This document shows, one piece after another, positions 1-64,000 of a stretch of DNA of 64,000 nt. The translations under genes were made by a program, and so were the position numbers. Position 1 is the stretch's first letter. Each line of letters opens with the position of its first letter. This DNA is from Nitrospirota bacterium (GTDB lineage Bacteria; Nitrospirota; Thermodesulfovibrionia; Thermodesulfovibrionales; JdFR-88): positions 1 through 64,000 of the forward strand of contig JAJYIR010000008.1 in the NCBI GenBank assembly GCA_021789935.1, read 5' to 3'. Below the pieces are notes generated by a model. The model was given only the letters and a program-made list of their open reading frames with translations, searched no databases and had not been told where the DNA came from.

Positions 1-65
1 AGGCGGGAATCCAATTTACAAAAACGTCAAAATGGATGCCCGATTAAGACACTCGGGCATGACGA
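1..65. repeat. Edge of a dispersed palindromic intergenic repeat
   Basis: Positions 36-60 form a perfect 8-bp inverted repeat (ATGCCCGA, 9-nt loop, TCGGGCAT) next to a GCGGGAATCCA segment that runs off the left edge. This composition resembles the intergenic palindromic repeats common in deltaproteobacterial and Nitrospirota genomes; that resemblance is from memory. No gene is visible in 1-312. The rest of that stretch holds only the short direct repeat at 152-191. Confidence 0.4.
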
Positions 66-151
66 CCTTAGAGATGCTTATGTTTCTAAACCTTACTTGA
101 AAGCTGTTATGTAAAGCTAATCGTGAGACACCACACCAGCACACTCAAAAG

Positions 152-191
152 GGAAGTCCTGTTTAGTCCGTATCGAAAGGAAGTCCTGTTT
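152..191. repeat. 13-bp direct repeat
   Basis: GGAAGTCCTGTTT occurs at 152-164 and again at 179-191, a 27-bp period, in the non-coding stretch downstream of ispF. Function unknown. Confidence 0.6.
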
Positions 192-312
192 CCTGAGAAA
201 CTCTTCTATTGTCCCCGGTCCCCTCAATGGGGATATTTTCCAGGATAAGCGCCCGCATTTTTCTCTGTCCTCATGAAGTCCTTGCGGAAGGCGGCGGGAC
301 GGGATAAAAAAA

Positions 313-786
313 CTAAACGGGCCCCTTAAGCACGCAAACGGCGAATGCCGCGATGCCCTCTCCCCTGCCTATAAAACCCATCCCTTCGTTGGTCTTTGCC
401 TTAACGCTCACCGCTTCCGTCCCGAGCGCCCCCGAAAGGACCTTCCGCATGGCCTCGATATGCGGGGCCATGCGCGGGGCCTGGGCTATAACCGTGGAAT
501 CCATCGATTCTATCGTGAAACCTTTTTCCCTTGCCAACCGGACGGTATGCTCCAGGAGGACAAGGCTTGAGATCCCCTTGTATTTGGCATCGGTGTCCGG
601 AAAGTGCGCTCCTATGTCGCCCGCGCAAAGGGCGCCCAGGATGGCGTCTATAAGGGCATGGATAAGCGCGTCCGCGTCCGAGTGCCCCGCAAGGCCTTTA
701 TCATACGGTATACGCACGCCGCCCAGCACAAAAAATTCCCTCCCGGGGGCGAACCTGTGGCTATCGTATCCGAAGCCGGTCCTCAT
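313..786 (-). CDS. ispF: 2-C-methyl-D-erythritol 2,4-cyclodiphosphate synthase
   Basis: Cytosolic MEP-pathway enzyme that cyclises CDP-methylerythritol 2-phosphate to MEcPP with release of CMP, on the route to isoprenoids. The protein shows the family N-terminus RTGFGYDSHRF with metal-binding Asp and His, the LAGHSDADALIHALIDAILGA core, DIGAHFPDTD and a terminal GRGEGI segment. About 157 aa is the normal family length. I chose the ATG at 786 because the family begins with MRTGFGYD; an ATG two codons upstream (792) is also possible. It lies 14 nt after the ispD stop, so the two are probably co-transcribed. The pairing of ispD and ispF downstream of a PIN-TRAM gene matches the yacL-ispD-ispF order of Bacillus. 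No odd features. Confidence 0.96.
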   Translation of the reverse strand: MRTGFGYDSHRFAPGREFFVLGGVRIPYDKGLAGHSDADALIHALIDAILGALCAGDIGAHFPDTDAKYKGISSLVLLEHTVRLAREKGFTIESMDSTVIAQAPRMAPHIEAMRKVLSGALGTEAVSVKAKTNEGMGFIGRGEGIAAFAVCVLKGPV

Positions 787-800
787 CAACATCAGCTTTT

Positions 801-1517
801 TTAAAAAAAGACCCCTTCCCTGTATTTGAAAATGGCCCCGGCGATCATACCGTCTTCCGGGGTGGTTATCTTAATGTTCTCCGAAAGGCCCGGGACCACC
901 CGCACCCTTCCGCCTGCGGCCTCCACGAGGGCAGAATCGTCCGTACCGTAATTGCCGCTGGCCATCGCTTCCTGGTAGGCCCGCAAGAGCACGTCATAAA
1001 GAAAGATCTGGGGGGTTTGCACAGCAATGAGCCCGTCACGGGCAAGCGTACCTTTTACACACCCGCCTTCCCCTCTCTGCTTGATCGTGTCCTTAGGCAT
1101 CAGGCCAGGCACAACCCCATCCCAACCCGGCTCAAAGAGGGCGCTTATAAGGCCGCTTATGAACTGCGCGTTGGCAAACGGACGGACCGCGTCATGGATG
1201 GCGACGGCGCTTGTGCCGGGGGGAACAAGGCCCAGTGCGCTCCATACGGAGTCCTGCCTCTCTCTGCCGCCTTTGGCCAAACGGCGGACCTTTTTGATGC
1301 CGCCTTCCGCCAAAAGCATCTCCAGCGGGCCAAAATCTTCCTCCCGCACGGCGGGGATCACCTCTTTTATCTCCGCCACCCGGTCCAGCACCTCGAGCGT
1401 CCTTATTATGACGGGCTTTCCGCCCAGTTCAAAAAAAGTTTTCCTCTTTTTAACGCCGCCCGGGGCGGAGCTTGAAAATCTTTTTCCAAGCCCGGCGGCA
1501 GGGACGATGGCTATAAT
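801..1517 (-). CDS. ispD: 2-C-methyl-D-erythritol 4-phosphate cytidylyltransferase, non-standard start
   Basis: Transfers CMP from CTP to MEP, the third step of the MEP pathway. The nucleotide-binding motif AIVPAAGLGKRF, then FFELGGKPVI, AIHDAVRPF, ALVEAAGGRV and the C-terminal NIKITTPED identify IspD. The conserved N-terminus lies upstream of the first standard start in frame (GTG at 1391). No ATG, GTG or TTG exists in this frame between that GTG and well inside the upstream gene. I placed the start at an ATT codon (1517-1515), giving about 238 aa, the family norm; ATT at 1553 is an alternative. The PIN-TRAM stop (1537-1535) lies between the two candidates, so translational coupling is plausible. 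A sequencing error or an unusual initiation codon are the two explanations. Function is certain, start is not. Confidence 0.88.
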   Translation of the reverse strand: MIAIVPAAGLGKRFSSSAPGGVKKRKTFFELGGKPVIIRTLEVLDRVAEIKEVIPAVREEDFGPLEMLLAEGGIKKVRRLAKGGRERQDSVWSALGLVPPGTSAVAIHDAVRPFANAQFISGLISALFEPGWDGVVPGLMPKDTIKQRGEGGCVKGTLARDGLIAVQTPQIFLYDVLLRAYQEAMASGNYGTDDSALVEAAGGRVRVVPGLSENIKITTPEDGMIAGAIFKYREGVFF

Positions 1518-1534
1518 GTCCGCCCGGCTCGTTT

Positions 1535-2542
1535 CTATTTCGCGGCCCTCAATTCTTCCCTCTCGTAGTCTTCCCTTGTCTTCGAAAAGATCATCCTCCC
1601 GGCTGTAGTCTGAAGCACGCTCGTTACGGTCACGTCCACGTGCTTGCCTATCAGCTTCCTGCCGTTGTCGACAACCACCATGGTCCCGTCATCCAGGTAG
1701 GCCACCCCCTGGTTTGCCTCTTTGCCTTCCTTTATTATGAATACCTTCATGAGCTCCCCTGGCAGCACAACAGGCTTAAGCACGTTTGCAAGCTCGTTTA
1801 TATTCAAAACGGAGACGCCCTGGAGCTCGGCCACCTTGTTCAGGTTGAAATCATTCGTCACCACCTTGGCTCCAAGCATCTTGCCCAGGGCCACCAGCTT
1901 GGAATCCACCTCTTTTATCTTCGGGAAGTCTTCTTCCACTATCTTGATCTCAAGGTCTGTCATCTTCTGCATCCTGTGGAGGATCTCAAGCCCTCTTCTG
2001 CCTCTTCCGCGTTTTATCGGGTCCGGCGAGTCCGCTATATGCTGCAACTCCTGCAATATGAACTGGGGGAGCACGAAACTGCCCTCCAGAAAACCCGATT
2101 CGCAAACGTCCGCGATCCTGCCGTCGATTATTACGCTGGTGTCCAGTATCTTCTGGTTCTGCTCCCCGGCCTCTCCGCGGAAAATCCTGAAAAGGCCGGG
2201 CACGGTGAGATTTTGCCCCTTTTTAAGCCCTATTACCATGCCGCCCCATCCAAGCAGTCCGGCAAGGGCAAAATAAAATACGGATTTGGAGTCAGCGGGA
2301 ATTATCCCGGACAGCGGCACAAGAAGCAGTTCCGCAAACAGTATGCCCGCGGCAAGCCCTATGAATCCCCCGATAATGGTCCCAAGCGAAAGCTTTTTAA
2401 CAAAAGACTCCACCAGAAGCGCGGCCAGGCCCAACACGATGCCGGCCAACAGGCCCGCGAAGGGGTGGCCATAATTTTGCCCAAGGAAAAATCCAGCCGC
2501 GGAAAATACTATCACTATCGCACTTCTGAAAAATGCCAGCAT
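1535..2542 (-). CDS. PIN-TRAM domain membrane protein (YacL/PilT-like)
   Basis: 335 aa. Roughly the first 115 residues hold four hydrophobic membrane segments. They are followed by a PIN nuclease-like domain starting at KILDTSVIIDGRIADV, with the spaced acidic residues typical of PIN metal sites (LDTS, ELQHIAD, VTNDFNLN), and a C-terminal TRAM domain (LPGELMKVFIIKEG through VTVTSVLQTTAGRMIF). This is the YacL arrangement of Gram-positives and Nitrospirota. A membrane-tethered RNase or RNA-binding function is assumed for the family, but the substrate is unknown. The start ATG at 2542 sits 71 nt downstream of the htrA stop. The gene runs straight into ispD, as in the Bacillus yac cluster. Confidence 0.88.
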   Translation of the reverse strand: MLAFFRSAIVIVFSAAGFFLGQNYGHPFAGLLAGIVLGLAALLVESFVKKLSLGTIIGGFIGLAAGILFAELLLVPLSGIIPADSKSVFYFALAGLLGWGGMVIGLKKGQNLTVPGLFRIFRGEAGEQNQKILDTSVIIDGRIADVCESGFLEGSFVLPQFILQELQHIADSPDPIKRGRGRRGLEILHRMQKMTDLEIKIVEEDFPKIKEVDSKLVALGKMLGAKVVTNDFNLNKVAELQGVSVLNINELANVLKPVVLPGELMKVFIIKEGKEANQGVAYLDDGTMVVVDNGRKLIGKHVDVTVTSVLQTTAGRMIFSKTREDYEREELRAAK

Positions 2543-2613
2543 TTTTCCACCTCTTTCCGGGTTTTTCTATTATTCTCCGGCCCATTATAAAGAAATGCAA
2601 ATAAAAACCCCGT

Positions 2614-4053
2614 TCAATCCTGCTTCAAAAGGACATAAGACCTTCTGCCTGCGCGGTTTATGAGCAGGAGGACCGATTTCTGCGTCTCTACCCTTCTCAC
2701 CATGGCATTGAAATCCGAAAGCGTCCGGATGGGCCTGCGCTCCACCTCTTCTATGACATCGCCCCTTCTTAAGCCGCCTGTGCCGGAAGGACTGTCTTCG
2801 TCGACATCGGAGATGACGACGCCTTTTTCGCCGGCCGGCAGGCCCAGTTGCCTGGTAATGTCCCTGGTGAGGTCCACCACCCCCAGACCGGAGAAAGCGC
2901 TCATGTGGATTTGCGCACGGGGGGCCATGAGCTCTTCGTTCTGGGCCAGATCGACCGGGTACTGCCCAAGGGCCACACGGATGTGCAGCTTTTGCCTGCC
3001 CCGCAACACTTCAACCCGGACCACCCGGCCGGGGCCCGTCTCAGCCACCATGTTTTTAAGCGATGCCGGGCTTTCGACCGTTTTGCCCCCGAACCGGACT
3101 ATTGTATCGCCCCTTCTTATCCCCGCTTTTGAGGCCGGGCTTCCAGGCGCCAGATCGCTGATGAGGGCCCCTTCGGCAACGGCCAGCCCGAACTTGTCCG
3201 CAAGCCCCGGCGTAAGGTCCTGCATGGTGACGCCAAGCCATCCCCTGATTACCTTTCCATTGGTTTTAAGCTGCTCCATTATCTCGCGGGCCATGTTGCT
3301 GGGAACAGCGAAACCTATTCCTTGGTAACCGCCGCTTTTGGAAAATATCGCCGTGTTTATGCCTATGACCTGCCCGTCCACATTCACAAGCGGCCCGCCG
3401 GAATTCCCGGGATTTATGGCCGCGTCGGTCTGTATGAAGTCCTCATAGTCGGCTATGCCCACATTCGCCCTGCCCACTGCGCTTATGATGCCCATCGTGA
3501 TCGTATGGCTCAAGCTGAAAGGGTTCCCTATTGCCAGAACGAACTGGCCGGGCTCAATGGCATCGGAGTCCCCCCATATTATCGCCGGCAGCCCCGATGC
3601 GTCTATCTTCAGGAGGGCGATATCCGACTTCGGATCGGTGCCGATGATCCTGCCATCGAAATCCCTGTTGTCGAGCAGGGTGACCGTTATGTTTTCGGAG
3701 TCCTCGATTACGTGGTAGTTGGTTATTATGTACCCGTCCGGGGACACGATCACGCCAGACCCCAGGCTCTGTTCGCTCAACATCCTTGGCCCGCTGGAAA
3801 AGGGGCCCATGCCTTCATGCGTATCTCCGCTCCGGACCAGCCTCTGGCTTGAGATATTGACCACCGAAGGGGATACGGCCTTGACGATCCCTGAAAAGTC
3901 CTTTGCCCCTCCGGTAAAGGGGATAACTACCTGGCGAGGCGGCCCGTACCGCCTTTCAGGCAGCCCGATAATGTTTCCAAAATGATAAAAAACAAACCAT
4001 CCTGCCAGGCAGCCAAGGAGCAAAAGGCCGATGGCCCATAGAGTCTTCTTCAC
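2614..4053 (-). CDS. degP: HtrA/DegP-family periplasmic serine protease
   Basis: 479-aa envelope quality-control protease. An N-terminal hydrophobic segment (about residues 5-24) is a signal or anchor. The trypsin-like domain carries the triad H114 (NYHVIED), D144 (KSDIALLK) and S218 (GNSGGPL). Two PDZ domains follow, starting near residues 265 (GWLGVTMQDL) and 375 (GLGVVDLT). The start is GTG at 4053. The Do-type two-PDZ layout matches DegP/DegQ; which one cannot be decided here. It is divergent from the PBP1a gene across a 188-bp gap that holds no other ORF. Confidence 0.95.
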   Translation of the reverse strand: MKKTLWAIGLLLLGCLAGWFVFYHFGNIIGLPERRYGPPRQVVIPFTGGAKDFSGIVKAVSPSVVNISSQRLVRSGDTHEGMGPFSSGPRMLSEQSLGSGVIVSPDGYIITNYHVIEDSENITVTLLDNRDFDGRIIGTDPKSDIALLKIDASGLPAIIWGDSDAIEPGQFVLAIGNPFSLSHTITMGIISAVGRANVGIADYEDFIQTDAAINPGNSGGPLVNVDGQVIGINTAIFSKSGGYQGIGFAVPSNMAREIMEQLKTNGKVIRGWLGVTMQDLTPGLADKFGLAVAEGALISDLAPGSPASKAGIRRGDTIVRFGGKTVESPASLKNMVAETGPGRVVRVEVLRGRQKLHIRVALGQYPVDLAQNEELMAPRAQIHMSAFSGLGVVDLTRDITRQLGLPAGEKGVVISDVDEDSPSGTGGLRRGDVIEEVERRPIRTLSDFNAMVRRVETQKSVLLLINRAGRRSYVLLKQD

Positions 4054-4241
4054 TATACCAATATTATAATCTCAAGAGTGAAGGGTAAGCAATTTTTATT
4101 CCGGTGGCGCTCGCTATTCATTTTTATCCCTTTTTTTCAAGGACTATCACTGCTATTGCCTTTAAAAAAAACCTTTGCCGGGCCGTCTGCCCCGCCGGCC
4201 GCTTTGACAGACGTTTTCCGCGCATTTTATAATTTTGGTGA

Positions 4242-6620
4242 ATGAAAAAACTCTGGTTTGTCTTTCTTGTAGTGCTGATCCCGCTTATGGCCGGAACGGC
4301 GGTAGGCGGATACCTTGGGATAATCAAAGACACCCCCTCTATAAGTGAACTTAAAAAGGGGGATCCCCCAGGCACGGATATATATGCCGACAACGACACC
4401 TTCGTGGCTGAGATCAGCGCACAGAAGAGCATACGGGTGCCCTTCAGGGAGATGCCAAAAAACCTGGTAAACGCGGTAGTGGCCGTGGAGGATGCCCGGT
4501 TCTACAAGCACAAGGGACTGGACTACATAGGCCTGATCAGGGCCGCGTTGACGGACCTCTATTACCACCGCATAAAGGAAGGTGGCAGCACCATCACCCA
4601 GCAGCTTGCCAAAATAACATTCCTTAGCCCTGAACGCACATTTAAAAGGAAGCTCCGGGAGGCGGCCCTGGCCATAAAGATAGAGAAAAGCCTTACAAAA
4701 GACGAGATACTGGAACTCTATCTTAACCGCGTATATTTCGGGCACGGCGCTTACGGCGTCCAGGAGGCAGCCAAGCTCTACTTCGGAAAGCCCGTCTCGC
4801 GGCTCACCCTGCCGGAGGCCGCCCTGCTTGCCGGTCTCATAAAGGGGCCAGGCGAATTCTCACCCTTTATCCACCCGCAAAAGGCAAAAGTACGCCAGGG
4901 TTTCGTGCTTCAGAGAATGCACGATGAGGGATATATAAACACAGCCCAGATGACGTGGGCGTTCAAGACGCCGATAAGGCTGAGCCCGGTCAGGCCGGCT
5001 TTCGAGTCTAATGCATATTTTGTGGATTACGTAAAGAAATACCTCCTGCAAAAATACGGAGCCAAGATGGTTTATTCCGGAGGGCTCAAGGTATATACCA
5101 CTCTCAGGAAAGATTACCAGGCAGCCGCCGAGGAGTCCCTGAGGCAGGGTCTAAGGGAAATTGACAAGCGGCGGGGCTGGCGCGGGCCTATACGGCATAT
5201 AAACGACCTTAACGCCCTCAAATCAGCGGAAAACAAAAACACATCCTCGGTACTGCCCGCACGCCGGGAGATAACCGATGGGACGGTTTTAAAGGTAACG
5301 CCTGCCAGCGCCGTGGTAGACGTGGCGGGGCGCACGGGTGTGCTTTTGAAAAAAGACGCCCTATGGGCACAGACCGTCCTGCTTGCGGATGGCAGAACAA
5401 AGACCATAAGGAATTTTAACCTTGCAAAGATACTGCGCCCGGGAGACGTCATTGAAGTCAGGGTGAAGTCCTCCTCCGCGCGCGGCCTTTTCGGACTGTC
5501 GCTCGAGCAGGAGCCGCAGGTCCAGGGGGCTGTCGTGGCGATGGACCCGAAGACGGGGTTTGTCCGGGCCCTTGTGGGGGGATATGACTACCTGCAGAGC
5601 GAGTACGACCGGGCCCTTTACGCCCAGAGGCAAGCCGGTTCATCCTTCAAGCCGATCATCTACGGAGCGGCCATAAACGAAGGCATACCGCCTTCTTACG
5701 TTATCGATGACGCGCCCGTAACGTTCCAGTGGAACGGGGGGGAATGGAGCCCCAAGAATTACGAACGCACCTATGGCGGGCCGACCTCCCTGCGGGACGG
5801 ACTTGCCCATTCAATAAACGTGGTCACCGTAAAGCTGCTGGACCATATAGGAGTGGAAAAGGCCATAGATTTCGCGCATTTGATGGGGGTAGAGGAGCAC
5901 ATGCCGCACGACCTTACCCTGGCCCTTGGCTCTCTGAGCATAACGCCAATCGACATGCTGACCGCCTATGCCCCTTATGACAACGGGGGCACAAGGGTGC
6001 GGCCGATAATAATAAAATACATAACCGATTCCAAAGGCCGGATACTGGAATCCAACCAGCCTTCAACGCAAAAGGTGATCACCCCCCAAGTCGCTTTTCT
6101 CATGACCTCCATGCTGGAAGACGTGGTCAGGAACGGGACTGGCTGGCGGGCGAGGGTGCTGGGGCAGGACGTGGCGGGCAAGACCGGGACAACCAGCGAT
6201 TACCGTGACGCCTGGTTCATAGGATATACGCCGGACCTCATGGCCGCATCATGGGTGGGCTTTGACAACATGCAGAGCCTGGGCCAGGGAGAAACCGGCG
6301 CCAAGGCCGCAAGCCCCATTTGGGTGAATTTCATGAAATACGTGCAGGGCAGGGCCCCGTCTGAAGGTTTCGGGCCCCCTCCCGAGGGCGTCTCAGCCTA
6401 TACGGTGGACTCTGTGACAGGCGCCATTATAGACAATTCGCCTGCGCCCGTTTCAAACCCGGAATATTACAAGGAATACTTCATAACGGGGACGGAGCCG
6501 CAACCGGGGACGAGCCTTGAGCCCCTGCAGCCGCGTTACAACGGAGGTCCATCCGGGGGCGGCCCGAATGGGGGAGGATCAACCGCGAGAGGCAGACCAA
6601 ACGGGGGCGCACAGAATTAG
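4242..6620 (+). CDS. mrcA: Penicillin-binding protein 1A (class A, bifunctional)
   Basis: 792-aa bitopic inner-membrane peptidoglycan synthase with glycosyltransferase and DD-transpeptidase activities. One N-terminal membrane anchor (about residues 4-25) is followed by the GT51 domain with catalytic E83 in VEDARFYKHKGLD and the GGSTITQQLAK motif. The transpeptidase domain shows SSFK (Ser467, Lys470), SIN (524-526) and KTGTT (647-651). An insertion between the two (about residues 310-420) resembles the OB-like domain of PBP1a. The last roughly 30 residues are Gly/Asn-rich low complexity, likely a flexible periplasmic tail. Directly after the stop is a T7-C-T6 tract that may end transcription. 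Confidence 0.96.
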   Translation: MKKLWFVFLVVLIPLMAGTAVGGYLGIIKDTPSISELKKGDPPGTDIYADNDTFVAEISAQKSIRVPFREMPKNLVNAVVAVEDARFYKHKGLDYIGLIRAALTDLYYHRIKEGGSTITQQLAKITFLSPERTFKRKLREAALAIKIEKSLTKDEILELYLNRVYFGHGAYGVQEAAKLYFGKPVSRLTLPEAALLAGLIKGPGEFSPFIHPQKAKVRQGFVLQRMHDEGYINTAQMTWAFKTPIRLSPVRPAFESNAYFVDYVKKYLLQKYGAKMVYSGGLKVYTTLRKDYQAAAEESLRQGLREIDKRRGWRGPIRHINDLNALKSAENKNTSSVLPARREITDGTVLKVTPASAVVDVAGRTGVLLKKDALWAQTVLLADGRTKTIRNFNLAKILRPGDVIEVRVKSSSARGLFGLSLEQEPQVQGAVVAMDPKTGFVRALVGGYDYLQSEYDRALYAQRQAGSSFKPIIYGAAINEGIPPSYVIDDAPVTFQWNGGEWSPKNYERTYGGPTSLRDGLAHSINVVTVKLLDHIGVEKAIDFAHLMGVEEHMPHDLTLALGSLSITPIDMLTAYAPYDNGGTRVRPIIIKYITDSKGRILESNQPSTQKVITPQVAFLMTSMLEDVVRNGTGWRARVLGQDVAGKTGTTSDYRDAWFIGYTPDLMAASWVGFDNMQSLGQGETGAKAASPIWVNFMKYVQGRAPSEGFGPPPEGVSAYTVDSVTGAIIDNSPAPVSNPEYYKEYFITGTEPQPGTSLEPLQPRYNGGPSGGGPNGGGSTARGRPNGGAQN

Positions 6621-6711
6621 ATAGCTTTTTTTCTTTTTTGCATAACTGATATGTCTGGTATCATTGCACAATAGGGATGAGGGGTTTTTTAAAACAAGGA
6701 GGGGATGCAAC

Positions 6712-7137
6712 ATGATTTTAAAAAAGTTATCTGCCCTGGGAAGCATGGCCGTCATCATTGTGCTTGCCGCGCCGCTTGTTTCACCCGCGCAGACATTCAC
6801 CGGCGCCCCCACAGTTTGCGAAAAGACAAAAACAAAAACAAAGACAAAGACAAAAACCCCCTCTGCCTATAAAAAAGCCCTGGCCGCCTATTCGCGGGGC
6901 GATTACCGGAAGGCTGCCAGCCTGCTTGAGAGGGAGGTAAAGGAGCGTCCTGAAGCCGGGAGCTATTACCTGCTTGGCTATGCAAGCTACAAGCTTGGCA
7001 ACCGGAAGGCCGCAAAAAGATATTTTAAAGAGGCATACCTGATAGACCCGGGGCTCAACCCCGGAAACATCATCTCCAAGATAAGAAAAACAAAAAAAAC
7101 AAAAAAAGCGGAAAGGCACGGCAGGACCCGGCAATGA
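6712..7137 (+). CDS. Small exported TPR-repeat protein with Lys-Thr tract
   Basis: About 141 aa. The start at 6712 is set by a strong AAGGAGGGG ribosome-binding site 6-14 nt upstream; a longer ORF from 6664 has none. A signal peptide (MILKKLSALGSMAVIIVLAAP) is followed by a Lys-Thr dipeptide run, then two TPR-like helical pairs (AYKKALAAYSRGDYRKAASLL and SYYLLGYASYKLGNRKAAKRYF), ending in a basic Lys-rich tail. The role is unknown; periplasmic protein-protein interaction is likely. Its ATGA overlap with the phosphomannomutase gene suggests translational coupling. Confidence 0.75.
   Translation: MILKKLSALGSMAVIIVLAAPLVSPAQTFTGAPTVCEKTKTKTKTKTKTPSAYKKALAAYSRGDYRKAASLLEREVKERPEAGSYYLLGYASYKLGNRKAAKRYFKEAYLIDPGLNPGNIISKIRKTKKTKKAERHGRTRQ
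6826..6858 (+). repeat. Hexanucleotide microsatellite (ACAAAA/ACAAAG units)
   Basis: Consecutive 6-nt units of ACAAAA or ACAAAG type lie inside the TPR gene and encode a run of Lys-Thr dipeptides. Being a multiple of three, gain or loss of units would change tract length without breaking the frame. Confidence 0.7.
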
Positions 7138-8498
7138 CCATCCCTCACATATTCAGACAATACGATATACGCGGGGTCTGGGGCAAGGACCTGAACGAGG
7201 AGATCGTCTACGAGATAGGCAGGGCGATGGCTTTCCGGCTTTATGAGAGGTTTGACGGCAAGGGGGACCTCAGGGTGACGGTGGGGCGCGATGTAAGGGT
7301 GAGTTCGCCCGCCATGCTTTCCGCCATTTCCCGTGCGTTCATGGAAAGCGGCATAGATGTTGTAGACCTGGGGGCCTGTCCCACCCCTGTGCAGTACTTC
7401 TCCCTTTTCAGGATGCCCGTGGATGGCGGCGCAATGATAACTGCAAGCCATAATCCTGCCGAGTTCAACGGGCTTAAGCTGTCGATAGGCACAGAGACCC
7501 TTTACGGGACGGAGATACAGCGGATCCGGCAGTATATAGAGGAAGGCAAAACGGTGGAAGGCCATGGCTCTCTTACAAGGCACGACATATTGCCCGAGTA
7601 CATGCAGTACATGCGTGCCCAGTTCGGGCGGCTAAGCGGGATGAAGGCCGTGATCGACTGCGGAAACGGTGTGGCCGGCCTGGTCGCCCCGGAGCTTTTC
7701 AAGAGCCTGGATATTGAAACCATTCCGCTTTACTGTGAGCCGGACGGCACATTCCCCAATCATCACCCGGACCCCGTGGTGCCGGAAAACATAAAAGACC
7801 TCATAGATACGGTAATAAGAGAAAAGGCGGATGTGGGTATAGGCTATGACGGGGACGGTGACAGGCTTGGGGTGGTGGATGGGGACGGCGAGATCGTCTG
7901 GGGAGACAGGCTGCTTTCGCTCTTTGCCCGGCAACTGCTGGCGGAGCACCCCGGGGCGGCAATAATCGGGGAAGTAAAATGCTCGCAGAGCCTTTATGAT
8001 GACATAGAGGCCCGCGGCGGGGTCCCCATGATGTGGAAGACCGGGCATTCCCTGATAAAAAGCAAGATGAAGGAGTCCGGGGCCCTTCTGGCCGGGGAGA
8101 TGAGCGGGCACATTTTCTTCAAGGACAGGTATTTCGGGTATGACGATGCCGTGTACGCGAGCCTGCGTTTAATGGAGGCGCTTAAAAGAAACGGCCCCCC
8201 GTACTCCGTGAAAAGGCTCCTGGGCGGCCTGCCGCGGATGTCTATCACCCCGGAGATAAGAGTGGATTGCCCGGACGACAGGAAGTTCTCGGTCGTGGAG
8301 CGGATCAAGGAAGAACTGGGCAGGGAACACCCCATAATCGATATCGACGGGGTAAGGGTGCGGTACGCGGATGGATGGGGGCTCGTAAGAGCGTCAAATA
8401 CTCAGCCGGCGCTCGTACTGCGCTTCGAGGCCATGGATGATGAATCTCTTGAAAAGATGCGCCGGGACGTCGAAGGGAAACTGAAAAGGCTACTTTAA
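7134..8498 (+). CDS. algC: Phosphomannomutase/phosphoglucomutase
   Basis: 454-aa alpha-D-phosphohexomutase that interconverts hexose 1- and 6-phosphates for LPS or exopolysaccharide precursors. It shows the phosphoserine loop TASHNPAEFNGLK, the metal loop YDGDGDRLGVVD, the sugar-binding GEMSGHIFFKDRY and the C-terminal phosphate-binding RASNTQPALVLRFEA, in the right order and at the normal family length. The N-terminal FRQYDIRGVWG is also characteristic. It overlaps the upstream TPR gene by 4 nt and converges on the MerR gene with a 9-nt tail overlap. Mannose versus glucose preference cannot be read from sequence. Confidence 0.95.
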   Translation: MTIPHIFRQYDIRGVWGKDLNEEIVYEIGRAMAFRLYERFDGKGDLRVTVGRDVRVSSPAMLSAISRAFMESGIDVVDLGACPTPVQYFSLFRMPVDGGAMITASHNPAEFNGLKLSIGTETLYGTEIQRIRQYIEEGKTVEGHGSLTRHDILPEYMQYMRAQFGRLSGMKAVIDCGNGVAGLVAPELFKSLDIETIPLYCEPDGTFPNHHPDPVVPENIKDLIDTVIREKADVGIGYDGDGDRLGVVDGDGEIVWGDRLLSLFARQLLAEHPGAAIIGEVKCSQSLYDDIEARGGVPMMWKTGHSLIKSKMKESGALLAGEMSGHIFFKDRYFGYDDAVYASLRLMEALKRNGPPYSVKRLLGGLPRMSITPEIRVDCPDDRKFSVVERIKEELGREHPIIDIDGVRVRYADGWGLVRASNTQPALVLRFEAMDDESLEKMRRDVEGKLKRLL

Positions 8499-8933
8499 CT
8501 TCTTGTCCCTTTGCTTGGCCGACAGGTAAACTACACAGTCCTCGCAAATGCGCCCGGTGGTACGGTTGCATATCATGCGGTTAAGCTCCCAGCAGGGGTT
8601 GGTCCGGTCTATGAAAGCGGAGCAACTGCCGCGCCGCTCCTCCGAGCAGTTTGTTATCTCCCAGCACGGGGCGTACTGGAGCAGGCGCTTTATCCCTTCT
8701 ATGCTTATCTTTTTATGGTGGATGAGGTCCCGGATGCACATGAGCCACTTGATATCGTTTTCCGAATAGTAGCGGTTCTTGTTCCGCCTGGAAGGTTTCA
8801 GTAGGCCATGTTTTTCATAAAGCCTGAGGGTCTGATCCGTGGTCCCGACCAATTCGGAAACAACCCCGATTGGATAAAGGGGCATGTCCTGTTTCTGCTT
8901 GCCCGTGAGCAATTCGCTGTCCCTTGCTTTCAT
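8490..8933 (-). CDS. MerR-family regulator with two-CW cysteine domain
   Basis: 147 aa. The N-terminal MerR winged helix-turn-helix (YPIGVVSELVGTTDQTLRLYEKHGLLKPSR) is followed by the dimerisation region. A C-terminal cysteine-rich module reads APCWEITNC, SCSAF, NPCWELNRMIC and CEDC: eight cysteines with two Cys-Trp pairs, matching the two-CW domain of anaerobe regulators. A metal or Fe-S/redox-responsive sensor is the natural inference; the ligand is not known. The gene stands alone and converges on the phosphomannomutase gene. The 177-bp region behind it is AT-rich and shows no gene. Confidence 0.88.
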   Translation of the reverse strand: MKARDSELLTGKQKQDMPLYPIGVVSELVGTTDQTLRLYEKHGLLKPSRRNKNRYYSENDIKWLMCIRDLIHHKKISIEGIKRLLQYAPCWEITNCSEERRGSCSAFIDRTNPCWELNRMICNRTTGRICEDCVVYLSAKQRDKKLK

Positions 8934-9111
8934 CCGGCCTGATTAATGTAGTAAAAAAACCTGCAACTCAACATTGCAATTATTAAACCTTTTTTTGGGC
9001 AAAAAAATCAACCGGAAGCTTTTTTTATTTTTCAATCCCTTGGGGCCGCGTCCGCTATTCATTTTCAGACCCTCCGGGGAACTCGATGCCGGAATTTTTT
9101 TTAATTTGTAT

Positions 9112-9774
9112 TCACTCGCTTCGCTTGCTATCCATTTTTCCGGCAAAAAACTCCATGGTCTGCCTGGCTATCTCCCCCACCGGTTTTTCTGAAAGCGTTT
9201 TGCCGTCATAGTAAAAAAACCGGGCCTCGTCGTCCGCCAGCAGGGCTATCGAAGAGGCGTAAGTATCATCGCCAAGGTTCTTCATGACCAGGATTGCGTT
9301 TGCTCTTACGGCCGGGTCCCCGCTGCGCATGGAAAGAAAGGCCACCTCCCTGTAAGGGAGCACAAGTTCCGGATTGGAGGGGGCAAGCCCGGCAAGGGCG
9401 TAGAGTATGCCCGCAGCAAACATGGCCTCTTCGCGAAAAGAGACAAGCACGGGCAGCAGATGTGAAAAAGCGGACGGATCGCGTTTTATTATTTCCCCTA
9501 TCATCTCCGGCGCGCTCCAGGGATTGCCGCCGGACTCATCGCGCATCATTACGAAAAGCCTGTCTATTGCGTCCAGCCCCGAGGACTGCCCCATACCGGC
9601 GGATACAAGCCCGACGGCCTCTATTGCCCTCCAGCAGGTGAGCTCTCCCTTGTCATAGGTAAGGGAAATAAGGCGCCTTAATATGCCTTTATGCTTCCGG
9701 CCCAGCTCAATGATCCCCGCGTAGTCCCCGGTAAGCAGCCGTTCTTTTATAGTGTCTTTAAGAAGGGTTTCCAT
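9112..9774 (-). CDS. HEAT-repeat-like protein, DVU0298 family
   Basis: 220 aa, predicted all-alpha with HEAT-like helical pairs. WRAIEAVGLVS and GNPWSAPEMIGEIIKRDP match what I remember of the DVU0298 family of sulfate reducers and Nitrospirota. No signal peptide, no membrane segment and no catalytic motif. Function unknown. It is not obviously in an operon. Name given from memory of the family; the gene itself is solid. Confidence 0.7.
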   Translation of the reverse strand: METLLKDTIKERLLTGDYAGIIELGRKHKGILRRLISLTYDKGELTCWRAIEAVGLVSAGMGQSSGLDAIDRLFVMMRDESGGNPWSAPEMIGEIIKRDPSAFSHLLPVLVSFREEAMFAAGILYALAGLAPSNPELVLPYREVAFLSMRSGDPAVRANAILVMKNLGDDTYASSIALLADDEARFFYYDGKTLSEKPVGEIARQTMEFFAGKMDSKRSE

Positions 9775-9883
9775 TTTTGTTTTCTGACGCTCCGTCGTTG
9801 GATTCCGGAATGTTTTTTAATGATAACACATATGAAATCGCAGTGGCCGCGCCCGGCTTAAGCTTTGCTCATCGCACAAATCC

Positions 9884-9911
9884 TTGACAGCGTTTTTACG
9901 TATGATAACGT
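9884..9911 (+). promoter_or_regulatory. Possible sigma-70 promoter for the CBS gene
   Basis: A perfect -35 box TTGACA lies at 9884-9889. A weak -10 (TAACGT, 9906-9911) follows at 16-nt spacing, about 90 nt before the CBS start. The -10 is poor, so only the -35 is convincing. Confidence 0.4.
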
Positions 9912-9998
9912 TAAAAAAGGCGGAAAAACCGCGCAGGCTTGGCAAACCAGGCATATCAGCAAACCGGTAAAAACTCCACACCAAAAAGGAGGATAAAA

Positions 9999-10451
9999 AT
10001 GACGGCAACTACAGCCAAAGATATCATGCACCCGAGACTAAGCCTCCCCCAGAAGGAATCCGGCAAGTCGATGATAGACAAGCTGCTGTGCACCTACCCG
10101 GGTCTTCCGGTGGTGAACGACGAGGACGAAGTGGTGGGCATAGTCTCCGAGTATGACGTGTTTGACGCCATTATGAACAATCGCACCATCCACGAATTCA
10201 GCGCCGAAAGCATCATGGGGTGCGGCCACAGGGAGCACGAGGGGGTATGCAAAGAGCCCGTCGTTGTCTCACAGAACACGCCCATAGACAAAGTGCTTGA
10301 GATCATGTACAGCCAGAACCTGTCGATCCTTCCTGTAGTGGAGAGCGACAGGAGCAAAAAGCTGGTTGGGATAATAGCCAGGAAAAACATAATAAGCGCT
10401 CTGGCTGAGAGGAATTTCTGGCCGGAGCACGAGTTCCAGAAACGTGCCTGA
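9999..10451 (+). CDS. CBS-domain pair protein
   Basis: 150 aa consisting of two CBS motifs: KDIMHPRLSLPQ through VGIVSEYDVFDAI, and a second ending LSILPVVESDRSKKLVGIIARKNIISAL. CBS pairs bind adenosyl ligands such as AMP or ATP and act as regulatory modules. A short insert with HREHEGVCKEPV separates the two. The start at 9999 is set by AAAGGAGG just upstream; a longer ORF from 9939 lacks one. It sits 80 nt before superoxide dismutase in the same direction, suggesting a stress or energy-status role (inference). Confidence 0.88.
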   Translation: MTATTAKDIMHPRLSLPQKESGKSMIDKLLCTYPGLPVVNDEDEVVGIVSEYDVFDAIMNNRTIHEFSAESIMGCGHREHEGVCKEPVVVSQNTPIDKVLEIMYSQNLSILPVVESDRSKKLVGIIARKNIISALAERNFWPEHEFQKRA

Positions 10452-10533
10452 AAGGCGTTTTGGCAGGCACCCAGCATGGACATTCTCACTGAAAAAAACA
10501 AAAAACAAAAAAAAGAGAAGGGGGTAGTTATCT

Positions 10534-11142
10534 ATGCCGGTAAAGACAATGGCATATCAGGCAAGAGATTTTGCGGAGCTTATAGGGATGGAAGGGTTCA
10601 GCGACGATCTTCTGAATAACCATTTCAAGCTCTACCAGGGATATGTGAGCAATACAAACAAACTTCAGGACCAGCTAGCCGAACTGCCTCAGGATGGGAC
10701 AGACCCGAGGTTTGCCGAGCTGAACAGGCGTCTGGGTTTCGAGTTTAACGGAATGCGCATGCACGAATTTTATTTCGATTCGCTTGGCGGCGACGGGAAG
10801 ATAGGCAAAAACGGGGCCTTATCGAAAAAGTTCTCCGAGGACTTCGGGAATTTTGATAACTGGATGAAATCCTTCAAAGCCGTGGGGATGATACGGGGAG
10901 TGGGATGGGCCGCCCTCTACATGGACCCGGCATCGGGCAGGCTGATGGACTTCTGGATAAACGAGCACCATGTGTCCCACCCGGCAGGCTGCCAGCTCCT
11001 GTTGACCATGGACGTCTGGGAGCACGCCTTCATGCTCGATTACGGACTGAACAGGAAGGATTACATTGAGGCGTTCTTCCAAAACATTAACTGGGAGACG
11101 ATCGAGCAGAGGCTTTCCGGGGGGATGAAGGGATGGAAATGA
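10534..11142 (+). CDS. sodB: Superoxide dismutase, Fe/Mn family
   Basis: 202 aa; dismutates superoxide to O2 and H2O2. The four metal ligands are visible: His in LNNHFKLYQGYV, His in MRMHEFYF, and Asp and His in DVWEHAF. The fold signature DVWEHAFMLDYG is intact. Metal choice cannot be assigned. The start may be 10534 or the ATG at 10549 (MAYQARDF). The upstream leader holds a long AAAAAACAAAAAAC tract. The last codons overlap the next gene by 10 nt, so SOD and the ferritin-like protein are coupled. Confidence 0.93.
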   Translation: MPVKTMAYQARDFAELIGMEGFSDDLLNNHFKLYQGYVSNTNKLQDQLAELPQDGTDPRFAELNRRLGFEFNGMRMHEFYFDSLGGDGKIGKNGALSKKFSEDFGNFDNWMKSFKAVGMIRGVGWAALYMDPASGRLMDFWINEHHVSHPAGCQLLLTMDVWEHAFMLDYGLNRKDYIEAFFQNINWETIEQRLSGGMKGWK

Positions 11143-11591
11143 AAACGGCTGAAAAACATAAACCGATGGAAATGTCCGAGGATTTCATCAACACCATCAG
11201 GCAGTGGCAGAAACTTGAGGACGACACCATCAAGAACTCCGAGGACCTCATCGCCAAGAGCAAAAACCCCATCGTCCAGATGATCATGGAGATGATAAAG
11301 TTCGACTCCCAGAAACACAAGGTCATGCAGCAGCTCCTTATAGACGGGCTTACAAAAGAACCTCTGCACCTGAACCCGGATGAGCTTGCCCCTCTGGCGG
11401 AGGAGATGCAAAGGCACATCGAAGCGGAGAGCAAGTCCGTTCAGCTGGCGTCAAAGGCCCTGGAGCAAAGTGAGCTATTCGTCACGCGTTATATCCTGAC
11501 CCTGCTTCTGGCCGATGAGGCCAAGCACCACAGGCTCCTTGGAGACCTGAACGAAGTCATGCTGAAAAGGGCCACCATTTTCGTCACGTAA
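11133..11591 (+). CDS. Ferritin-like four-helix protein
   Basis: 152 aa, all-helical. Acidic/His patterns KLEDDTIKNSEDL, KFDSQKHKVMQQL, EEMQRHIEAESKS and LLADEAKHHRLL place Glu/Asp-x-x-His pairs on four helices, as in rubrerythrin or ferritin-like diiron bundles. No CXXC rubredoxin part is present. Overlap with superoxide dismutase suggests peroxide or iron handling (inference). A hairpin terminator follows the stop. Confidence 0.78.
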   Translation: MEMKTAEKHKPMEMSEDFINTIRQWQKLEDDTIKNSEDLIAKSKNPIVQMIMEMIKFDSQKHKVMQQLLIDGLTKEPLHLNPDELAPLAEEMQRHIEAESKSVQLASKALEQSELFVTRYILTLLLADEAKHHRLLGDLNEVMLKRATIFVT

Positions 11592-11618
11592 GGGCCCGAA
11601 AACCAAGGCGGCAAGACC

Positions 11619-11646
11619 GGGGGCGGCCGAAAGGCCTCCCCTTTTT
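11619..11646 (+). terminator. Rho-independent terminator after the SOD operon
   Basis: GGGGGCGGCC, a GAAA tetraloop, GGCCTCCCC, then TTTTT: a GC-rich stem with a single mismatch and a U-tract, 28 nt past the stop codon. Confidence 0.78.
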
Positions 11647-11751
11647 CATGGAGCATTGATGCAATTACAGATTGCTTTTTAAAAAATGTATATATATCAT
11701 AGGTTGCATCAGGTTTTTCGTATATGCCGGGGAGGTATAGAGACCATAAAG

Positions 11752-12216
11752 ATGGGCGGAGGGGGACTGGAAGGGCCAGGGAGGCCCGAGGGGCTGGAGG
11801 GGCTTGCGATACTCGTGGCATCGGAGAGTCTGTTTCTACGCCATTATTTTTCCTATATTTTCGAGAAAAGGCACACCCTTCGGCTTGCGGCCTCCGGAAG
11901 GGAGGCGATCGAACAAATGGCCGGTTTGTCCGGCCCGCAAGGGGCCCTTCGCCCCTTTGACCTCGTCTTCGTAAATGAATACCTCCCGGACATGGGGGCC
12001 GCGGAGCTGCTTGAAAAGATAGGCCGAAGCCACCCGGGAACAAAAAGCTTCGTTCTTCTCACCCATTCAAATGACGCCAGGCGCCTGGTCGAAAGACACG
12101 GGGCCGCAGGGGTGATAATGAAGCCATTCACCACAAGCGATGTATTGAAGAGTATCATGGAGGCCCTGCCGGCGGGAAAAATCAATATCACAAATGATTT
12201 TCCCCCGCATTTTTAA
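11752..12216 (+). CDS. Degenerate response-regulator receiver (pseudo-receiver)
   Basis: About 154 aa from the ATG at 11752; a longer ORF starts at 11686. The fold follows a CheY receiver: beta-1 LAILVASES, beta-3 FDLVFVNEYLPDM, beta-4 SFVLLTHSND and beta-5 GVIMKPF with the conserved Lys-Pro-Phe. The acidic pair after beta-1 is missing (SES). The phosphoacceptor Asp is replaced by Asn (codon 11974-11976). It therefore cannot be phosphorylated in the usual way and probably works by protein-protein contact. A Gly-rich N-terminus (GGGGLEGPGRPEGLEG) precedes the domain. No output domain is present. The gene converges on endonuclease V with 4-nt overlap. Confidence 0.72.
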   Translation: MGGGGLEGPGRPEGLEGLAILVASESLFLRHYFSYIFEKRHTLRLAASGREAIEQMAGLSGPQGALRPFDLVFVNEYLPDMGAAELLEKIGRSHPGTKSFVLLTHSNDARRLVERHGAAGVIMKPFTTSDVLKSIMEALPAGKINITNDFPPHF

Positions 12217-12944
12217 GACTTTTTCTTTTTGAGTTTTTTTGTCTCCAGGTCGGCGACCCTGGTGGGTTCAGGCAGCCTGAAACCCTTTGAGCAGGAAAGC
12301 ACCAGGTCCACGGAATCCTGAATGTCCACCAAATGTCCTGGCGATACGAATAAAGGCCTCACGCCGTCTTTGCTCCGGAGGACGGTCCCCACCACCTGCC
12401 CTTTATATTCAAGCGCAGACGCGCTGCCGCGCTGCCGTCCGGGCTCCAGGAACTCCCCTACCAGCCTGGACTTGGCGCATCCCACAGTGGGCATGTCCAG
12501 AAGGACGCCCACATGAGAGGCGATGCCTATCATCTGAGGGTGCGCTATGCCTTGCCCGTCCAGTATAAGGACATCCGGCCTTTCCTTCAGCTTCCGAACG
12601 GCCCTTATCACAGCAGGCCCTTCCCTGAAGCTAAGAAGCCCCGGCACATACGGGAATGCCAGTTTCATTACGGCCGTCTGCATGTCTACAAGCTCCAACT
12701 CCGGGTATGTAAAAAGGCATGCCACGGCAAGCACTTCGCCGTCCGGGAACGCGGCGTCGGCACCCGCCACAAGCCGGGGTTTTGCCTCCAGGGGAACAAC
12801 CCTCACGCGGTCCTTCATGGCGCGCTGGATAGCGCGCGCCTCCGCGGCCGTCAGCCCCGGGGCTTCAACGCCCTGAAGGAAAAACTCCTCCGGCACGGGA
12901 AGTGAATCCGCTTTTGTCTTTTTATTTTTGGCCGGTTGCGTCAT
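12213..12944 (-). CDS. nfi: Endonuclease V (deoxyinosine 3' endonuclease)
   Basis: 243-aa DNA-repair nuclease cutting one base 3' of deaminated purines. Family motifs are VAGADAAFPDGEVLAVACLF (catalytic Asp), YVPGLLSFREGPAVI, VLILDGQGIAHPQMIGIASHVGV (second Asp) and PTVGCAKSRLVGEF. The N-terminus has a Lys/Thr-rich lead and the C-terminus ends in a Lys run. The start ATG at 12944 overlaps the end of cutA by 23 nt, which argues for co-transcription. Confidence 0.93.
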   Translation of the reverse strand: MTQPAKNKKTKADSLPVPEEFFLQGVEAPGLTAAEARAIQRAMKDRVRVVPLEAKPRLVAGADAAFPDGEVLAVACLFTYPELELVDMQTAVMKLAFPYVPGLLSFREGPAVIRAVRKLKERPDVLILDGQGIAHPQMIGIASHVGVLLDMPTVGCAKSRLVGEFLEPGRQRGSASALEYKGQVVGTVLRSKDGVRPLFVSPGHLVDIQDSVDLVLSCSKGFRLPEPTRVADLETKKLKKKKS

Positions 12945-13242
12945 TGAGCCAGCTTATGTACTCCGGGGAGCCCTCTATTATGGGAAGGGCGATTATCTCG
13001 GGAGTCTGGTAAGGATGGAGCTCCTTTACACGTCCGCTTAATTTACTAAAAAGCTCCTTTTTCGTTTTTGCGATAAGGAGAACCTCTTCTTCATCCTCAA
13101 TTTTTCCCTGCCAAGAATATATGGACCTCACACCAGGGATTATATTTATGCACGCCGCGAGCATTTCGCCCACAAGCGCACGCGCAATACCTGCCGCCGT
13201 TTCCTTATTGGGCGCCGTTATGAAGACAACAATATGTTCCAT
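12922..13242 (-). CDS. cutA: CutA1 divalent-cation tolerance protein
   Basis: 106 aa. The family pattern begins MEHIVVFITAPNKETAAGIARALV, followed by LAACINIIPGVRSIYSWQGKIEDEEEVLLIAKTK and HPYQTPEIIALPI. CutA1 forms PII-like trimers; copper tolerance was the first reported phenotype, but the general role is unsettled. I used the ATG at 13242, because the additional eight residues in the longer ORF are not part of the family. Confidence 0.93.
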   Translation of the reverse strand: MEHIVVFITAPNKETAAGIARALVGEMLAACINIIPGVRSIYSWQGKIEDEEEVLLIAKTKKELFSKLSGRVKELHPYQTPEIIALPIIEGSPEYISWLNDATGQK

Positions 13243-13276
13243 GGAAAATGAAAAAATAAAAAACAAAAAATTATTT

Positions 13277-14467
13277 TTATTTTTCTTCCGCCGGGGTTCT
13301 GTGCTTCCCGTTTTTTATGACGGCGAACCCCGTTCCGCCTGAGGACGGGAACACCTTGAGGGTTGGCGAAAAGAACACGAAATCCTGGTGGAACGGGGCC
13401 TGCACCTTGCCGCCAAACGTATGGTTGTCCCCAAGGGCTATATGGATGGTGCCAAGGATCTTTTCAGACTCAAGTATGTTGCCCGGACGCGTTGCCATCG
13501 GGTTCGTGCCTATACCAAGCTCTGCTATGTTGCCGCACTCCGCGCAGGCGGCAAGCCTTTTCCTCAGCTCGCCCGCGAAAGGTTCTCTGCCCTCTATCTC
13601 CGTTACAACCCCGTCCTTCACCAAAAGCGTGACAGGGGTTTTAAGTTTCCTGGTAGGCGCCCATTCCAGAACGAGCCTGCCGTTTGCAGTACCCTCAACG
13701 GGGGCGAGATAAACCTCGCCAGCGGGCAGGTTGCCCGCGGCCCCGGGTTTTCTGTAATCGCCGTTGTCCTCGTGGACCTTTCTTTTTCCCCGGCTGAAAA
13801 GAAGCCTTGTGCCGTTGGGTGCGGTCACCTCCAGCCGGCCGGCCCCCTCGATGGTCCCCGCAACCTGCCTTGTGAATTTCTTCAGCGCGGCGTAATCCAC
13901 GCCCATCGGCCCCTTGAGCATCGGCGCGTCAAAAAGGGGCATGCTGGCATAGCGGGCGCCCGCATAACCCGTGAGCAGTTTCCTGAAAGTGGTGTGTGTG
14001 GTGGAATAATTGGACAGGGCTACGACGGCATCCACAGCGGCCTTCGAGTATTTTTTCACTATCTTTCCGGCCACATCCACCGGATCTTCAGCGGGGCAAA
14101 AATCCTTCCCGGCATGGGAATTTTTGGTTTTTTTCCGCATCAGGTCCCGCAAAAGGCCCTTTTCCAGGAGTTCCTCCACACATTTTCCACCAAAGGCCGC
14201 AACCCACAGGGCCTTCGGCGGCTCTATGGCAGGCGCCCCCGTGGCGGGGTATTCCAGGTATATTATCTCCTTGGCAAGCCCGCGGCCTTCCGCGGCCGTG
14301 GTACGGGCGATCTCCCTTAATTGCTGTCTCCGCGCCAACTCCCTGCCCCTGGGTGTTTGTTCCCTTTTTGATATCCTGTCAGTAAACACAAGCACCCTGT
14401 CTTTGGCAGAGACCCCCAGGTTCACCAGGTATATATTTTTTAGCGCTTCCGTTTTCATACGCATCAT
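13277..14467 (-). CDS. M29-like metal aminopeptidase
   Basis: 396 aa. The C-terminal half carries the M29 (thermophilic aminopeptidase/AmpS) metal site pattern: ELGIGTNP, EKILGTIHIALGDN and a late HQDFVFF. It removes N-terminal residues from peptides in the cytosol by family analogy. The ATG at 14467 or, three codons in, 14458 could be the start. A Lys-rich insert (RKKTKNSHAGKDF) near residue 110 looks like a low-complexity loop. The stop is followed by a long T-rich tail toward cutA. Confidence 0.82.
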   Translation of the reverse strand: MMRMKTEALKNIYLVNLGVSAKDRVLVFTDRISKREQTPRGRELARRQQLREIARTTAAEGRGLAKEIIYLEYPATGAPAIEPPKALWVAAFGGKCVEELLEKGLLRDLMRKKTKNSHAGKDFCPAEDPVDVAGKIVKKYSKAAVDAVVALSNYSTTHTTFRKLLTGYAGARYASMPLFDAPMLKGPMGVDYAALKKFTRQVAGTIEGAGRLEVTAPNGTRLLFSRGKRKVHEDNGDYRKPGAAGNLPAGEVYLAPVEGTANGRLVLEWAPTRKLKTPVTLLVKDGVVTEIEGREPFAGELRKRLAACAECGNIAELGIGTNPMATRPGNILESEKILGTIHIALGDNHTFGGKVQAPFHQDFVFFSPTLKVFPSSGGTGFAVIKNGKHRTPAEEK

Positions 14468-14593
14468 CTTTAGTATTTTACCCCTTCAGGGTTTTAATTT
14501 GCATGCCCGGTTTTTTTATTGGGACCCCGCTCCATCTCCCACTGCCCCCTCCCGGGAAAGGCCGGCAAAAAGCAAAAAACCTGAAGCGCGGAA

Positions 14594-15664
14594 TCAGTGT
14601 CCGAAGAAGCCGCGCCCCTTCTTGTCCGGAATATGGTAAAGGACGATGCCCTTGTCCTCGCAGAACCTGACCACATCCTTGTCCTTTATCGAGCCGCTCG
14701 TGGCCACTATGGCCTTTATGCCCGCCTCTGCAAGCACCTCCACGCCATCGGTGAAAGGGAAGAAGCTGTCGCTGGAGGCCGAGGCGCCATTAGCGTCGTG
14801 GCCGGAATAAGAGGCAAGGTTAAGCGCAAGCCTTGCGCCGCGCACCCTCGCCTGCTGGCCGACGCCGTTTGCGATGAGCTGGCCGTTCTTAATAACGGTT
14901 ATCGTGTTGCTGTTGCTTGTGTCCCCGATGGCCTTTGCTATCAGCATGTCATCTTCCTGCCGAAGCGTGGCTTGGCCGTATTTCTTAAGCTCCGGGTCGT
15001 TAAGGTCCAGGACATAAGTATAATTGGGCTGGGCAAGAAAGCCGCCGCGCACGTACCGGAAGCGGGGAGACAGGTCCAGACTTGCGCGGCCAAGGCCGGA
15101 AAGGGCCTGGTTTGCAAGCAGCCTGCACTTGTCTCCTTTGCGCTGGAAAAAGCCCAGCGCGCTGGAATCGAATGACGGGGCTATTATGCCGTCCAGAGGC
15201 CTGCGCTGCCCCTCCGGCATGCCGTGGCCCACAAGCGCCTCCGCCACATCCTCCGTTACCGCGTAGTTTAACATCACGAGGCCTCCGAAAATGGCAAGCG
15301 GATCTCCCATTATCATCTGGCGGGCCGCCTCCTCCGGGTTGCCGTCCGTCACGGCGGCCCCGCAGGAGTTCCCATGCTTAACACCCACGGAGATCATAGG
15401 CACCTTGCCGCGGTTCACCTCAAAAGAAGCCGCGATGTGCGTTACCGTTTGAAGCAGGCGGTCCAGGTCACAGAGGTTGTTGTAGCTTGGCTCCGTGCCG
15501 GCGACTATCCGGAACTTCTCCAGCGCCAGGGGATCGGTTGAGCCCCCCTCGTAAAGCGCGGCCGGAACCTGGCAGCCGTTCTCCCCGTATTTGCAGGTAA
15601 GGGCAAGCCTGCCCGAAAATTCCATCTCGTCCTTCGGTTTGTTTTCCAAGTGGAACACCTCCAT
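14594..15664 (-). CDS. purH: Stand-alone AICAR transformylase (PurH C-terminal domain)
   Basis: 356 aa matching only the AICARFT part of PurH, which formylates AICAR with 10-formyl-THF in purine synthesis. Key motifs: LTCKYGENGCQVPAALY, VGVKHGNSCGAAV (catalytic Lys-His), DPLAIFGGLVMLN, LRQEDDMLIAKA, SDSFFPFTDGVEVLAEAGIKAIVATSGS. The N-terminal IMP-cyclohydrolase (MGS-like) domain of the usual ~520-aa PurH is absent and not encoded nearby, so cyclisation must come from another gene. ATG at 15664 is used; however GGAGGTG inside the ORF lies 8 nt before an in-frame TTG (15649), which may be the true start. A good sigma-70 promoter lies just upstream. Confidence 0.85.
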   Translation of the reverse strand: MEVFHLENKPKDEMEFSGRLALTCKYGENGCQVPAALYEGGSTDPLALEKFRIVAGTEPSYNNLCDLDRLLQTVTHIAASFEVNRGKVPMISVGVKHGNSCGAAVTDGNPEEAARQMIMGDPLAIFGGLVMLNYAVTEDVAEALVGHGMPEGQRRPLDGIIAPSFDSSALGFFQRKGDKCRLLANQALSGLGRASLDLSPRFRYVRGGFLAQPNYTYVLDLNDPELKKYGQATLRQEDDMLIAKAIGDTSNSNTITVIKNGQLIANGVGQQARVRGARLALNLASYSGHDANGASASSDSFFPFTDGVEVLAEAGIKAIVATSGSIKDKDVVRFCEDKGIVLYHIPDKKGRGFFGH

Positions 15665-15687
15665 GTTATGAATTCGGAATGTGAGAG

Positions 15688-15717
15688 ATTATACATCCCC
15701 AAAGAAAACAGAGACAA
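15688..15717 (-). promoter_or_regulatory. Sigma-70 promoter of the AICARFT gene
   Basis: On the minus strand TTGTCT (15717-15712), an 18-nt spacer, then a perfect TATAAT (15693-15688). It lies 24 nt before the ATG. Confidence 0.6.
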
Positions 15718-15910
15718 GGGCGGCAGACGCCCGGGCGGGACGGCGATGCCGCCATGCGCCGGGAGAAACATCTTTGCTTTGCCGCGGAAGTTGCGGTTAA
15801 TGGAAACAGCACCGGAAACACACAGGTTCGGTCAGGGAGACTGTAAATTGAAGCCATCTGCCAGGCGGCGGCCGGTCTTCATATCCCATTATTTAGCAGA
15901 AAAGACGGCG

Positions 15911-16282
15911 TTACGCTTTATTGCTGAATGCCGTTTTAACTATTTTTTCGCCTTCGGCAAACACGTGCATATTCCGCTTCCTGACAAGGCATGAATACAG
16001 CATGGCGGCAAACCATCCTGTTGCGGCAATCACACCTATGCGGCCGGTCAAAAACCTGGTAAACGGCCCGGCAGGCAGAAGCCGGTGACAGAGCGATCTC
16101 CAGGCAGGCGATTGCCTGAATAAAAGCCTTTGCCTGACAATCTCGCTCCCGCCATGGCACTGTATGCACTGCTTTCCCGTGGCCCGGGCATATTCCGGAT
16201 TAGCGCTGGAAGTATGCGGAGAAAAAGCAGCCCATATAAGACAGAAAAAAAGTCCCATAAAAAAGACCTTGCCCTTAGTCAT
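15911..16282 (-). CDS. Short membrane-bound c-type cytochrome, probably truncated
   Basis: About 123 aa from the ATG at 16282. A signal peptide (FFMGLFFCLIWAAFSPHTSSA) leads into NPEYARATGKQCIQCHGG, with one CXXCH heme-attachment site, then a hydrophobic segment (RIGVIAATGWFAAMLYSCLV). In related proteins I recall, the heme part is followed by several membrane helices; here the chain stops soon after the first. It may be a truncated relic or a naturally short version. The 245-bp stretch between it and the purH start holds only the purH promoter, and 16283-16507 shows no gene. Confidence 0.55.
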   Translation of the reverse strand: MTKGKVFFMGLFFCLIWAAFSPHTSSANPEYARATGKQCIQCHGGSEIVRQRLLFRQSPAWRSLCHRLLPAGPFTRFLTGRIGVIAATGWFAAMLYSCLVRKRNMHVFAEGEKIVKTAFSNKA

Positions 16283-16507
16283 GCGAACCAATCATGCAAA
16301 TCGCCATGCAAATTATTATAACGGAATTTATCCCTGCTATCATTGAAAATGGCCAGGTTGGTCTGCGCAGTCCGCAGTGGGTTCTCACAGAAAGCATTAC
16401 CTGGAAAATCCATATCGTATGCCTTGGACGGTGCCTTTGGGCTTTTCTGTTTCCGCGGATTTTCGTAAAATAGTGCCAGCTATGAAAACGGAAGGTTTTT
16501 TTAAACA

Positions 16508-17344
16508 ATGAAAGCCGAAGACCTGGCCCGCATTGGAAGGTCCGTATATGAAAAGATAAAATTAGCGCGGCCAAAAGGGCAGCTCCCCATGGAGCGGGGA
16601 GCAAGCGGGGACCGTACGTTTCCCGTCGACAAGCTGGCCGAAGACATTATACTTGACGGCCTGCGCGGGCTTGGCGAACGCCTTCACATAATAAGCGAGG
16701 AGGCCGGCATACTGGACATCGAAGGGCCGGGTGAAGCCATGACCGTGGCCATAGACCCCATAGACGGGAGCAAAAATGCCGTTTCAGGTATCCCGTTGTG
16801 GGGCGCCTCTATCGCCGTTTCCCGTACTGGGGAGATAGGCGCAATGGAACTCGGGTATGTGATAAACCTGGTTACGGGCGATGAGTTCTGGGCGGAAAAA
16901 GGACGCGGGGCCTTTCAAAACGGGACACCCATCCGATGCCGTCAGGACGCAGTGATTGGCCTTTGTGCCTTCGAGGCCCGGACACCCTCGATACATTTAA
17001 AGGAGATCTTAAGCCTGCTGGAGGCGGCACAGAGGACGAGGTGCCTTGGCTCCATAGCCCTGGATCTGGCGTATCTCGCCTCCGGCGCGGCAAGCCTTTT
17101 TGTGAGCCCCGGGGCATCCAGGAGTTTCGATTACGCCGCCGGGTATCTGCTGGTGAAAGAGGCCGGGGGCGTTTTTACCGACATGGAGGGCCGTGAGCTT
17201 GCCGGGCAGAAGATAAGTTTTTTGTCCCGTGGAGGAGCGTCTCTTCTGGCCTCAGCCAATTTGGATATCCACAGGGCCGCCCTTGATATCCTGAATAAAG
17301 ACAAAATCCTTAATGACAGAAAAGAAAAAAACAAAAACAGATAA
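16508..17344 (+). CDS. Inositol monophosphatase-family phosphatase
   Basis: 278 aa of the IMPase/FBPase/CysQ superfamily, Mg-dependent sugar-phosphate phosphatases. Metal-site motifs: SEEAGI, AIDPIDGSKNAVSGIPLWGASIAV and the late SFDYAAGYLLVKEAGGVF. The substrate could be inositol phosphate, fructose bisphosphate or PAP; the sequence does not decide. The end overlaps the acyl-ligase gene start by 32 nt, suggesting co-expression. The C-terminus is Lys/Asn-rich low complexity. Confidence 0.88.
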   Translation: MKAEDLARIGRSVYEKIKLARPKGQLPMERGASGDRTFPVDKLAEDIILDGLRGLGERLHIISEEAGILDIEGPGEAMTVAIDPIDGSKNAVSGIPLWGASIAVSRTGEIGAMELGYVINLVTGDEFWAEKGRGAFQNGTPIRCRQDAVIGLCAFEARTPSIHLKEILSLLEAAQRTRCLGSIALDLAYLASGAASLFVSPGASRSFDYAAGYLLVKEAGGVFTDMEGRELAGQKISFLSRGGASLLASANLDIHRAALDILNKDKILNDRKEKNKNR

Positions 17345-19964
17345 CCTTGCCTTACGGTTTCTTGAAGCCTCGGAGAAGTTCAAAGACAAACTTTTCCTGA
17401 AATACGAAATCGAGGAAAAGCCCGCCTCCTGGGAGAAAAAATCTTTATCGTATGGCCAATTCATGAGGCTTGCCACCCTATTTGCGCAAAACCTGCTTCG
17501 CCGGGGCATCCGGCCCGGCATGAAAATAGGCCTTTTAGTCCCCTCAGGCCCGGGGTGGTGCCTGGCTTTCACCGGAGTGGTGCTTGCCGGCGCTGTAGCG
17601 GTGCCCATCAATGAGACCGCTCCGGAAGAAGACCTGCAGGCCCTTTTTTCGGACTGCAGCCCCGAGGCGCTTGTTGTAAACGGGGAAACAAAAAAACGCA
17701 TTTTTGCTTTTTCTCTTTCTTTTCCCGCTGCCGGCGGGCCAGGAAATCCCCCCCCCATGGTGATAGACCTGGAGGACCCCGGGGTTTTTGTCTCGCCGGC
17801 AGAAAGAAATGAAGATAAACCAGCCGCGGGCTTAACGCCGCCTTCCGTGCAAACGGACGATCCCGCCATGATAATATACACTTCCGGGACCACCGGCCTT
17901 CAAAAGGGTGTGACGCTCACCCACGGGAACCTTATATCCGATGCGGAAGCCGTAATAGAGACCGGGATAGTGGGCGAAAGGGAAAACCTGCTCGTGGGCC
18001 TTCCGTTTTACCACTCATATCCCATTATGTGCTTCATCGCCTCTTTACTTTCCGGGGCTTCGCTCACCCTGCTTGCCTCCATGAAAGAGCTTGCTCGGGT
18101 GGCAAAGGCCAGCGAGGTGACCATCATCGTGGCAGTGCCCCAGATGCTTGAGCTTTTGAGCGCCTCCATAAAAAAGAGGGTCCCAAAACCGCTTGCTCTT
18201 TTGCTGCCCCTTTTCTGGGCTCTCAGGGAAAAAACCGGGATAAATCCCGGCAAGACGGTCTTCAGGAAGGCCCACGCCGCCTTTGGCGGAAAAAAACTCA
18301 GGCTTATAGCCTCCGGAGGAGCGAGACTCTCCCAAAAGGTAATGAAGGACCTGGAAGCCATCGGCTTTACGGTTGTGGAAGGCTATGGGCTTACGGAAAC
18401 CTCCCCGATTGTGACCTTCAACCCCGAGAAAAAAAGAAAGCCGGGTTCGGCGGGCAAGCCCATCAAGGGGGCCCGGATCAGGATAGAAAACGGTGAAGTG
18501 CTCCTGAGCGGGCCGATGCTCATGCGAGGATACTGGATGAAGCCTGAAGAGACGGCCAGGGCAATCGAGGACGGATGGCTGCACACGGGCGACACCGGCT
18601 GGCTGGACGATGAGGGGTATCTGTTTATCACGGGCAGGAAAAAAGAGATAATGGTTCTGTCTTCGGGCAAAAACGTGGCCCCTGAAGAGGTGGAGAAGCG
18701 CTACAGGGGGAGTCCGATCATTAAAGAAATGGCCGTTTATGAGGAAAGAGGCGCTCTGAAAGGGGTCATCGTGCCGGAGTTCGATTACGCAAGGGAAAAG
18801 GGGCTCGCCAACCTGAGGGAGGAGATCGGCTGGGAGCTTATGCGCATCGGCCAGGGGCTGCCCTCTTACATGCGGCTCACCGGCTTTTCACTCGTAAAGG
18901 GCCCCCTGCCCAAAACTCCGCTTGGAAAGATAAAAAGATACCGGCTTGGCGAACTGCTCAAAACGTCCGGCCCGGAGACAAGGGAAAGCGGCCCGGAATT
19001 CCTTCGTGGCCGGGGAGAAAAGATCGCCCGTGCCCTGAATATGGCCGCGGGGCGGAAAACCAAAACCGCAATAAGGGCGGAAGACAACCTGGAGCTGGAC
19101 CTGGGGCTGGACTCCCTTAAAAAAATAGAGCTCCTTTCCGCGCTGGAAGAGGAGCTTTCGTTCTTTCCGCCGGAAGAAGGGGAAAATGCCCTGCCCGATG
19201 ACTTCCTTCTCGATGTGCAGACGGCGGGAGACCTCCTTGAAAAGATGGAGGGCTTTTCCCCGTCCGCAAGGGAAGCGGGGCCCGTTTCCGCAGCCAGGAA
19301 AAAGCCTGCGCCTCTTCCTTTCACGAAGGAGGAAAAAATATCTTTCAGCCTGCCTGAAAAGGCGGTAAGTTTTCTGCTTTATTATCTGATAAAGGGGCTG
19401 TCAAAGGTCCTTTTCAGGCTGAAGGGAAAGGGGCTGCAAAACCTGCCAGCCGCCCCTTTCATCCTCGCGCCCAACCATTCCAGTTTTCTGGATGCGTTTG
19501 TAGTTACCGCCGCCTTGCCGCGGCAGGCCGTCCGGTCGCTTTTTTTTATCGGATGGGAGAGGTATTTCAGGGGGCCGATGGCCCGCACCCTGAGGGTCTT
19601 GCATGTTATACCCATAGATAGGGAGCTTCTGCTGGGCGGTGCGCTCAGGAACTCGGCTGAGGCGTTACGGCAAGGCTACGCGCTTTGTGTTTTCCCGGAA
19701 GGGGGCAGGTCTTTTGACGGAAGGCTCATGGAGTTGAAACCCGGCATCGCGGCAATGGCGGCAAACGAGGGCGTGCCCATCGTGCCGGCCTGGATAGAGG
19801 GTTCTGCCAAGGCGCTTCCACGCGGCGGGTGGCTACTAAAACCGGCCAGAATAGAGGTCCGGTTTGGAAGGCCCCTGTATCCCGGGGATTTTAAAAACCG
19901 CAACGATGAAAAACTGCTTTCAGCCCTGGCGGACAATATAAACGCTCTTTCGCATGAGGCTTAA
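17313..19964 (+). CDS. Acyl-AMP ligase / acyl carrier / PlsC acyltransferase fusion
   Basis: 883 aa with three modules. Residues ~10-545 are an AMP-forming fatty acid ligase: TSGTTGLQKG at 190-199, GYGLTETSP at 357-365 and a WLHTGDTGWLDDEGYLFITGRKKE block. Residues ~565-645 are an acyl carrier domain whose attachment Ser is S601 (LGLDSLKKIEL). Residues ~695-883 are a PlsC/1-acylglycerol-phosphate acyltransferase with NHSSFLD (His722, Asp727) and FPEGGRS (794-800). It would activate a fatty acid, load it on its own carrier arm and pass it to a lysophospholipid-type acceptor. E. coli Aas has acyltransferase then ligase and no carrier, so the order is reversed and a carrier added. A low-complexity insert near residues 125-165 interrupts the ligase. 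Substrates are not determinable. Confidence 0.88.
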   Translation: MTEKKKTKTDNLALRFLEASEKFKDKLFLKYEIEEKPASWEKKSLSYGQFMRLATLFAQNLLRRGIRPGMKIGLLVPSGPGWCLAFTGVVLAGAVAVPINETAPEEDLQALFSDCSPEALVVNGETKKRIFAFSLSFPAAGGPGNPPPMVIDLEDPGVFVSPAERNEDKPAAGLTPPSVQTDDPAMIIYTSGTTGLQKGVTLTHGNLISDAEAVIETGIVGERENLLVGLPFYHSYPIMCFIASLLSGASLTLLASMKELARVAKASEVTIIVAVPQMLELLSASIKKRVPKPLALLLPLFWALREKTGINPGKTVFRKAHAAFGGKKLRLIASGGARLSQKVMKDLEAIGFTVVEGYGLTETSPIVTFNPEKKRKPGSAGKPIKGARIRIENGEVLLSGPMLMRGYWMKPEETARAIEDGWLHTGDTGWLDDEGYLFITGRKKEIMVLSSGKNVAPEEVEKRYRGSPIIKEMAVYEERGALKGVIVPEFDYAREKGLANLREEIGWELMRIGQGLPSYMRLTGFSLVKGPLPKTPLGKIKRYRLGELLKTSGPETRESGPEFLRGRGEKIARALNMAAGRKTKTAIRAEDNLELDLGLDSLKKIELLSALEEELSFFPPEEGENALPDDFLLDVQTAGDLLEKMEGFSPSAREAGPVSAARKKPAPLPFTKEEKISFSLPEKAVSFLLYYLIKGLSKVLFRLKGKGLQNLPAAPFILAPNHSSFLDAFVVTAALPRQAVRSLFFIGWERYFRGPMARTLRVLHVIPIDRELLLGGALRNSAEALRQGYALCVFPEGGRSFDGRLMELKPGIAAMAANEGVPIVPAWIEGSAKALPRGGWLLKPARIEVRFGRPLYPGDFKNRNDEKLLSALADNINALSHEA

Positions 19965-20023
19965 CACTCTTTCGCTGGGGATAAACGCTCTTTCGCATGA
20001 GGCTTACCGCTCTTTCCCGCGGG
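19938..20023. repeat. Tandem repeat at convergent gene ends
   Basis: A 26-bp sequence beginning ATAAACGCTCTTTCGCATGA occurs at 19938-19963 and 19981-20006 (43-bp period). Looser copies of CNCTCTTTC at about 21-22 nt spacing lie between and after. The first copy contains most of the stop codon of the plus-strand ligase fusion; the second contains the stop codon of the minus-strand kinase. Confidence 0.8.
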
Positions 20024-21365
20024 GCAGAATAATTTTAAAAATGGAGCCTGCGCCCAGCTCGCTTCTGGCGTTAATGCTGCCACCCATGACCTCCACGAGC
20101 TCCCTGGCTATTGCAAGACCCAGACCAAAACCCTTCGAGTCCTTCCCCTTGTAGAACCTGTCAAAGATACGGGCAAGTTCGCCGGGGGCTATACCTTTGC
20201 CCGTATCTTCCACCTCAATATGGAATGTGGCGCCCTCGACGCCGCATCTCAGAAGCACCCCGCCTTCCGTAGTATGGTTGCCGGCATTCGTGATTATATT
20301 TTTAAGCACTTTCTCCAGCTTCTCCGGTTCGGTGAGCACGGAAAACTCCTGGCCCGGGGCAAGTTCAAGTTTCAGGCCCTTGTCCATGAAAAGAGGCGTC
20401 ATCCCGGCAATGATGCCTTCCAGGAACTCCCGCAAAAGCACCTTCTCCGGCAGGTTTTTCTTTAAAAAACCTGCTTCGGCTTTTGTAAGGTCCTCCATGC
20501 TTCCTATAAGGCGGGTAAGCGAGGCAAGCTCCACCTGGAGCGATTCAAGCCCGGCGCGGTCCGCATCTATCACCCCGTCGATCATTGCCTCTATCCTTGC
20601 CCTCATCACGGCAAGCGGGGTCCGCAGTTCGTGGGCCACGTTGGATGTGAGCCGTTTCCTTAAAGAGTCCTCCCTCTGAAGGGCCTCCGCCATGGCGTTG
20701 AAGGACGCCTTGAGCATGCCTATTTCATCCGGGCCCGTCCCTTTCAGGCGCACGGAGAGGTCACCTCCGGCAAGCGTTTCAGCGGCGCGCTTCAGCTCCC
20801 TGACCGGCCTGGACAAAAACTGGCTGAAGACAATCGCCAGGAAAAGGGCACCGCAACCGGCTATCACGAAAGAAGTGATGAGGAATTGCCGCCCTCTTTG
20901 TTTAAAAATATGCTCTTTCTTTCTTAGTGGAGAGTCCGGGGGGGCCATTGTGTCCCTTATGGCAAGGGTGCCTATCTGGTTGCCCATGTGGAAAAGGGGA
21001 TAGTTCTCATACGGGGGGCCCCCTTTGCTCTCCGGCTCTACTATCTGCATCTTCATGCGCATTGCCTCCCCAAGGCGGTTGACCACCTGCAGGGAGCTCA
21101 CGACGGTTTTGCCGGAAAGGTCTTCCACGCGGCAGTCAAAACGCAGCATGGCGGCCCAGTGCAGGGAATCTTCCAGGGACTTCATGTCCCAACGGCCATG
21201 TGAATAGCCGCCTTCCACGGAGGCAAGTATCCAATAAATATGGTCCTCCCTGGTGCCCTTCTCGTAGGCCGCGAAGTCCTTCATTATCCTGCGGCCGAAC
21301 ATAAGGTTTGAAAGGAGGGCCAGCGCAATGACCAGCAGGAAGGCTACAAAAAGCTTACTCCTCAT
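20004..21365 (-). CDS. Sensor histidine kinase (BaeS-like)
   Basis: 453 aa. Two membrane segments (about 5-24 and 163-185) flank a periplasmic sensor. They are followed by HAMP, HisKA with SNVAHELRTPLAVMRAR (phospho-His) and HATPase_c with NIITNAGNHT, DTGKGIAPGELARIFDRFY and GFGLGLAIAREL. It would autophosphorylate and transfer to the OmpR-type regulator whose gene it overlaps by 11 nt upstream. The signal is unknown. Its stop codon lies within the tandem repeat. Confidence 0.93.
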   Translation of the reverse strand: MRSKLFVAFLLVIALALLSNLMFGRRIMKDFAAYEKGTREDHIYWILASVEGGYSHGRWDMKSLEDSLHWAAMLRFDCRVEDLSGKTVVSSLQVVNRLGEAMRMKMQIVEPESKGGPPYENYPLFHMGNQIGTLAIRDTMAPPDSPLRKKEHIFKQRGRQFLITSFVIAGCGALFLAIVFSQFLSRPVRELKRAAETLAGGDLSVRLKGTGPDEIGMLKASFNAMAEALQREDSLRKRLTSNVAHELRTPLAVMRARIEAMIDGVIDADRAGLESLQVELASLTRLIGSMEDLTKAEAGFLKKNLPEKVLLREFLEGIIAGMTPLFMDKGLKLELAPGQEFSVLTEPEKLEKVLKNIITNAGNHTTEGGVLLRCGVEGATFHIEVEDTGKGIAPGELARIFDRFYKGKDSKGFGLGLAIARELVEVMGGSINARSELGAGSIFKIILPRGKER

Positions 21366-22056
21366 CCTTTGCGCCTATGAACTTGTAGCCTATCCCGTAG
21401 ATGGTTTTGATGAATGTAGGGTTCCTGGGGTCGTCCTCTATCTTTTGACGGAGGTTCTTCACGTGGGCGTCTATTGTGCGCTCGTAGCCCTCGAAGTCAT
21501 AGCCCTGCACCATATTGACAAGCTGCAGGCGCGAAAGCACCATCCCCGGCCTCTCGCAAAGGGAAACAAGTATGCCGAATTCCGTGGGGGTCAGGGTAAG
21601 AAGCTGCCCGTCGCGGGCCACCTCCCGCTTAAGGACGTCTATGGTCAGAGAGCCCTTGTTAAAGGACATCCTCGTGTAAGGCCGTTTGTGCCTCCTTAGC
21701 TGCGCTTTTATTCGCGCAAGGAGCTCTCCCGGGCTGAATGGCTTCTGGACATAATCGTCCGCTCCAAGGCTGAGGCCCTTTATTATGTCGTCCTCTCCCG
21801 TTTTAGCGGTGAGCATGATTATAGGCACGTTTGAGTTCTGCCTTATCATGCCGCAGAGCTCCTCTCCCTGGATGCCCGGGAGCATGAGGTCCAGCACCAC
21901 AAGGTCCGGGGGCTGCTTCAGATGGTGCATCGCCTCCTCCGCCGAACCCGCCACAAGGGGGAAAAAACCCTCCCTTTCAAGATATAGCTTTACGACGTCA
22001 GATATCTTCTTTTCATCTTCGACTACCAGTATCGTAGCTTTTTTTTCGGCCGTCAT
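21355..22056 (-). CDS. OmpR-family response regulator
   Basis: 233 aa. The receiver has acidic VVEDEKK, phosphoacceptor VVLDLMLPG, a Thr (MLTAKTG) and Lys (QKPF). The C-terminal winged helix is TLTPTEFGILVSLCERPGMVLSRLQL through RTIDAHVKNLRQKIEDDPRNPTFIKTIYGIGYKF. It forms a pair with the downstream kinase. It overlaps the NYN-domain gene by an ATGA. Confidence 0.95.
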   Translation of the reverse strand: MTAEKKATILVVEDEKKISDVVKLYLEREGFFPLVAGSAEEAMHHLKQPPDLVVLDLMLPGIQGEELCGMIRQNSNVPIIMLTAKTGEDDIIKGLSLGADDYVQKPFSPGELLARIKAQLRRHKRPYTRMSFNKGSLTIDVLKREVARDGQLLTLTPTEFGILVSLCERPGMVLSRLQLVNMVQGYDFEGYERTIDAHVKNLRQKIEDDPRNPTFIKTIYGIGYKFIGAKDEE

Positions 22057-22553
22057 AGCCCCTTTAGCGCCCTTTCAAGCGCCTTTTGCCTTTTCGAGGG
22101 CTGCCTTGGATTTCCCGCGCGGCGGGGGGGCATATACTCTTCCTCATCCTCTTCCCCCGGTTCCTGTTCATCCCCGCTTTCATCTGGTAAAAGTTTTTTT
22201 GCGAAAAGCCCGGAGGAAACGGCAACCGAGCCGTGGGCCCAAGCCGCGTTCTGCAGCTCGCGGTCGGAGCTTACAAGTATGATGCCCGCATCCTTTTGAA
22301 GAATATTTTTTATTACAATGTCCGCTTTTTCGCCAATCCTGGAATAGATGACGTTCAAACCTCCAAGGACCATCCGGCTTTCAGAGTGGGAGCTGCCTCC
22401 CCACCCGTCAAACACAACCGTGATCTCATGCCCGGTCCTCTTCCGGTACTCCCGGAGAAGCCCCAGCAGGCTGTCCCTTTCCCTCTCCAGGTCTGGGTGC
22501 TGAATGCCTGTCAGGTTATAGCCGTCTATGAGGAGCCTTTTCCGCCCGCCCAT
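22053..22553 (-). CDS. NYN-domain RNase-like protein (YacP family)
   Basis: About 166 aa from the ATG at 22553; a TTG start at 22607 is also possible. KRLLIDGYNLTG with the family Asp/Asn pair, EITVVFDGWGG, IVIKNILQKDAGIILVSSDRELQNAAW define a NYN (PIN-like) nuclease fold. A charged C-terminal tail (DEQEPGEEDEEEY) follows. The B. subtilis homologue sits in the yacL-ispDF-cysES-yacP cluster, whose other members are elsewhere in this window. It follows ykgJ by about 31 nt. Confidence 0.82.
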   Translation of the reverse strand: MGGRKRLLIDGYNLTGIQHPDLERERDSLLGLLREYRKRTGHEITVVFDGWGGSSHSESRMVLGGLNVIYSRIGEKADIVIKNILQKDAGIILVSSDRELQNAAWAHGSVAVSSGLFAKKLLPDESGDEQEPGEEDEEEYMPPRRAGNPRQPSKRQKALERALKGL

Positions 22554-22584
22554 TCCTGGCAAAAAAACAGGACCGCTCTCATGT

Positions 22585-23169
22585 TCATTCCTCAATGTCC
22601 ACCTCAAGGGACATATCCATCAGCATCTGCGCCGTGGTCTTCCTGAACCGCTCCCTGTAGCCAAGATGCTCCCGGACATCTTTCTCTATCCCTGCAAGCC
22701 CGGTGTAGAACGGGGTCCTGTCCATGCCGTGATGGGGCGTCGTTTTTTCCGCGGCGCTTATCCTGTGGCACCCGCTTCCTGCCTTCCTGGAGCCGTCCGG
22801 CATTATGAAATAATGGGGCAGGCCGTGCAGCCTGCATATCATGGGCCTCCATTTGTAAAGCGCACAAAGCCCGTTAAAGTTCACTGGGCACATGAGCTTG
22901 AATATCTCCCCTGCCTGCAGCTCGTGGGCGTAGCTTTCGACAACCACCCTTGCCCGCCTTAAAATGGTTTCCCGGAGTTCCGGTTCCGCGGCCTTGAGCC
23001 CTTCGAGCAAATACAGGTATTCGGCAAACGTGTGATGATGGAACCTCTGCGAACAGCAGTTGTCATCACATCCTTCGCAGTCAAGGCCATAGAGCCGGGA
23101 TATCTGGCCGTACTCCACGTCCATGCGGGCATACAGGTCTTCCAGTCTTTCCATCGCCGCTTTAATCAT
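22585..23169 (-). CDS. YkgJ-family cysteine-cluster protein
   Basis: 194 aa. The cysteine motif DCEGCDDNCC, then MCPVNFNGLCALYKWRPMICRLHGLPHYF, is the YkgJ signature (putative Zn or Fe-S site). A later SGCHRI may add a ligand. Function unknown across the family. AAGGGGA lies about 10 nt before the ATG at 23169. It lies 31 nt downstream of the selenoprotein candidate, another cysteine-rich small protein. Confidence 0.85.
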   Translation of the reverse strand: MIKAAMERLEDLYARMDVEYGQISRLYGLDCEGCDDNCCSQRFHHHTFAEYLYLLEGLKAAEPELRETILRRARVVVESYAHELQAGEIFKLMCPVNFNGLCALYKWRPMICRLHGLPHYFIMPDGSRKAGSGCHRISAAEKTTPHHGMDRTPFYTGLAGIEKDVREHLGYRERFRKTTAQMLMDMSLEVDIEE

Positions 23170-23200
23170 CCTTCAATTATTCCCCTTAATCATCATGAAA

Positions 23201-23368
23201 TCATGCCCTGTTGCATGGACGGCGGGAGATCTCCTCCCAGAGTTTCTCATCTATCTCGTCCAGGTAGTCTTTAATCTCAAAATTCCTGCCGCACTCCGTG
23301 CAGCGTATCCTTACGCTCCTTCAGCCGAAAACGGCCAGGACCCGTGCGCCGCAGGTTTTGCACTCCAT
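23201..23368 (-). CDS. Dual-CXXC small selenoprotein candidate (in-frame UGA)
   Basis: A 55-residue reading frame is open except for one TGA at codon 16 (23323-23321). Read as selenocysteine it starts MECKTCGARVLAVFG-U-RSVRIRC and continues TECGRNFEIKDYLDEIDEKL, WEEISRRPCNRA. It has CXXC at 3-6 and 23-26 (zinc-ribbon-like), Sec16 and Cys52. The FEIKDYLDEIDE...PCNR tail matches the dual-CXXC small (seleno)protein family as I remember it. In cysteine versions that site is Cys. Two overlapping hairpins lie immediately 3' of the UGA. An upstream GTG (23386) could also start it. It lies between lptD and ykgJ in one direction. Automated callers would miss or truncate it. selA/selB/selC are not in the window, so Sec insertion is inferred. 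Confidence 0.75.
23289..23320 (-). other. Candidate bacterial SECIS hairpins
   Basis: Directly after the in-frame UGA lies AGCGUA-AGGA-UACGCU (23317-23302), a perfect 6-bp stem. Overlapping it is CUGCAC-GGA-GUGCGG (23303-23289) with one G-U pair. The second places a G-starting apical loop 24-26 nt past the UGA, inside the usual bacterial SECIS distance. The two cannot form fully together. Confidence 0.5.
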
Positions 23369-23464
23369 CCGGGTTTTTGTCTCCACAAAATTATTTTAAC
23401 CTAAAACAACGGGCCTGAAACAGCAGGCGATTGAAAAGGGGCAGTTTTTTGTTTTTTTATTTTT

Positions 23465-25426
23465 TTAAACGCCGCTACCCAATCCCCTGAGCATCACCCT
23501 GGCATAAAAAGCGGTATTCCCGGGTTTCTTGTCAAAGACGACGTCCAGCCCCCAGCATTGGCTATGGTAACGGACCTCCGCGGTATATTGCTGCAAGCCC
23601 ACGGTCGTGTCATACCAGATGGCGTTTACCACCGTGAAATGCGATGAAAGGACAGCCTGAGCGCTTATGTTATGGACCCACGAGTCCTGGACGGGCGTAT
23701 ATGTCTCGATTATATTCAAAAGAACGCTGCTCACCGGAGCATAGGTGGAATTCAGCGAGACGGACTGGAGCTTCCCCGCGTAGGGGTCATAAGTGACGCT
23801 GCCGCTGATGGTGGCCGGCCTGGAGGACGATACGCTGAGCGTGATGGGCTGTGCCCGGCCCGCCCTGGCGTCAAACTGCTCCGACAGCAGGACGTCCAGG
23901 AACTCCCCGTTTTTGTCCTTGAGCCGGTTCATTACGGAAGCCTGCACATAAGTGGCCTTGTCCTCCAGCTCCAGGGAGTCGAAAACTATCGGGGAAGTCC
24001 GGCCCGAAAGATCCCTGTCAACAAACTCCAGTGTCGGCTCAATATAATGGGTGACCCCGTTTTGGTACGTCTTTGCCAGCCTGGCCCGCAGGGCCGCGTC
24101 GTAATTGAAGACCACCCTGTCTATTTCCTGGCCGGGCGACATGAAATCGTAATGCCTTATGCCAAGCCCGGCGGACTGGAAAAAGTTTACCCCGTCTCCA
24201 ACCGTGTAGGAGAGCCTGGGGGCGGCATAGAACCTTACCGCGGTCTGCCCGTCCTGGCGCCAGAAATTTGTCAGGGCGGACTGCATGTCAAAGGCGGCGG
24301 TATGCCCAAGGAATTCGGGGCTTATCCTCCTTGGGTAGATGTAAACGCCTGTTTCCGGAAGCTCCTGGATGACGCTGGACTGGTCCACCCCGTCCAGTTC
24401 GTCCTGGAACCAGCGCACTCTTACAAATGCCTTCCCATAATCGCCGATTTCCATATGTCCCTCGCCCTTGGATTCCAGGAAACGCCTTTCCGACTTCTGG
24501 AAGTTCAGATCAAAGAGCTTATGGTAGTCCCTGTGGTTGGCCCAGTCGAGTTCCGCGAACCCGTATGGCCCCGTGTGCCAGCCATACAGGGTGAGATAGT
24601 TGACCTTGTCCGTCCAATCGTGCAGATACGTAAGCTTTTCAAGCCCAAAAATCCCCGACGGCTCCAGGTAGCGGCCCTCCAACGAACCGCCCACGGCCCT
24701 TTTTGAATAGTAATCCAGGCTCACGGTGGCGTCCTTGTTTTCAGAGGCGGCCCAGTAATAGGGGATGTCGAGGTATAGGCCTCCAAACGTGCTATAGCCG
24801 CCGTTGGGGGCCAGAAAACCGCTCGCGCGCCTGGTGGAAATGGAGGCCGCGAACAATGGAGTATAGAATACCGGAACGGGGCCTGCCTTTACCTTTGCGT
24901 CATTCATCCAGAGCTTGTCCCCGATTACGGCTTTGGCAGTATCAGCCTCCACCGACCAGGCGGGCTTCGCTCCGTCGCAGGAGGTGAATACGGCTTTTTT
25001 AAGTTTGTATGTGTCCGGGGAAGTCTTGTCTATCCTGCTGCCTTTTATATAGAAGTTCCTGCTTCTTACAAATATGGTGGCGTCGTAAAGGATACCCGTC
25101 TTGTTTTTCAGGTTATAAAAGGCCTCCCGGGCGTTTATGACCACAGTTGGGTCCACGAGGTAAGCGTTTCCCATGAGATGCAGGTCATTGGTCTTTTCGT
25201 CATAGACAGCCCTGTCGCCCCCGGCCGTCATGCCCCCCTTCACTATCACGACTGACCCCTGGAAATAGTACTTGCCGCCGGAGTGGGTCATGCTGTCTGA
25301 AGTTATGTTTACCTCGCCTGGCAGCCCCTGGGCCTTTACGACGGAAGGATAAAGGAAAAGACAGGTGAGGGCCAAAAAAAAGCCCGTGCGGACCAAAAAG
25401 AGAACTGCCCCTCTCACCCCACTCAC
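23465..25426 (-). CDS. lptD: LPS-assembly protein LptD (OstA/Imp)
   Basis: 653-aa outer-membrane beta-barrel that inserts LPS into the outer leaflet with LptE. A signal peptide (VRTGFFLALTCLFLYPSVVKA) is followed by an OstA/LptA-like jellyroll (VNITSDSMTHSGGKYYFQGSV) and the LptD barrel domain with FYTPLFAASISTRRASGFLAPNGGYSTFGGLYLDIPYYWA. It is shorter than E. coli LptD (~780 aa). GTG start at 25426 overlaps the folC stop (GTGA). Confirms a diderm LPS-bearing cell. Confidence 0.93.
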   Translation of the reverse strand: MSGVRGAVLFLVRTGFFLALTCLFLYPSVVKAQGLPGEVNITSDSMTHSGGKYYFQGSVVIVKGGMTAGGDRAVYDEKTNDLHLMGNAYLVDPTVVINAREAFYNLKNKTGILYDATIFVRSRNFYIKGSRIDKTSPDTYKLKKAVFTSCDGAKPAWSVEADTAKAVIGDKLWMNDAKVKAGPVPVFYTPLFAASISTRRASGFLAPNGGYSTFGGLYLDIPYYWAASENKDATVSLDYYSKRAVGGSLEGRYLEPSGIFGLEKLTYLHDWTDKVNYLTLYGWHTGPYGFAELDWANHRDYHKLFDLNFQKSERRFLESKGEGHMEIGDYGKAFVRVRWFQDELDGVDQSSVIQELPETGVYIYPRRISPEFLGHTAAFDMQSALTNFWRQDGQTAVRFYAAPRLSYTVGDGVNFFQSAGLGIRHYDFMSPGQEIDRVVFNYDAALRARLAKTYQNGVTHYIEPTLEFVDRDLSGRTSPIVFDSLELEDKATYVQASVMNRLKDKNGEFLDVLLSEQFDARAGRAQPITLSVSSSRPATISGSVTYDPYAGKLQSVSLNSTYAPVSSVLLNIIETYTPVQDSWVHNISAQAVLSSHFTVVNAIWYDTTVGLQQYTAEVRYHSQCWGLDVVFDKKPGNTAFYARVMLRGLGSGV

Positions 25427-26817
25427 AATGTCTCCCTAAGTCTGGAAAATTTTCCGCCCCCCTGCTTCAAAATCTCCTTGGCTTCTCCCGCAGTGTAGAA
25501 GGAACCCGTTATTACGATCAGGTCCCCGGGCCGGGCGAGATTTTTTGCCTCCTGTATCGCTTTGGACAGGGACGGGGACGTAATATTGCCCTTTCCGAAC
25601 CCCAGGGCCTCCGCGCGCCTTTGCAGCTCTTCCGGCCTTGCCGCCCTCCCGTAGGCTGGAGCGGTAAATACGGTCTTCCCCATCTCTCCGGAGGCAAGCG
25701 GCAGCAGAGGGGCCATGATGCCGTCCATGTCCTTGTCCCCCATTATGCCAAGAACAAGAATGAGCCTTCGCCCCTCCCTGAGAAAGATTTTTTTGAGCGC
25801 CTCCGCCAGGGCCTCCGCGGCATCCGGGTTGTGTGCCCCGTCCAGTCTTATTTCCGGCAGGCCATCCGGTTTTGTTCCCTGCGGCCCTTCTATGAGTTCG
25901 AGCCTCCCCGGGAGATTTGTCAGCCTCAGGCCTTCACGGACAAAAACCTCCTCGCCGAAGCCGGCGGCTCCTGCGGCCTCCGCCGCCACAGCGGCGTTTA
26001 TGATCTGGTAATCCCCTGCCAGGGGGAAAAAAAGGTCTTTTGCGGAAAAGGAAGAACCAGCGTAATTGAAAGTGACGCCGGCCCCGGAGCTGCCGCCAGG
26101 CGAGGATGAAAATTCCCTGCCATAAAGCGAAAACCGGGGAGTTTTTTTTATGTTCCTGTTCAACGAAAAAAAGCGCTCCTCAAACACCTCGAGCGCCTCT
26201 GGCCTCTGAGGGCCGAGCACCACAGGGACCCCCTCTTTTATTATGCCCGCTTTCTCCGCGGCTATCTCTTTGAGCGTGCCCCCGAGGAACTCCTTGTGGT
26301 CCATGCCCACGGTGGTGATGACGGACACCTGCGGGGTTACCACGTTTGTGGAATCCAGCCTGCCTCCCATGCCAGTCTCAAGGACCGCCCATTCCACGCC
26401 TTCCTGCCTGAACCAAAGGAGGGCCATCGCCGTGACAAACTCGAAAAATGTGGGGCTTAAATCTTTTCCTTTTCCTTTTCCGGCCCGCTCAACCGCCTCT
26501 TTTACCTCAGCCGCCAGTTCCACCGTCTTCCAGGCGGTAATCTCCTCTCCGTCTATCCTCATCCTTTCGGTGAAGCTCAAAAGATGGGGCGACGTGAAGA
26601 GCCCCGTTTTTTTACCGGCCGCCCGAAGGATGGAGGCCATGGCCGCAGATGTGGATCCCTTGCCATTAGTGCCCGCCACATGTATGCACTTGAAGCCGCG
26701 TTCGGGGTTGCCCAGCGCTGAAAGCAGGGCCTGTTCATTTTGAAGGCCAAGCTTTATGCCGAATTTCTGAAGACCGTAGAGATAGCGGAGTACTTCCAGG
26801 TATCTGGCCTGCCTCAT
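25423..26817 (-). CDS. folC: Dihydrofolate/folylpolyglutamate synthase
   Basis: About 464 aa. Mur-ligase superfamily enzyme adding glutamate to dihydropteroate or folates. Motifs: LQKFGIKLGLQN, the P-loop HVAGTNGKGSTSA, LFTSPHLLSFTERMRIDGEEI, ETGMGGRLDSTNVV and LDGAHNPDAAEALAEAL. An extended ORF begins with TTG at 26889 inside accD; the ATG at 26817 fits the family N-terminus better. accD-folC order is typical of many bacteria. Confidence 0.94.
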   Translation of the reverse strand: MRQARYLEVLRYLYGLQKFGIKLGLQNEQALLSALGNPERGFKCIHVAGTNGKGSTSAAMASILRAAGKKTGLFTSPHLLSFTERMRIDGEEITAWKTVELAAEVKEAVERAGKGKGKDLSPTFFEFVTAMALLWFRQEGVEWAVLETGMGGRLDSTNVVTPQVSVITTVGMDHKEFLGGTLKEIAAEKAGIIKEGVPVVLGPQRPEALEVFEERFFSLNRNIKKTPRFSLYGREFSSSPGGSSGAGVTFNYAGSSFSAKDLFFPLAGDYQIINAAVAAEAAGAAGFGEEVFVREGLRLTNLPGRLELIEGPQGTKPDGLPEIRLDGAHNPDAAEALAEALKKIFLREGRRLILVLGIMGDKDMDGIMAPLLPLASGEMGKTVFTAPAYGRAARPEELQRRAEALGFGKGNITSPSLSKAIQEAKNLARPGDLIVITGSFYTAGEAKEILKQGGGKFSRLRETL

Positions 26818-26863
26818 CTCTTCCGTGTTTTCGTGGACGGGTCTCACGGCTCGCCCGCTCTTC

Positions 26864-27700
26864 TCATGGTGCGGGGCTAAGGTGCGCAAAGAGTTTCGCG
26901 ATGACGCATTTGATGTCCTTCCTATGCACCACCATATCTATCAGGCCATGCTCCAGAAGGAACTCCGCCCTCTGAAAATTATCAGGCAACTGCTGCTTTA
27001 TCGTCTGCTCTATGACCCTTGGCCCGGCAAAGCCTATAAGGCTCCTTGGCTCGGCTATTATCACGTCTCCAAGCATGGCGAAACTTGCCGTCACGCCTCC
27101 GAACGTCGGGTCCGCAAGGATGGATATATAAGGTATGGAGTTTCCCTTAAGCCTCCCTATGGCGGCGGAAACCCTGGCCATCTGCATAAGGGAAAAAATG
27201 CCCTCCTGCATTCTCGCACCGCCCGAGGAAGAAACCGTGACCAGGGGGACTTTTTCATCTGTCGCCCTTTCGGCTGCGCGCAATATCTTTTCCCCGACGG
27301 CAGAGCCCATACTGCCCCCCATAAAGGCAAAATCCATTATGATGGCCGAAACACGCATGCCGGACACAAGGGCCGTCCCGGACACGGCGGCCTCCGTAAG
27401 CCCCGTCTTCCCGGTGTTCTTTTCGAGCCTTTCCTTGTACGGCATTGTGTCCTTGAAGGAAAGGGGGTCCGCCGAAACGATAAGGGCGTCCGCCTCCTCA
27501 AAACTCCCGGAATCAAAAAGCAGCGCTATCCTCTCCCTGGCGTCGATCCTGAAGTGATAGTTGCATTTCGGGCAGACCTTGAGGTTGCGCTCCATCTCTT
27601 TCCGGTAAATGATCTCCTTGCAGCTTTCGCACTTTACCCAGGAGCCCTCCGGTATCTTTACTTTTTTAAGCTCGGCTTTTGTCTTTTTGAACCAGGTCAT
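26864..27700 (-). CDS. accD: Acetyl-CoA carboxylase carboxyltransferase beta subunit
   Basis: 278 aa, fatty-acid synthesis. The N-terminal four-Cys zinc ribbon is CESCKEIIYRKEMERNLKVCPKC. The crotonase-like carboxyltransferase core includes FMGGSMGSAVGEKI, VSSSGGARMQEG, DPTFGGVTASFAMLGDVIIAEP and GFAGPRVIEQTI. accA is not in the window. A 36-nt A-rich leader precedes it after trpA. Confidence 0.96.
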   Translation of the reverse strand: MTWFKKTKAELKKVKIPEGSWVKCESCKEIIYRKEMERNLKVCPKCNYHFRIDARERIALLFDSGSFEEADALIVSADPLSFKDTMPYKERLEKNTGKTGLTEAAVSGTALVSGMRVSAIIMDFAFMGGSMGSAVGEKILRAAERATDEKVPLVTVSSSGGARMQEGIFSLMQMARVSAAIGRLKGNSIPYISILADPTFGGVTASFAMLGDVIIAEPRSLIGFAGPRVIEQTIKQQLPDNFQRAEFLLEHGLIDMVVHRKDIKCVIAKLFAHLSPAP

Positions 27701-27736
27701 GCTTTTTTAATTTTATTTTCTTTTATTTTATTTTCT

Positions 27737-28522
27737 CTATTTTATCGCCGCCCTGAGGGCAAGCAAGTATTCTCTGAGCTCCGCGTCCGCCATCTCCCGG
27801 GCCGCCTTCACGATGGCGCTCCCTATCACCACGCCGTCGGCCATGGCGGAAACCGTGGCCGCCTCTTCGGGCGTGCTTATGCCGAAGCCAACCATTACGG
27901 GTTTTTTTGAGGCCAGTTTAAGCTTTGAGACAGAGGCCTTCAGCTCTTCAGACATATCGAGCTTCGCCCCGGTTATGCCGGTCATGGAAACAAAGTAAAT
28001 AAAACCCCTCGAGGCGCGCGCCACTTTTTTAAGCCTTTCGTCTCCTGATGTGGGCGCAGCGAGGAAGACAACGTCCAGCCCATGCCTGCCGGCGCTCCTG
28101 GCGATGGGTCCCCCTTCTTCCACTGGCAAATCCGGAATTATCACTCCGTCAACCCCGGCCGCCGGGGCGCCGGAAGCAAAGGCGTCCTCCCCATACCTGA
28201 AAACAGGGTTGTAATACGTCATCAATATGAGAGGCAGGTCCGTTTGCATCCTGATTTTTTTAACGAACTCCATCGACACCCTCAGGTTGACCCCGGCATC
28301 GAGCGCCCTTTGCCCAGCGGCCTGGATCACCGGGCCGTCGGCCAGCGGGTCTGAAAAAGGCACACCGAGCTCGATGGCGTCCGCCCCGCACTCTTCAAGC
28401 AGTTTTACCAAATGCCCGGTCTTCTCAAGCGAAGGGTCGCCGCACATTATATACGGGATAAAGGCCTTCCTGCCCTCTTTCCCAAGAAGACTGAAGCGCT
28501 CTTCGAGCCTGCCCCGCCTCAC
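27737..28522 (-). CDS. trpA: Tryptophan synthase alpha chain
   Basis: 261-aa TIM-barrel releasing indole from indole-3-glycerol phosphate. Signature AFIPYIMCGDPSLEKT, ELGVPFSDPLADGPVIQAAGQRAL with catalytic Glu and Asp, LILMTYYNPVFRYG, and VGFGISTPEEAATVSAMADGVVIGSAIV. GTG start at 28522, with AAGGAAGG about 9 nt upstream. Follows trpB, as in standard trpBA operons. Confidence 0.96.
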   Translation of the reverse strand: MRRGRLEERFSLLGKEGRKAFIPYIMCGDPSLEKTGHLVKLLEECGADAIELGVPFSDPLADGPVIQAAGQRALDAGVNLRVSMEFVKKIRMQTDLPLILMTYYNPVFRYGEDAFASGAPAAGVDGVIIPDLPVEEGGPIARSAGRHGLDVVFLAAPTSGDERLKKVARASRGFIYFVSMTGITGAKLDMSEELKASVSKLKLASKKPVMVGFGISTPEEAATVSAMADGVVIGSAIVKAAREMADAELREYLLALRAAIK

Positions 28523-28569
28523 AGGCTTTTACCTTCCTTATGCCGGTTTTTTCTGAACATCACTAAAAT

Positions 28570-29757
28570 TCATTCTTTTTTCCCCATCAGGCGCGAGACT
28601 TCCTGCACGTCCTTGTCCCCCCGCCCGGACAGGTTGATTATCATTATGGAACCTTCTGGCATGGACGGTGCCATCTTTTTGGCCTCGGCAATGGCGTGAG
28701 AGGACTCCAGCGCCGGGATGATGCCTTCAAGCCGGGAAAGAAGCCCGAAGGCCTCAAGGGCCTCATCGTCCGTCGCATATGTATAGCGGACACGGCCGGC
28801 ATCCTTGAGATACGCATGCTCCGGCCCAACGGAGGCATAATCAAGCCCGGCCGAGACCGAATGGGTGCCAAGGACATTGCCCACCTCATCCTGAAGAAGG
28901 AAGCTCTTTGCCCCCTGGAAAACGCCTACCTGCCCGCCCGCGAACCGGGCGGCGTGCTCACCGCTCTCTATGCCCTTGCCCCCGGCCTCCACGCCGGTCA
29001 TCAGGACGTTCTTGTCTTTAAGAAAGGCGCTGAAAAGCCCCATTGCGTTGCTGCCGCCACCCACGCAGGCAACAAGATGCCCTGGCAGCCTGCCTTCCGC
29101 CTTCAGTATCTGCGCCCTGGCCTCCTTGCCTATCACGGACTGGAAATCCCGCACCATCGAGGGGAACGGATGCGGGCCGAACACCGTCCCGAGGACATAA
29201 TGCGTGTCCCTGACGTTTGTGGTCCAATCCCTCAGCGCCTCGTTTATGGCGTCCTTGAGTGTGCGGGAACCGGCGGAGACTTCCCTTACCTCCGCCCCCA
29301 GGAGCTTCATCCTGAAGACGTTCAGTGCCTGTCTTCTGACGTCCTCTGAACCCATGTATATGACGCACTCCAGCCCCAGGAGCGCCGCGCCGGTGGCGGT
29401 AGCCACCCCGTGCTGTCCCGCGCCCGTCTCTGCTATGAGCCTTCTTTTGCCCATTTTTTTTGCCAGCAGGGCCTGTCCCAGGGCGTTGTTTATCTTGTGG
29501 GCGCCGGTGTGGGTGAGGTCCTCTCGTTTAAGGTATATTTTTATTTTTTTCGCGCCGCCGAACCGTTCGCTCAGGCGGCGGGCAAAATAAAGAGGAGTGG
29601 GGCGCCCGATAAAATCCCGCGCGAGGTCCTTGAATTCCTGCCGGAAGGCCTTGTCCCTTGAGGAGGCGGCCCAGGCCGCTTCCAGCTCCATCAAAGCGGG
29701 CATCAAGGTCTCAGGTACAAAGCGCCCGCCGTACGGGCCGAAATATCCTTTTTTCAT
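28570..29757 (-). CDS. trpB: Tryptophan synthase beta chain
   Basis: 395-aa PLP enzyme joining indole and serine. The start at 29757 gives the canonical [19 protein letters not shown]; an upstream extension of the ORF to 29946 is not part of the family. [29 protein letters not shown] contains the PLP Lys (HKINN), with [31 protein letters not shown] and [17 protein letters not shown]. TrpB1-type length. Pairs with trpA. Confidence 0.97.
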
Positions 29758-29773
29758 GAGATATTTTTTCCCG

Positions 29774-29983
29774 CTACCTTTTTCTTTCCCGGCCGCAATT
29801 GCAGTTAAGGCCGTGGGTGCAGCCTTCAAAAGGCTCAAGCGCAAGTTCCTGCGGTATGGTTTCCCCGCAGGCGCATTCGTATCCGGCTGGTTTAAAGTGG
29901 TCCGGCCCAAGCTCCCTGCCACAGACCGGGCACAGGGGCAAAACACCTTCAGGCCTCCATTTTGCCTGTTTTTCCGCTTTCAT
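29774..29983 (-). CDS. Small zinc-ribbon-like cysteine-rich protein
   Basis: 69 aa with eight cysteines in pairs: [30 protein letters not shown]. The spacing suggests one zinc ribbon plus a C-terminal metal or disulfide knot. No known family is recognised. It is the first gene of the trpBA run, 16 nt before trpB. A -10 box TATAAT lies only 10 nt upstream, so it may be translated with a very short leader. Confidence 0.6.
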
Positions 29984-29993
29984 GGTAAGGGAT

Positions 29994-30022
29994 ATTATAG
30001 CATTTTACCCGTTTGGCAAGCC
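29994..30022 (-). promoter_or_regulatory. Possible promoter of the zinc-ribbon/trpBA run
   Basis: A perfect TATAAT (29999-29994, minus strand) with a weak -35 (GGCTTG, 30022-30017) at 17-nt spacing. It lies in the 488-bp gap that otherwise holds the kup leader. Confidence 0.4.
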
Positions 30023-30149
30023 CGCTATGCTGTCTGATTTAAGGAAAACACCGAACGGGGAGCATTCATTGAAAACGCAAAGAATTACCGGAACAGATTT
30101 GACATACAAAATTGCCACAGGCAATTGACATTCTTTCCGCGGTGTAGTT

Positions 30150-30290
30150 AACATTTCGTTCTCGGCCTAAATCCGCCAAAGGGCGGATGCGGGGGAACCG
30201 GAATACGGGGCGAATTCCTTTTTGAGGAAAGGGTACTTCCAGCCCTAGCCCGTCAGCTAACCTCGCAGGCGATAGTGGAGGAAGTTTTTT
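30150..30290 (+). promoter_or_regulatory. c-di-AMP riboswitch (ydaO/yuaA class)
   Basis: The stretch upstream of kup contains the conserved blocks of this aptamer in order: CCTAAATCCG (30166), GGGGGAACCGG (about 30191), GGGGCGAATTCC (about 30207) and the diagnostic CCCGTCAGCTAACCTCGCAG (30249-30268) ending GTGGAGG. Class members commonly shut down K+ importer expression when c-di-AMP is high. A TTGACA at 30125-30130 may belong to its promoter. Sits in the otherwise gene-free 29984-30471 interval. Confidence 0.9.
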
Positions 30291-30471
30291 TATGGAGAAA
30301 ATGTCTTGGCATGGCTTTGACTGTATGCTGCCGGCCGTCCCGGAGTGCTCCCAAAGGTCATGAGCGATGTCAGTCAAGGGTACCCCCTCACCTGCAAACC
30401 GTTTAAGGAAAAAGCTTGAACGGCCGATCCGGATATGAACCGGCTTTTTTATTGACCGAAACAGGCTTGAA
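30291..30471 (+). other. Kup leader downstream of the aptamer, with terminator-like stems
   Basis: About 180 nt of probable expression platform. CCGTTTAAG-GAAAAAG-CTTGAACGG (about 30400-30424) is a 9-bp stem. Close behind comes CCGG-ATATGAA-CCGG followed by CTTTTTTATT (30430-30455), a plausible intrinsic terminator just before the kup start. The section before these stems (30300-30400) carries no recognisable gene or known motif. Confidence 0.55.
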
Positions 30472-32286
30472 ATGCAGGAAAAACAGAGCGCAATAAAGGG
30501 CATCACCAAGTCCATGGGCCTTGTTTTCGGCGACATAGGGACAAGCCCGATCTACACCCTTACAGTCGTTTTCCTTATCCTCAAAACAACGCCCGGCAAT
30601 ATAATCGGAGTCCTCTCGCTCATGATATGGACCCTTGTCATGCTTGTGACCGTCCAGTATGCCTGGGTCGCGATGAACCTGAGCCGGCGGGGCGAAGGCG
30701 GCACGATCGTGCTCAAGGAGATACTGGCCTCCGGCCTCAAATCCAAAAAGCTTATTTTCCTTATCTCCATATTGTCCTTCATAGGTATATCGCTTCTCAT
30801 GGGGGACGGCGTTATCACGCCCGCCATAAGTATCCTGAGCGCCGTGGAAGGGACAGTGCTGATACCGGGTTTCGAACACATCTCCAGGGCCGCGATAGTG
30901 CTGATATCGATAATCATCGCCGCCCTGCTTTTCTCCGTGCAAAGCAAAGGGACGGAGAAAGTGGCGGGGGCCTTCGGCCCGATAATGATAATATGGTTTA
31001 CGGCCCTGACCCTGTCAGGCCTGGCAGGCATCATGAGTGCCCCGGCTGTCCTTCTGGCCCTGAACCCTTACTACGGACTTAAGTTCCTGTACCTTCACAG
31101 CCTGAAGGGATTCCTGGCCCTTGGGGACATCATACTGGTGGCCACCGGCGGCGAGGCGCTTTACGCGGATATGGGCCACCTGGGCGCAAAACCGATAAGG
31201 GAGGCGTGGGGGGTGGTCTTTGTGGCGCTCGTCCTTAATTACCTGGGGCAGGGCGCTTTCCTTATGACACACCCGGCCGCAAAAAACGTCCTGTTCGAGA
31301 TGGTCTTCCATTATGCCCGGGCCCTATATGTGCCTTTTCTTCTGCTCAGCATCGCCGCCACTGTCATAGCCTCGCAGGCAATGATAAGCGGTATGTTCTC
31401 TATAGTCTACCAGGGGATAACCACCAGAGTGATGCCGATGTTCAAGGTGGACTACACCTCACGTGAACTGCAGTCCCAGATCTATATCCCCGCGGTCAAC
31501 TGGTTCCTCCTTTTTGCCGTTGTCCTCATGATGCTGAAATTCCAGGCATCCAGCAACCTGGCGGCGGCTTACGGACTGGCGGTCACCGGGACGATGACGC
31601 TAACCGGCATCATGATAATCTGGATATTCACTTTAAGGAAACAACCCCTCTACGCTATTGTTGGTGTCGCGGTCACCTGCGTGGATGTCATGTACCTGAG
31701 CGCCAATATGACCAAGATACCGCACGGCGCCTATTGGTCTCTCACCGTAGCGTCCATGCCCCTGGCCATCATCATATTGTGGACGGAGGGCCAGAAGAAA
31801 CTTTACCGCCATATGGAGTTCATGCCGCTTGGAGATTTCCTGATGAAATTCCGGGAAGTCTACTCCAGCCCGCGAAAACTGGAGGGCACCGCCCTCTTCC
31901 TGTTAAAGGACGTAAAGGAAATACCTTTTTACATAATCCAGACGATGTTCAACCACGGCGTGGTTTACGAAGATAACATTTTCCTGTCGGTGATCAAAAG
32001 GAATGACCCTTACGGCGTCTCCGGTTACTTCAAGGAGGACCTGGCCCTGGGCCTGAGGGTTTTCGAGATACAGGCGGGGTATATGGAGATGGTCGAGGTG
32101 GAAGAGATACTCAAGGAGGCGGGCATCGAGGCAAGGGTCGTCTTTTACGGGCTTGAGGACATCAGCACCGTCAACCCGGTATGGAAGATGTTTTCTGTGA
32201 TCAAGAAACTCACGCCCACATTCATAAAGTTCTACAATTTTCCCTCAAAAAAACTGCACGGCGTTTTGACGGAAATAAATCTGTAG
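30472..32286 (+). CDS. kup: KUP-family potassium uptake transporter
   Basis: 604 aa, about 12 membrane helices and a cytoplasmic C-terminal domain from roughly residue 440. N-terminal signature MGLVFGDIGTSPIYTLTVVF, then RRGEGGTIVLKEIL, LMGDGVITPAISILSAVEG and GGEALYADMGHLG. Imports K+ with protons by family knowledge. Control by the c-di-AMP riboswitch immediately upstream agrees with this role. A hairpin follows the stop. Confidence 0.95.
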   Translation: MQEKQSAIKGITKSMGLVFGDIGTSPIYTLTVVFLILKTTPGNIIGVLSLMIWTLVMLVTVQYAWVAMNLSRRGEGGTIVLKEILASGLKSKKLIFLISILSFIGISLLMGDGVITPAISILSAVEGTVLIPGFEHISRAAIVLISIIIAALLFSVQSKGTEKVAGAFGPIMIIWFTALTLSGLAGIMSAPAVLLALNPYYGLKFLYLHSLKGFLALGDIILVATGGEALYADMGHLGAKPIREAWGVVFVALVLNYLGQGAFLMTHPAAKNVLFEMVFHYARALYVPFLLLSIAATVIASQAMISGMFSIVYQGITTRVMPMFKVDYTSRELQSQIYIPAVNWFLLFAVVLMMLKFQASSNLAAAYGLAVTGTMTLTGIMIIWIFTLRKQPLYAIVGVAVTCVDVMYLSANMTKIPHGAYWSLTVASMPLAIIILWTEGQKKLYRHMEFMPLGDFLMKFREVYSSPRKLEGTALFLLKDVKEIPFYIIQTMFNHGVVYEDNIFLSVIKRNDPYGVSGYFKEDLALGLRVFEIQAGYMEMVEVEEILKEAGIEARVVFYGLEDISTVNPVWKMFSVIKKLTPTFIKFYNFPSKKLHGVLTEINL

Positions 32287-32293
32287 CAGTGCA

Positions 32294-32316
32294 AGGGCCT
32301 TCAAATCGAAGGCCCT
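32294..32316. terminator. Hairpin between kup and the PII gene
   Basis: AGGGCCTTC-AAATC-GAAGGCCCT, a 9-bp perfect stem between convergent genes, lacking a U-tract. Possibly a two-way terminator. Confidence 0.45.
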
Positions 32317-32409
32317 CACCGGCAGATGAACCTGAAATCCCCTGGGGCTCCGAAGGGCCCCACGGGGGAGAAGCACTGTTTTATTGAACCGCTTTCATCT
32401 TCGCTTAAG

Positions 32410-32748
32410 CTAGACGGCTTTTTCTCCGCTTTCGCCCGTCCTTATCCTGATGGCGTCATCCATGGAGGAGACGAATATTTTGCCGTCCCCGATCTCGCCG
32501 GTGGCCCCGGCCTTCTGGATCGCCCGGATGATTTTGTCCGCTTCGGCATCTTTCACTATCAGATCGATCTTTTTCTTGGCAAGCAGGGAAACCTTGTAAG
32601 TCTTCCCCCTCACCTGGTGTTCAACGCCCTTCTGGCTGCCATGGCCTTCTATCTCGGAGACCATGACCCCCGGATGGCCCACTTTCTCAAGGGCGGAAAG
32701 CACGTCACCCACCTTTGCCGGACGTATTATGGCTTCTATCCTTTTCAC
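32410..32748 (-). CDS. glnB: PII nitrogen-regulatory protein (GlnB/GlnK-like)
   Basis: 112 aa, same length as E. coli GlnB and alignable throughout. MKRIEAIIRPAKVGDVLSAL, the T-loop SQKGVEHQVRGKTYKVSLL, then GEIGDGKIFVSS and IRIRTGE for nucleotide binding. Tyr51, the uridylylation site of GlnB, is kept; Tyr46 is Val and the T-loop apex is otherwise divergent. Starts with GTG at 32748, with AAAGGAGG 8 nt upstream. Lies directly after a permease that carries its own PII domain, so the two PII modules could form mixed trimers or compete (inference). Confidence 0.93.
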   Translation of the reverse strand: MKRIEAIIRPAKVGDVLSALEKVGHPGVMVSEIEGHGSQKGVEHQVRGKTYKVSLLAKKKIDLIVKDAEADKIIRAIQKAGATGEIGDGKIFVSSMDDAIRIRTGESGEKAV

Positions 32749-32766
32749 TAAAAAACCTCCTTTTTT

Positions 32767-32799
32767 GTCCCCGGAAAACCTTTCGGTTTCCCGGGGGAC
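32767..32799 (-). other. Intercistronic hairpin between the APC-PII and PII genes
   Basis: GTCCCC and GGGGAC close a long stem with inner GGAAAACC/GGTTTCC and a 4-nt loop. There is no U-tract; the glnB ribosome-binding site follows within a few bases. It could stabilise or process the transcript, or attenuate translation. Confidence 0.5.
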
Positions 32800-32818
32800 C
32801 CATTTCCCGGAAATTCTC

Positions 32819-34675
32819 TTAAATTGCGTAAACGCCTTTCTCTCCGGTCCGGAGCCGCATGGCCTCCTTCGCGTCCAGCACGAAGATCTTGCCGTCGCCG
32901 ATCTTGCCGCTGCTTGCGACCTCGCGGATTATCTCCATCACCTGGGGCAGGTCCCAGTCATTGACGACTATATCCACCCTGACCTTGGGCAGGAACGTGA
33001 CCGTATCGCTTCCGCCGCCGCCCTGTTGCCTGCCGAAACCCTCGACCTTGGTCGCGGTCATTCCCATGATGAGCTCTTCGTCCTTGAGAACATCAACCAG
33101 GACGCTCAGTTTCTCGGGCCGGATCACGGCCGAGATCATCTTCATCCCATAGGTCTTGCTCACACTGGTCATGATGACGTACCCGATGCTGATAAGCGCC
33201 CAGCCCCCGGCGATGTAGAAGCAGATCTTGGCCTCGGTCTGGGAGTCCTTGTTGCCGATGGCGTAAAGATAGATGATCGCCACCAGCATGATCACGTTGG
33301 CTATCACGCCCAGGCCCGGGATTATCATGTGCTTTACGGCTTTGAAATCCTTTCTCTTTTTGAATGCGACGATGGTCCACACGCAGATCAGCCCGTACAG
33401 AACGAAGGTCCCGAAGTTCGAGGCCAGCGTTATGCCGGTAAGTCCCACGACGGACTGTACGCCGATGGCCGCTATGACGCTGGATACGATAGCCAGGGTC
33501 CATATGGCGGTGTGGGGCGTGCTGAATTTGCCGCTCATGAAGCCGATGAATTCAGGAAGCTCCCTGTCTTCGGCCAAGCCGTTGCTTATGCGCACGGCCG
33601 TGTTCATGCAGCTAAGCGTGGTGCCTATGATCGCGATGATAACGGTTATGGCGATCGTTATCATGAGCCCGAAGCCGACACCGTGCAGCAGGTTGTCGCC
33701 TACAAGCTTGGCCAGGTCCCCGATCGGGGCGGAGGACGCTCCTGCCGCATCCATACCGGTGAGGGTCTTGCCCGCATTTACAAGCGTATATTTATCTCCT
33801 ATCATCAGGCCGGTGGCGAAGTATTCAAAAAGATAGGCGAACAGGCCCTGCACAACAAGGGCGATAATGATGGCCCTTGGGATGTTCTTCTCCGGCTGTT
33901 TGGTCTCGGCGGCCAGCGCAGTGCAGCTCTCGAAACCGACCAGGATCAGTATGGCTATAGTGGCCTGCACCAGCACACCGTTCAGTGAATGCGGCTTCAT
34001 CACATCAAACACACCGCTAAAGGACCACGCGGTTGCGTGCTGGGGGTTTGATATGCGGTACCAGATCGCCAGGCCGCTGAATACTACCAGCGAAACCCAC
34101 TGGATGACATTGATCCAGATGGATACCATAGTGGAACCGGTCACGCCGCGATAGGCTATATAGGCCACTCCGAAAGCCATTAAGGCCGCGATTACGACCA
34201 GTTCCGGGTTGGACAGCGTACCTCCGGTAAATTGGGTGTACAGATAACCTAGCATGGTGGCGAACATGGCAACCATTACCCCCGGGTAGACCCAGTAGAA
34301 CAGATGCGCGCCCCACCCGGTGGCGAGCTTGGAAATACGGGCCGCGGAGATCGCCCCCTTCGAGCGCTTGCCGCCGTTGCTGTCTATAAAGGCCTTTTCC
34401 GCAAAATACGCCGCGCTGGCAAATCCCGCCTCGGGGTATATCCTGGCCAGCTCGGCGTAAGAGAGGGCCGTAAGGAATGCGACGGCCAGCGCCGCCACTA
34501 TGCCCGGCCATATGTCCGCCGCCACTGAGGCACCGCCAGGCGCGGTCGCCGAGGCCTGCAACTGGTATGTGATCCACAGGAACGCGCCCGGCGCAATCAG
34601 CGCCATCGCGTTCATTGTGGCGCCCACCAAGCCTAGCGTTGGTACGATCTTCGGTATGCTTGTCTGTTCAGCCAT
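32819..34675 (-). CDS. APC-family permease with fused C-terminal PII domain
   Basis: 618 aa. Residues ~1-500 form an APC amino-acid/polyamine-type transporter with about 12 helices: PTLGLVGATMNAMALIAPGAFLW, ALSYAELARIYPEAGFASAAYF, LVGFESCTALAAETKQPEKNIPRAI. Residues ~511-618 are a full PII domain (MKMISAVIRPEKLSVLVDVL, GFGRQQ, FLPKVRVDIVV, GKIGDGKIFVLDA, RLRTGEKG). The T-loop is about five residues short, Gly-rich (QGGGGSDTV) and lacks Tyr51, so uridylylation is not possible there, while nucleotide-binding residues are kept. Cis-regulation of transport by ATP/ADP/2-oxoglutarate or another ligand is the natural inference; substrate unknown. Strong AAAGGAGGG ribosome site. Confidence 0.93.
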   Translation of the reverse strand: MAEQTSIPKIVPTLGLVGATMNAMALIAPGAFLWITYQLQASATAPGGASVAADIWPGIVAALAVAFLTALSYAELARIYPEAGFASAAYFAEKAFIDSNGGKRSKGAISAARISKLATGWGAHLFYWVYPGVMVAMFATMLGYLYTQFTGGTLSNPELVVIAALMAFGVAYIAYRGVTGSTMVSIWINVIQWVSLVVFSGLAIWYRISNPQHATAWSFSGVFDVMKPHSLNGVLVQATIAILILVGFESCTALAAETKQPEKNIPRAIIIALVVQGLFAYLFEYFATGLMIGDKYTLVNAGKTLTGMDAAGASSAPIGDLAKLVGDNLLHGVGFGLMITIAITVIIAIIGTTLSCMNTAVRISNGLAEDRELPEFIGFMSGKFSTPHTAIWTLAIVSSVIAAIGVQSVVGLTGITLASNFGTFVLYGLICVWTIVAFKKRKDFKAVKHMIIPGLGVIANVIMLVAIIYLYAIGNKDSQTEAKICFYIAGGWALISIGYVIMTSVSKTYGMKMISAVIRPEKLSVLVDVLKDEELIMGMTATKVEGFGRQQGGGGSDTVTFLPKVRVDIVVNDWDLPQVMEIIREVASSGKIGDGKIFVLDAKEAMRLRTGEKGVYAI

Positions 34676-34715
34676 CCAATTTCCCTCCTTTAAAATCCAT
34701 GAATGATCATCCGCT

Positions 34716-35036
34716 TTATCTGCCGCCCAGTTGAATTACCAGGCCTCCTGCAACTATCAAAACAAGTCCAAGCCAGGTGGGAACAGCGATACTCTCCCTG
34801 AATATAAAGTGCCCGGCCAGAACACTTACGATGGCGAAGACCCCCACATAAACACCAAGCAGCTTTGAAAAATCCCATCTCACCATATTGACCGTGAGCC
34901 CGTAAAAGCCCAATACGCCAAAGCCGATTACGATCAAAATGAGGCCGCCGGACCTCAACCCGCGGCGGATCAGGGCATCACCGCCCACCTCCAGCACCGC
35001 CGCAAGCAGGAAAATAAACCAGGCGATTAACGGCAT
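34716..35036 (-). CDS. SMR/DMT-type small four-helix transporter
   Basis: 106 aa, four membrane helices. The first helix holds a membrane Glu (FLLAAVLEVGGDALIRRG) in the position of the essential Glu of SMR proteins. The last helix has the Gly-rich WLGLVLIVAGGLVIQLG. Substrate unknown; SMR members export quaternary amines or guanidinium. It lies 40 nt before the APC-PII gene and is likely co-transcribed, hinting at nitrogen-compound export (inference). Confidence 0.78.
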   Translation of the reverse strand: MPLIAWFIFLLAAVLEVGGDALIRRGLRSGGLILIVIGFGVLGFYGLTVNMVRWDFSKLLGVYVGVFAIVSVLAGHFIFRESIAVPTWLGLVLIVAGGLVIQLGGR

Positions 35037-35100
35037 GAGAATTCGCTCCGGCCCGGCGCGGTCAATTCCATCGGCAAAATCAAAAAGGGCATCATCGCCG

Positions 35101-36213
35101 TTACCATGTGTACATTACGCCAAGCGCCAGGGTGTCCTGCTGCTTGCGAGTGTTGCCGGCAAAGGTGTTCGCGTTAGACCAGTCGTGCCTGTACTCCGGC
35201 CTCAGAAGCAGGTTCTTGGCCAGCGTGTACTGGGCAGTAAGTGTGACCTCCTTCAGGTTCTGGACGAATCCGGTCCTGAAGCCCTGGGGGTCCTTCATTT
35301 CCTCGGCCCTTACCGTGCCGCTTACCTTGTCCGTAAACACGTAATTTGCATAAAAAGCCGCGCCGTACCATTTGGCGTCCTCATTAAGGCCGTTGGGATT
35401 AGCCGGGCTGCCTTTCTCATATCCGTAGTCGGTGTTCACGACCAGCGTCAGGTCCTTTACCGGGCTTAGCGAACCCACCCAGTCGAACAAAAACCTGTTG
35501 TCATGGTTGTCGCCCGCTTCCTCCGGGCCGTAAAGGAAATTGAAGACAAGGCTCGACGCCGAAGAAGGCGTTACGGTCGTTGACAGGCCAAATGTTTTGC
35601 CGGTATTGTTGTCGGTCTCATCGTCCCACCCGTTCAGAAGGTATACATTCGCCGTGACCGCGCCGGAAACCGGATAGCCCGCCATCAACCCCGTATGTGT
35701 AAACGGTATGGCGTAGTTAAAGAGGAAAGAGCGTGAATAGTTATAGTCTCCGCTGGCCTCTATTACCTCCTCCCCGGTGAAGGTGGCGAATTTCCCGAGC
35801 TGAAGCGTAAGCCCCTTCCCGATGGGGGCCACATAGTCAATATATGCCTCGGTAAGGTCAAAAGGCTGGCTCGTATCTCCAAGGCCGTTTGAGTGTATCC
35901 ATTTCGCCGTCTCCCCGGCTGAGAGTTTCACCTTGAAGCCCACTCCGCCCAATGGCGCGGCCTTCAGGAACTGAAGCTCCATCAGGTCCAGCGTAAAGCT
36001 GTTTCCGCTGTGATCGAACACCCTCCAGTCATTCGTGTCCGAACCTCTCAGGTTGCCCGTGTAGCCGCCCTGGAGATAGACGCTCAGGCCAAGGGCCTGT
36101 TTGATGGCGTCCACTGTACCCGGCTTCGCAGTGTCATCGGCAAAGGCGGTTGTGAGGCTTAAAAACAAGATGCAAACAAAGGCAAGACCATAGACAAAAA
36201 ACCTTTTCTTCAT
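35101..36213 (-). CDS. Outer-membrane porin (putative beta-barrel porin-2/BBP2)
   Basis: About 370 aa. The start at 36213 follows GGAAGGAGC. A signal peptide (FFVYGLAFVCILFLSLTTAFA) is followed by alternating amphipathic strands: LSVYLQGGYTGNL, FKVKLSAGETAKW, AYIDYVAPIGKGLTLQLGKFATFTGEEVIEA, ending VMYTW with terminal Trp. This matches OmpL/BBP2-like porins. The longer ORF from 36279 is not used. Its place in front of the transporters suggests it supplies their substrate across the outer membrane. Confidence 0.85.
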   Translation of the reverse strand: MKKRFFVYGLAFVCILFLSLTTAFADDTAKPGTVDAIKQALGLSVYLQGGYTGNLRGSDTNDWRVFDHSGNSFTLDLMELQFLKAAPLGGVGFKVKLSAGETAKWIHSNGLGDTSQPFDLTEAYIDYVAPIGKGLTLQLGKFATFTGEEVIEASGDYNYSRSFLFNYAIPFTHTGLMAGYPVSGAVTANVYLLNGWDDETDNNTGKTFGLSTTVTPSSASSLVFNFLYGPEEAGDNHDNRFLFDWVGSLSPVKDLTLVVNTDYGYEKGSPANPNGLNEDAKWYGAAFYANYVFTDKVSGTVRAEEMKDPQGFRTGFVQNLKEVTLTAQYTLAKNLLLRPEYRHDWSNANTFAGNTRKQQDTLALGVMYTW

Positions 36214-36268
36214 TGCTCCTTCCATTCCTCCCTTTAAGTTATTGGAATAAAACAAAAATATCGGGCGG

Positions 36269-36502
36269 TCAAAGACCACCGGCAGATTCCGTGCTTTCTC
36301 CTCTATCCTGGACGCCGTCTTCAGTCACCTCTTTCCTGATGCGGATTCCGTATTTCTTCAGCCTGTAGTTGAACATCCTCTCCGAAAGCCCGAGCATCCT
36401 TGCCGCCCTGGATTTGATCCAACTGGCCTCCCTCAGGGCATTTCTGATCTCGGCCTTTTCCAGCTCCTCAACCTTTTCCTTCAGGGCCATTTTGGTATTC
36501 AT
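36269..36502 (-). CDS. Stand-alone Fis/NtrC-type HTH DNA-binding protein
   Basis: 77 aa from the ATG at 36502 (or 36490, MALKEK). KAEIRNALREASWIKSRAARMLGLSERMFNYRLKKYGIRIRKE is the Fis-type helix-turn-helix found at the C-terminus of NtrC/NifA activators, closest to the NifA style. There is no receiver, GAF or AAA+ module, so it cannot open sigma-54 promoters alone; it may compete with or help a full activator. A sigma-54 promoter and a perfect inverted repeat sit just upstream. First gene of the porin/SMR/APC-PII/PII run. Confidence 0.82.
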   Translation of the reverse strand: MNTKMALKEKVEELEKAEIRNALREASWIKSRAARMLGLSERMFNYRLKKYGIRIRKEVTEDGVQDRGESTESAGGL

Positions 36503-36516
36503 GGAACAATGTATAC

Positions 36517-36531
36517 GCCAAAACCGTGCCA
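36517..36531 (-). promoter_or_regulatory. Sigma-54 (RpoN) promoter
   Basis: Minus strand TGGCACGGTTTTGGC: GG and GC with exact -24/-12 spacing; only one deviation in the -12 block (TGGC for TTGC). The start of transcription would fall near 36505, immediately before the HTH gene, favouring the later ATG (36490) or a very short leader. Confidence 0.72.
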
Positions 36532-36575
36532 GGCTGCAAATCATTGAAAATGCAGCAATTTAAGGATTGGACAGC

Positions 36576-36611
36576 AATCCCAAAAATGTGAGGCTCTACA
36601 TTTTTGGGATT
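36576..36611. promoter_or_regulatory. Perfect 14-bp inverted repeat, likely activator site
   Basis: AATCCCAAAAATGT, 8-nt spacer, ACATTTTTGGGATT. Centre lies about 65-75 bp upstream of the sigma-54 promoter, a normal place for an enhancer (UAS). It lies between divergent genes, so it is unlikely to be a terminator. Confidence 0.65.
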
Positions 36612-36732
36612 ACAAATTCGTATATTGGCTTTGTATGGACGGTACCGTTTACGTAGGAATGAGACAAAATGTTGCTCCTGAACATTTATTCTTTTCTTGA
36701 CAGGAGTCCGCATTGTAAGAGACTATTATTTA

Positions 36733-37422
36733 ATGAAAGCGCTTGTGCTTAAAAACATACCCATAGAGGGGCCGGGCACCATAGAGGATTACCTTAGACA
36801 ACAGGCGGTCCCTTTTGATATCGTCGAGTTGATGGAGGGCGAGGAGCCGAACTCTTCCCAGGACTACTCCCACCTTATAATGATGGGCGGCCCGATGGCG
36901 GTCTACGAGATGCATATGCACCCCCATCTTGTAAAGGGAGCGTCCCTGATAGAGGATTTCATAAAAAAGGGCAAATCCGTTTTGGGGGTCTGCCTTGGGG
37001 CCCAGATGATAGCCCATGTTCTGGGCGCGAGGGTCTATTCCGGCGGACAGAAAGAAGTGGGCTGGTATGAGGCAGACATCACGCCGGAAGGGATGATGGA
37101 CGAGGTATTCAGGACGCTTTCCGTGGAGGGCAGGCCAAAAGCCGAGGTCTTCCAGTGGCACGGGGACACCTTCGACCTGCCGGATGGGGCCGTAAGGCTT
37201 GCCTCCTCACCCGTTTACGCGAACCAGGCATTCAGGTGGGGCAAAGGCGTTTATGCCCTTCAGTTCCACATAGAAGTAACACCCCCGATAATCACGCAGT
37301 GGTTTGCCGGGGAACAGGATTTCTTCGAGACCCAAAAACTCTTTAAAAAGACCCTGGATGTATACCCGGAATACTCGAAGCGGGCAATGGGGTTTTACGG
37401 CAGCTTCTTCTTCAGGCCGTAG
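36733..37422 (+). CDS. Class I glutamine amidotransferase (GMP synthase-like)
   Basis: 229 aa from ATG 36733. Catalytic triad positions: Cys in VLGVCLGAQM, His and Glu in ALQFHIEV. HLIMMGGPMAVYE and FQWHGDTFDLPDGAVRLASSPVYANQAF match the stand-alone GATase-1 family related to GuaA N-terminus. Releases ammonia from glutamine or hydrolyses gamma-glutamyl compounds; acceptor unknown. It is divergent from the PII locus and shares its control region. Confidence 0.88.
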   Translation: MKALVLKNIPIEGPGTIEDYLRQQAVPFDIVELMEGEEPNSSQDYSHLIMMGGPMAVYEMHMHPHLVKGASLIEDFIKKGKSVLGVCLGAQMIAHVLGARVYSGGQKEVGWYEADITPEGMMDEVFRTLSVEGRPKAEVFQWHGDTFDLPDGAVRLASSPVYANQAFRWGKGVYALQFHIEVTPPIITQWFAGEQDFFETQKLFKKTLDVYPEYSKRAMGFYGSFFFRP

Positions 37423-37450
37423 CTTTTTTTCTTCTTGAGCCTTTTTTTTG

Positions 37451-37484
37451 CCCGCCCCCACGGGTTGGCCCCGAAGCGGGTTTT
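37451..37484 (+). terminator. Weak intrinsic terminator
   Basis: CCCGC (37451-37455) pairs with GCGGG (37476-37480) across a 20-nt loop, followed by TTTTCT. Preceded by a T8 tract right after the amidotransferase stop. Confidence 0.45.
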
Positions 37485-37505
37485 CTGTTAAATTAATAAA
37501 GAAAA

Positions 37506-39653
37506 ATGAGCTTTTCTATCTTCGCCGACCTGAAAAGGGATTACAGGGCCGTTTTCGACAAGGACCCGGCTGCGGTGAATGGTCTGCAGGTCTTCCTTTT
37601 TTATCCGGGTTTTCACGCCATAGCCATGCACAGGGTGGCGCACGGCTTGAGGGGGCTCGGCGTGCCCTTCCTGCCGGGGCTTATCGCCTTCCTTTCCCGC
37701 GCCCTTACCGGCATAGAGATACACCCCGCCGCAAAAATTGGACCCGGCTTTTTCATAGACCACGGGATGGGCGTTGTCATCGGGGAGACAACGGAGGTAG
37801 GCCCGGACTGCCTTCTGTACCAGGGCGTTACGCTCGGGGGCACCGGAAAGGAGAAAGGCAAGAGGCACCCTACCCTGGGCGGCCATGTGGTCGTTGGGGC
37901 CGGGGCAAAAGTCCTCGGGCCGATAACCATCGGGAATTATGTTAAAATAGGCGCTAATTCCGTTGTGCTTAAGTCCGTACCAGAAAATTCCATAGTGGTC
38001 GGAGTGCCGGGGCGGGTCATAAAACGGAAGGTCCTCAGGGTCCATCAGGACGGGCTGGAGGAAGTGCTTGATCATATCCGCATGCCCGATCCGTACGAAG
38101 AGAAGTTCTCCGAAATAGAGGGCCAGCTGCAGGAAATCCTTGGGAAGATCGAAAGGCTTGAAGGAAAGGAAGGGCCTTCTTTTTTGAAAATATACAACAC
38201 CCTTACGGGCAGGAAAGAGACCTTTGTCCCGCTTGCTCCAGGCAGCGTGAACATGTACGTCTGCGGGGTGACGGTATATGACGTCTGCCACATCGGGCAC
38301 GCAAGGAGCGCGGTGGTCTTCGACGCCATCAGAAGATATTTCCGCTACAGGGGATATGCCATCCGCTTTGCCAAGAACTTTACCGACATAGACGACAAGA
38401 TAATCGGCAAGGCAGCCAAGGAAGGCATGCCCTGGAACCAGGTGGCGGAGAAATACATTAAGAAATATTACGAGGACATGCACAGGCTGGACGTGCAGGA
38501 CGCGGACCTGGAGCCGCGCGCCACGGGGCACATCAAAGAAATAATAGATATTGTAAAGGGCCTTGTGGAAAAAGGCCACGCCTACGCCATAGGCGGCGAC
38601 GTATATTTTTCCGTCCCGAGTTTCCCGGAATACGGGAAGCTCTCCGGCAGGCGGCTTGAGGAGATGCTGGCCGGTGCGAGAGTGGAAGTGGATGAAAGAA
38701 AGAAAAACCCCATGGACTTTGCCCTTTGGAAGTCCTCAAAGGAAGGGGAGCCAGCGTGGGACAGCCCCTGGGGGCCGGGACGCCCCGGATGGCATATAGA
38801 ATGCTCCGCGATGGTGCTTAAGCACCTGGGCGAAACCATTGACATCCACGCCGGGGGAGCGGACCTCATTTTCCCTCACCATGAAAACGAGATAGCGCAA
38901 TCAGAGGCCTATACGGGAAAACCTTTTGTGCGGTATTGGATGCACAACGGCTTCATTACGGTAAACAAGGAGAAGATGTCCAAAAGCCTTGGGAATTTCT
39001 TTACCGTAGAGGAGATACTGGAGAGGTTTGACCCGGAGAGCGTGAGGCTTTTCCTCCTGCAGACCCACTACAGAAGCCCCATAGAGTTTTCAAACGAGCC
39101 GCTGGAAGAGGCGGAGCGCACCCTTGAGCGCTTCTATCAAAGCCTTGAGAGGCTGGAAGACTTTCTTTTTCTTCCGATGCCCGGGGCACCCGCAGCGAAA
39201 AAAGAGTCCGTCCCGGCAGGCTTCGAGGAGGCGGAAGGCGTCCTTGCCTCCTTCAAAAAAGCGTTCATGAAAGCGATGGATGACGACTTCAACACCGCTT
39301 TGGCCATCGGACACATATTTGAGCTTATCAAGGAGATAAACAGGTTCCTGGACGCCAAACCGGCAGGCGCGAAGGCAAAAGATATCATGTCCCGGGCAAA
39401 ACAGGAACTGGAGGAAGCGGCAAACGTCCTTAATGTTTTCAACAGGACCCCCGCCCAGTGGCAAAGGGCACTGCTGCAGATAAAAAAAACCGGGATAGAC
39501 GAGGCCACCATAGAGAGGCTGATAGAGGAAAGGCGCCTGGCAAGGGCTCAGAAGGACTGGAAGCGGGCGGACGTGATACGCGCGGAACTGGACGCGAAGG
39601 GCATCACGCTTGAAGACAAGACCGGCTCAACCGCATGGCGGGTAAAGATATAG
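37506..39653 (+). CDS. Fused serine O-acetyltransferase-cysteinyl-tRNA synthetase
   Basis: 715-aa single ORF. Residues 1-~220 are a complete CysE: MHRVAHGLRGLGVPFLP, then hexapeptide-repeat GIEIHPAAKIGPGFFIDHGMGVVIGETTEVG, GGTGKEKGKRHPTLGG and VGVPGRVIKRK. Residues ~226-715 are a complete CysS: FLKIYNTLTGRKE, zinc/ATP CGVTVYDVCHIGHARS (HIGH 262-265), GGADLIFPHHENEIAQSEA, KMSKS at 490-494 and anticodon part. A helical linker (EEKFSEIEGQLQEILGKIERLEG) joins them with no stop or frameshift. It links the first step of cysteine synthesis (O-acetylserine) to cysteine charging. In Firmicutes cysE and cysS are adjacent genes. Confidence 0.95.
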   Translation: MSFSIFADLKRDYRAVFDKDPAAVNGLQVFLFYPGFHAIAMHRVAHGLRGLGVPFLPGLIAFLSRALTGIEIHPAAKIGPGFFIDHGMGVVIGETTEVGPDCLLYQGVTLGGTGKEKGKRHPTLGGHVVVGAGAKVLGPITIGNYVKIGANSVVLKSVPENSIVVGVPGRVIKRKVLRVHQDGLEEVLDHIRMPDPYEEKFSEIEGQLQEILGKIERLEGKEGPSFLKIYNTLTGRKETFVPLAPGSVNMYVCGVTVYDVCHIGHARSAVVFDAIRRYFRYRGYAIRFAKNFTDIDDKIIGKAAKEGMPWNQVAEKYIKKYYEDMHRLDVQDADLEPRATGHIKEIIDIVKGLVEKGHAYAIGGDVYFSVPSFPEYGKLSGRRLEEMLAGARVEVDERKKNPMDFALWKSSKEGEPAWDSPWGPGRPGWHIECSAMVLKHLGETIDIHAGGADLIFPHHENEIAQSEAYTGKPFVRYWMHNGFITVNKEKMSKSLGNFFTVEEILERFDPESVRLFLLQTHYRSPIEFSNEPLEEAERTLERFYQSLERLEDFLFLPMPGAPAAKKESVPAGFEEAEGVLASFKKAFMKAMDDDFNTALAIGHIFELIKEINRFLDAKPAGAKAKDIMSRAKQELEEAANVLNVFNRTPAQWQRALLQIKKTGIDEATIERLIEERRLARAQKDWKRADVIRAELDAKGITLEDKTGSTAWRVKI

Positions 39654-39731
39654 AAAGCGGAGACGGAGGGAGACCTCTTTTGCATCCGCCCCTTTGACGT
39701 CCGCCGCCCCGGGCCAAAAAGAGATTTTCTT

Positions 39732-40820
39732 CTATTTTTTCAGCAACATTTCCCTGAGGGCCACAACAAACTCCCCACGCCTGCGGTCCCAGTTGAACTG
39801 CCTGGCATATTCGGTGCAGTTTGCTGCCATTTCCCGGTAGAGGGCCTCGTCCCTGAAAAGAGCTATTATCCTGCCCGCCGCATCCTCCGGGCCGCGCACC
39901 AGGTACCCGGTCTGTCCGTTCTTTATGGAGTCCCTGAGCCCGTGAATGTCATATCCGATCGAGGGAGTGCCCTGGCTGGCCGCCTCTATCACATTGATGC
40001 CAAACCCCTCCCGCACCGAAGGGACCAGCAGCAGGTGCGCTCGGGAGAGGAGGTCGAATTTTTTTTCATCTGCAATATAGCCCAGAAATTCTATGCCGGA
40101 AATCCTTTCCGCCATCTTTCTTAGCCTGGCCTCTTCAGGGCCCTTTCCCATTATCCAGAGCCTGGCGTTTGGCAGGGCCGCCTTTGCCAGTTTGAAGATC
40201 CTGATAGCATCCCCGGGCCTTTTCGTTGAGCGCAGCCTGCCAAGATAGGCGATAGTTGGGACTTTCTCCTTTTGGGGCACGGCCTCAAGCGGTTTTTTTC
40301 GCACGTTCAGCGCGTTCATTACTATGCGTACATTCGAGAAGCCCAGTGCCTCCAGGTCCGCCCTCGTGGATTCAGAGACTGTAATGGCAGGTCTGCTTCG
40401 GTACAGGCGCAAAAGGATGGGCTCGATCAGATAAGGGGGCAGCCCCAGAGGGCCGAGCTCCTTGAACCAGAACTCCTTATATAATTGATGGATAAGAAGA
40501 AGGCTTTTGGGAAGGAGAAAACCGCCAAACCCAAGCCCGTTGAACTCATCTATTATCGCTGAATAATCTTCCCTTTTGCTCCGCGCGTAACGGAACCCCC
40601 AGTAGTGGACCGTTAGCTCATTGCCTTTTCTCATATACCGGACCCCGTCTATAGTCTCTTCAGTCTCCGCACCCTTGAACAGGGAAGAAAATATGTCCAC
40701 ATGGTAGCCGGCAGAGACAAGCCCTTTTGCTATCTCATGAGTATAGATCTCCGCGCCGCCGCCCGCCGGGTTGCGGATGTCTCTTCTGTTCAGGATAAGA
40801 ACGCCCTCTTTGCCTGCCAT
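39732..40820 (-). CDS. Glycosyltransferase family 4
   Basis: 362 aa. N-terminal RDIRNPAGGGAEIYTHEIAKGLVSAGYHVDIFS is a typical GT-B acceptor domain. C-terminal IAYLGRLRSTKRPGDAIRIFKLAK, LWIMGKGPEEARL and the EGFGINVIEA (E-x7-E) motif bind the sugar nucleotide. Role in surface glycan synthesis is likely; donor and acceptor unknown. It stands alone, divergent from yajC. Confidence 0.9.
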   Translation of the reverse strand: MAGKEGVLILNRRDIRNPAGGGAEIYTHEIAKGLVSAGYHVDIFSSLFKGAETEETIDGVRYMRKGNELTVHYWGFRYARSKREDYSAIIDEFNGLGFGGFLLPKSLLLIHQLYKEFWFKELGPLGLPPYLIEPILLRLYRSRPAITVSESTRADLEALGFSNVRIVMNALNVRKKPLEAVPQKEKVPTIAYLGRLRSTKRPGDAIRIFKLAKAALPNARLWIMGKGPEEARLRKMAERISGIEFLGYIADEKKFDLLSRAHLLLVPSVREGFGINVIEAASQGTPSIGYDIHGLRDSIKNGQTGYLVRGPEDAAGRIIALFRDEALYREMAANCTEYARQFNWDRRRGEFVVALREMLLKK

Positions 40821-41003
40821 TTACCCTGATGGGTCCTCTCTGCGTGCCCGCCGCCTTGCCGTAGACAAAAAAGGCCTCTGTCGTCCGGGCAATTCTCTTT
40901 TTTACGGGCATCTGATTATAACAGGACCGGGGATTTGATTTTAAAAATCCTAAAAGGTAGTATAAACTTTAATACATTACGGCCCTTTAAAGGAGGTATC
41001 GCC

Positions 41004-41330
41004 ATGTTCACAGCACTGGCATGGGCGGCGCCGGCGGGAGCCCCCGCAGGCGGCCCCGGCAGCATGTTCAGCAGTTTTCTTCCCCTTATTCTCATCTTTG
41101 TAATATTCTATTTCCTCCTCATCAGGCCCCAGCAGAAAAAGGCTAAAGAGCACAGGCAGATGCTCGAAGCACTGAAAAGAGGAGACAAAGTGGTCACCCA
41201 GGGGGGTATTTACGGGGTGGTGGACCAGGTGGAGCAGCATACGCTTATGCTCAAGATCGCTGAAAACGTGAAGGTGAAAGTTGGAAAAGCCTATATCTCT
41301 GCAGTCAGGCCGGAAAAAGAAGCAGACTAG
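41004..41330 (+). CDS. yajC: Preprotein translocase subunit YajC
   Basis: 108 aa. The start follows AAAGGAGG (41004; the longer ORF is not used). A Gly/Pro/Ala lead is followed by one membrane helix (FLPLILIFVIFYFLLIRPQQKKAKEH) and VVTQGGIYGVV. It partners SecDF, whose genes follow 0.8 kb downstream, separated by an HD protein. Confidence 0.95.
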   Translation: MFTALAWAAPAGAPAGGPGSMFSSFLPLILIFVIFYFLLIRPQQKKAKEHRQMLEALKRGDKVVTQGGIYGVVDQVEQHTLMLKIAENVKVKVGKAYISAVRPEKEAD

Positions 41331-41355
41331 TACCGGTAACGGGTTCCATAGCATT

Positions 41356-42006
41356 ATGGAATCCGTTCTTCGCAACCAGAAAGCCGCCCTTTACATAGAA
41401 CTCGCAGACGAGTACCTGCGACAGCTGGGCTACACTGAACACGGCATCAGGCACGTAAAGATCGTGGCCAGCTCCGCCTATCACATACTTAAAAAACTGG
41501 GCTTCGGCGAGAAGGAGACGGAACTTGCCGCGCTGGCGGGGCTCCTTCATGACGTGGGCAATCTTGCGGGCAGGCACGAGCACCACAGGATGGGCGCGCT
41601 CCTGGCAAAAGAGGTGCTAGAAGAGCTTGGCTATGATCTGCGCGACACGGCTACCGTAATGACCGCCATAGTGGTGCACGATGAATCGGAGGGGGTGATC
41701 CCAAGCCCCGTGGCAGCCGCCCTCATTATCGCGGACAAGGCTGACGTTCATAGGAGCCGCGTGAGGAAGGTAAACGATATAAAAGGCGACATACATGACA
41801 GGGTCAACTTCGCGGCCACCGAATCAGACCTGAATATTGATCCCGCAGCCAGGATCATAACCCTGAATCTTGTCATAGACACCCGCATCTCCCATGTTAT
41901 CGAATACTTCGAGATATTCCTGACCAGGATGAAGGGATGCCGTGAGGCCGCACGAAGGCTGGAGTCCGAATTTCAGCTCTTTATCAACGGACTTCGGATG
42001 GCTTAG
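41356..42006 (+). CDS. HD-domain phosphohydrolase
   Basis: 216 aa. HD-superfamily metal motif: H...(GIRHVKIVASSAYHILKKLGF), GLLHDVGNLAGRHEHHRMGALLAKEVLEELG, IVVHDE. The N-terminal LADEYLRQLGYTEHG and later VHRSRVR, INFAATESDLNID-like segment suggest a stand-alone metal phosphohydrolase; substrate unknown. Start set at 41356 because the longer ORF overlaps yajC. Confidence 0.85.
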   Translation: MESVLRNQKAALYIELADEYLRQLGYTEHGIRHVKIVASSAYHILKKLGFGEKETELAALAGLLHDVGNLAGRHEHHRMGALLAKEVLEELGYDLRDTATVMTAIVVHDESEGVIPSPVAAALIIADKADVHRSRVRKVNDIKGDIHDRVNFAATESDLNIDPAARIITLNLVIDTRISHVIEYFEIFLTRMKGCREAARRLESEFQLFINGLRMA

Positions 42007-42169
42007 CCCGGATTTCTTCAAAAAAACCTTGCCCCTCAGGATGTATTTATGTCAGAATACGCGAAGTTTGCATATTTTTTGACTTTTTTTCTGAAACGGC
42101 GCCCAAGGGAGTTTTTTGATCTCGTTTTGACATAATTTTCCATGCGCCATCTGGAGGTTTTTGGATACG

Positions 42170-43792
42170 ATGAAAAAAAAGATTGTATGGCGGATTGTTC
42201 TTATAGCAGCGGTGGTGGCCGCCAGCGTGATTTTTTTCCTGCCCAACACCCCCGTTTTCAAGTACATGCCTTCCTGGTGGCAGGACAACATGCCCTCCAG
42301 AGGCATATCGCTCGGACTTGACCTCCAGGGCGGCATCCACCTGGTCTACGAGGTCGAGGGGGACAAGGCCGTTCAGAGCTCTACCCAGAGGATAGCGGAG
42401 GCATTACAGAGCGTTTTTTCACAAAAGGGCATTAAGGATGAAGTCAGGGTCTCAGGATTGGATATTCAGGTGGTCCCCGGCTCCCTTGATGCAAGAAAGG
42501 CCATTCAGGACAGCTACCCGGACCTTGCCGTGCACGAAGGCGCAGGCATGGTCACCTACAGGCTCAGCGCCAAGAACATTACGGACATTAAAACCAATGC
42601 GGTGGACCAGGCCCTGGAGGTCATCAGAAACAGGGTGGACCAGTTCGGTGTTGCCGAGCCCTCCATACAGAAGCAGGGCCGGGACGAGCTCGTGGTTGAG
42701 CTGCCCGGCATAAAAGATCCCGCACGCGCCATACAGATAATAGGCAAGACCGCCAGGCTTGAGTTCAAGGTTGTGGATGACGAATCGCCGGTGGCAACCC
42801 AGCTTCCCGGCACCATCATCCCGGGCGAGGAAAATCAGGTGCTCTCACAGTTCGCTGGCAAGATACCGCCCGGCGACCAGATACTCTTTGGCAAGGTCAC
42901 GAACCCGGACACGGGCTCAGTCACGGAAACCCCTTACCTTTTAAAGGAACAGACGCTCCTGACAGGCGCCTATCTCACAGAGGCCAGGGTGGCCATTGAC
43001 CCCCGGTTCAATGAGCCCTATGTTGAGCTCAAGTTCAACCCGGAGGGGGCCAAGCTTTTCGACCAGATAACGGCCGCAAACGTAAAGAAAAGGCTTGCCA
43101 TTATTCTGGACAATAATGTTTATTCCGCTCCTGTCATAAGGGAGAGGATCTCGGGCGGCAACGCGCAGATCTCCGGCAACTTCTCCATGGATGAGGCAAA
43201 AGACCTGTCCATTGTGCTTAAGGCCGGTGCGCTCAAGGCCCCTCTTAAGATGCTTCAGAATGTGACGGTCGGTCCGTCCCTGGGCAAGGACTCCGTGCGC
43301 GCCGGGGAAAAGGCCGGCTTGGTGGCCCTTATAGTCGTGCTTGGCTTCATGATCTTCTACTACAAGGTTTCCGGGATCATCGCCGATTTTGCAGTTATAC
43401 TGAACCTGCTGCTTCTCATGGGTGCAATGGCGTCACTTAACGCCACACTCTCCCTGCCGGGAATAGCCGGCGTGATACTGGCCATCGGCATGGCAGTGGA
43501 CTCCAACGTGCTCATGTTCGAGAGGATGAGAGAGGAACTCAGGGCGGGCAAGACCCCGAAGGCGGCCGTCGAAAGCGGCTACAACAAGGCGTTCTGGACC
43601 ATCTTCGACTCGCATATTACCACCCTCATCACATCAGCCGTGCTCTTTCAGTTCGGCACCGGCCCGATCAAAGGTTTCGCGGTCACGCTGTCCATGGGTG
43701 TGGCCATAAACCTGTTTACCGCCCTGGTGGGCACTAAAACTGTTTTCGATGTCCTGCACACGAGAAAAGAAGTGAGGAAATTAAGCATATGA
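42170..43792 (+). CDS. secD: Protein translocase subunit SecD
   Basis: 540 aa. One N-terminal helix, a large periplasmic region with [20 protein letters not shown], then five helices with [30 protein letters not shown] and [20 protein letters not shown]. Uses the proton gradient to help late steps of export. ATG at 42170 has GGAGG 12 nt upstream; a TTG at 42161 is less likely. Overlaps secF by ATGA. Confidence 0.97.
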
Positions 43793-44700
43793 TAGAGTTC
43801 ATAAAAAATACCAACATAGATTTCATGGGGAAGAGGAAGTTCATGTTCCTCATATCCGGGGCGCTGGTTTCACTCGGCATATTCGGGCTGATAATGATCT
43901 GGAGCGGGCACGGCAACATGGGAATAGATTTTGCCGGCGGCACGGAGGTGCAGGTAAAGTTCCAGAAAATGGTGCCCATGAGCGAGGCCAGGAGTGCGCT
44001 GGAGGGTACCGGCCTTAAGGGGTTGCAGCTCCAGGAACTGCCCACCGTAAAGGAACTGGTAGTGATGGTGAAGGGGAAGCAGGAAACCCTGGGCGGCATA
44101 TCAAACACTATAATCAGCACCCTGCAAAGCCGCTTTGCAGCGAATTCGCCGGTCGTGGACATGACGACGGAGGTAGGCCCCAAGGTAGGCAACAGGCTCA
44201 GGAAAGACGCAATCGTGGCCATTATCTTTGCGACCCTCGGCATCCTGGCATACATCACCTTGCGTTTCCAGTTCCGCTTCAGCGTTGGCGCAGCCATAGC
44301 CACCTTCCATGATGTCTTCGCCGTGCTCGGCATTTTTTACCTCCTGGGCAAGGAAGTAAACCTGATATTCATAAGTGCCCTTCTCATAATCGCCGGTTAT
44401 TCTCTCACCGACACCGTGGTTGTCTTCGACCGCATCAGGGAAAACATGCGCGGCATGCTCAGGGAACCTGCCGAGAAGGTGGTCAACAAAAGCATAAACG
44501 AAGTCCTTTCAAGGACGGCCATAACCTCCCTGACCGTTCTTTTCTCTTCCCTTGCGCTCCTGTTTTTTGGCGGCGAAGTGATACATGATTTTGCGCTTGC
44601 CATTACGCTTGGGGTCATCGTTGGCACTTATTCCTCATGGTTTGTGGCAAGCCCGATGGTCATACTGATAGGCGGCAAGTCGATAAATCGCAGGCGCTGA
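43789..44700 (+). CDS. secF: Protein translocase subunit SecF
   Basis: 303 aa, six helices. [49 protein letters not shown] and [19 protein letters not shown] are SecF hallmarks. Forms a complex with SecD and YajC. Followed by a strong GC hairpin. Confidence 0.97.
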
Positions 44701-44753
44701 TGTACTGCCTCCGGCCGATGAGCCGATGCATCCATCGCCCGGAAGATCATCAC

Positions 44754-44776
44754 CCGGCCGGCAATCAACCGGCCGG
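44754..44776. terminator. GC-rich hairpin between secF and recJ
   Basis: CCGGCCGG, 7-nt loop, CCGGCCGG: an 8-bp stem made of a self-complementary octamer, followed by TAAAAAAC rather than a U-tract. May separate the two transcription units. Confidence 0.45.
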
Positions 44777-44833
44777 TAAAAAACCTTCCCTCTTCGCACT
44801 GCGGCGCCTTTTCCTTAAAAACCGGTTCCTGCC

Positions 44834-46534
44834 ATGAATCGTGTCTGGCCCGTCGTGAATCGTCTCTGGATTGTCCAGCGGGCCAATAAGGAATATGTTG
44901 AATATCTTTCAAGGGCCGCCGGCATATCCAGCGTGGTTGCACGCATCCTCATCAATCGCCAGATAAAAACCCCCGAGGCCGTGCGGAATTTCCTGGCGGC
45001 GGGCCTGGGGAACCTTCCGGATCCGGCGGCACTAAATGGGGTAAAAGAGGCCCTTCAGATTATAAAAAGGGCAAAATCCTCCGGCAGACCAGTGCTTGTC
45101 CACGGAGACTACGACGTTGACGGCATATCCTCCACCACCATTATGGTGGATGCCCTGCGGCGTTATGGGCTTCAGACCGAATTTTTCATCCCCAACCGCT
45201 TCGCCCACGGATATGGTTTCCACCCTGATGGCGTGGAGTGCGCCGTTCAGATCGGGGCCGGGCTTATAATTACGACAGACTGCGGGGTAACTGCTTTCGA
45301 GACGGCGGAGCTGGCCGCGCGGAAAGGCCTTGAATTAATAATCACGGACCACCATGAGCCGGTGCGGGATGAGGAAGGCAAGCCGGTTCTTCCCGTCTGC
45401 GGCGCTCTCATAAATCCGAAACTCCATCCCGGGGAAACGGAACTCTCCGGGACAGGCGTGGCTTTCAAGCTGGCCCATGCCCTTCTTGGCGATGACGCCC
45501 TGGCATACCTGGACCTGGCCGCCCTGGGCACCCTTGCAGACCTTGTTCCCCTTTCAGAAGAAAACAGGATAATTGCCAGGGCCGGGCTTGAGCTTATTGA
45601 AAGAAGCGAGCGCACGCCCTTGCGTGCATTAAAAGAGGTCTGCGGCTTCCTTGGAAAACCGGCTGGCGCCCGCGCCATATGCTTTTCGATAATCCCCAGG
45701 CTCAACGCCCCGGGAAGGATAGATGACGCATCTTACGGCGTGCGCTTTCTGCTTTTATCCGGGGAGGCGGAGGCCATTGAGGCCGCGCGCGAACTGGACA
45801 GGATAAACAAGGAGAGGCAGAGACTTGAGGAGGATGTGCACGTTCAGGCCAGGGCAGCCCTCGAGCGGGAAGGCTTTGACGAGGCCATTGTTGCTTCCGG
45901 GGAGGGCTGGCACAAGGGGGTGCTGGGCATTGTGGCTTCCAGGCTCTCCGAGAGGCACATGAGGCCAAGCGCTGTCTTGTCGGTAGAAGGGGACGTGGCA
46001 AAAGGGTCCGCACGGAGCATTCCACAGTTCGATCTGTATGAAGGCTTAAGCGAGCTTAAGGACATGTTGCTTGAATTTGGCGGTCACAGGCAGGCAGCGG
46101 GGCTAAAGCTGAATACGGGCATGGTGGAGGGCTTCCGGCGCGCATTCTCCGAGCTGGTCCGGCAGAGGGTGAAGGAGTTCCGGGCCACACTTAAGATAGA
46201 CGCAGAGGTCAGTTTGAATGAACTCACCCCGAACCTGGTGAAAGAAATGGCCCGGCTTGAGCCGTATGGTTCAGGGAACCCCGAACCCCTTCTGGGGGCC
46301 AAGAGGCTGCAGGTCCTGAACCCGCGCGTGGTTGGAAAAGGCCACCTTAAGATGAAGCTCCGGCAGGAGAAGGGCCGCTTCCCGGTTGACGCCATCGGGT
46401 TCGATATGGCCGGCTCCTTCGGCCAGATAGAGGAGTGCGCCACGGTTGACGCGGTCTTTACTCCCGTCATGAACGAGTGGGAAGGCGGAAAGAACCTCCA
46501 GCTTAATTTAAAAGGGCTGCGGCCCGCCGTGTAG
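44834..46534 (+). CDS. recJ: Single-stranded-DNA exonuclease RecJ
   Basis: 566 aa, 5'-3' ssDNA exonuclease for recombination and repair. DHH-family motifs: VLVHGDYDVDGISSTTIMVDALRRYG, ITTDCGVTA, LIITDHHEP and NPKLHP. The DHHA1 part carries SARSIPQFDLYEGLSELKDMLLEFGGHRQAAGLKL. The OB region is near the C-terminus (LEPYGSGNPEPLLG). Normal length. Confidence 0.95.
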   Translation: MNRVWPVVNRLWIVQRANKEYVEYLSRAAGISSVVARILINRQIKTPEAVRNFLAAGLGNLPDPAALNGVKEALQIIKRAKSSGRPVLVHGDYDVDGISSTTIMVDALRRYGLQTEFFIPNRFAHGYGFHPDGVECAVQIGAGLIITTDCGVTAFETAELAARKGLELIITDHHEPVRDEEGKPVLPVCGALINPKLHPGETELSGTGVAFKLAHALLGDDALAYLDLAALGTLADLVPLSEENRIIARAGLELIERSERTPLRALKEVCGFLGKPAGARAICFSIIPRLNAPGRIDDASYGVRFLLLSGEAEAIEAARELDRINKERQRLEEDVHVQARAALEREGFDEAIVASGEGWHKGVLGIVASRLSERHMRPSAVLSVEGDVAKGSARSIPQFDLYEGLSELKDMLLEFGGHRQAAGLKLNTGMVEGFRRAFSELVRQRVKEFRATLKIDAEVSLNELTPNLVKEMARLEPYGSGNPEPLLGAKRLQVLNPRVVGKGHLKMKLRQEKGRFPVDAIGFDMAGSFGQIEECATVDAVFTPVMNEWEGGKNLQLNLKGLRPAV

Positions 46535-46682
46535 CCGATTCTTCAAGCAAAAGCTTTTTTTGCCGCAGGGAAAAATGCCGCCTTCAAGAACTCCGGGCCT
46601 GAAATATGTTAGAATTACAATTCATCAGGCAGGTCGGCATGGCCTGTAATGTGGCCGTTTTCACCTGCGGCAGTATTCAAAA

Positions 46683-46755
46683 GGGCGGTTAGCTCAGCTG
46701 GGAGAGCACCACGTTCGCAACGTGGGGGTCGAGGGTTCGAATCCCTTACCGTCCA
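46683..46755 (+). tRNA. tRNA-Ala (anticodon CGC)
   Basis: Full cloverleaf: acceptor GGGCGGT/ACCGTCC, D-arm GCTC..GAGC, anticodon stem CCACG/CGTGG with loop TTCGCAA, T-arm GAGGG-TTCGAAT-CCCTT, discriminator A. The G3-U70 wobble pair is the alanine identity element. CCA is not encoded. Confidence 0.96.
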
Positions 46756-46960
46756 TTTCCCCTTTCTTTTTTCCATAAAACTGTCCCCTCTATTGAACAG
46801 GCCCGGTCTTACGCCTGAAAAATTCCCGGCCTGTAAAGAAAATAAGGAAAAGGCGCCGGAGGCTGACAATATTCTGATAAGATTTAATCAGGGCTGGCCC
46901 TTCCACATTAAATTTTTTTAAAAAAACAAAAGCCTTTTTATCCTGAAAGGGAGTGGAGCA

Positions 46961-47866
46961 ATGAAAAAGGCAATCGCTCTTACCGGCATCCTGTTCATAT
47001 TCCTTGCCCTTTTTTGCTTTGTCCAGCCGGCGACGGCGGAAAGCGGAAAGAAAGACACTGCCCCCCGGGAAAACTCCGGCCAGACGGTGCTCCGGATACG
47101 GGACCGGCAGGTAATCAGTTTCGAGCAGATGATAAGGGAAATAAGCGGCGCGGACATCATCTTTCTGGGAGAAAACCATGACAGCGCCGCGGACCATATG
47201 ACGGAGCTGGCCGTTATCAGGGCGCTCCATGCCTCAGGGACGTCCTTTGCCCTTGGGCTTGAGATGTTCCGCGCCGACAGCCAGAAAGAGCTGGACGCCT
47301 GGGTGCAGGGAGACCTCCCACTGGACGGCTTCAGGATGATCTATTATGACAACTGGGGGCTTCCGTGGCGCCTGTACAGGGACATCTTCCTTTTTGTCAG
47401 ACAGGCCCGTATACCGGCCGTCGGGCTTAATGTGCCGGCAGAGATAAGCGACCAGGTTTTTGAGCACGGGTTTGATTCCCTTTCGCCCTCCGAAAAGAAG
47501 GACCTTCCCTCAGGCATTACATGCACTGTGGACGCGGAGTACATGCGCTACATCAGGCAGATGTACCGGTTCCACACGGAAATGGGAGGTCAAAACAAAA
47601 AGTCCTTCTATAATTTCTGCCAGGCACAGATGCTTTGGGACTCGGCAATGGCACGCAATATTGCGGCCCGCCTGGAAAAGACGCCGGGAATAAAGATGGT
47701 GGTGCTTACCGGCATAGGGCACGCCTGGAAAAGAGGTATCCCGGAGCAGATCAAAAAAATTTCGAATTACAGTTATGTGGTAGTACTCCCGGGACTGCCA
47801 AACGGCAAGGCGGACCGGGACATAACTACGGATGACGCGGATTACATACTGATGGGGACCAGATAA
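46961..47866 (+). CDS. ChaN-family putative heme/iron-binding exported protein
   Basis: 301 aa. A signal peptide (ALTGILFIFLALFCFVQPATA) is followed by the ChaN fold: ADIIFLGENHDSAADHMTELAVI, LGLEMFRADSQKELDAWVQGDL, RIPAVGLNVPAEI and VVLTGIGHAWKRGIP. No lipobox Cys is seen, so it may be periplasmic. In Campylobacter ChaN binds cofacial hemes. A strong GGGAGTGGAG leads to the ATG. Stands next to the tRNA and converges on the alpha-oxoamine synthase. Confidence 0.85.
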   Translation: MKKAIALTGILFIFLALFCFVQPATAESGKKDTAPRENSGQTVLRIRDRQVISFEQMIREISGADIIFLGENHDSAADHMTELAVIRALHASGTSFALGLEMFRADSQKELDAWVQGDLPLDGFRMIYYDNWGLPWRLYRDIFLFVRQARIPAVGLNVPAEISDQVFEHGFDSLSPSEKKDLPSGITCTVDAEYMRYIRQMYRFHTEMGGQNKKSFYNFCQAQMLWDSAMARNIAARLEKTPGIKMVVLTGIGHAWKRGIPEQIKKISNYSYVVVLPGLPNGKADRDITTDDADYILMGTR

Positions 47867-47926
47867 GCGGAGGAGTTTTTCAGTTTGCCACCCTTCCCAT
47901 GGCTGACGCGCCAAAGAAAAGCCGGC

Positions 47927-48000
47927 CGCCGTACTTTTAATCGCCGCAAAAGGGGGGCAACGGGTCTCCTCATTGCAGGGCGATCAAAAGTAGTATGGCG
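47927..48000. other. Large imperfect hairpin in a tail-to-tail gap
   Basis: CGCCGTACTTTTAATCGCC (47927-47945) pairs with GGCGATCAAAAGTAGTATGGCG (47979-48000), with a 3-nt bulge and inner GCAA/TTGC pairs. About 20 bp of stem around a 23-27 nt loop. It lies in the 237-bp gap between chaN and the PLP enzyme; the gap holds no gene. May be a two-way terminator or small structured RNA. Confidence 0.5.
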
Positions 48001-48103
48001 AAAAAAATACGGTTTTTTAGCGGGTGGGCATCGGGCAGTTGCAACTGGCCAGGCGACTCCCGGCATCCGGTCCCCGCAGGGAAGAAAAAATCAAAAATCC
48101 CTT

Positions 48104-49300
48104 CTATCCTATCAGCCCCATGGCCTTGCCCACTTTTTCAAAGGCCTCAAGAACGATGTCCAGGTGCTCGTCCGTATGTGTAGCCATGTAGCTTGTCCTT
48201 ATAAGCGCCTTGCCGTTGGGTACGGCCGGAGGAACGGCCACATTGGCGAACACGCCTTCATCCTGGAGCATGAAGACCATCTTGAAGGCAGTCTCGCTGT
48301 CGTCAAGGATGACGGGGACTATGGGGGTCTCCGTTGGCCCGGTCTCATACCCCATCGCCTTGAACCCGTTTATGATCTTATGCGTATTCTTCCAGAGTTG
48401 CTCCAGCCTCTCGGGCTCCTCCTGGATGATATCGAGCGCGGCGCTTACCGCAGCGACGGAAGCGGGGGGCGGGCTTGCGCTGAATATCAGCGAGCGCGCG
48501 AAATGCTTTATATAATGGATCACTTCTTCGGAACCCGCCACAAAACCGCCTATCGAGGCGAGGGATTTGGAATAGGTGCCCATAATAAGGTCCACTTCCT
48601 TTTCAAGCCCGAAATGCTCCGCGGTGCCACGGCCCGTTTTGCCAAGGACCCCTATGCCGTGGGCATCGTCCACCATCACCCTGGCGCCATGCCCGTGTGC
48701 GGTCTGCACTATCTGCGGCAGCTTGGCGATGTCCCCTTCCATGCTGAAGACGCCGTCCACAACCACAAGGGCAGCTGAACCCTCGGAGGCACCCAGCACC
48801 CGCTCCAGGTCGTCCATCTCATTATGACGGAATTTTTTCACATCGGAGTAGGAAAGCCTGCAGCCGTCTATTATGCTCGCGTGGTCCATCTTGTCTATGA
48901 CCACGATATCATCTTTCCCGCATAGGGCCGATATAACACCCAGGTTTACCTGGAAACCGGTGGAAAAGACAAGCGCGGCCTCCTTGCGCATGAAGCCGGC
49001 CAGTTTTTCCTCAAGCGCCACATGGATGTCCAGGGTGCCGTTCAGGAAACGGGAGCCGGCGCAGCCGGAGCCGTATTTCTTTATGGCCGCTATGGCCGCC
49101 TCTTTGACCTTCGGATGATTTGTTAGCCCAAGGTAGTTGTTTGAGCCGACCATGATCATCTTCTTGCCGTCCAGGAACACAATAGGGTCCTGGGCACTCT
49201 CTATAGTCCTGAAATACGGGTATAGCCCTGCCCGTATCAGATCTCTGGCTTTTGTGAACTTCCTGCACTTCTCGAACAAATCCTGACGTTTTATAGCCAT
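48104..49300 (-). CDS. Alpha-oxoamine synthase, serine palmitoyltransferase/KBL-like
   Basis: 398-aa PLP enzyme condensing an amino acid with an acyl-CoA or acyl-ACP. Start at 49300 ([15 protein letters not shown]). [67 protein letters not shown] and the PLP Lys in [14 protein letters not shown], with late RTSYMATHT. These segments are closer to bacterial SPT-like proteins than to BioF; the other candidates are BioF and Kbl. The 10-nt overlap with an SDR epimerase (below) matches the SPT-CerR pairing of sphingolipid-making bacteria. Substrate is inferred. Confidence 0.88.
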
Positions 49301-50283
49301 TGATGAATCCTGTACCAGTCTGCTGTCCACTTTACCCCTTCCTTTAAGGTGATTTTGGGCTCGAATCCTATTTCCCTCCTTGCCCTGTCCGCGTTGCAGC
49401 ACCAGTCTTTGAATCCCATCTCCCTTATCTTGTCCCTGTTTATTATACCTGAATTCCGGCCGCCTATACCGTAAAATACCGCAGCCAGAGGCAGAAAAAA
49501 CCTGGGCAAAGGTATCCTGAGCGGCTTTTCCCTTTTCGCCCACGGCATCGCCTGCGCTATGGAGGAGGCTATTTCCGTGTTGGTATAAATGTTGCCATCG
49601 GACAGAAAATAGATCCCCGCCTGCTGACTCCCCTTTCCCCCCGGGAGGCCAGCCGCGGCCATGATGGCGCTCACAAGGTCCTCCACATAAATAAGCGAAT
49701 AGCGGCACTCCCCCCAGTAAAAAAAGAGCCCGCTTTTGATCATTTTAAAAAAAAGGTAAAAATCCCTGTCCCCCGGACCGTAAACCGCCGTGGGCCGCAG
49801 TATCGTGACAGGCACCTGGACGGCCAGCTCCAAAACGGCTTCCTCTCCCATCAGTTTGCTTTTCCCGTAATGGGAAACCGGATGTGGGGGGATGTCCTCA
49901 GTCAGAGGCGGCATCCTGTCCAGCATCGGACCGGCCGCCGAAAGACTGCTTAAATAGATGAACTTTTTAAGCCCCGGGTTCTCCCGCGCAACCGCCTGGG
50001 CCAGGTTTCCGGTTCCCCTGGCGTTCACATCATAGAATTCATGTTCTTTATTTGTTTTGGTGAGCCCGGCAAGATGAAAAACGCAGTCGACCCCGCGGAC
50101 AGCTTTAGCAAGTGAAGCAGTATCGGAGAGGTCCCCCACGCATAATTCAACGGGCAGGCCGCTTAACCTCTCCCCCGCGGAGGCACTCCGCGTGAGACAG
50201 CGCACCTTGTATCCGCTTTTAAGGAGCTTTGGCACTAAATGGCTCCCGATAAAACCGGTAGCTCCTGTAACCAGGGCGCTCAT
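49291..50283 (-). CDS. NAD-dependent epimerase/dehydratase-like SDR
   Basis: 330 aa, extended short-chain dehydrogenase. [17 protein letters not shown] binds NAD(P); [10 protein letters not shown] and the YGKSK catalytic Tyr-x3-Lys; [16 protein letters not shown]. Overlaps the PLP synthase by 10 nt, so they act together. In sphingolipid-producing Caulobacter the corresponding protein (CerR) reduces the keto-ceramide; a sugar epimerase is the alternative. Confidence 0.85.
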
Positions 50284-50321
50284 AGGTAAGATATTTTGAT
50301 GGATTATGGTAAAAGTGTCAA

Positions 50322-51161
50322 CTAACGCATGCCTTCCAGCCTCTTTATCCTCTCCTCGATAGGAGGGTGAGTGCTGAAAAACCTTAAGAGGGTCTTGCCG
50401 CTAAGCGGGTTCACAATAAACATATGTGCGGTGGCAGGGGTTGCCCTCTCCATAGGGACCCTTTTCGAAGCGTAATCCAGCTTCCTTAAGGCACTGGCAA
50501 GAAACCTGGGATTGCCGGCAAGCTGCGCCCCGCTGTCATCGGCGGAATATTCCCTGGAGCGCGAAATGGCCATCTGGATTATCATGGCGATTATTGGGGC
50601 CAGAATGAGCATGAGGATGGAGGCCAGAGGGTTTTCATCGCGGTCCCTGCTGCTCCTGCCTCCAAAAATGAGCGCCCATTGCCCCATCTGGGCCATGTAG
50701 CTTATGGCGGCCGCAACCGTTGCGGCAACCGAACTTATCAGGATGTCCCTGTGCTTCACATGCGAAAGCTCATGCCCGATGACGCCTGTGAGTTCTTCCG
50801 GGGAAAGGAGACTCAATATCCCCTCTGTGGCCGCAACCGCCGCATGCTTGGGGTTTCTGCCCGTGGCAAAAGCGTTTGGCTGGTCCTGGGGTATTATGTA
50901 AACCTTGGGCATGGGCAGCCCCGCCTTGGTGGAAAGCCTTTTGACGATATTGTAGAACTCCGGGGACGACGCTTCATCAACCTGCTGCGCCCTGTACATC
51001 TTCAGGACCAGCTTATCTGAAAACCAGTAGGCAAACGCGTTCATTGCAAGAGCGAAGAAAAGGGCGATGGTCATGCCCTGCCGCCCCCCTATCATGCCGC
51101 CCACCCAGAGAAAAAAAAGCGAAAGCGCAACAAGAAGAACTGCCGTCTTCAAGCCGTTCAT
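50322..51161 (-). CDS. htpX: Zinc metalloprotease HtpX
   Basis: 279-aa inner-membrane protease of family M48. N-terminal helices, then [17 protein letters not shown] with the HEXXH zinc site, a third ligand Glu in [13 protein letters not shown], and two further helices between. Length and order fit HtpX. Role in membrane-protein quality control. Confidence 0.95.
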
Positions 51162-51287
51162 AGTGTTCGAAAGCCTCCTTTGAAAAGCCGGTCAAAGGTT
51201 TTTTGCTTTGGCGCAACTGAAATTAAAACCTTTGAAGATTAAATTACCGTGCCTTACTATTAGAATACTTAAGAAGCGGGGGCGTTT

Positions 51288-51650
51288 TCAACTTTGCCCG
51301 GAAAGGATACTCTCCAGCTCTTCAAGCTTGAAAGGTTTTCTGAGGACCTTTATACCTCCGTTTTGATAATTTTCCATCATTTCAGAGGTTATATAGGCGG
51401 AGCAAACGACGATCCTGGGATATTTTTTATTTTTAGCGTTGGTTATTTCACCCACTTTTTCTATCAGGGTTGAGCCATTTTCCTCAGGCATCCTGAGATC
51501 CGTGAACATCAGGTCAAAATCAGACGCGGAAAGGGCATCGATGGCTTCCGCCCCGTTGGATACGGACACAATCTCGTGTCCGCGGCGGGTGAGAGCTCTT
51601 TCGAGAAACCACCGGACAAGCTGTTCGTCATCAACTATAAGTATTTTCAT
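51288..51650 (-). CDS. CheY-like single-domain response regulator
   Basis: 120 aa, receiver only: ILIVDDEQLVRW, phosphoacceptor FDLMFTDLRMPEENG, VVCSAYI (Ser in place of the usual Thr) and VLRKPF. It lies 121 nt downstream of the sigma-54 regulator and may be an intermediate or a sink for phosphoryl groups from the heme sensor kinase. Confidence 0.9.
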   Translation of the reverse strand: MKILIVDDEQLVRWFLERALTRRGHEIVSVSNGAEAIDALSASDFDLMFTDLRMPEENGSTLIEKVGEITNAKNKKYPRIVVCSAYITSEMMENYQNGGIKVLRKPFKLEELESILSGQS

Positions 51651-51771
51651 TATGATTTTCCCAAATCATAATGCAAAAAACGTGCTAAATCCGGGACCAC
51701 TGGAAAAGCTGGAGAAAGAAAAACCCGGGGCTGAAACCGAAGGAACGCCATAAAAAACAAAAAACCTGCTT

Positions 51772-53157
51772 TTACTCCTTATCCGGCAGAAAACCGAACT
51801 TCTGCATCCTGTACCGCAAGGTGTCCCTGGTAAGGTTCAGAAGCTTCGCTGCTTTCGTCTGGTTACCTCTGGTCGTATCCAGGGCCTGCCTTATCAGTTC
51901 CTTTTCGACTTTTTCTATATCGATCCCTCCGGGAGGGAGCTTTACATCCGCGTCATTTTGCTCTCCCCGTCCGCCATTATCGCTGCATACCTCTATCGGA
52001 AGGTGTTCGGGAAGGATGAATTCCTCATTTTCCAGTATCATTGCCCTTTCTATCACGTTTTTAAGCTCCCGGACGTTTCCAGGCCAATGGTACTCGAGGA
52101 AAAGGCATTCGGTGTCTCTGGAGATGCCTTTTACGTTTTTTCTGAATTCGCGGTTGAAGCTGTTTATGAAATATTTCGCCAACAGCAGGACGTCATCGCT
52201 GCGCTCCCGGAGCGGCGGGAGGGGTATGGGGACCACCTTCAGCCGGTAAAAAAGGTCTTCCCGGAAATTCCCCTTCTTGACCTCCTCGCCCAGCGTCTTG
52301 TTAGTGGCGGCTATGATGCGCAAATCCACATCTATGTCCTTTATCCCGCCCACGCGTTTGAAGGATTTATTCTCCAGGACTTTGAGGAGCTTGGCCTGGG
52401 TGCTCAGTTTCATGTCCGCGATCTCATCGAGATAAATGGTCCCGCTGTCGGCAAGCTCAAAAAGACCTTTTTTCATGGATCTGGCATCCGTAAAAGCGCC
52501 TTTTTCATATCCGAAAAGCTCGCTTTCGATCAGGTTTTCAGGCAGGGCAGTGCAGTTGATCTCTATGAAGGGCTTTTCCATCCGGGAGCTCTGGTAATGG
52601 ATGACCTTGGCGGCCAGGTCCTTGCCGGAACCGCTCTCCCCCTGCATGAGCACGGTAGTCGCATCGCTTCTGGAGACCTTCTCTATCAGAGAAAATACCT
52701 TCTTGATGGCTGGCGACTGTCCTATGATGCTGTCAAATCCGTAACGGGAGGACAGTTGTGAACGGAACTGGGAGACCTCTTTCCTCAGGGAGCAGGTCTC
52801 CAGCGCCTTGTTTATGATTATCTTCAGCTTGTCCATGTTGAAGGGCTTTTCGATGAAATCATGGGCCCCCAGCTTTATTGTCTTTACAGCCGTCTGGACG
52901 TCTCCGAAAGCGGTTATCATTATCACGACCGCGTCTTTGTTTACTTCCTTTAGCCCCTCAAGGACGGATATACCGGAGATGTCCGGGAGATGGATATCCA
53001 GCAGGGTTATGTCCGGGGCTTCATCCCTGAATGCCGTAAGGCCGTCCAGGCCCCTTTCCGCCACGACCACCTGATAGCCGTCTTTGGAAAGGTTTTGTTC
53101 CAGAGACCACCTGAGAAGTTTTTCATCATCTATGACAAGAATCTTGGTTTTAGCCAT
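51772..53157 (-). CDS. Sigma-54-dependent NtrC-family response regulator
   Basis: 461 aa: receiver (VIDDEKLLRW, TLLDIHLPDISG), AAA+ (Walker A GESGSGKDLAAK, GAFTDA of the GAFTGA loop, DEIADM, RVGGIKDIDVDLRIIAATNK, FREDLFYRLKVVPI) and Fis-type HTH (NQTKAAKLLNLTRDTLRYRMQKFG). In the sigma-54 contact loop GAFTGA reads GAFTDA, a change at the fifth residue. Overlaps the kinase gene by 8 nt, so it is the kinase's partner. Confidence 0.93.
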   Translation of the reverse strand: MAKTKILVIDDEKLLRWSLEQNLSKDGYQVVVAERGLDGLTAFRDEAPDITLLDIHLPDISGISVLEGLKEVNKDAVVIMITAFGDVQTAVKTIKLGAHDFIEKPFNMDKLKIIINKALETCSLRKEVSQFRSQLSSRYGFDSIIGQSPAIKKVFSLIEKVSRSDATTVLMQGESGSGKDLAAKVIHYQSSRMEKPFIEINCTALPENLIESELFGYEKGAFTDARSMKKGLFELADSGTIYLDEIADMKLSTQAKLLKVLENKSFKRVGGIKDIDVDLRIIAATNKTLGEEVKKGNFREDLFYRLKVVPIPLPPLRERSDDVLLLAKYFINSFNREFRKNVKGISRDTECLFLEYHWPGNVRELKNVIERAMILENEEFILPEHLPIEVCSDNGGRGEQNDADVKLPPGGIDIEKVEKELIRQALDTTRGNQTKAAKLLNLTRDTLRYRMQKFGFLPDKE

Positions 53158-54655
53158 CTTTTTGGGTAGTTGCCAGACTGTGAATTATAACATGAAAGGC
53201 GCTTCCCAGGCCGGGCCTGCTTTCAGCCTCAATGCGTCCGCCATGCTGTTCCACGATGTTTTTACCGATGGCAAGCCCCAGGCCGGAGCCCGAATGTTTC
53301 GTCGTAAAGAAGGGCCTGAATATGTTCTTCAGATCGTCATCCGGCATTCCCATCCCGGTATCGGAAATAGTGACCTCCACGGTATCGTCACCATCCCCCT
53401 CCGCAGACCCGCCCCGCTCCACGCTGATTGCCAGCACACCGCCGCCCGGCATCAGGCGAAGCGAGTTTTGCATGATACTGAAGAAAACCTGCTGCATCTG
53501 TTCCGGGTCCGCCTCCACAATGAAGTCATCACTTGCCCCGGGCATCCTGATCTCAACATCCTGAGCCTCCGCCTGCTTGTCAATAAGTCTTCTGGCCCTA
53601 TCCACCACGGAAACTATGTCCACCTTTACCGGCCGCAGCACCGGCGGCCGGGCATAGGCAAGCAGACCCCTTACCGACTGGTCCAGGCGGTCTATCTCGT
53701 TTAAAATGTCCGCCATTATCTCTTTTCTGGGATCTCCGTCCGGTATGTCTTCCGCGAAGACCTGGATGGCCCCGCTTATGCCAGCAAGCGGATTTTTTAT
53801 CTCGTGGGCCACGGCCGCCGCAAGTTCCCCCAGCGAAGCCATCTTCTCCATCTTGGACATCGCCTCCAAATTGCCTTTTTCGAGGGAAGCTTTCATCTGC
53901 CTGAATTGTCCGAAGGCGTGGTTCAAGTCCGCGCATATCATGCCCATTTCGTCATCTCTTGCCGCCTTGAACCTGACGTCCAAATTCCCTCCTGAGGCCT
54001 TTTTTGCGCTCTCCCTCAGGCTTCTGACCGGGTCGCCAACAAGGCGTGAATACAGGAAAACAAGGGGCACGAAGATGAGCGTGAAAACAGCCCCGAAAGA
54101 AAGGAGAGTCTCCTTCCTCAGCCGCCCGAGCCTGCGGACGGGCCCGCGGTTCAGGAGCTCGATGTTAAGGACCGCGAGGGTCTCCTTGTCCGCCCCATGG
54201 CAGGTCTGGCAGGGCTTGTCATTGTAGATCGGCGTGAACATGCCCAGGGGTATGCCGCCGCTGCCGCTGACTATCTTTCTATCAAGGGGCAGGTCTTTAA
54301 CGATGAAATTATTCTCGGAGGCCATGGTGGAGGAGATGACCTTCCCGCCGGGGGCTATAAGGCGCATGGCCTTCAAGTCGGGAGTCATGCTCCTGGCAAT
54401 GAACTGGCCCAGCTGTCTGTTCTGCCCGCCCAGCATAAGGCTGACAACGCTGTCCTTGGCCATCTCCGTCATGATGGAGAGCTTCACGGAGGTGTCTTTT
54501 ATTATATCGTCCCTGCGGGACCTGTAATAAGCGATATGAGCCAGGCCCAGTACGACCACCAGGAGGCAGCCCACCGGCAGCAAATACCTGGCCCTTAACC
54601 TGTGAAACGCGGGCAGGCTGCGGGGAGCAGGGCTGTTTTCCCTACCGGCTCCCAT
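53150..54655 (-). CDS. Histidine kinase with extracytoplasmic CXXCH (heme c?) sensor domain
   Basis: 501 aa. A membrane helix near 24-44, a periplasmic domain to about residue 180 that ends with NDKPCQTCHGAD (C149, C152, H153), a second helix, HAMP, HisKA (AAVAHEIKNPLAGISGA) and HATPase_c (DTGMGMPDDDLKNIFRPFF, GSGLGLAIGKNI). The CXXCH motif could hold covalent heme, making it a redox or gas sensor. Overlaps ccsA, a heme c attachment gene, by 14 nt. The start is at 54655. Confidence 0.9.
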   Translation of the reverse strand: MGAGRENSPAPRSLPAFHRLRARYLLPVGCLLVVVLGLAHIAYYRSRRDDIIKDTSVKLSIMTEMAKDSVVSLMLGGQNRQLGQFIARSMTPDLKAMRLIAPGGKVISSTMASENNFIVKDLPLDRKIVSGSGGIPLGMFTPIYNDKPCQTCHGADKETLAVLNIELLNRGPVRRLGRLRKETLLSFGAVFTLIFVPLVFLYSRLVGDPVRSLRESAKKASGGNLDVRFKAARDDEMGMICADLNHAFGQFRQMKASLEKGNLEAMSKMEKMASLGELAAAVAHEIKNPLAGISGAIQVFAEDIPDGDPRKEIMADILNEIDRLDQSVRGLLAYARPPVLRPVKVDIVSVVDRARRLIDKQAEAQDVEIRMPGASDDFIVEADPEQMQQVFFSIMQNSLRLMPGGGVLAISVERGGSAEGDGDDTVEVTISDTGMGMPDDDLKNIFRPFFTTKHSGSGLGLAIGKNIVEQHGGRIEAESRPGLGSAFHVIIHSLATTQKDG

Positions 54656-55724
54656 AGGAGTGGAGTCCGCTCAGGAGCAAGTTGACCCCCAGGTATGTAA
54701 ATATGACCGCCACAAAGCCCATAACGGCGACCATTGCGATCTTCCGGCCCTTCCACCCCCTTAAAAAGCGCGCATGCAGATAGAATGCATAGATGAACCA
54801 GGTTATCAGAGACCATGTCTCCTTCGGGTCCCAGCTCCAGTAAACGCCCCAGGCCTGGTTCGCCCAGATAGCGCCGAAGATAAGGCCTCCGAGCGTAAAT
54901 ATGGGGAAACCTATCGCCACACTTTTGTAGGTTATTTCATCAAGGACAGAGGCTTGCAGATTGAACCCCCCGATTACCCTTTTCAAGACGTAGCCATATC
55001 TCCATACAGCAAAAACGAACGCGGCCGTGGCCAGGTAACTTATCACCTGCACGGCAGAAGAGGAGCTCTCGTAAGTGCTCTTGAAAAGAAAGTCCTTCAG
55101 GAAGGCATCGGAATTCATATCGGCATGGAACGTCATGTAATCCAGGCCCATGGCGATAAGCACGGACGCAAAGATACCCAACGCCACCGTCCAGAATATA
55201 TAGGCCCCTTCTCTGCGGCCCTCCGTGGTCATGATGAGGTACATAAGGCCAGTGCTGAAAGAGAGCGCGAAGGCCGAATAGGAGATGAAGCTCAGTGTCA
55301 CATGCGCCAGGAGCCAGTTGCTCTGCAGGGCAGGAACGAGGGGCTCTATCTTCGTGGACATGCCCGACAGGCTTATAAAAAGCAGGGCAAGCGCGGCCAC
55401 CGGCGTCACAAACGCGCCGAATGAGCGGTTCTTGTAATGAAACTCCATTATCAGGTACCCCAGCATGAGGCACCACACGAAAAATATTATCGATTCGTAG
55501 AGGTTCGTTAGGGGTATGGAGCGCAGGATGCCCATTCCCGAAAGCTGGTAAAATTCCCTCCACCTAAGCAGTATGGCCAGGGTTTGAGAGGCAAAACCAA
55601 AGAGCGTAAGCCCGGTTGCCGTAACCCCGACCGCTTTTTTTCTGAAGGCGATATGAGTGATGTAGACCACCATCGCCAATATGTATGCCATAGTGGAAAG
55701 ACCGAAAAACAGCGAGCTTCCCAT
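54642..55724 (-). CDS. ccsA: Cytochrome c biogenesis protein CcsA/CcsB (system II)
   Basis: 360 aa, about eight helices. The WWD heme-handling motif reads WGVYWSWDPKETWSLITWF, with conserved His residues in flanking loops. Moves heme out and joins it to apocytochromes together with ResB. Five nt after the resB stop. Confidence 0.94.
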   Translation of the reverse strand: MGSSLFFGLSTMAYILAMVVYITHIAFRKKAVGVTATGLTLFGFASQTLAILLRWREFYQLSGMGILRSIPLTNLYESIIFFVWCLMLGYLIMEFHYKNRSFGAFVTPVAALALLFISLSGMSTKIEPLVPALQSNWLLAHVTLSFISYSAFALSFSTGLMYLIMTTEGRREGAYIFWTVALGIFASVLIAMGLDYMTFHADMNSDAFLKDFLFKSTYESSSSAVQVISYLATAAFVFAVWRYGYVLKRVIGGFNLQASVLDEITYKSVAIGFPIFTLGGLIFGAIWANQAWGVYWSWDPKETWSLITWFIYAFYLHARFLRGWKGRKIAMVAVMGFVAVIFTYLGVNLLLSGLHSYGSR

Positions 55725-55729
55725 GAGAT

Positions 55730-57277
55730 CTAATTTCCTCCTTTTAGACGCTTGACCAGTTTTTCAATTTCTCTTTCGAAGGCATGCCGGTTTTTGGGGC
55801 AAGTTGCCGCCACCGTAAGGAGCGTACCCTTTTTATCCGGCGCCAGCCGGACCCATATCTTTTTGTGACTCATGAAAAAGGCCACGTAAAGACCCAAGGC
55901 CAGCAGGATGCAGCCCAGATAAACTACCCCCACCCCCGGGTCTTTCCTCACCTGGAGCCCTGTGGACTGCACACCCCAGAAATCGGTCAGGCCTATGCTG
56001 CTGCCATCCGGCAAACTCCACGTCTCAGGATACCTTTGCACGATCCACTTTGAACTCCGGGCCCCGCCCGGACCTGAGATATCAACCCGGACCGCCGGGT
56101 TGGTCATCATCTGCGAATATGTTTCCGGCCTTCCCTGATCGTCAAAGGCCAGCGCCGGATTGAACTCCGCCAGCTTTACCGTTTCATTCGTGCCCGGTAT
56201 GCCGAAGCTCTGTCCTATCTTCATTTTCATGGTCTCTGCTTGCCCGCCAGGAGACCTTACATCCAGCACGGCCACTCCGTTTGAAAGGTCGTGCCGGAGC
56301 CTGAAGCTGGACTGGTAGAACATGACCCCCTTATACTTGAGCGGGTGGTTGACCTCTATCCATTTGGAGACGACAGGCTTCCCGTTTTCAATTATGGAAA
56401 GCCGGCTCCTGTATGCCTTGGGCATATCGCTCTGGCCGTAAAACTGCACCTCGAACTGCTGGCAGAGCACCTGGAAACCCAGGGGGATAATGCCCACGGA
56501 CTTCAGGTCCTTCTCATAGTCGGGGAGACTTTCATTTAACGATTGGGACGCCTTCTGAAGGTCCCCGTTCTCGGCATAAAGCGCCCCCAGCAGGCTTGCC
56601 CTCCGGGAGACCTGGGACGGGTCCGACATGTCCATATTGGTAGAATAGACGATGTTCGTGTTAAAACCCTCGGGCAGGTCCACATACCCCTTGAAGCCAA
56701 AAAACACGCCAAGCACGGCGCCGAGCATTATCACAAGTATGCTTGCATGCGTTATGTAGACGCCTGAACGGCTCCAGGCATTCTTTTGCGCATACAGTTG
56801 CACCGCCCCATCCGGCCCCTGCTCCCTCTCCGCGGCAAAACCGATGGACTTCATCGCGGAGACGGCTTGCTGCAGAATTGAATCAGGGCCACCCTGGACC
56901 ACAAACTCGTCCTTTATGGGCATCCGCTTCATCTGGTCCGGGGCAATCGGCTTTACCGGGGTGCGCATGATGCGCCAGATGGCGGGAAACCGGTCTATGG
57001 AGCAGACAAGCAGATTGGCCGCAAAAAGCGAAAGCAGCGACAAAAACCACCAGGACCGGTACATGTTCATAAATCCGAGCGCGTACAGCACCTTGTATGC
57101 CGAAGGCGCTATCCCCTGCCCGACCAGACTTGAAAGCACCCTTATATTGTCCGCATACGAGGCCTGCTGTTCTATTACCGTGCCGACGATGGATGTGAGC
57201 GCTACCAGCGCGAATATTACAATGGCGAGTTTTATTGAGGAAAACAAAGACCAAACCTTATCCAGAAGGCTCTTCAT
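55730..57277 (-). CDS. resB: ResB/Ccs1 cytochrome c biogenesis protein
   Basis: 515 aa. N-terminal helices (LAIVIFALVALTSIVGTVIEQ, FMNMYRSWWFLSLLSLFAANLLVCSIDRF), a large periplasmic domain (GYVDLPEGFNTNI, PLKYKGVMFYQSSF) and a last helix (GVVYLGCILLALGLYVAFFMSHKKIWVRL). Head of the resB-ccsA-kinase-regulator set. Confidence 0.94.
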   Translation of the reverse strand: MKSLLDKVWSLFSSIKLAIVIFALVALTSIVGTVIEQQASYADNIRVLSSLVGQGIAPSAYKVLYALGFMNMYRSWWFLSLLSLFAANLLVCSIDRFPAIWRIMRTPVKPIAPDQMKRMPIKDEFVVQGGPDSILQQAVSAMKSIGFAAEREQGPDGAVQLYAQKNAWSRSGVYITHASILVIMLGAVLGVFFGFKGYVDLPEGFNTNIVYSTNMDMSDPSQVSRRASLLGALYAENGDLQKASQSLNESLPDYEKDLKSVGIIPLGFQVLCQQFEVQFYGQSDMPKAYRSRLSIIENGKPVVSKWIEVNHPLKYKGVMFYQSSFRLRHDLSNGVAVLDVRSPGGQAETMKMKIGQSFGIPGTNETVKLAEFNPALAFDDQGRPETYSQMMTNPAVRVDISGPGGARSSKWIVQRYPETWSLPDGSSIGLTDFWGVQSTGLQVRKDPGVGVVYLGCILLALGLYVAFFMSHKKIWVRLAPDKKGTLLTVAATCPKNRHAFEREIEKLVKRLKGGN

Positions 57278-57364
57278 TATCTAATCAGAAACTCCTTTCA
57301 AGGGAAAATCCCCCCTAAACAGGAGGCAAAATATTTTTTTCTTTGAGCATACATTTGCGTCCAA

Positions 57365-57829
57365 TCATGATAATATTTTTAGCTCCGAAATAGCAATCAA
57401 CCCCTTACCCCCGCGCTTCCTGACGAGGGACACCGGCCTGTCGCGGAGTGCGTCCACTATGCAGAAAAAGCCGAATGGTTCTTCGTACGGATTGAAGAGC
57501 CGGTGGGGCTCCATTGGCCCTATGTAGGCTATGTCCATATACCCAAGCTCACGCGTCCGTCTGCCGAGCCTCACCTTGCCCCTCCCCTTTACCACCACCA
57601 CGACGTGCTCGTGCCGGTGTGTCTCAAGGCTTGTATATCCTCCCGGGGAGACCTCGAAGTACCTTAAGTGGAATTTGGTCTGCTCGCCTGAAAGGCCCGC
57701 CACCAGGGGATGTCTTGCCACCTGCGTCCAATCGCCTCCGCTCCCTTCCTTATATACGGAAGGCTTCACCCCTTTCCATGAGCAATCCCCCTTATGTTTC
57801 AAGACCCTGCTCTTTGTTTTTATCTCCAT
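57365..57829 (-). CDS. Cupin-domain protein
   Basis: 154 aa. YFEVSPGGYTSLETHRHEHVVVVVKGRGKVRLG has the cupin metal pattern (H-x-H, with a later Glu/His), and PMEPHRLFNPYEEPFGFFCIV is the second half. A small metal-dependent enzyme or sensor. Ends the alcohol-dehydrogenase run. Confidence 0.85.
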   Translation of the reverse strand: MEIKTKSRVLKHKGDCSWKGVKPSVYKEGSGGDWTQVARHPLVAGLSGEQTKFHLRYFEVSPGGYTSLETHRHEHVVVVVKGRGKVRLGRRTRELGYMDIAYIGPMEPHRLFNPYEEPFGFFCIVDALRDRPVSLVRKRGGKGLIAISELKILS

Positions 57830-57862
57830 TTACCTTCTCCTTTTTGAAAAAAACAAAAACCT

Positions 57863-58945
57863 TCACTGGAAACGGATCAGGACCTTCAGCGAATCGGCCG
57901 CACGGGCCGCAAGCCTGTAAGCCTCCTGGGTTTCCCCGATCGGGAAGCTATGGGTCACGATCATGTCCGCCCTGACATGCCCGCCTTCTATCATGGCCAG
58001 CGCGGCGCGTGTGTCCACGGGGCCCGTGGAATAGCTTGGTATCAGGCTTACCTCCCTGAAATAGATATCGTTAGGGTCCAGGCTCAGCACCTCGCCGGGT
58101 TTCGCAGGGGTGAAGAGCACAACCTTCCCGCCCGGTCCCGCCGCCTCCACCGCCGTGTGCATGGCCCGGACGCTGTTTGGCCCGGCTATCACAAGGTCCG
58201 CCATCCGCCCGTTTGTTATCTTTTCTACCGCCCGGACCGGGTCTTCCCGCGATACGTCAACAACATGGCCCGCTCCGAGCCCCAGGGCCTTTTCAAGCCT
58301 GAAGGGCACAGAGTCCGCTCCGATGATGTTTTCCGCCTTTATGCCAAGGGCCTTGAGCGCGAGTATGTGGAGGATGCCCATGACCCCGAGTCCGATCACA
58401 AAAACAAAAAAAGTCCCGGGATCAAAACAGGAAGAAGAAGCGTTTTCCCCCACTGGAAGGCCGGCCCTCCTCAGCCCCTTGAGCACGCACCCCAGGGGCT
58501 CCACAAGAACGCCGTCTTCGAAAGAGAGGCTTTTAACCGGGGAGAGCTTAAGCGTATCGTGCCGGAGGTTTACCGCCGGGATGAGTATGTACTCTGAAAT
58601 CCCCCCCGGTATGATGAAAGAATTCTTCCATGCGGGGCAATGAACGAAAATGCCCTTTTTGCAGAAAGGGCATTTTTCCCTGTCCATGCACGGCGCGTGA
58701 TGATGGACGGACACCCTGTCCCCTTCACTGAAGTCTTCCACCCCGCTGCCGGTCTTCACAATGACGCCCGCGGGTTCATGGCCCAGGACGAGCGGCGCCT
58801 TTTTCTCTATGTACCAGGGCATCAGGTCCCCGGAGCAGATGCCGGAGGCCATGGTCTTCATGAGCGCCTCCCCCGGGCCGGGAGACGGGACGGGCATCTC
58901 CTCTATCCTTATGTCGCCGAAGCTGTAAAGCCTTGCGATCTTCAT
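57863..58945 (-). CDS. Zinc-dependent alcohol/threonine dehydrogenase-like
   Basis: 360-aa MDR-superfamily enzyme. Catalytic zinc: SGICSGDL, GHEPAG. A modified structural-zinc loop CMDREKCPFCKKGIFVHC (5 residues between the first two Cys). Rossmann VIGLGVMGILHILALKALG, preceded by an unusual Ser/Cys/Phe-rich insert (GENASSSCFDPGTFFVF). Substrate unknown. Its ATG shares the final base of the upstream gene's stop (TAATG). Confidence 0.88.
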   Translation of the reverse strand: MKIARLYSFGDIRIEEMPVPSPGPGEALMKTMASGICSGDLMPWYIEKKAPLVLGHEPAGVIVKTGSGVEDFSEGDRVSVHHHAPCMDREKCPFCKKGIFVHCPAWKNSFIIPGGISEYILIPAVNLRHDTLKLSPVKSLSFEDGVLVEPLGCVLKGLRRAGLPVGENASSSCFDPGTFFVFVIGLGVMGILHILALKALGIKAENIIGADSVPFRLEKALGLGAGHVVDVSREDPVRAVEKITNGRMADLVIAGPNSVRAMHTAVEAAGPGGKVVLFTPAKPGEVLSLDPNDIYFREVSLIPSYSTGPVDTRAALAMIEGGHVRADMIVTHSFPIGETQEAYRLAARAADSLKVLIRFQ

Positions 58946-60018
58946 TATTGCATGCCGTCTTTTATTACGTATTTAATGCCCCTGCCCGCGGCAAGCTTCT
59001 TAAAGGCGCTCTCCGCCCGTGGGAGGCTGCATGTTCCGGAGATGAGAGAGGAGACGTTTACCCTCCTTTCTGCAAGGAGTTTATATGCCTGCCGGACGTC
59101 CTCCGGGCAGAAATGGAAAGACGCCACGAGCGCAAGCTCATCGTAGTGTATCCTGCTTGAAGAAAAGACGACCGGCGAGCCTTTTTTCAATCCGCCAAAA
59201 AGCATGATCCTGCCTCCGCGTCTTGCGTACCTCGGGGCCGATTCCCAGACTTCCTTCCGTCCCGTGCACTCTATGACGTAATCCGCCCCGGGCGGGGCGA
59301 ACCTGGAGAAAAATCCTTCCAGTCGTTCGGGCTTGAAGACGGCCTCGGCCCCCAGCTGTTGCGAGAGCCTCAGCCTTGAGCCCTCCAGGGCGCATACGGC
59401 AACCCTTACCCCCCTGGCCCTTAAAAGGATGAGATGCAGGAGCCCTATCGGGCCGGCCCCGAAGATAAGCGCGGTCTCATCGGGCCCCTTTCTCTTTTTC
59501 CGGGCGTCCCTGTTTTCCGCCGGCACATTCAGGCCCAGCCTTCCCACCCCATGCACCACGCAGCTCAAAGGCTCCAGAAAGGCGGCCTCTTCGAAGGAAA
59601 GGCCCTCCGGTTTTTTAAAGGTGTTGATGGCCGCTATGTGTTCAGGCAGAAGGACATATTGGCCGAAGGCGCCAAGCACCTTGGTTTCCATTATCCTCTC
59701 GCAGAGGTTGTAGAGCCCTTTTTCGCAGTATGGGCACTTTAGACAAGGAGCAGTGTGGACGGCCATAACCGCATCGCCTTCCCTGAATTTTTTGACCCCG
59801 CGTCCGGCAGCGGCAACAGTGCCGGAAAACTCGTGCCCGAAAGGCCCCGGCATCGGGATAAGATTGTGTCCGCGCAGGTACGCCTTCAGATCGGTCCCGC
59901 AGGTGAGCGAGGCCCTTACCTTTATAAGAAGCTCGCCGCGCCCCGGCATGGGCACCGGGACCTCCCGCAGGATAATTTTACCGGGAGCTGCAAGCCATAA
60001 CTGTTTCTGTTCCGTCAT
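58945..60018 (-). CDS. Zinc-dependent alcohol dehydrogenase-like
   Basis: 357 aa. Catalytic zinc ligand in TCGTDLKAYLRG and GHEFSG, structural zinc CLKCPYCEKGLYNLC (C-x2-C-x2-C-x7-C), Rossmann ALIFGAGPIGLLHLI preceded by a basic insert (AENRDARKKRKGPDET). Paralogue of the next gene. Two MDRs plus a cupin suggest a short polyol or sugar oxidation route (inference). Confidence 0.88.
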   Translation of the reverse strand: MTEQKQLWLAAPGKIILREVPVPMPGRGELLIKVRASLTCGTDLKAYLRGHNLIPMPGPFGHEFSGTVAAAGRGVKKFREGDAVMAVHTAPCLKCPYCEKGLYNLCERIMETKVLGAFGQYVLLPEHIAAINTFKKPEGLSFEEAAFLEPLSCVVHGVGRLGLNVPAENRDARKKRKGPDETALIFGAGPIGLLHLILLRARGVRVAVCALEGSRLRLSQQLGAEAVFKPERLEGFFSRFAPPGADYVIECTGRKEVWESAPRYARRGGRIMLFGGLKKGSPVVFSSSRIHYDELALVASFHFCPEDVRQAYKLLAERRVNVSSLISGTCSLPRAESAFKKLAAGRGIKYVIKDGMQ

Positions 60019-60107
60019 TTTCGCTTTGTGCCCCCGAAATAATTTTTTCTTTTCTTTTCCCGCCAGGGATTTTTTAAAAAAAGAAAATGACCCGCCCCCG
60101 GTGCGGC

Positions 60108-60356
60108 CTAGAAAACGGTCTTTCCGCCGAAGATCTGCCCAATAAGGGCCGCCGCGACGAATATCGGTATATAGCGGTAGTCCAGGTCCGACAGTCTCCG
60201 CCCCAGGAAAATAAGAGGAATGGGCAGATGAATATATAGAAACCAGCGGACGGAAAATTTCTTCACCTTCGACCGCAGAAACCCGAAAGGCAGGTTAAGG
60301 ATGAACGTGAAAAGAAAAAGCCCCAGGACAAGCGCGATTTTTGCCTTTAATTCCAT
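60108..60356 (-). CDS. Small two-to-three-helix membrane protein
   Basis: About 82 aa from ATG 60356. MELKAKIALVLGLFLFTFILNLPFGF, then WFLYIHLPIPLIFLG and YIPIFVAAALIGQIFGG. Strong hydrophobicity with a conserved-looking RWFLYIHLPIPLIFLGRR. No family recognised. It stands between the MDR pair and HD-GYP gene in the same direction. Confidence 0.6.
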   Translation of the reverse strand: MELKAKIALVLGLFLFTFILNLPFGFLRSKVKKFSVRWFLYIHLPIPLIFLGRRLSDLDYRYIPIFVAAALIGQIFGGKTVF

Positions 60357-60451
60357 GTCTTTCAAATTAACTTAAATACAAAAAAGCTGTCAAACCGGTC
60401 CCACGGAAATTTTTTGCTCTTTTCCCAGGGACGGATTTTATTCCCCTGCAG

Positions 60452-61471
60452 TTACCTGGGGGCAAAGATCCGCACAAGCTCTTCGAAAACTTCTTTAAGG
60501 AATTTGCCCTCCAGCTTTTCCTTCATATATTTAAGGGCCTGGAAAGTGGTAAGGCGATTCTGGTAGGAGCGGGTTGACGTGAGCGCGTCATAGACGTCCG
60601 CCACGGCGCATATGTGCCCCGGGAGGAGGATATCGCCCCCCCTAAGCCACAGCGGGTATCCGGAGCCGTCTATGCGCTCGTGGTGCTGCATGATGATCGT
60701 GCGGCACTCATCGGTCAGCTCGCCGGCCTCCGTGACCATTTCACAGCCTTTTTGCGGGTGCTTCCTGATCTCCTCCATCTCCTTGGGCGTCAGCTCACCG
60801 CGCTTGTTTATGATGGCGCTGTCCACCTGCACCTTGCCCAGATCATGCAGAAAAAACCCCGCGCCAAGCTCATGTATATCTTCTTGCGCCAGGCCGCCGG
60901 CGAAGGATTTTGAGAGCAGGACAGAAAGGACCCCGACGTTTACGCAGTGCATATAGGTATAGACGTCGTGGGAAGTTATCTTCAGCAGTTCATGGGCGGT
61001 TTGAGGTTCGCAGAGTATCAGATCCACAACCTCCTTGATCACCTTTTTGGCCTCTTTTATGTTTTCCGCCCGTGGTTCCTCAAGGAGTCTTTCCATCAAG
61101 GTGAGAGAGGATTGATAGACGACCCCGGCTTTTTCCGTGGGTGCCATCCCGGGGTCCCGGATGGCCTCCAAAAGGGCATGCGGGGCCAGCTTGTCCGGCT
61201 CCCATTTGCCGGGCACCTTGATCCTGATTTCACCCGTGTCTTCACCTTCGGCCCCGGAAGACCCCGGGCCGGCATCGGGGAGGGCAAAATCATAAAGCCC
61301 CTTCTCCGTGTCTATCATCACATCCTCAAGACCGCTGTCTATCAGTTTTTTTATCTGCCGCCGGGATTTTATCGTAAAGTTGTTTTTTAAAAAGGGATGT
61401 TTGAGCCATCCAGAGGGAAGTACCACATACATGCCGGTCCGGAGATCCGGCGTCTTCACCTTTTTTAACAT
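60452..61471 (-). CDS. HD-GYP domain c-di-GMP phosphodiesterase
   Basis: About 339 aa from the ATG at 61471. The N-terminal DUF3391-like part (VKTPDLRTGMYVVLPSGWLKHPFLKNNFTIKS) precedes HD-GYP: FLHDLGKVQV, KHPQKG and MQHHERIDGSGYPLWL with the GYP triad and VADVYDALTSTRSYQN. Intact residues suggest hydrolysis of c-di-GMP to GMP. Divergent from the AdoMet synthetase gene. Confidence 0.93.
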   Translation of the reverse strand: MLKKVKTPDLRTGMYVVLPSGWLKHPFLKNNFTIKSRRQIKKLIDSGLEDVMIDTEKGLYDFALPDAGPGSSGAEGEDTGEIRIKVPGKWEPDKLAPHALLEAIRDPGMAPTEKAGVVYQSSLTLMERLLEEPRAENIKEAKKVIKEVVDLILCEPQTAHELLKITSHDVYTYMHCVNVGVLSVLLSKSFAGGLAQEDIHELGAGFFLHDLGKVQVDSAIINKRGELTPKEMEEIRKHPQKGCEMVTEAGELTDECRTIIMQHHERIDGSGYPLWLRGGDILLPGHICAVADVYDALTSTRSYQNRLTTFQALKYMKEKLEGKFLKEVFEELVRIFAPR

Positions 61472-61568
61472 ATCATTCAAATATCCATGCAAGGACAGAA
61501 AAATGTCAAGCGGGCAACTGGCAGGGCGGAGGGCTGGCAAAAAAACCGGTTTGGGGTATGATTTTATC

Positions 61569-62792
61569 ATGGTAAGCATTGAACGGCTGTCCGGCGTGCC
61601 CGTTTCCGAAGAGGCGGTGGAATGCGTTGAGAGGAAGGGGACCGGCCATCCAGACACCCTGGCGGACCTTCTCTCAGAGGCCGTATCCATTTCCCTGTCT
61701 AAAGAGTACATCCGCCTTTTTGGCGCGGTCCTGCATCACAATACGGACAAGGGCTTTTTGGCCGCCGGAAGCGCGGTGAAAAATTTCCAGGGCGGCAAGA
61801 TAACAAAACCCATGCGTTTTTTCATCGGGGACAGGGCCACTTTCAAGGCCAAAGGCATAAAGGTGCCGGTGGCCGAGATCGCAGCCGGGGCGGCAAGAAA
61901 GTGGATAGGGGAAAACATGCGTTTTATCGAGCCGGAGCGGCACATAGTTTTCCATCCGGAGCTGGCGCCCGGCTCCAGGCAGCTTGCCGAAATCTACGCC
62001 GCGGACGGGGCCAAAAGAATACTGGGGGCCAATGACACCTCCGCCGCCATTGGCTACTGGCCCCTTTCGCCTACGGAAGAGCTTGTCCTGTCCCTGGAAA
62101 GATTTTTAAACTCGAAGTCCTTCAAACGGCGGTACCCGGAAACGGGAGAGGACGTAAAGGTGATGGCGATAAGGGAAAAACGGTGCCTCACTGTTACGGT
62201 GGCCATGCCCCTGATAGACAGGTTTTTAAGGGCGGAAGGGGAATACTTCGTCCGGAAAGAAATGGTGATCGGGGAGATCGAGAGATTTCTTCGCACAAAG
62301 CACCTGAACGGCTACTTTGAGGATTTCATGGTCCACCTGAACAGCCTGGATGTGCGGGGCAAGGGCATGGGCGGGATTTACCTGAGCGTGCTAGGCACCT
62401 CCGCGGAGGACGCCGACAGCGGCCAGGTGGGCAGAGGGAACCGCGTCAACGGCGTTATCAGCTTTGGAAGACCGCTGACTTTGGAGGCCGCCGCCGGAAA
62501 AAACCCGCGCAGCCACACCGGGAAGATATACGGGGTCCTGGCGCACGAGCTTGCCAGAAAGGTCTTTGAAGGCACCCAGGGCGTGCGGGAGGTTTACGTG
62601 CTCCTTGCAAGCCGGATCGGGATGGAGATCAGCAGGCCGGCCCTAGCTTCCGTCAAATTGAGGCTGCAGAAAGGGGCGCACCCAAGAGATGTTTCCGGCC
62701 GCATAAATGAGATTGTCGGGGAGGCGCTGTCCGAAAAAAGCCTTCTTTCCTTTACAAAGAGGCTTTCACAGGGGAAATATAACATCTGCTAA
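61569..62792 (+). CDS. S-adenosylmethionine synthetase, archaeal type
   Basis: 407 aa, length of archaeal MATs (~400), not the bacterial MetK. ERKGTGHPDTLADLLSEAVS, HHNTDKGFLAAGSA, KPMRFFIGDRATF, GANDTSAAIGYWPLSPTEELV, GQVGRGNRVNGVI and a Gly-rich KIYGVLAHELA. Makes AdoMet from Met and ATP. The start at 61569 is preferred; an upstream ORF extension overlaps HD-GYP. Such genes in bacteria are usually taken as horizontally acquired. Confidence 0.93.
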   Translation: MVSIERLSGVPVSEEAVECVERKGTGHPDTLADLLSEAVSISLSKEYIRLFGAVLHHNTDKGFLAAGSAVKNFQGGKITKPMRFFIGDRATFKAKGIKVPVAEIAAGAARKWIGENMRFIEPERHIVFHPELAPGSRQLAEIYAADGAKRILGANDTSAAIGYWPLSPTEELVLSLERFLNSKSFKRRYPETGEDVKVMAIREKRCLTVTVAMPLIDRFLRAEGEYFVRKEMVIGEIERFLRTKHLNGYFEDFMVHLNSLDVRGKGMGGIYLSVLGTSAEDADSGQVGRGNRVNGVISFGRPLTLEAAAGKNPRSHTGKIYGVLAHELARKVFEGTQGVREVYVLLASRIGMEISRPALASVKLRLQKGAHPRDVSGRINEIVGEALSEKSLLSFTKRLSQGKYNIC

Positions 62793-62801
62793 GGGCCCGC
62801 T

Positions 62802-63152
62802 TTAATTGGCCGGATTGCACTCTTTTTCACTTTGACCGCTTTTGATCCACGCCAAAGTCCCAAGCCCCGCCAGGATCCCAAGAATAACAATATGCGCCAA
62901 AAGCGCTCCTGTCCGCCCATCACACACAGCCTTCCCCCATTCGCCCCATTTCGTGGAATGATACAGAAGCATCATCGGAATGCCGTCAAGGATAAACAGG
63001 ACCATGGAGAACTTGGCCAGCCTGGGGAGCGTTCCGCTTTTACGCGTGGACCGCATAAAAAAAGTTAAAAAACCGCTTGCCGCATAAAAAAATACGGCCA
63101 GGTCATACAGGTCGTTGTTTAAGGCAAGGAGAATCTTTACCGCCGGGCCCAT
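62802..63152 (-). CDS. Small integral membrane protein
   Basis: About 116 aa with three to four hydrophobic segments (VKILLALNNDLYDLAVFFYAASGFLTFF, FSMVLFILDGIPMMLLY, LLAHIVILGILAGLGTLAW). I chose the ATG at 63152; ATG 63230 gives an N-terminal extension rich in Lys and Ser. A TATAAT lies at about 63160, too close for this start to use. No family recognised. Confidence 0.5.
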   Translation of the reverse strand: MGPAVKILLALNNDLYDLAVFFYAASGFLTFFMRSTRKSGTLPRLAKFSMVLFILDGIPMMLLYHSTKWGEWGKAVCDGRTGALLAHIVILGILAGLGTLAWIKSGQSEKECNPAN

Positions 63153-63235
63153 TTTGTCTATTATACCTGAAAAAAAGGGGGAAACGCCGTCCCGGGATTT
63201 TTTTGATTTTCTCTTTTGTAGTATTATCATATCCA

Positions 63236-63841
63236 ATGGAAAGAGATAAAAAAAAGAATTTCATTGAAAAGGGTTTTTGTTTTTTTTATGGTCTTATGCG
63301 GCCGCTCGGCATCTTTCTGTGGCTGTTCCCGGCATGCATCCTTATTTTCACCCAGACCGCAATGGCCTCCTCCGCAGACAAACCGGGTTTTGAGGCCATA
63401 CCCGGTTTTGAGCTGGGGATAGCCGGGGGCAGCAGCTTCAACGGCCACGGGTCCGCGCAGGGCTTGCTGCTTGCCGCGTTCCAGAAACCCGTTTTCCCTA
63501 ATTTCCTTTTGCGGGTGGAGCCCACTTTTGAATATATGAACGCGAAGGGCGACGTACTGTATGCCGGCGGGGCCTCGCTTGTGGCAAGAAAGCTTGCCCC
63601 ATACAAGGGCATAATGCCTTTCGTGGACCTGGGCGGAGGGCTGAACTACATATCGCAAAACCATTTCGCCGGCAGGGAGCTTGGGGGCAATTTCATGTTC
63701 GATCTGATTCTTGGCGGCGGTTTTTACCTGACCAGGAACATAAGCCTCTCGTACAGGTACAGGCACCTTTCAAACTCCGGCATATTCGACCACAACGAAG
63801 GAATAGATTCCTACTACATACTGCTTGGCATAGGGGAATAA
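63236..63841 (+). CDS. pagL: PagL-like lipid A 3-O-deacylase (outer membrane)
   Basis: 201 aa. A signal or hydrophobic segment (GIFLWLFPACILIFTQTAMA), beta-barrel strands (FELGIAGGSSFNGHG, LLRVEPTFEYM, GFYLTRNISLSYRYRHLSNSGIF) and the catalytic His-x-Ser of PagL (RHLSN) with a following DSYYILLG strand. Removes the 3-O acyl chain from lipid A by family. A second possible start is the ATG at 63295. The start region overlaps the divergent small membrane protein's upstream end. Confidence 0.85.
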   Translation: MERDKKKNFIEKGFCFFYGLMRPLGIFLWLFPACILIFTQTAMASSADKPGFEAIPGFELGIAGGSSFNGHGSAQGLLLAAFQKPVFPNFLLRVEPTFEYMNAKGDVLYAGGASLVARKLAPYKGIMPFVDLGGGLNYISQNHFAGRELGGNFMFDLILGGGFYLTRNISLSYRYRHLSNSGIFDHNEGIDSYYILLGIGE

Positions 63842-63956
63842 AAAATTACCCAATTGCCCTCCCTTGCGGTACAGGGGTGGCCCCTCTTTCGCCCCCCGGA
63901 AATGAGATTGCCCGGAACGAAACAAAAAACCTGAAACGTTGGCCGACGGGGCCATT

Positions 63957-63985
63957 CATATATAGGGGGGGCGTTCATGTATAAT
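63957..63985 (+). promoter_or_regulatory. Possible promoter at the right edge
   Basis: TATAAT at 63980-63985 with a poor -35 (CATATA) 17 nt upstream, likely serving a gene beyond the window. Nothing else recognisable lies in 63842-64000. Confidence 0.3.
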
Positions 63986-64000
63986 AGTAAAACCGTTTTT

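Follow-up and report, generated by a model that had tools for sequence, protein, structure and literature searches.

The window, a 64-kb stretch of DNA analysed as a whole, contains an operon with the gene order HTH_8, BBP2 porin, SMR-like protein, APC-PII fusion and separate PII (Table 1). The starts tabulated for HTH_8 (an ATG downstream of the promoter, in an open reading frame that reaches 36544) and for BBP2 are the likely ones. Pfam matches bore out both the lone NtrC/NifA-style HTH and the BBP2 porin that an earlier note on this DNA had named. The SMR-like transporter of that note is a marginal call, with Multi_Drug_Res (24.2 bits) just above its cut-off of 23.7 and UPF0060 nearly equal (24.1 bits, cut-off 24.9). 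Homologues of this small protein at 58–60% are present in Amt/GS/PII loci of other taxa. The divergent glutamine amidotransferase was confirmed as class I; its open reading frame opens at 36697 and the tabulated start was placed by homology. On the other side, a kup gene is convergent at 30472–32286 and is preceded by a c-di-AMP riboswitch. Since this was the only riboswitch seen and the operon itself gave no Rfam match, riboswitch control of the operon was rejected.

Table 1. Genes, domains and promoter features of the APC-PII locus.
Feature	Position	Strand	Basis
Separate dedicated PII protein, 20-residue T-loop span	32410..32748	-	P-II E 1.8e-26
APC permease-PII fusion, 618 aa	32819..34675	-	Pfam, AlphaFold2, GkApcT 6f34 fold match
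Fused PII domain, residues 511-618, right behind TM12	32819..33145	-	PF00543
APC (LeuT-fold) membrane domain, residues 1-505	33161..34675	-	PF13520 and structural match 6f34_A
Small 4-TM SMR/YnfA-like protein	34716..35036	-	marginal Pfam match
BBP2 beta-barrel outer-membrane porin	35101..36213	-	PF07642 E 8e-68
Lone Fis/NtrC-type HTH_8 DNA-binding protein	36269..36502	-	HTH_8 E 1.2e-11
Sigma-54 (-24/-12) promoter TGGCACGGTTTTGGCG	36516..36531	-	10/12 to consensus
Inverted repeat CAAAAATGT-N8-ACATTTTTG, candidate enhancer/operator	36581..36606	.	pattern search
Divergent class-I glutamine amidotransferase-like protein	36733..37422	+	GATase E 3e-16

The permease had been described as ending in a complete PII domain, and this is what Pfam finds in the one open reading frame. 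AA_permease_2 covers residues 54–491 (E 3.5e-20, 72.8 bits against a cut-off of 27) and P-II covers residues 511–612 over its full length (profile 1–102 of 102, E 3.1e-20, 72.8 bits against a cut-off of 25), placing the second domain in the PII (GlnB/GlnK) family by profile. The profile score and a LeuT-type fold together place the membrane domain in the APC family. AlphaFold2 predicted the fusion protein as a monomer with pLDDT = 77, and the top Foldseek match of the membrane domain was 6f34_A (E 5e-12, TMt 0.78). This protein, the bacterial CAT homologue GkApcT (PDB: 6f34/5oqt), is the best of all solved structures by fold (5e-12) and the top bacterial solved structure by sequence profile (1.4e-5), although the identity is only about 16% and GkApcT has no PII domain. 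When aligned, the TM1 site reads A-P-G in the fusion and G-T-G in GkApcT, and the GkApcT TM5 Lys pair is replaced by T/G. Since these residues differ, substrate and coupling may depart from those of known amino-acid permeases, even though the sequence-profile and fold matches among PDB entries point to amino-acid transporters. The Foldseek matches also include KimA and cation-chloride cotransporters.

The fused PII domain keeps the residues by which PII proteins bind ATP, Mg and 2-oxoglutarate (2OG); their roles in ATP/2OG binding have been described (PMC8395244). The window protein has R519 (R9), Q550 (Q39), K564 (K58), K596 (K90), R607 (R101) and R609 (R103). Across the 32 fused domains (the window and the matches listed), T29, K58, G87–K90 and R101 are invariant, as is R9 in the fused family, while Q39 and R103 are each present in 29 with three exceptions. 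The claim that the nucleotide-binding residues were retained thus extends to the family, and a degenerate, non-binding remnant was rejected since these residues are conserved. The same source (PMC8395244) stresses that the PII C-terminus must be free for 2OG binding, which is compatible with the APC-PII topology since it leaves that end free.

The T-loop is another matter. From Q39 to K58 the window domain has 15 residues, compared to 20 in E. coli GlnB, and the segment is Gly-rich without R47 or Y51. A short, Gly-rich loop lacking the Tyr was therefore described correctly; however, the loop ranges from 15 to 28 residues across the fused family, and the five-residue deletion is the extreme of the window member rather than a family trait. 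What the fused family has in common is the loss of R47 and Y51 at the T-loop tip, both being absent from 32 of 32 domains. Since not every PII has Tyr51, its absence bars the name of GlnD-modified PII and not membership of the PII fold. In the host genome, which is 100% complete, no GlnD UTase was found; Tyr51 of the separate PII is thus not a GlnD uridylylation site here, and the contrast drawn earlier on the basis of a uridylylated Tyr was dropped. The separate protein is a classical PII as proposed, with a P-II profile match, the usual T-loop span, R47, G48 and Y51. Such a gene lies near the fused gene in 28 of the 31 fused loci listed, mostly about 150 bp or less downstream, and the separate PII has R47 in 26 of 32.

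The search for other APC-then-PII proteins covered the 80 loci most similar to the window protein, so that the ratio of fused to unfused loci (31 to 45 in the neighbourhood counts, among the matches listed) is not a population frequency. Besides the window, the fusion is uninterrupted in at least 31 further loci from about ten bacterial phyla and many independent studies, and it was found in 8 of the 12 genomes of the organism's own family. Among the matches listed, the fused proteins group in a single clade (SH-aLRT 100) that branches from within the unfused, PP2C-linked relatives. The junction between TM12 and PII (residues 488–519) has the same length without indels in 32 of 32 proteins, while several other loops vary. 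The genomes are mostly metagenome-assembled, and the earlier note had allowed for an assembly join of a PII that is a separate gene in homologues. Given this recurrence and fixed-length junction, no sign of a join is seen, and the chance that an assembly or annotation artefact brought two genes together is negligible. No description of an APC-PII fusion was found in the open-access full-text literature, an absence that is weak evidence.

The context of the fusion is nitrogen assimilation. The earlier note had asked whether its neighbours co-occur elsewhere, and the separate PII, Amt-GlnK pairs, glutamine synthetase (GS), NadE and porins do recur beside the fusion. Some clusters are complete, such as locus L061, which reads porin-[APC-PII]-PII-amtB-glnK-amtB-glnK-glnA. 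Individual members vary: among the loci listed, Amt lies within 6 kb of only 16 of 31 fused genes, the rest having no Amt or being cut short, GS is near 9 of 31 fused and 32 of 45 unfused genes, and BBP2 or another predicted outer-membrane barrel is near 22 of 31 and 21 of 45, respectively. Two genomes (G107 and G032) share the HTH_8-outer-membrane-protein layout with Amt replacing APC. The glutamine amidotransferase adjoins amtB in one genome (G120); near only 3 of the 31 fused loci listed, it is peripheral and was rejected as a core part of the system.

The sigma-54 promoter proposed ahead of the HTH gene could not be accepted on its match alone, since 9.7 boxes of 10/12 were expected by chance in the window and 6 were seen. 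It is nevertheless considered real because the box is kept in 7 of 8 orthologous operons and its spacing to a conserved element further upstream is constant; rpoN is present in the genome, and an HTH gene accompanies the operon in 8 of 8 family members. The upstream element, an inverted repeat, precedes the -24 element by 49–50 bp in nine promoters. Its exact pattern is unique in its own genome and occurs at seven places in 296 Nitrospirota genomes, namely this operon and six sites upstream of amtB. When the element and the sigma-54 box were searched together at the fixed spacing, the host genome returned exactly two sites, this operon and glnK-amtB, while the reversed control of the pattern returned none. 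The operon thus has a -24/-12 promoter and an upstream element common to nitrogen genes, as in a sigma-54 nitrogen regulon.

A further difference separates fused from unfused proteins. A PP2C phosphatase and a Ser/Thr kinase adjoin 43 of the 45 unfused genes listed and none of the 31 fused genes. From this exclusion PII seems to have replaced the phosphorylation switch of the unfused relatives, and since it is a single change on the tree, it represents one evolutionary event and not many.

The earlier note's transporter for a nitrogen compound with its sensor in cis is supported by the conserved fusion, the nitrogen neighbours and the promoter architecture in common with glnK-amtB; ligand binding, substrate, direction and gating are inferred. 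On balance, the operon is judged more likely than not to serve nitrogen limitation by taking up a small nitrogenous solute through an inner-membrane APC importer gated in cis by its fused PII. Under nitrogen shortage, sigma-54 with an activator bound to that upstream element would turn on the operon along with glnK-amtB, and the solute would cross the BBP2 porin to be imported by the APC domain. An obligate PII trimer would form under the membrane, either from the PII domains of neighbouring protomers or from one fused and two separate PII chains; the separate PII is probably the partner of the fused domain in gating. When nitrogen is poor (Mg-ATP and 2OG), the PII domain would permit transport. 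When nitrogen is rich (ADP, little 2OG), it would close the transporter, either by changing conformation or by letting the intact T-loop of the separate PII, with R47, dock. The fused PII would thereby do the job of the PP2C/kinase pair. Against this explanation, most APC transporters are monomeric or dimeric while PII is a trimer, the TM1 and TM5 residues differ from those of GkApcT, and Amt accompanies only 16 of the 31 fused loci listed. A more specific version is tentative and held at rather less than even confidence: the kinase-PP2C switch was replaced once by an attached PII, a mixed trimer with the separate PII gates the APC importer directly by 2OG and ADP/ATP, and the rewired module later reached about ten phyla.

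The fused domain could instead act mainly as a scaffold that holds the transporter together as a trimer or brings in the separate PII. The real regulator would then be the T-loop of the separate PII, with ligand binding by the fused copy being secondary. The fixed junction length and the conserved R47/G48/Y51 of the neighbouring PII are in keeping with this, and heterotrimers of PII paralogues are known. It is unlikely, as the ligand residues are near-invariant with no drift and one FCPU426 locus (L088) has the fusion with full flanks and no separate PII nearby. A somewhat less likely reading turns the signal outward: the APC domain would sense a nitrogen compound outside the cell, and its occupancy would be passed on by the fused PII to the separate PII, GlnK or other targets. 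Several PII-family proteins are encoded alongside, and the separate PII nearly always adjoins. The tip of the fused T-loop, with which a PII normally docks onto its target, is degenerate, so this domain may work on PII partners instead of a channel. However, conservation of the ligand residues is as strict as in a genuine sensor, the APC fold is of the transport type with a porin in the operon, and the neighbours are uptake genes. It is very improbable that the protein is an APC-superfamily carrier of an ion or osmolyte, such as a potassium system, that uses the ATP/ADP reading of PII. The matches to KimA and cation-chloride cotransporters and the convergent kup with its riboswitch would fit, but kup is near only 3 of the 31 fused loci listed while PII, Amt and GS recur, and the operator is common to this operon and glnK-amtB.

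The proposed cis-gated importer has partial counterparts among known systems. In GlnK-AmtB, the PII T-loop blocks the transporter and ATP/2OG releases the block. As is predicted for APC-PII, a PII that reads ATP/ADP/2OG controls a nitrogen importer, the genes are adjacent and the promoter architecture in the host genome is shared; however, GlnK acts in trans on the Amt ammonium channel, whereas in APC-PII the PII is covalently part of an APC transporter and its T-loop lacks R47 and Y51. KimA, an APC-superfamily K+ importer (PDB: 8b70), also has a C-terminal nucleotide-reading cytosolic domain, but of the USP type and for c-di-AMP and potassium. SbtA-SbtB likewise has a PII-superfamily protein dedicated to one transporter, here for bicarbonate; in contrast, SbtB is PII-like, encoded by a separate gene, reads other ligands and serves carbon rather than nitrogen. 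Cyanobacterial PII controls nitrogen uptake at the NrtABCD and UrtABCDE transporters (PMC6603209), as is proposed for APC-PII, although these are ABC transporters met by PII in trans without a fusion.

For the poorly known Nitrospirota, the common operator defines a nitrogen regulon. Few nitrogen sensors are as widespread as PII, which is studied in the form of free trimers that work in trans. The fusion would be a naturally occurring transporter that carries its own metabolic gauge, and it offers one polypeptide on which the gating of transport by metabolites can be measured. The kinase/phosphatase-linked relatives in parallel provide a natural regulator-swap experiment. If the proposed gating is true, a docking loop that is lost and a ligand site that is kept would separate sensing from docking.

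The permease is encoded by a single open frame of 618 aa in which AA_permease_2 and P-II both score above their Pfam cut-offs. Pfam thus confirms the permease with a complete PII domain described in the earlier note, as well as the adjoining free PII gene. The BBP2, HTH_8 and GATase assignments also hold, the SMR match is marginal, and the GATase drops out of the proposed module as its association is only local. With its start corrected to the likely position 36502, the HTH gene lies downstream of the sigma-54 promoter. PII action on nearby transporters is known, and in KimA an APC transporter is known whose C-terminal domain reads a nucleotide. The open-access papers searched contain no description of PII fused to an APC transporter, and it is this fusion that would be new.

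Features of the window and of compared loci (L, locus; G, genome; G000, the window's own)
Feature	Location	Strand	Remarks
c-di-AMP (ydaO) riboswitch	window 30154-30286	+	89.5 bits; upstream of kup (30472-32286)
Free PII	window 32410-32748	-
APC-PII fusion	window 32819-34675	-
Sigma-54 box	window 36516-36531
Inverted repeat CAAAAATGT-N-ACATTTTTG	window 36581-36606		49-50 bp upstream of sigma-54 box
Serine acetyltransferase-like (hexapeptide) domain fused to cysteinyl-tRNA synthetase	window 37506-39653	+	one 715-aa ORF; also in G204 and G202 (L046, L049)
Region with tandem NifI-type PII genes	L044 (G000:C45) 5629-9379	-	near NifH-like and nitrogenase component-1-like ORFs
Second c-di-AMP (ydaO) riboswitch	L072 7285-7432	-	upstream of - strand gene

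Full-length fusions occur in 8 of the 12 genomes of the window's family (the other seven 73–93% identical), in the order HTH - BBP2 - (SMR) - APC-PII - PII, rearranged in G198. A scan of named genomes, from which the best 80 of 567 relatives were kept, gave 31 fused loci, 45 unfused loci and four cut by contig ends. The fused loci among these 80 have record names of Nitrospirota, Omnitrophota, Elusimicrobiota, Planctomycetota, Firestonebacteria, FCPU426, Fibrobacterota, Syntrophaceae, Spirochaetaceae and 'Deltaproteobacteria'; their genomes are mostly metagenome bins, so that individual phylum names may be wrong, though not the overall pattern. An assembly artefact is ruled out by the 8 family genomes and the 31 fused loci, and reading the fusion as an assembly or annotation artefact is disfavoured.

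Among the fused loci in the best 80 of 567, a separate PII lies near 28 of 31 fused genes, an outer-membrane barrel near 22, Amt near 16, GS near 9 and NadE near 4, the last fitting the established control of NadE by PII (PMC7196632). The complete cluster porin-APC-PII fusion-PII-amtB-glnK-amtB-glnK-glnA is found at L061, L065 and L068, and the same porin-to-GS cluster with a type III GS at L064 and L073. GAF-ANTAR antitermination-type regulators adjoin the fusion in 5 of 31 loci (L067, L058, L066, L076, L080), which belong to phyla without the HTH_8 gene.

The sigma-54 box is kept in 7 of 8 family operons. The inverted repeat precedes it by 49–50 bp in seven of these operons and, outside the family, at two amt promoters; L033 and L050 have only the ACATTTTTG half. 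A scan of 296 Nitrospirota genomes finds seven exact copies of the repeat, one at the window operon and the other six each immediately before an amt gene or amt operon. The composite ACATTTTTG-N47-51-TGGCA has exactly two sites in the window's own genome (2.47 Mb, 60 contigs), at the window operon and before glnK-amtB, and its reversed control has none there. Elsewhere in the order, most composite matches that have a good sigma-54 box lie in front of an HTH_8 operon or of glnK-amtB. The genome encodes rpoN and about 19 sigma-54 activators. Since promoter and repeat are common to glnK-amtB and amt genes, the window operon seems to be part of the ammonium regulon; no other independent evidence supports a nitrogen role of the fusion operon as strongly as this shared operator architecture. 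A palindrome, CAAAAATGT-N7-10-ACATTTTTG, about 49–50 bp before a sigma-54 box marks Nitrospirota glnK-amtB and HTH_8-porin-transporter operons (window; L138, L139, L141-L144, L155-L157, L162, L169, L170), making it a candidate nitrogen operator.

The fused PII domain (E. coli GlnB numbering) retains T29, G37, K58, G87-K90 and R101 in 32/32 fusions, R38 in 30, Q39 and R103 in 29, and R9 (R519) invariantly. These residues are among those holding ATP, Mg and 2-oxoglutarate in GlnK (PMC8395244). That study also reports that 2OG binding depends on an unobstructed PII C-terminus; the fusion leaves this end free, the permease being attached at the PII N-terminus. R47 and Y51 are absent from all 32 fused domains, whereas the separate PII has R47 in 26/32, G48 in 28 and Y51 in 29, so the classical features are divided between two PII copies. 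The five-residue T-loop deletion does not extend to the family, as the Q39-K58 span ranges from 15 (window) to 28 residues; in the separate PII it is exactly 20 in 32/32. The separate copies also carry M29 (24/32) and H36 (32/32, partly by selection, as they were chosen by a GHG motif). The window's own genome lacks GlnD, so Tyr51 in the separate PII is not uridylylated by that enzyme, and the uridylylation contrast drawn earlier falls away. Of the seven P-II matches in that genome, two are the window's and one is divergent; two more (L042, L043) each lie immediately before an amt gene, and a tandem pair shares its contig with genes of the nitrogenase family (L044). The NifH-like ORF at L044 (190 aa, matching the 271-position profile only up to position 151) looks truncated or split.

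Residues 488-519, from TM12 into the first PII strand, are of equal length in 32/32 fusions while several other loops vary, and in the AlphaFold2 model (mean pLDDT 77) helix 476-509 runs into strand 511-518. From this slack-free tether we infer mechanical coupling of transporter and PII. On the favoured reading the fusion is probably an importer gated in cis by its PII domain; a PII domain serving as scaffold and a transceptor are less probable, and a potassium transporter is disfavoured. By sequence profile and fold, GkApcT and further amino-acid transporters of the SLC7/CAT type are the closest solved structures. The unwound TM1 segment aligns as A-P-G against G-T-G in GkApcT, and the GkApcT TM5 Lys pair with T/G, so substrate and ion coupling may differ from those of GkApcT.

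Among the best 80 of 567, a PP2C phosphatase and/or Ser/Thr kinase accompanies 43 of 45 unfused loci and 0 of 31 fused loci (Fisher 2.8e-19 assuming independent loci, which these are not); glutamine synthetase is present in 32 of the 45. A quick IQ-TREE analysis, with SH-aLRT as the sole measure of support, places the fused proteins in one group (support 100), closest to PP2C-linked relatives. A more distant unfused Nitrospirota group (L034-L041), with Amt/PII/SMR/BBP2 neighbours, carries a KDGKPV-type low-complexity insertion, about 80 residues long, behind a membrane segment whose end is near residue 210; in several members a single PP2C-kinase fusion protein adjoins the APC. Divergent Amt-family proteins, all matching PF00909, occur at L034, L038 and L040. 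We read these findings as a single replacement of a phosphorylation switch by PII, the transporter having already served nitrogen assimilation.
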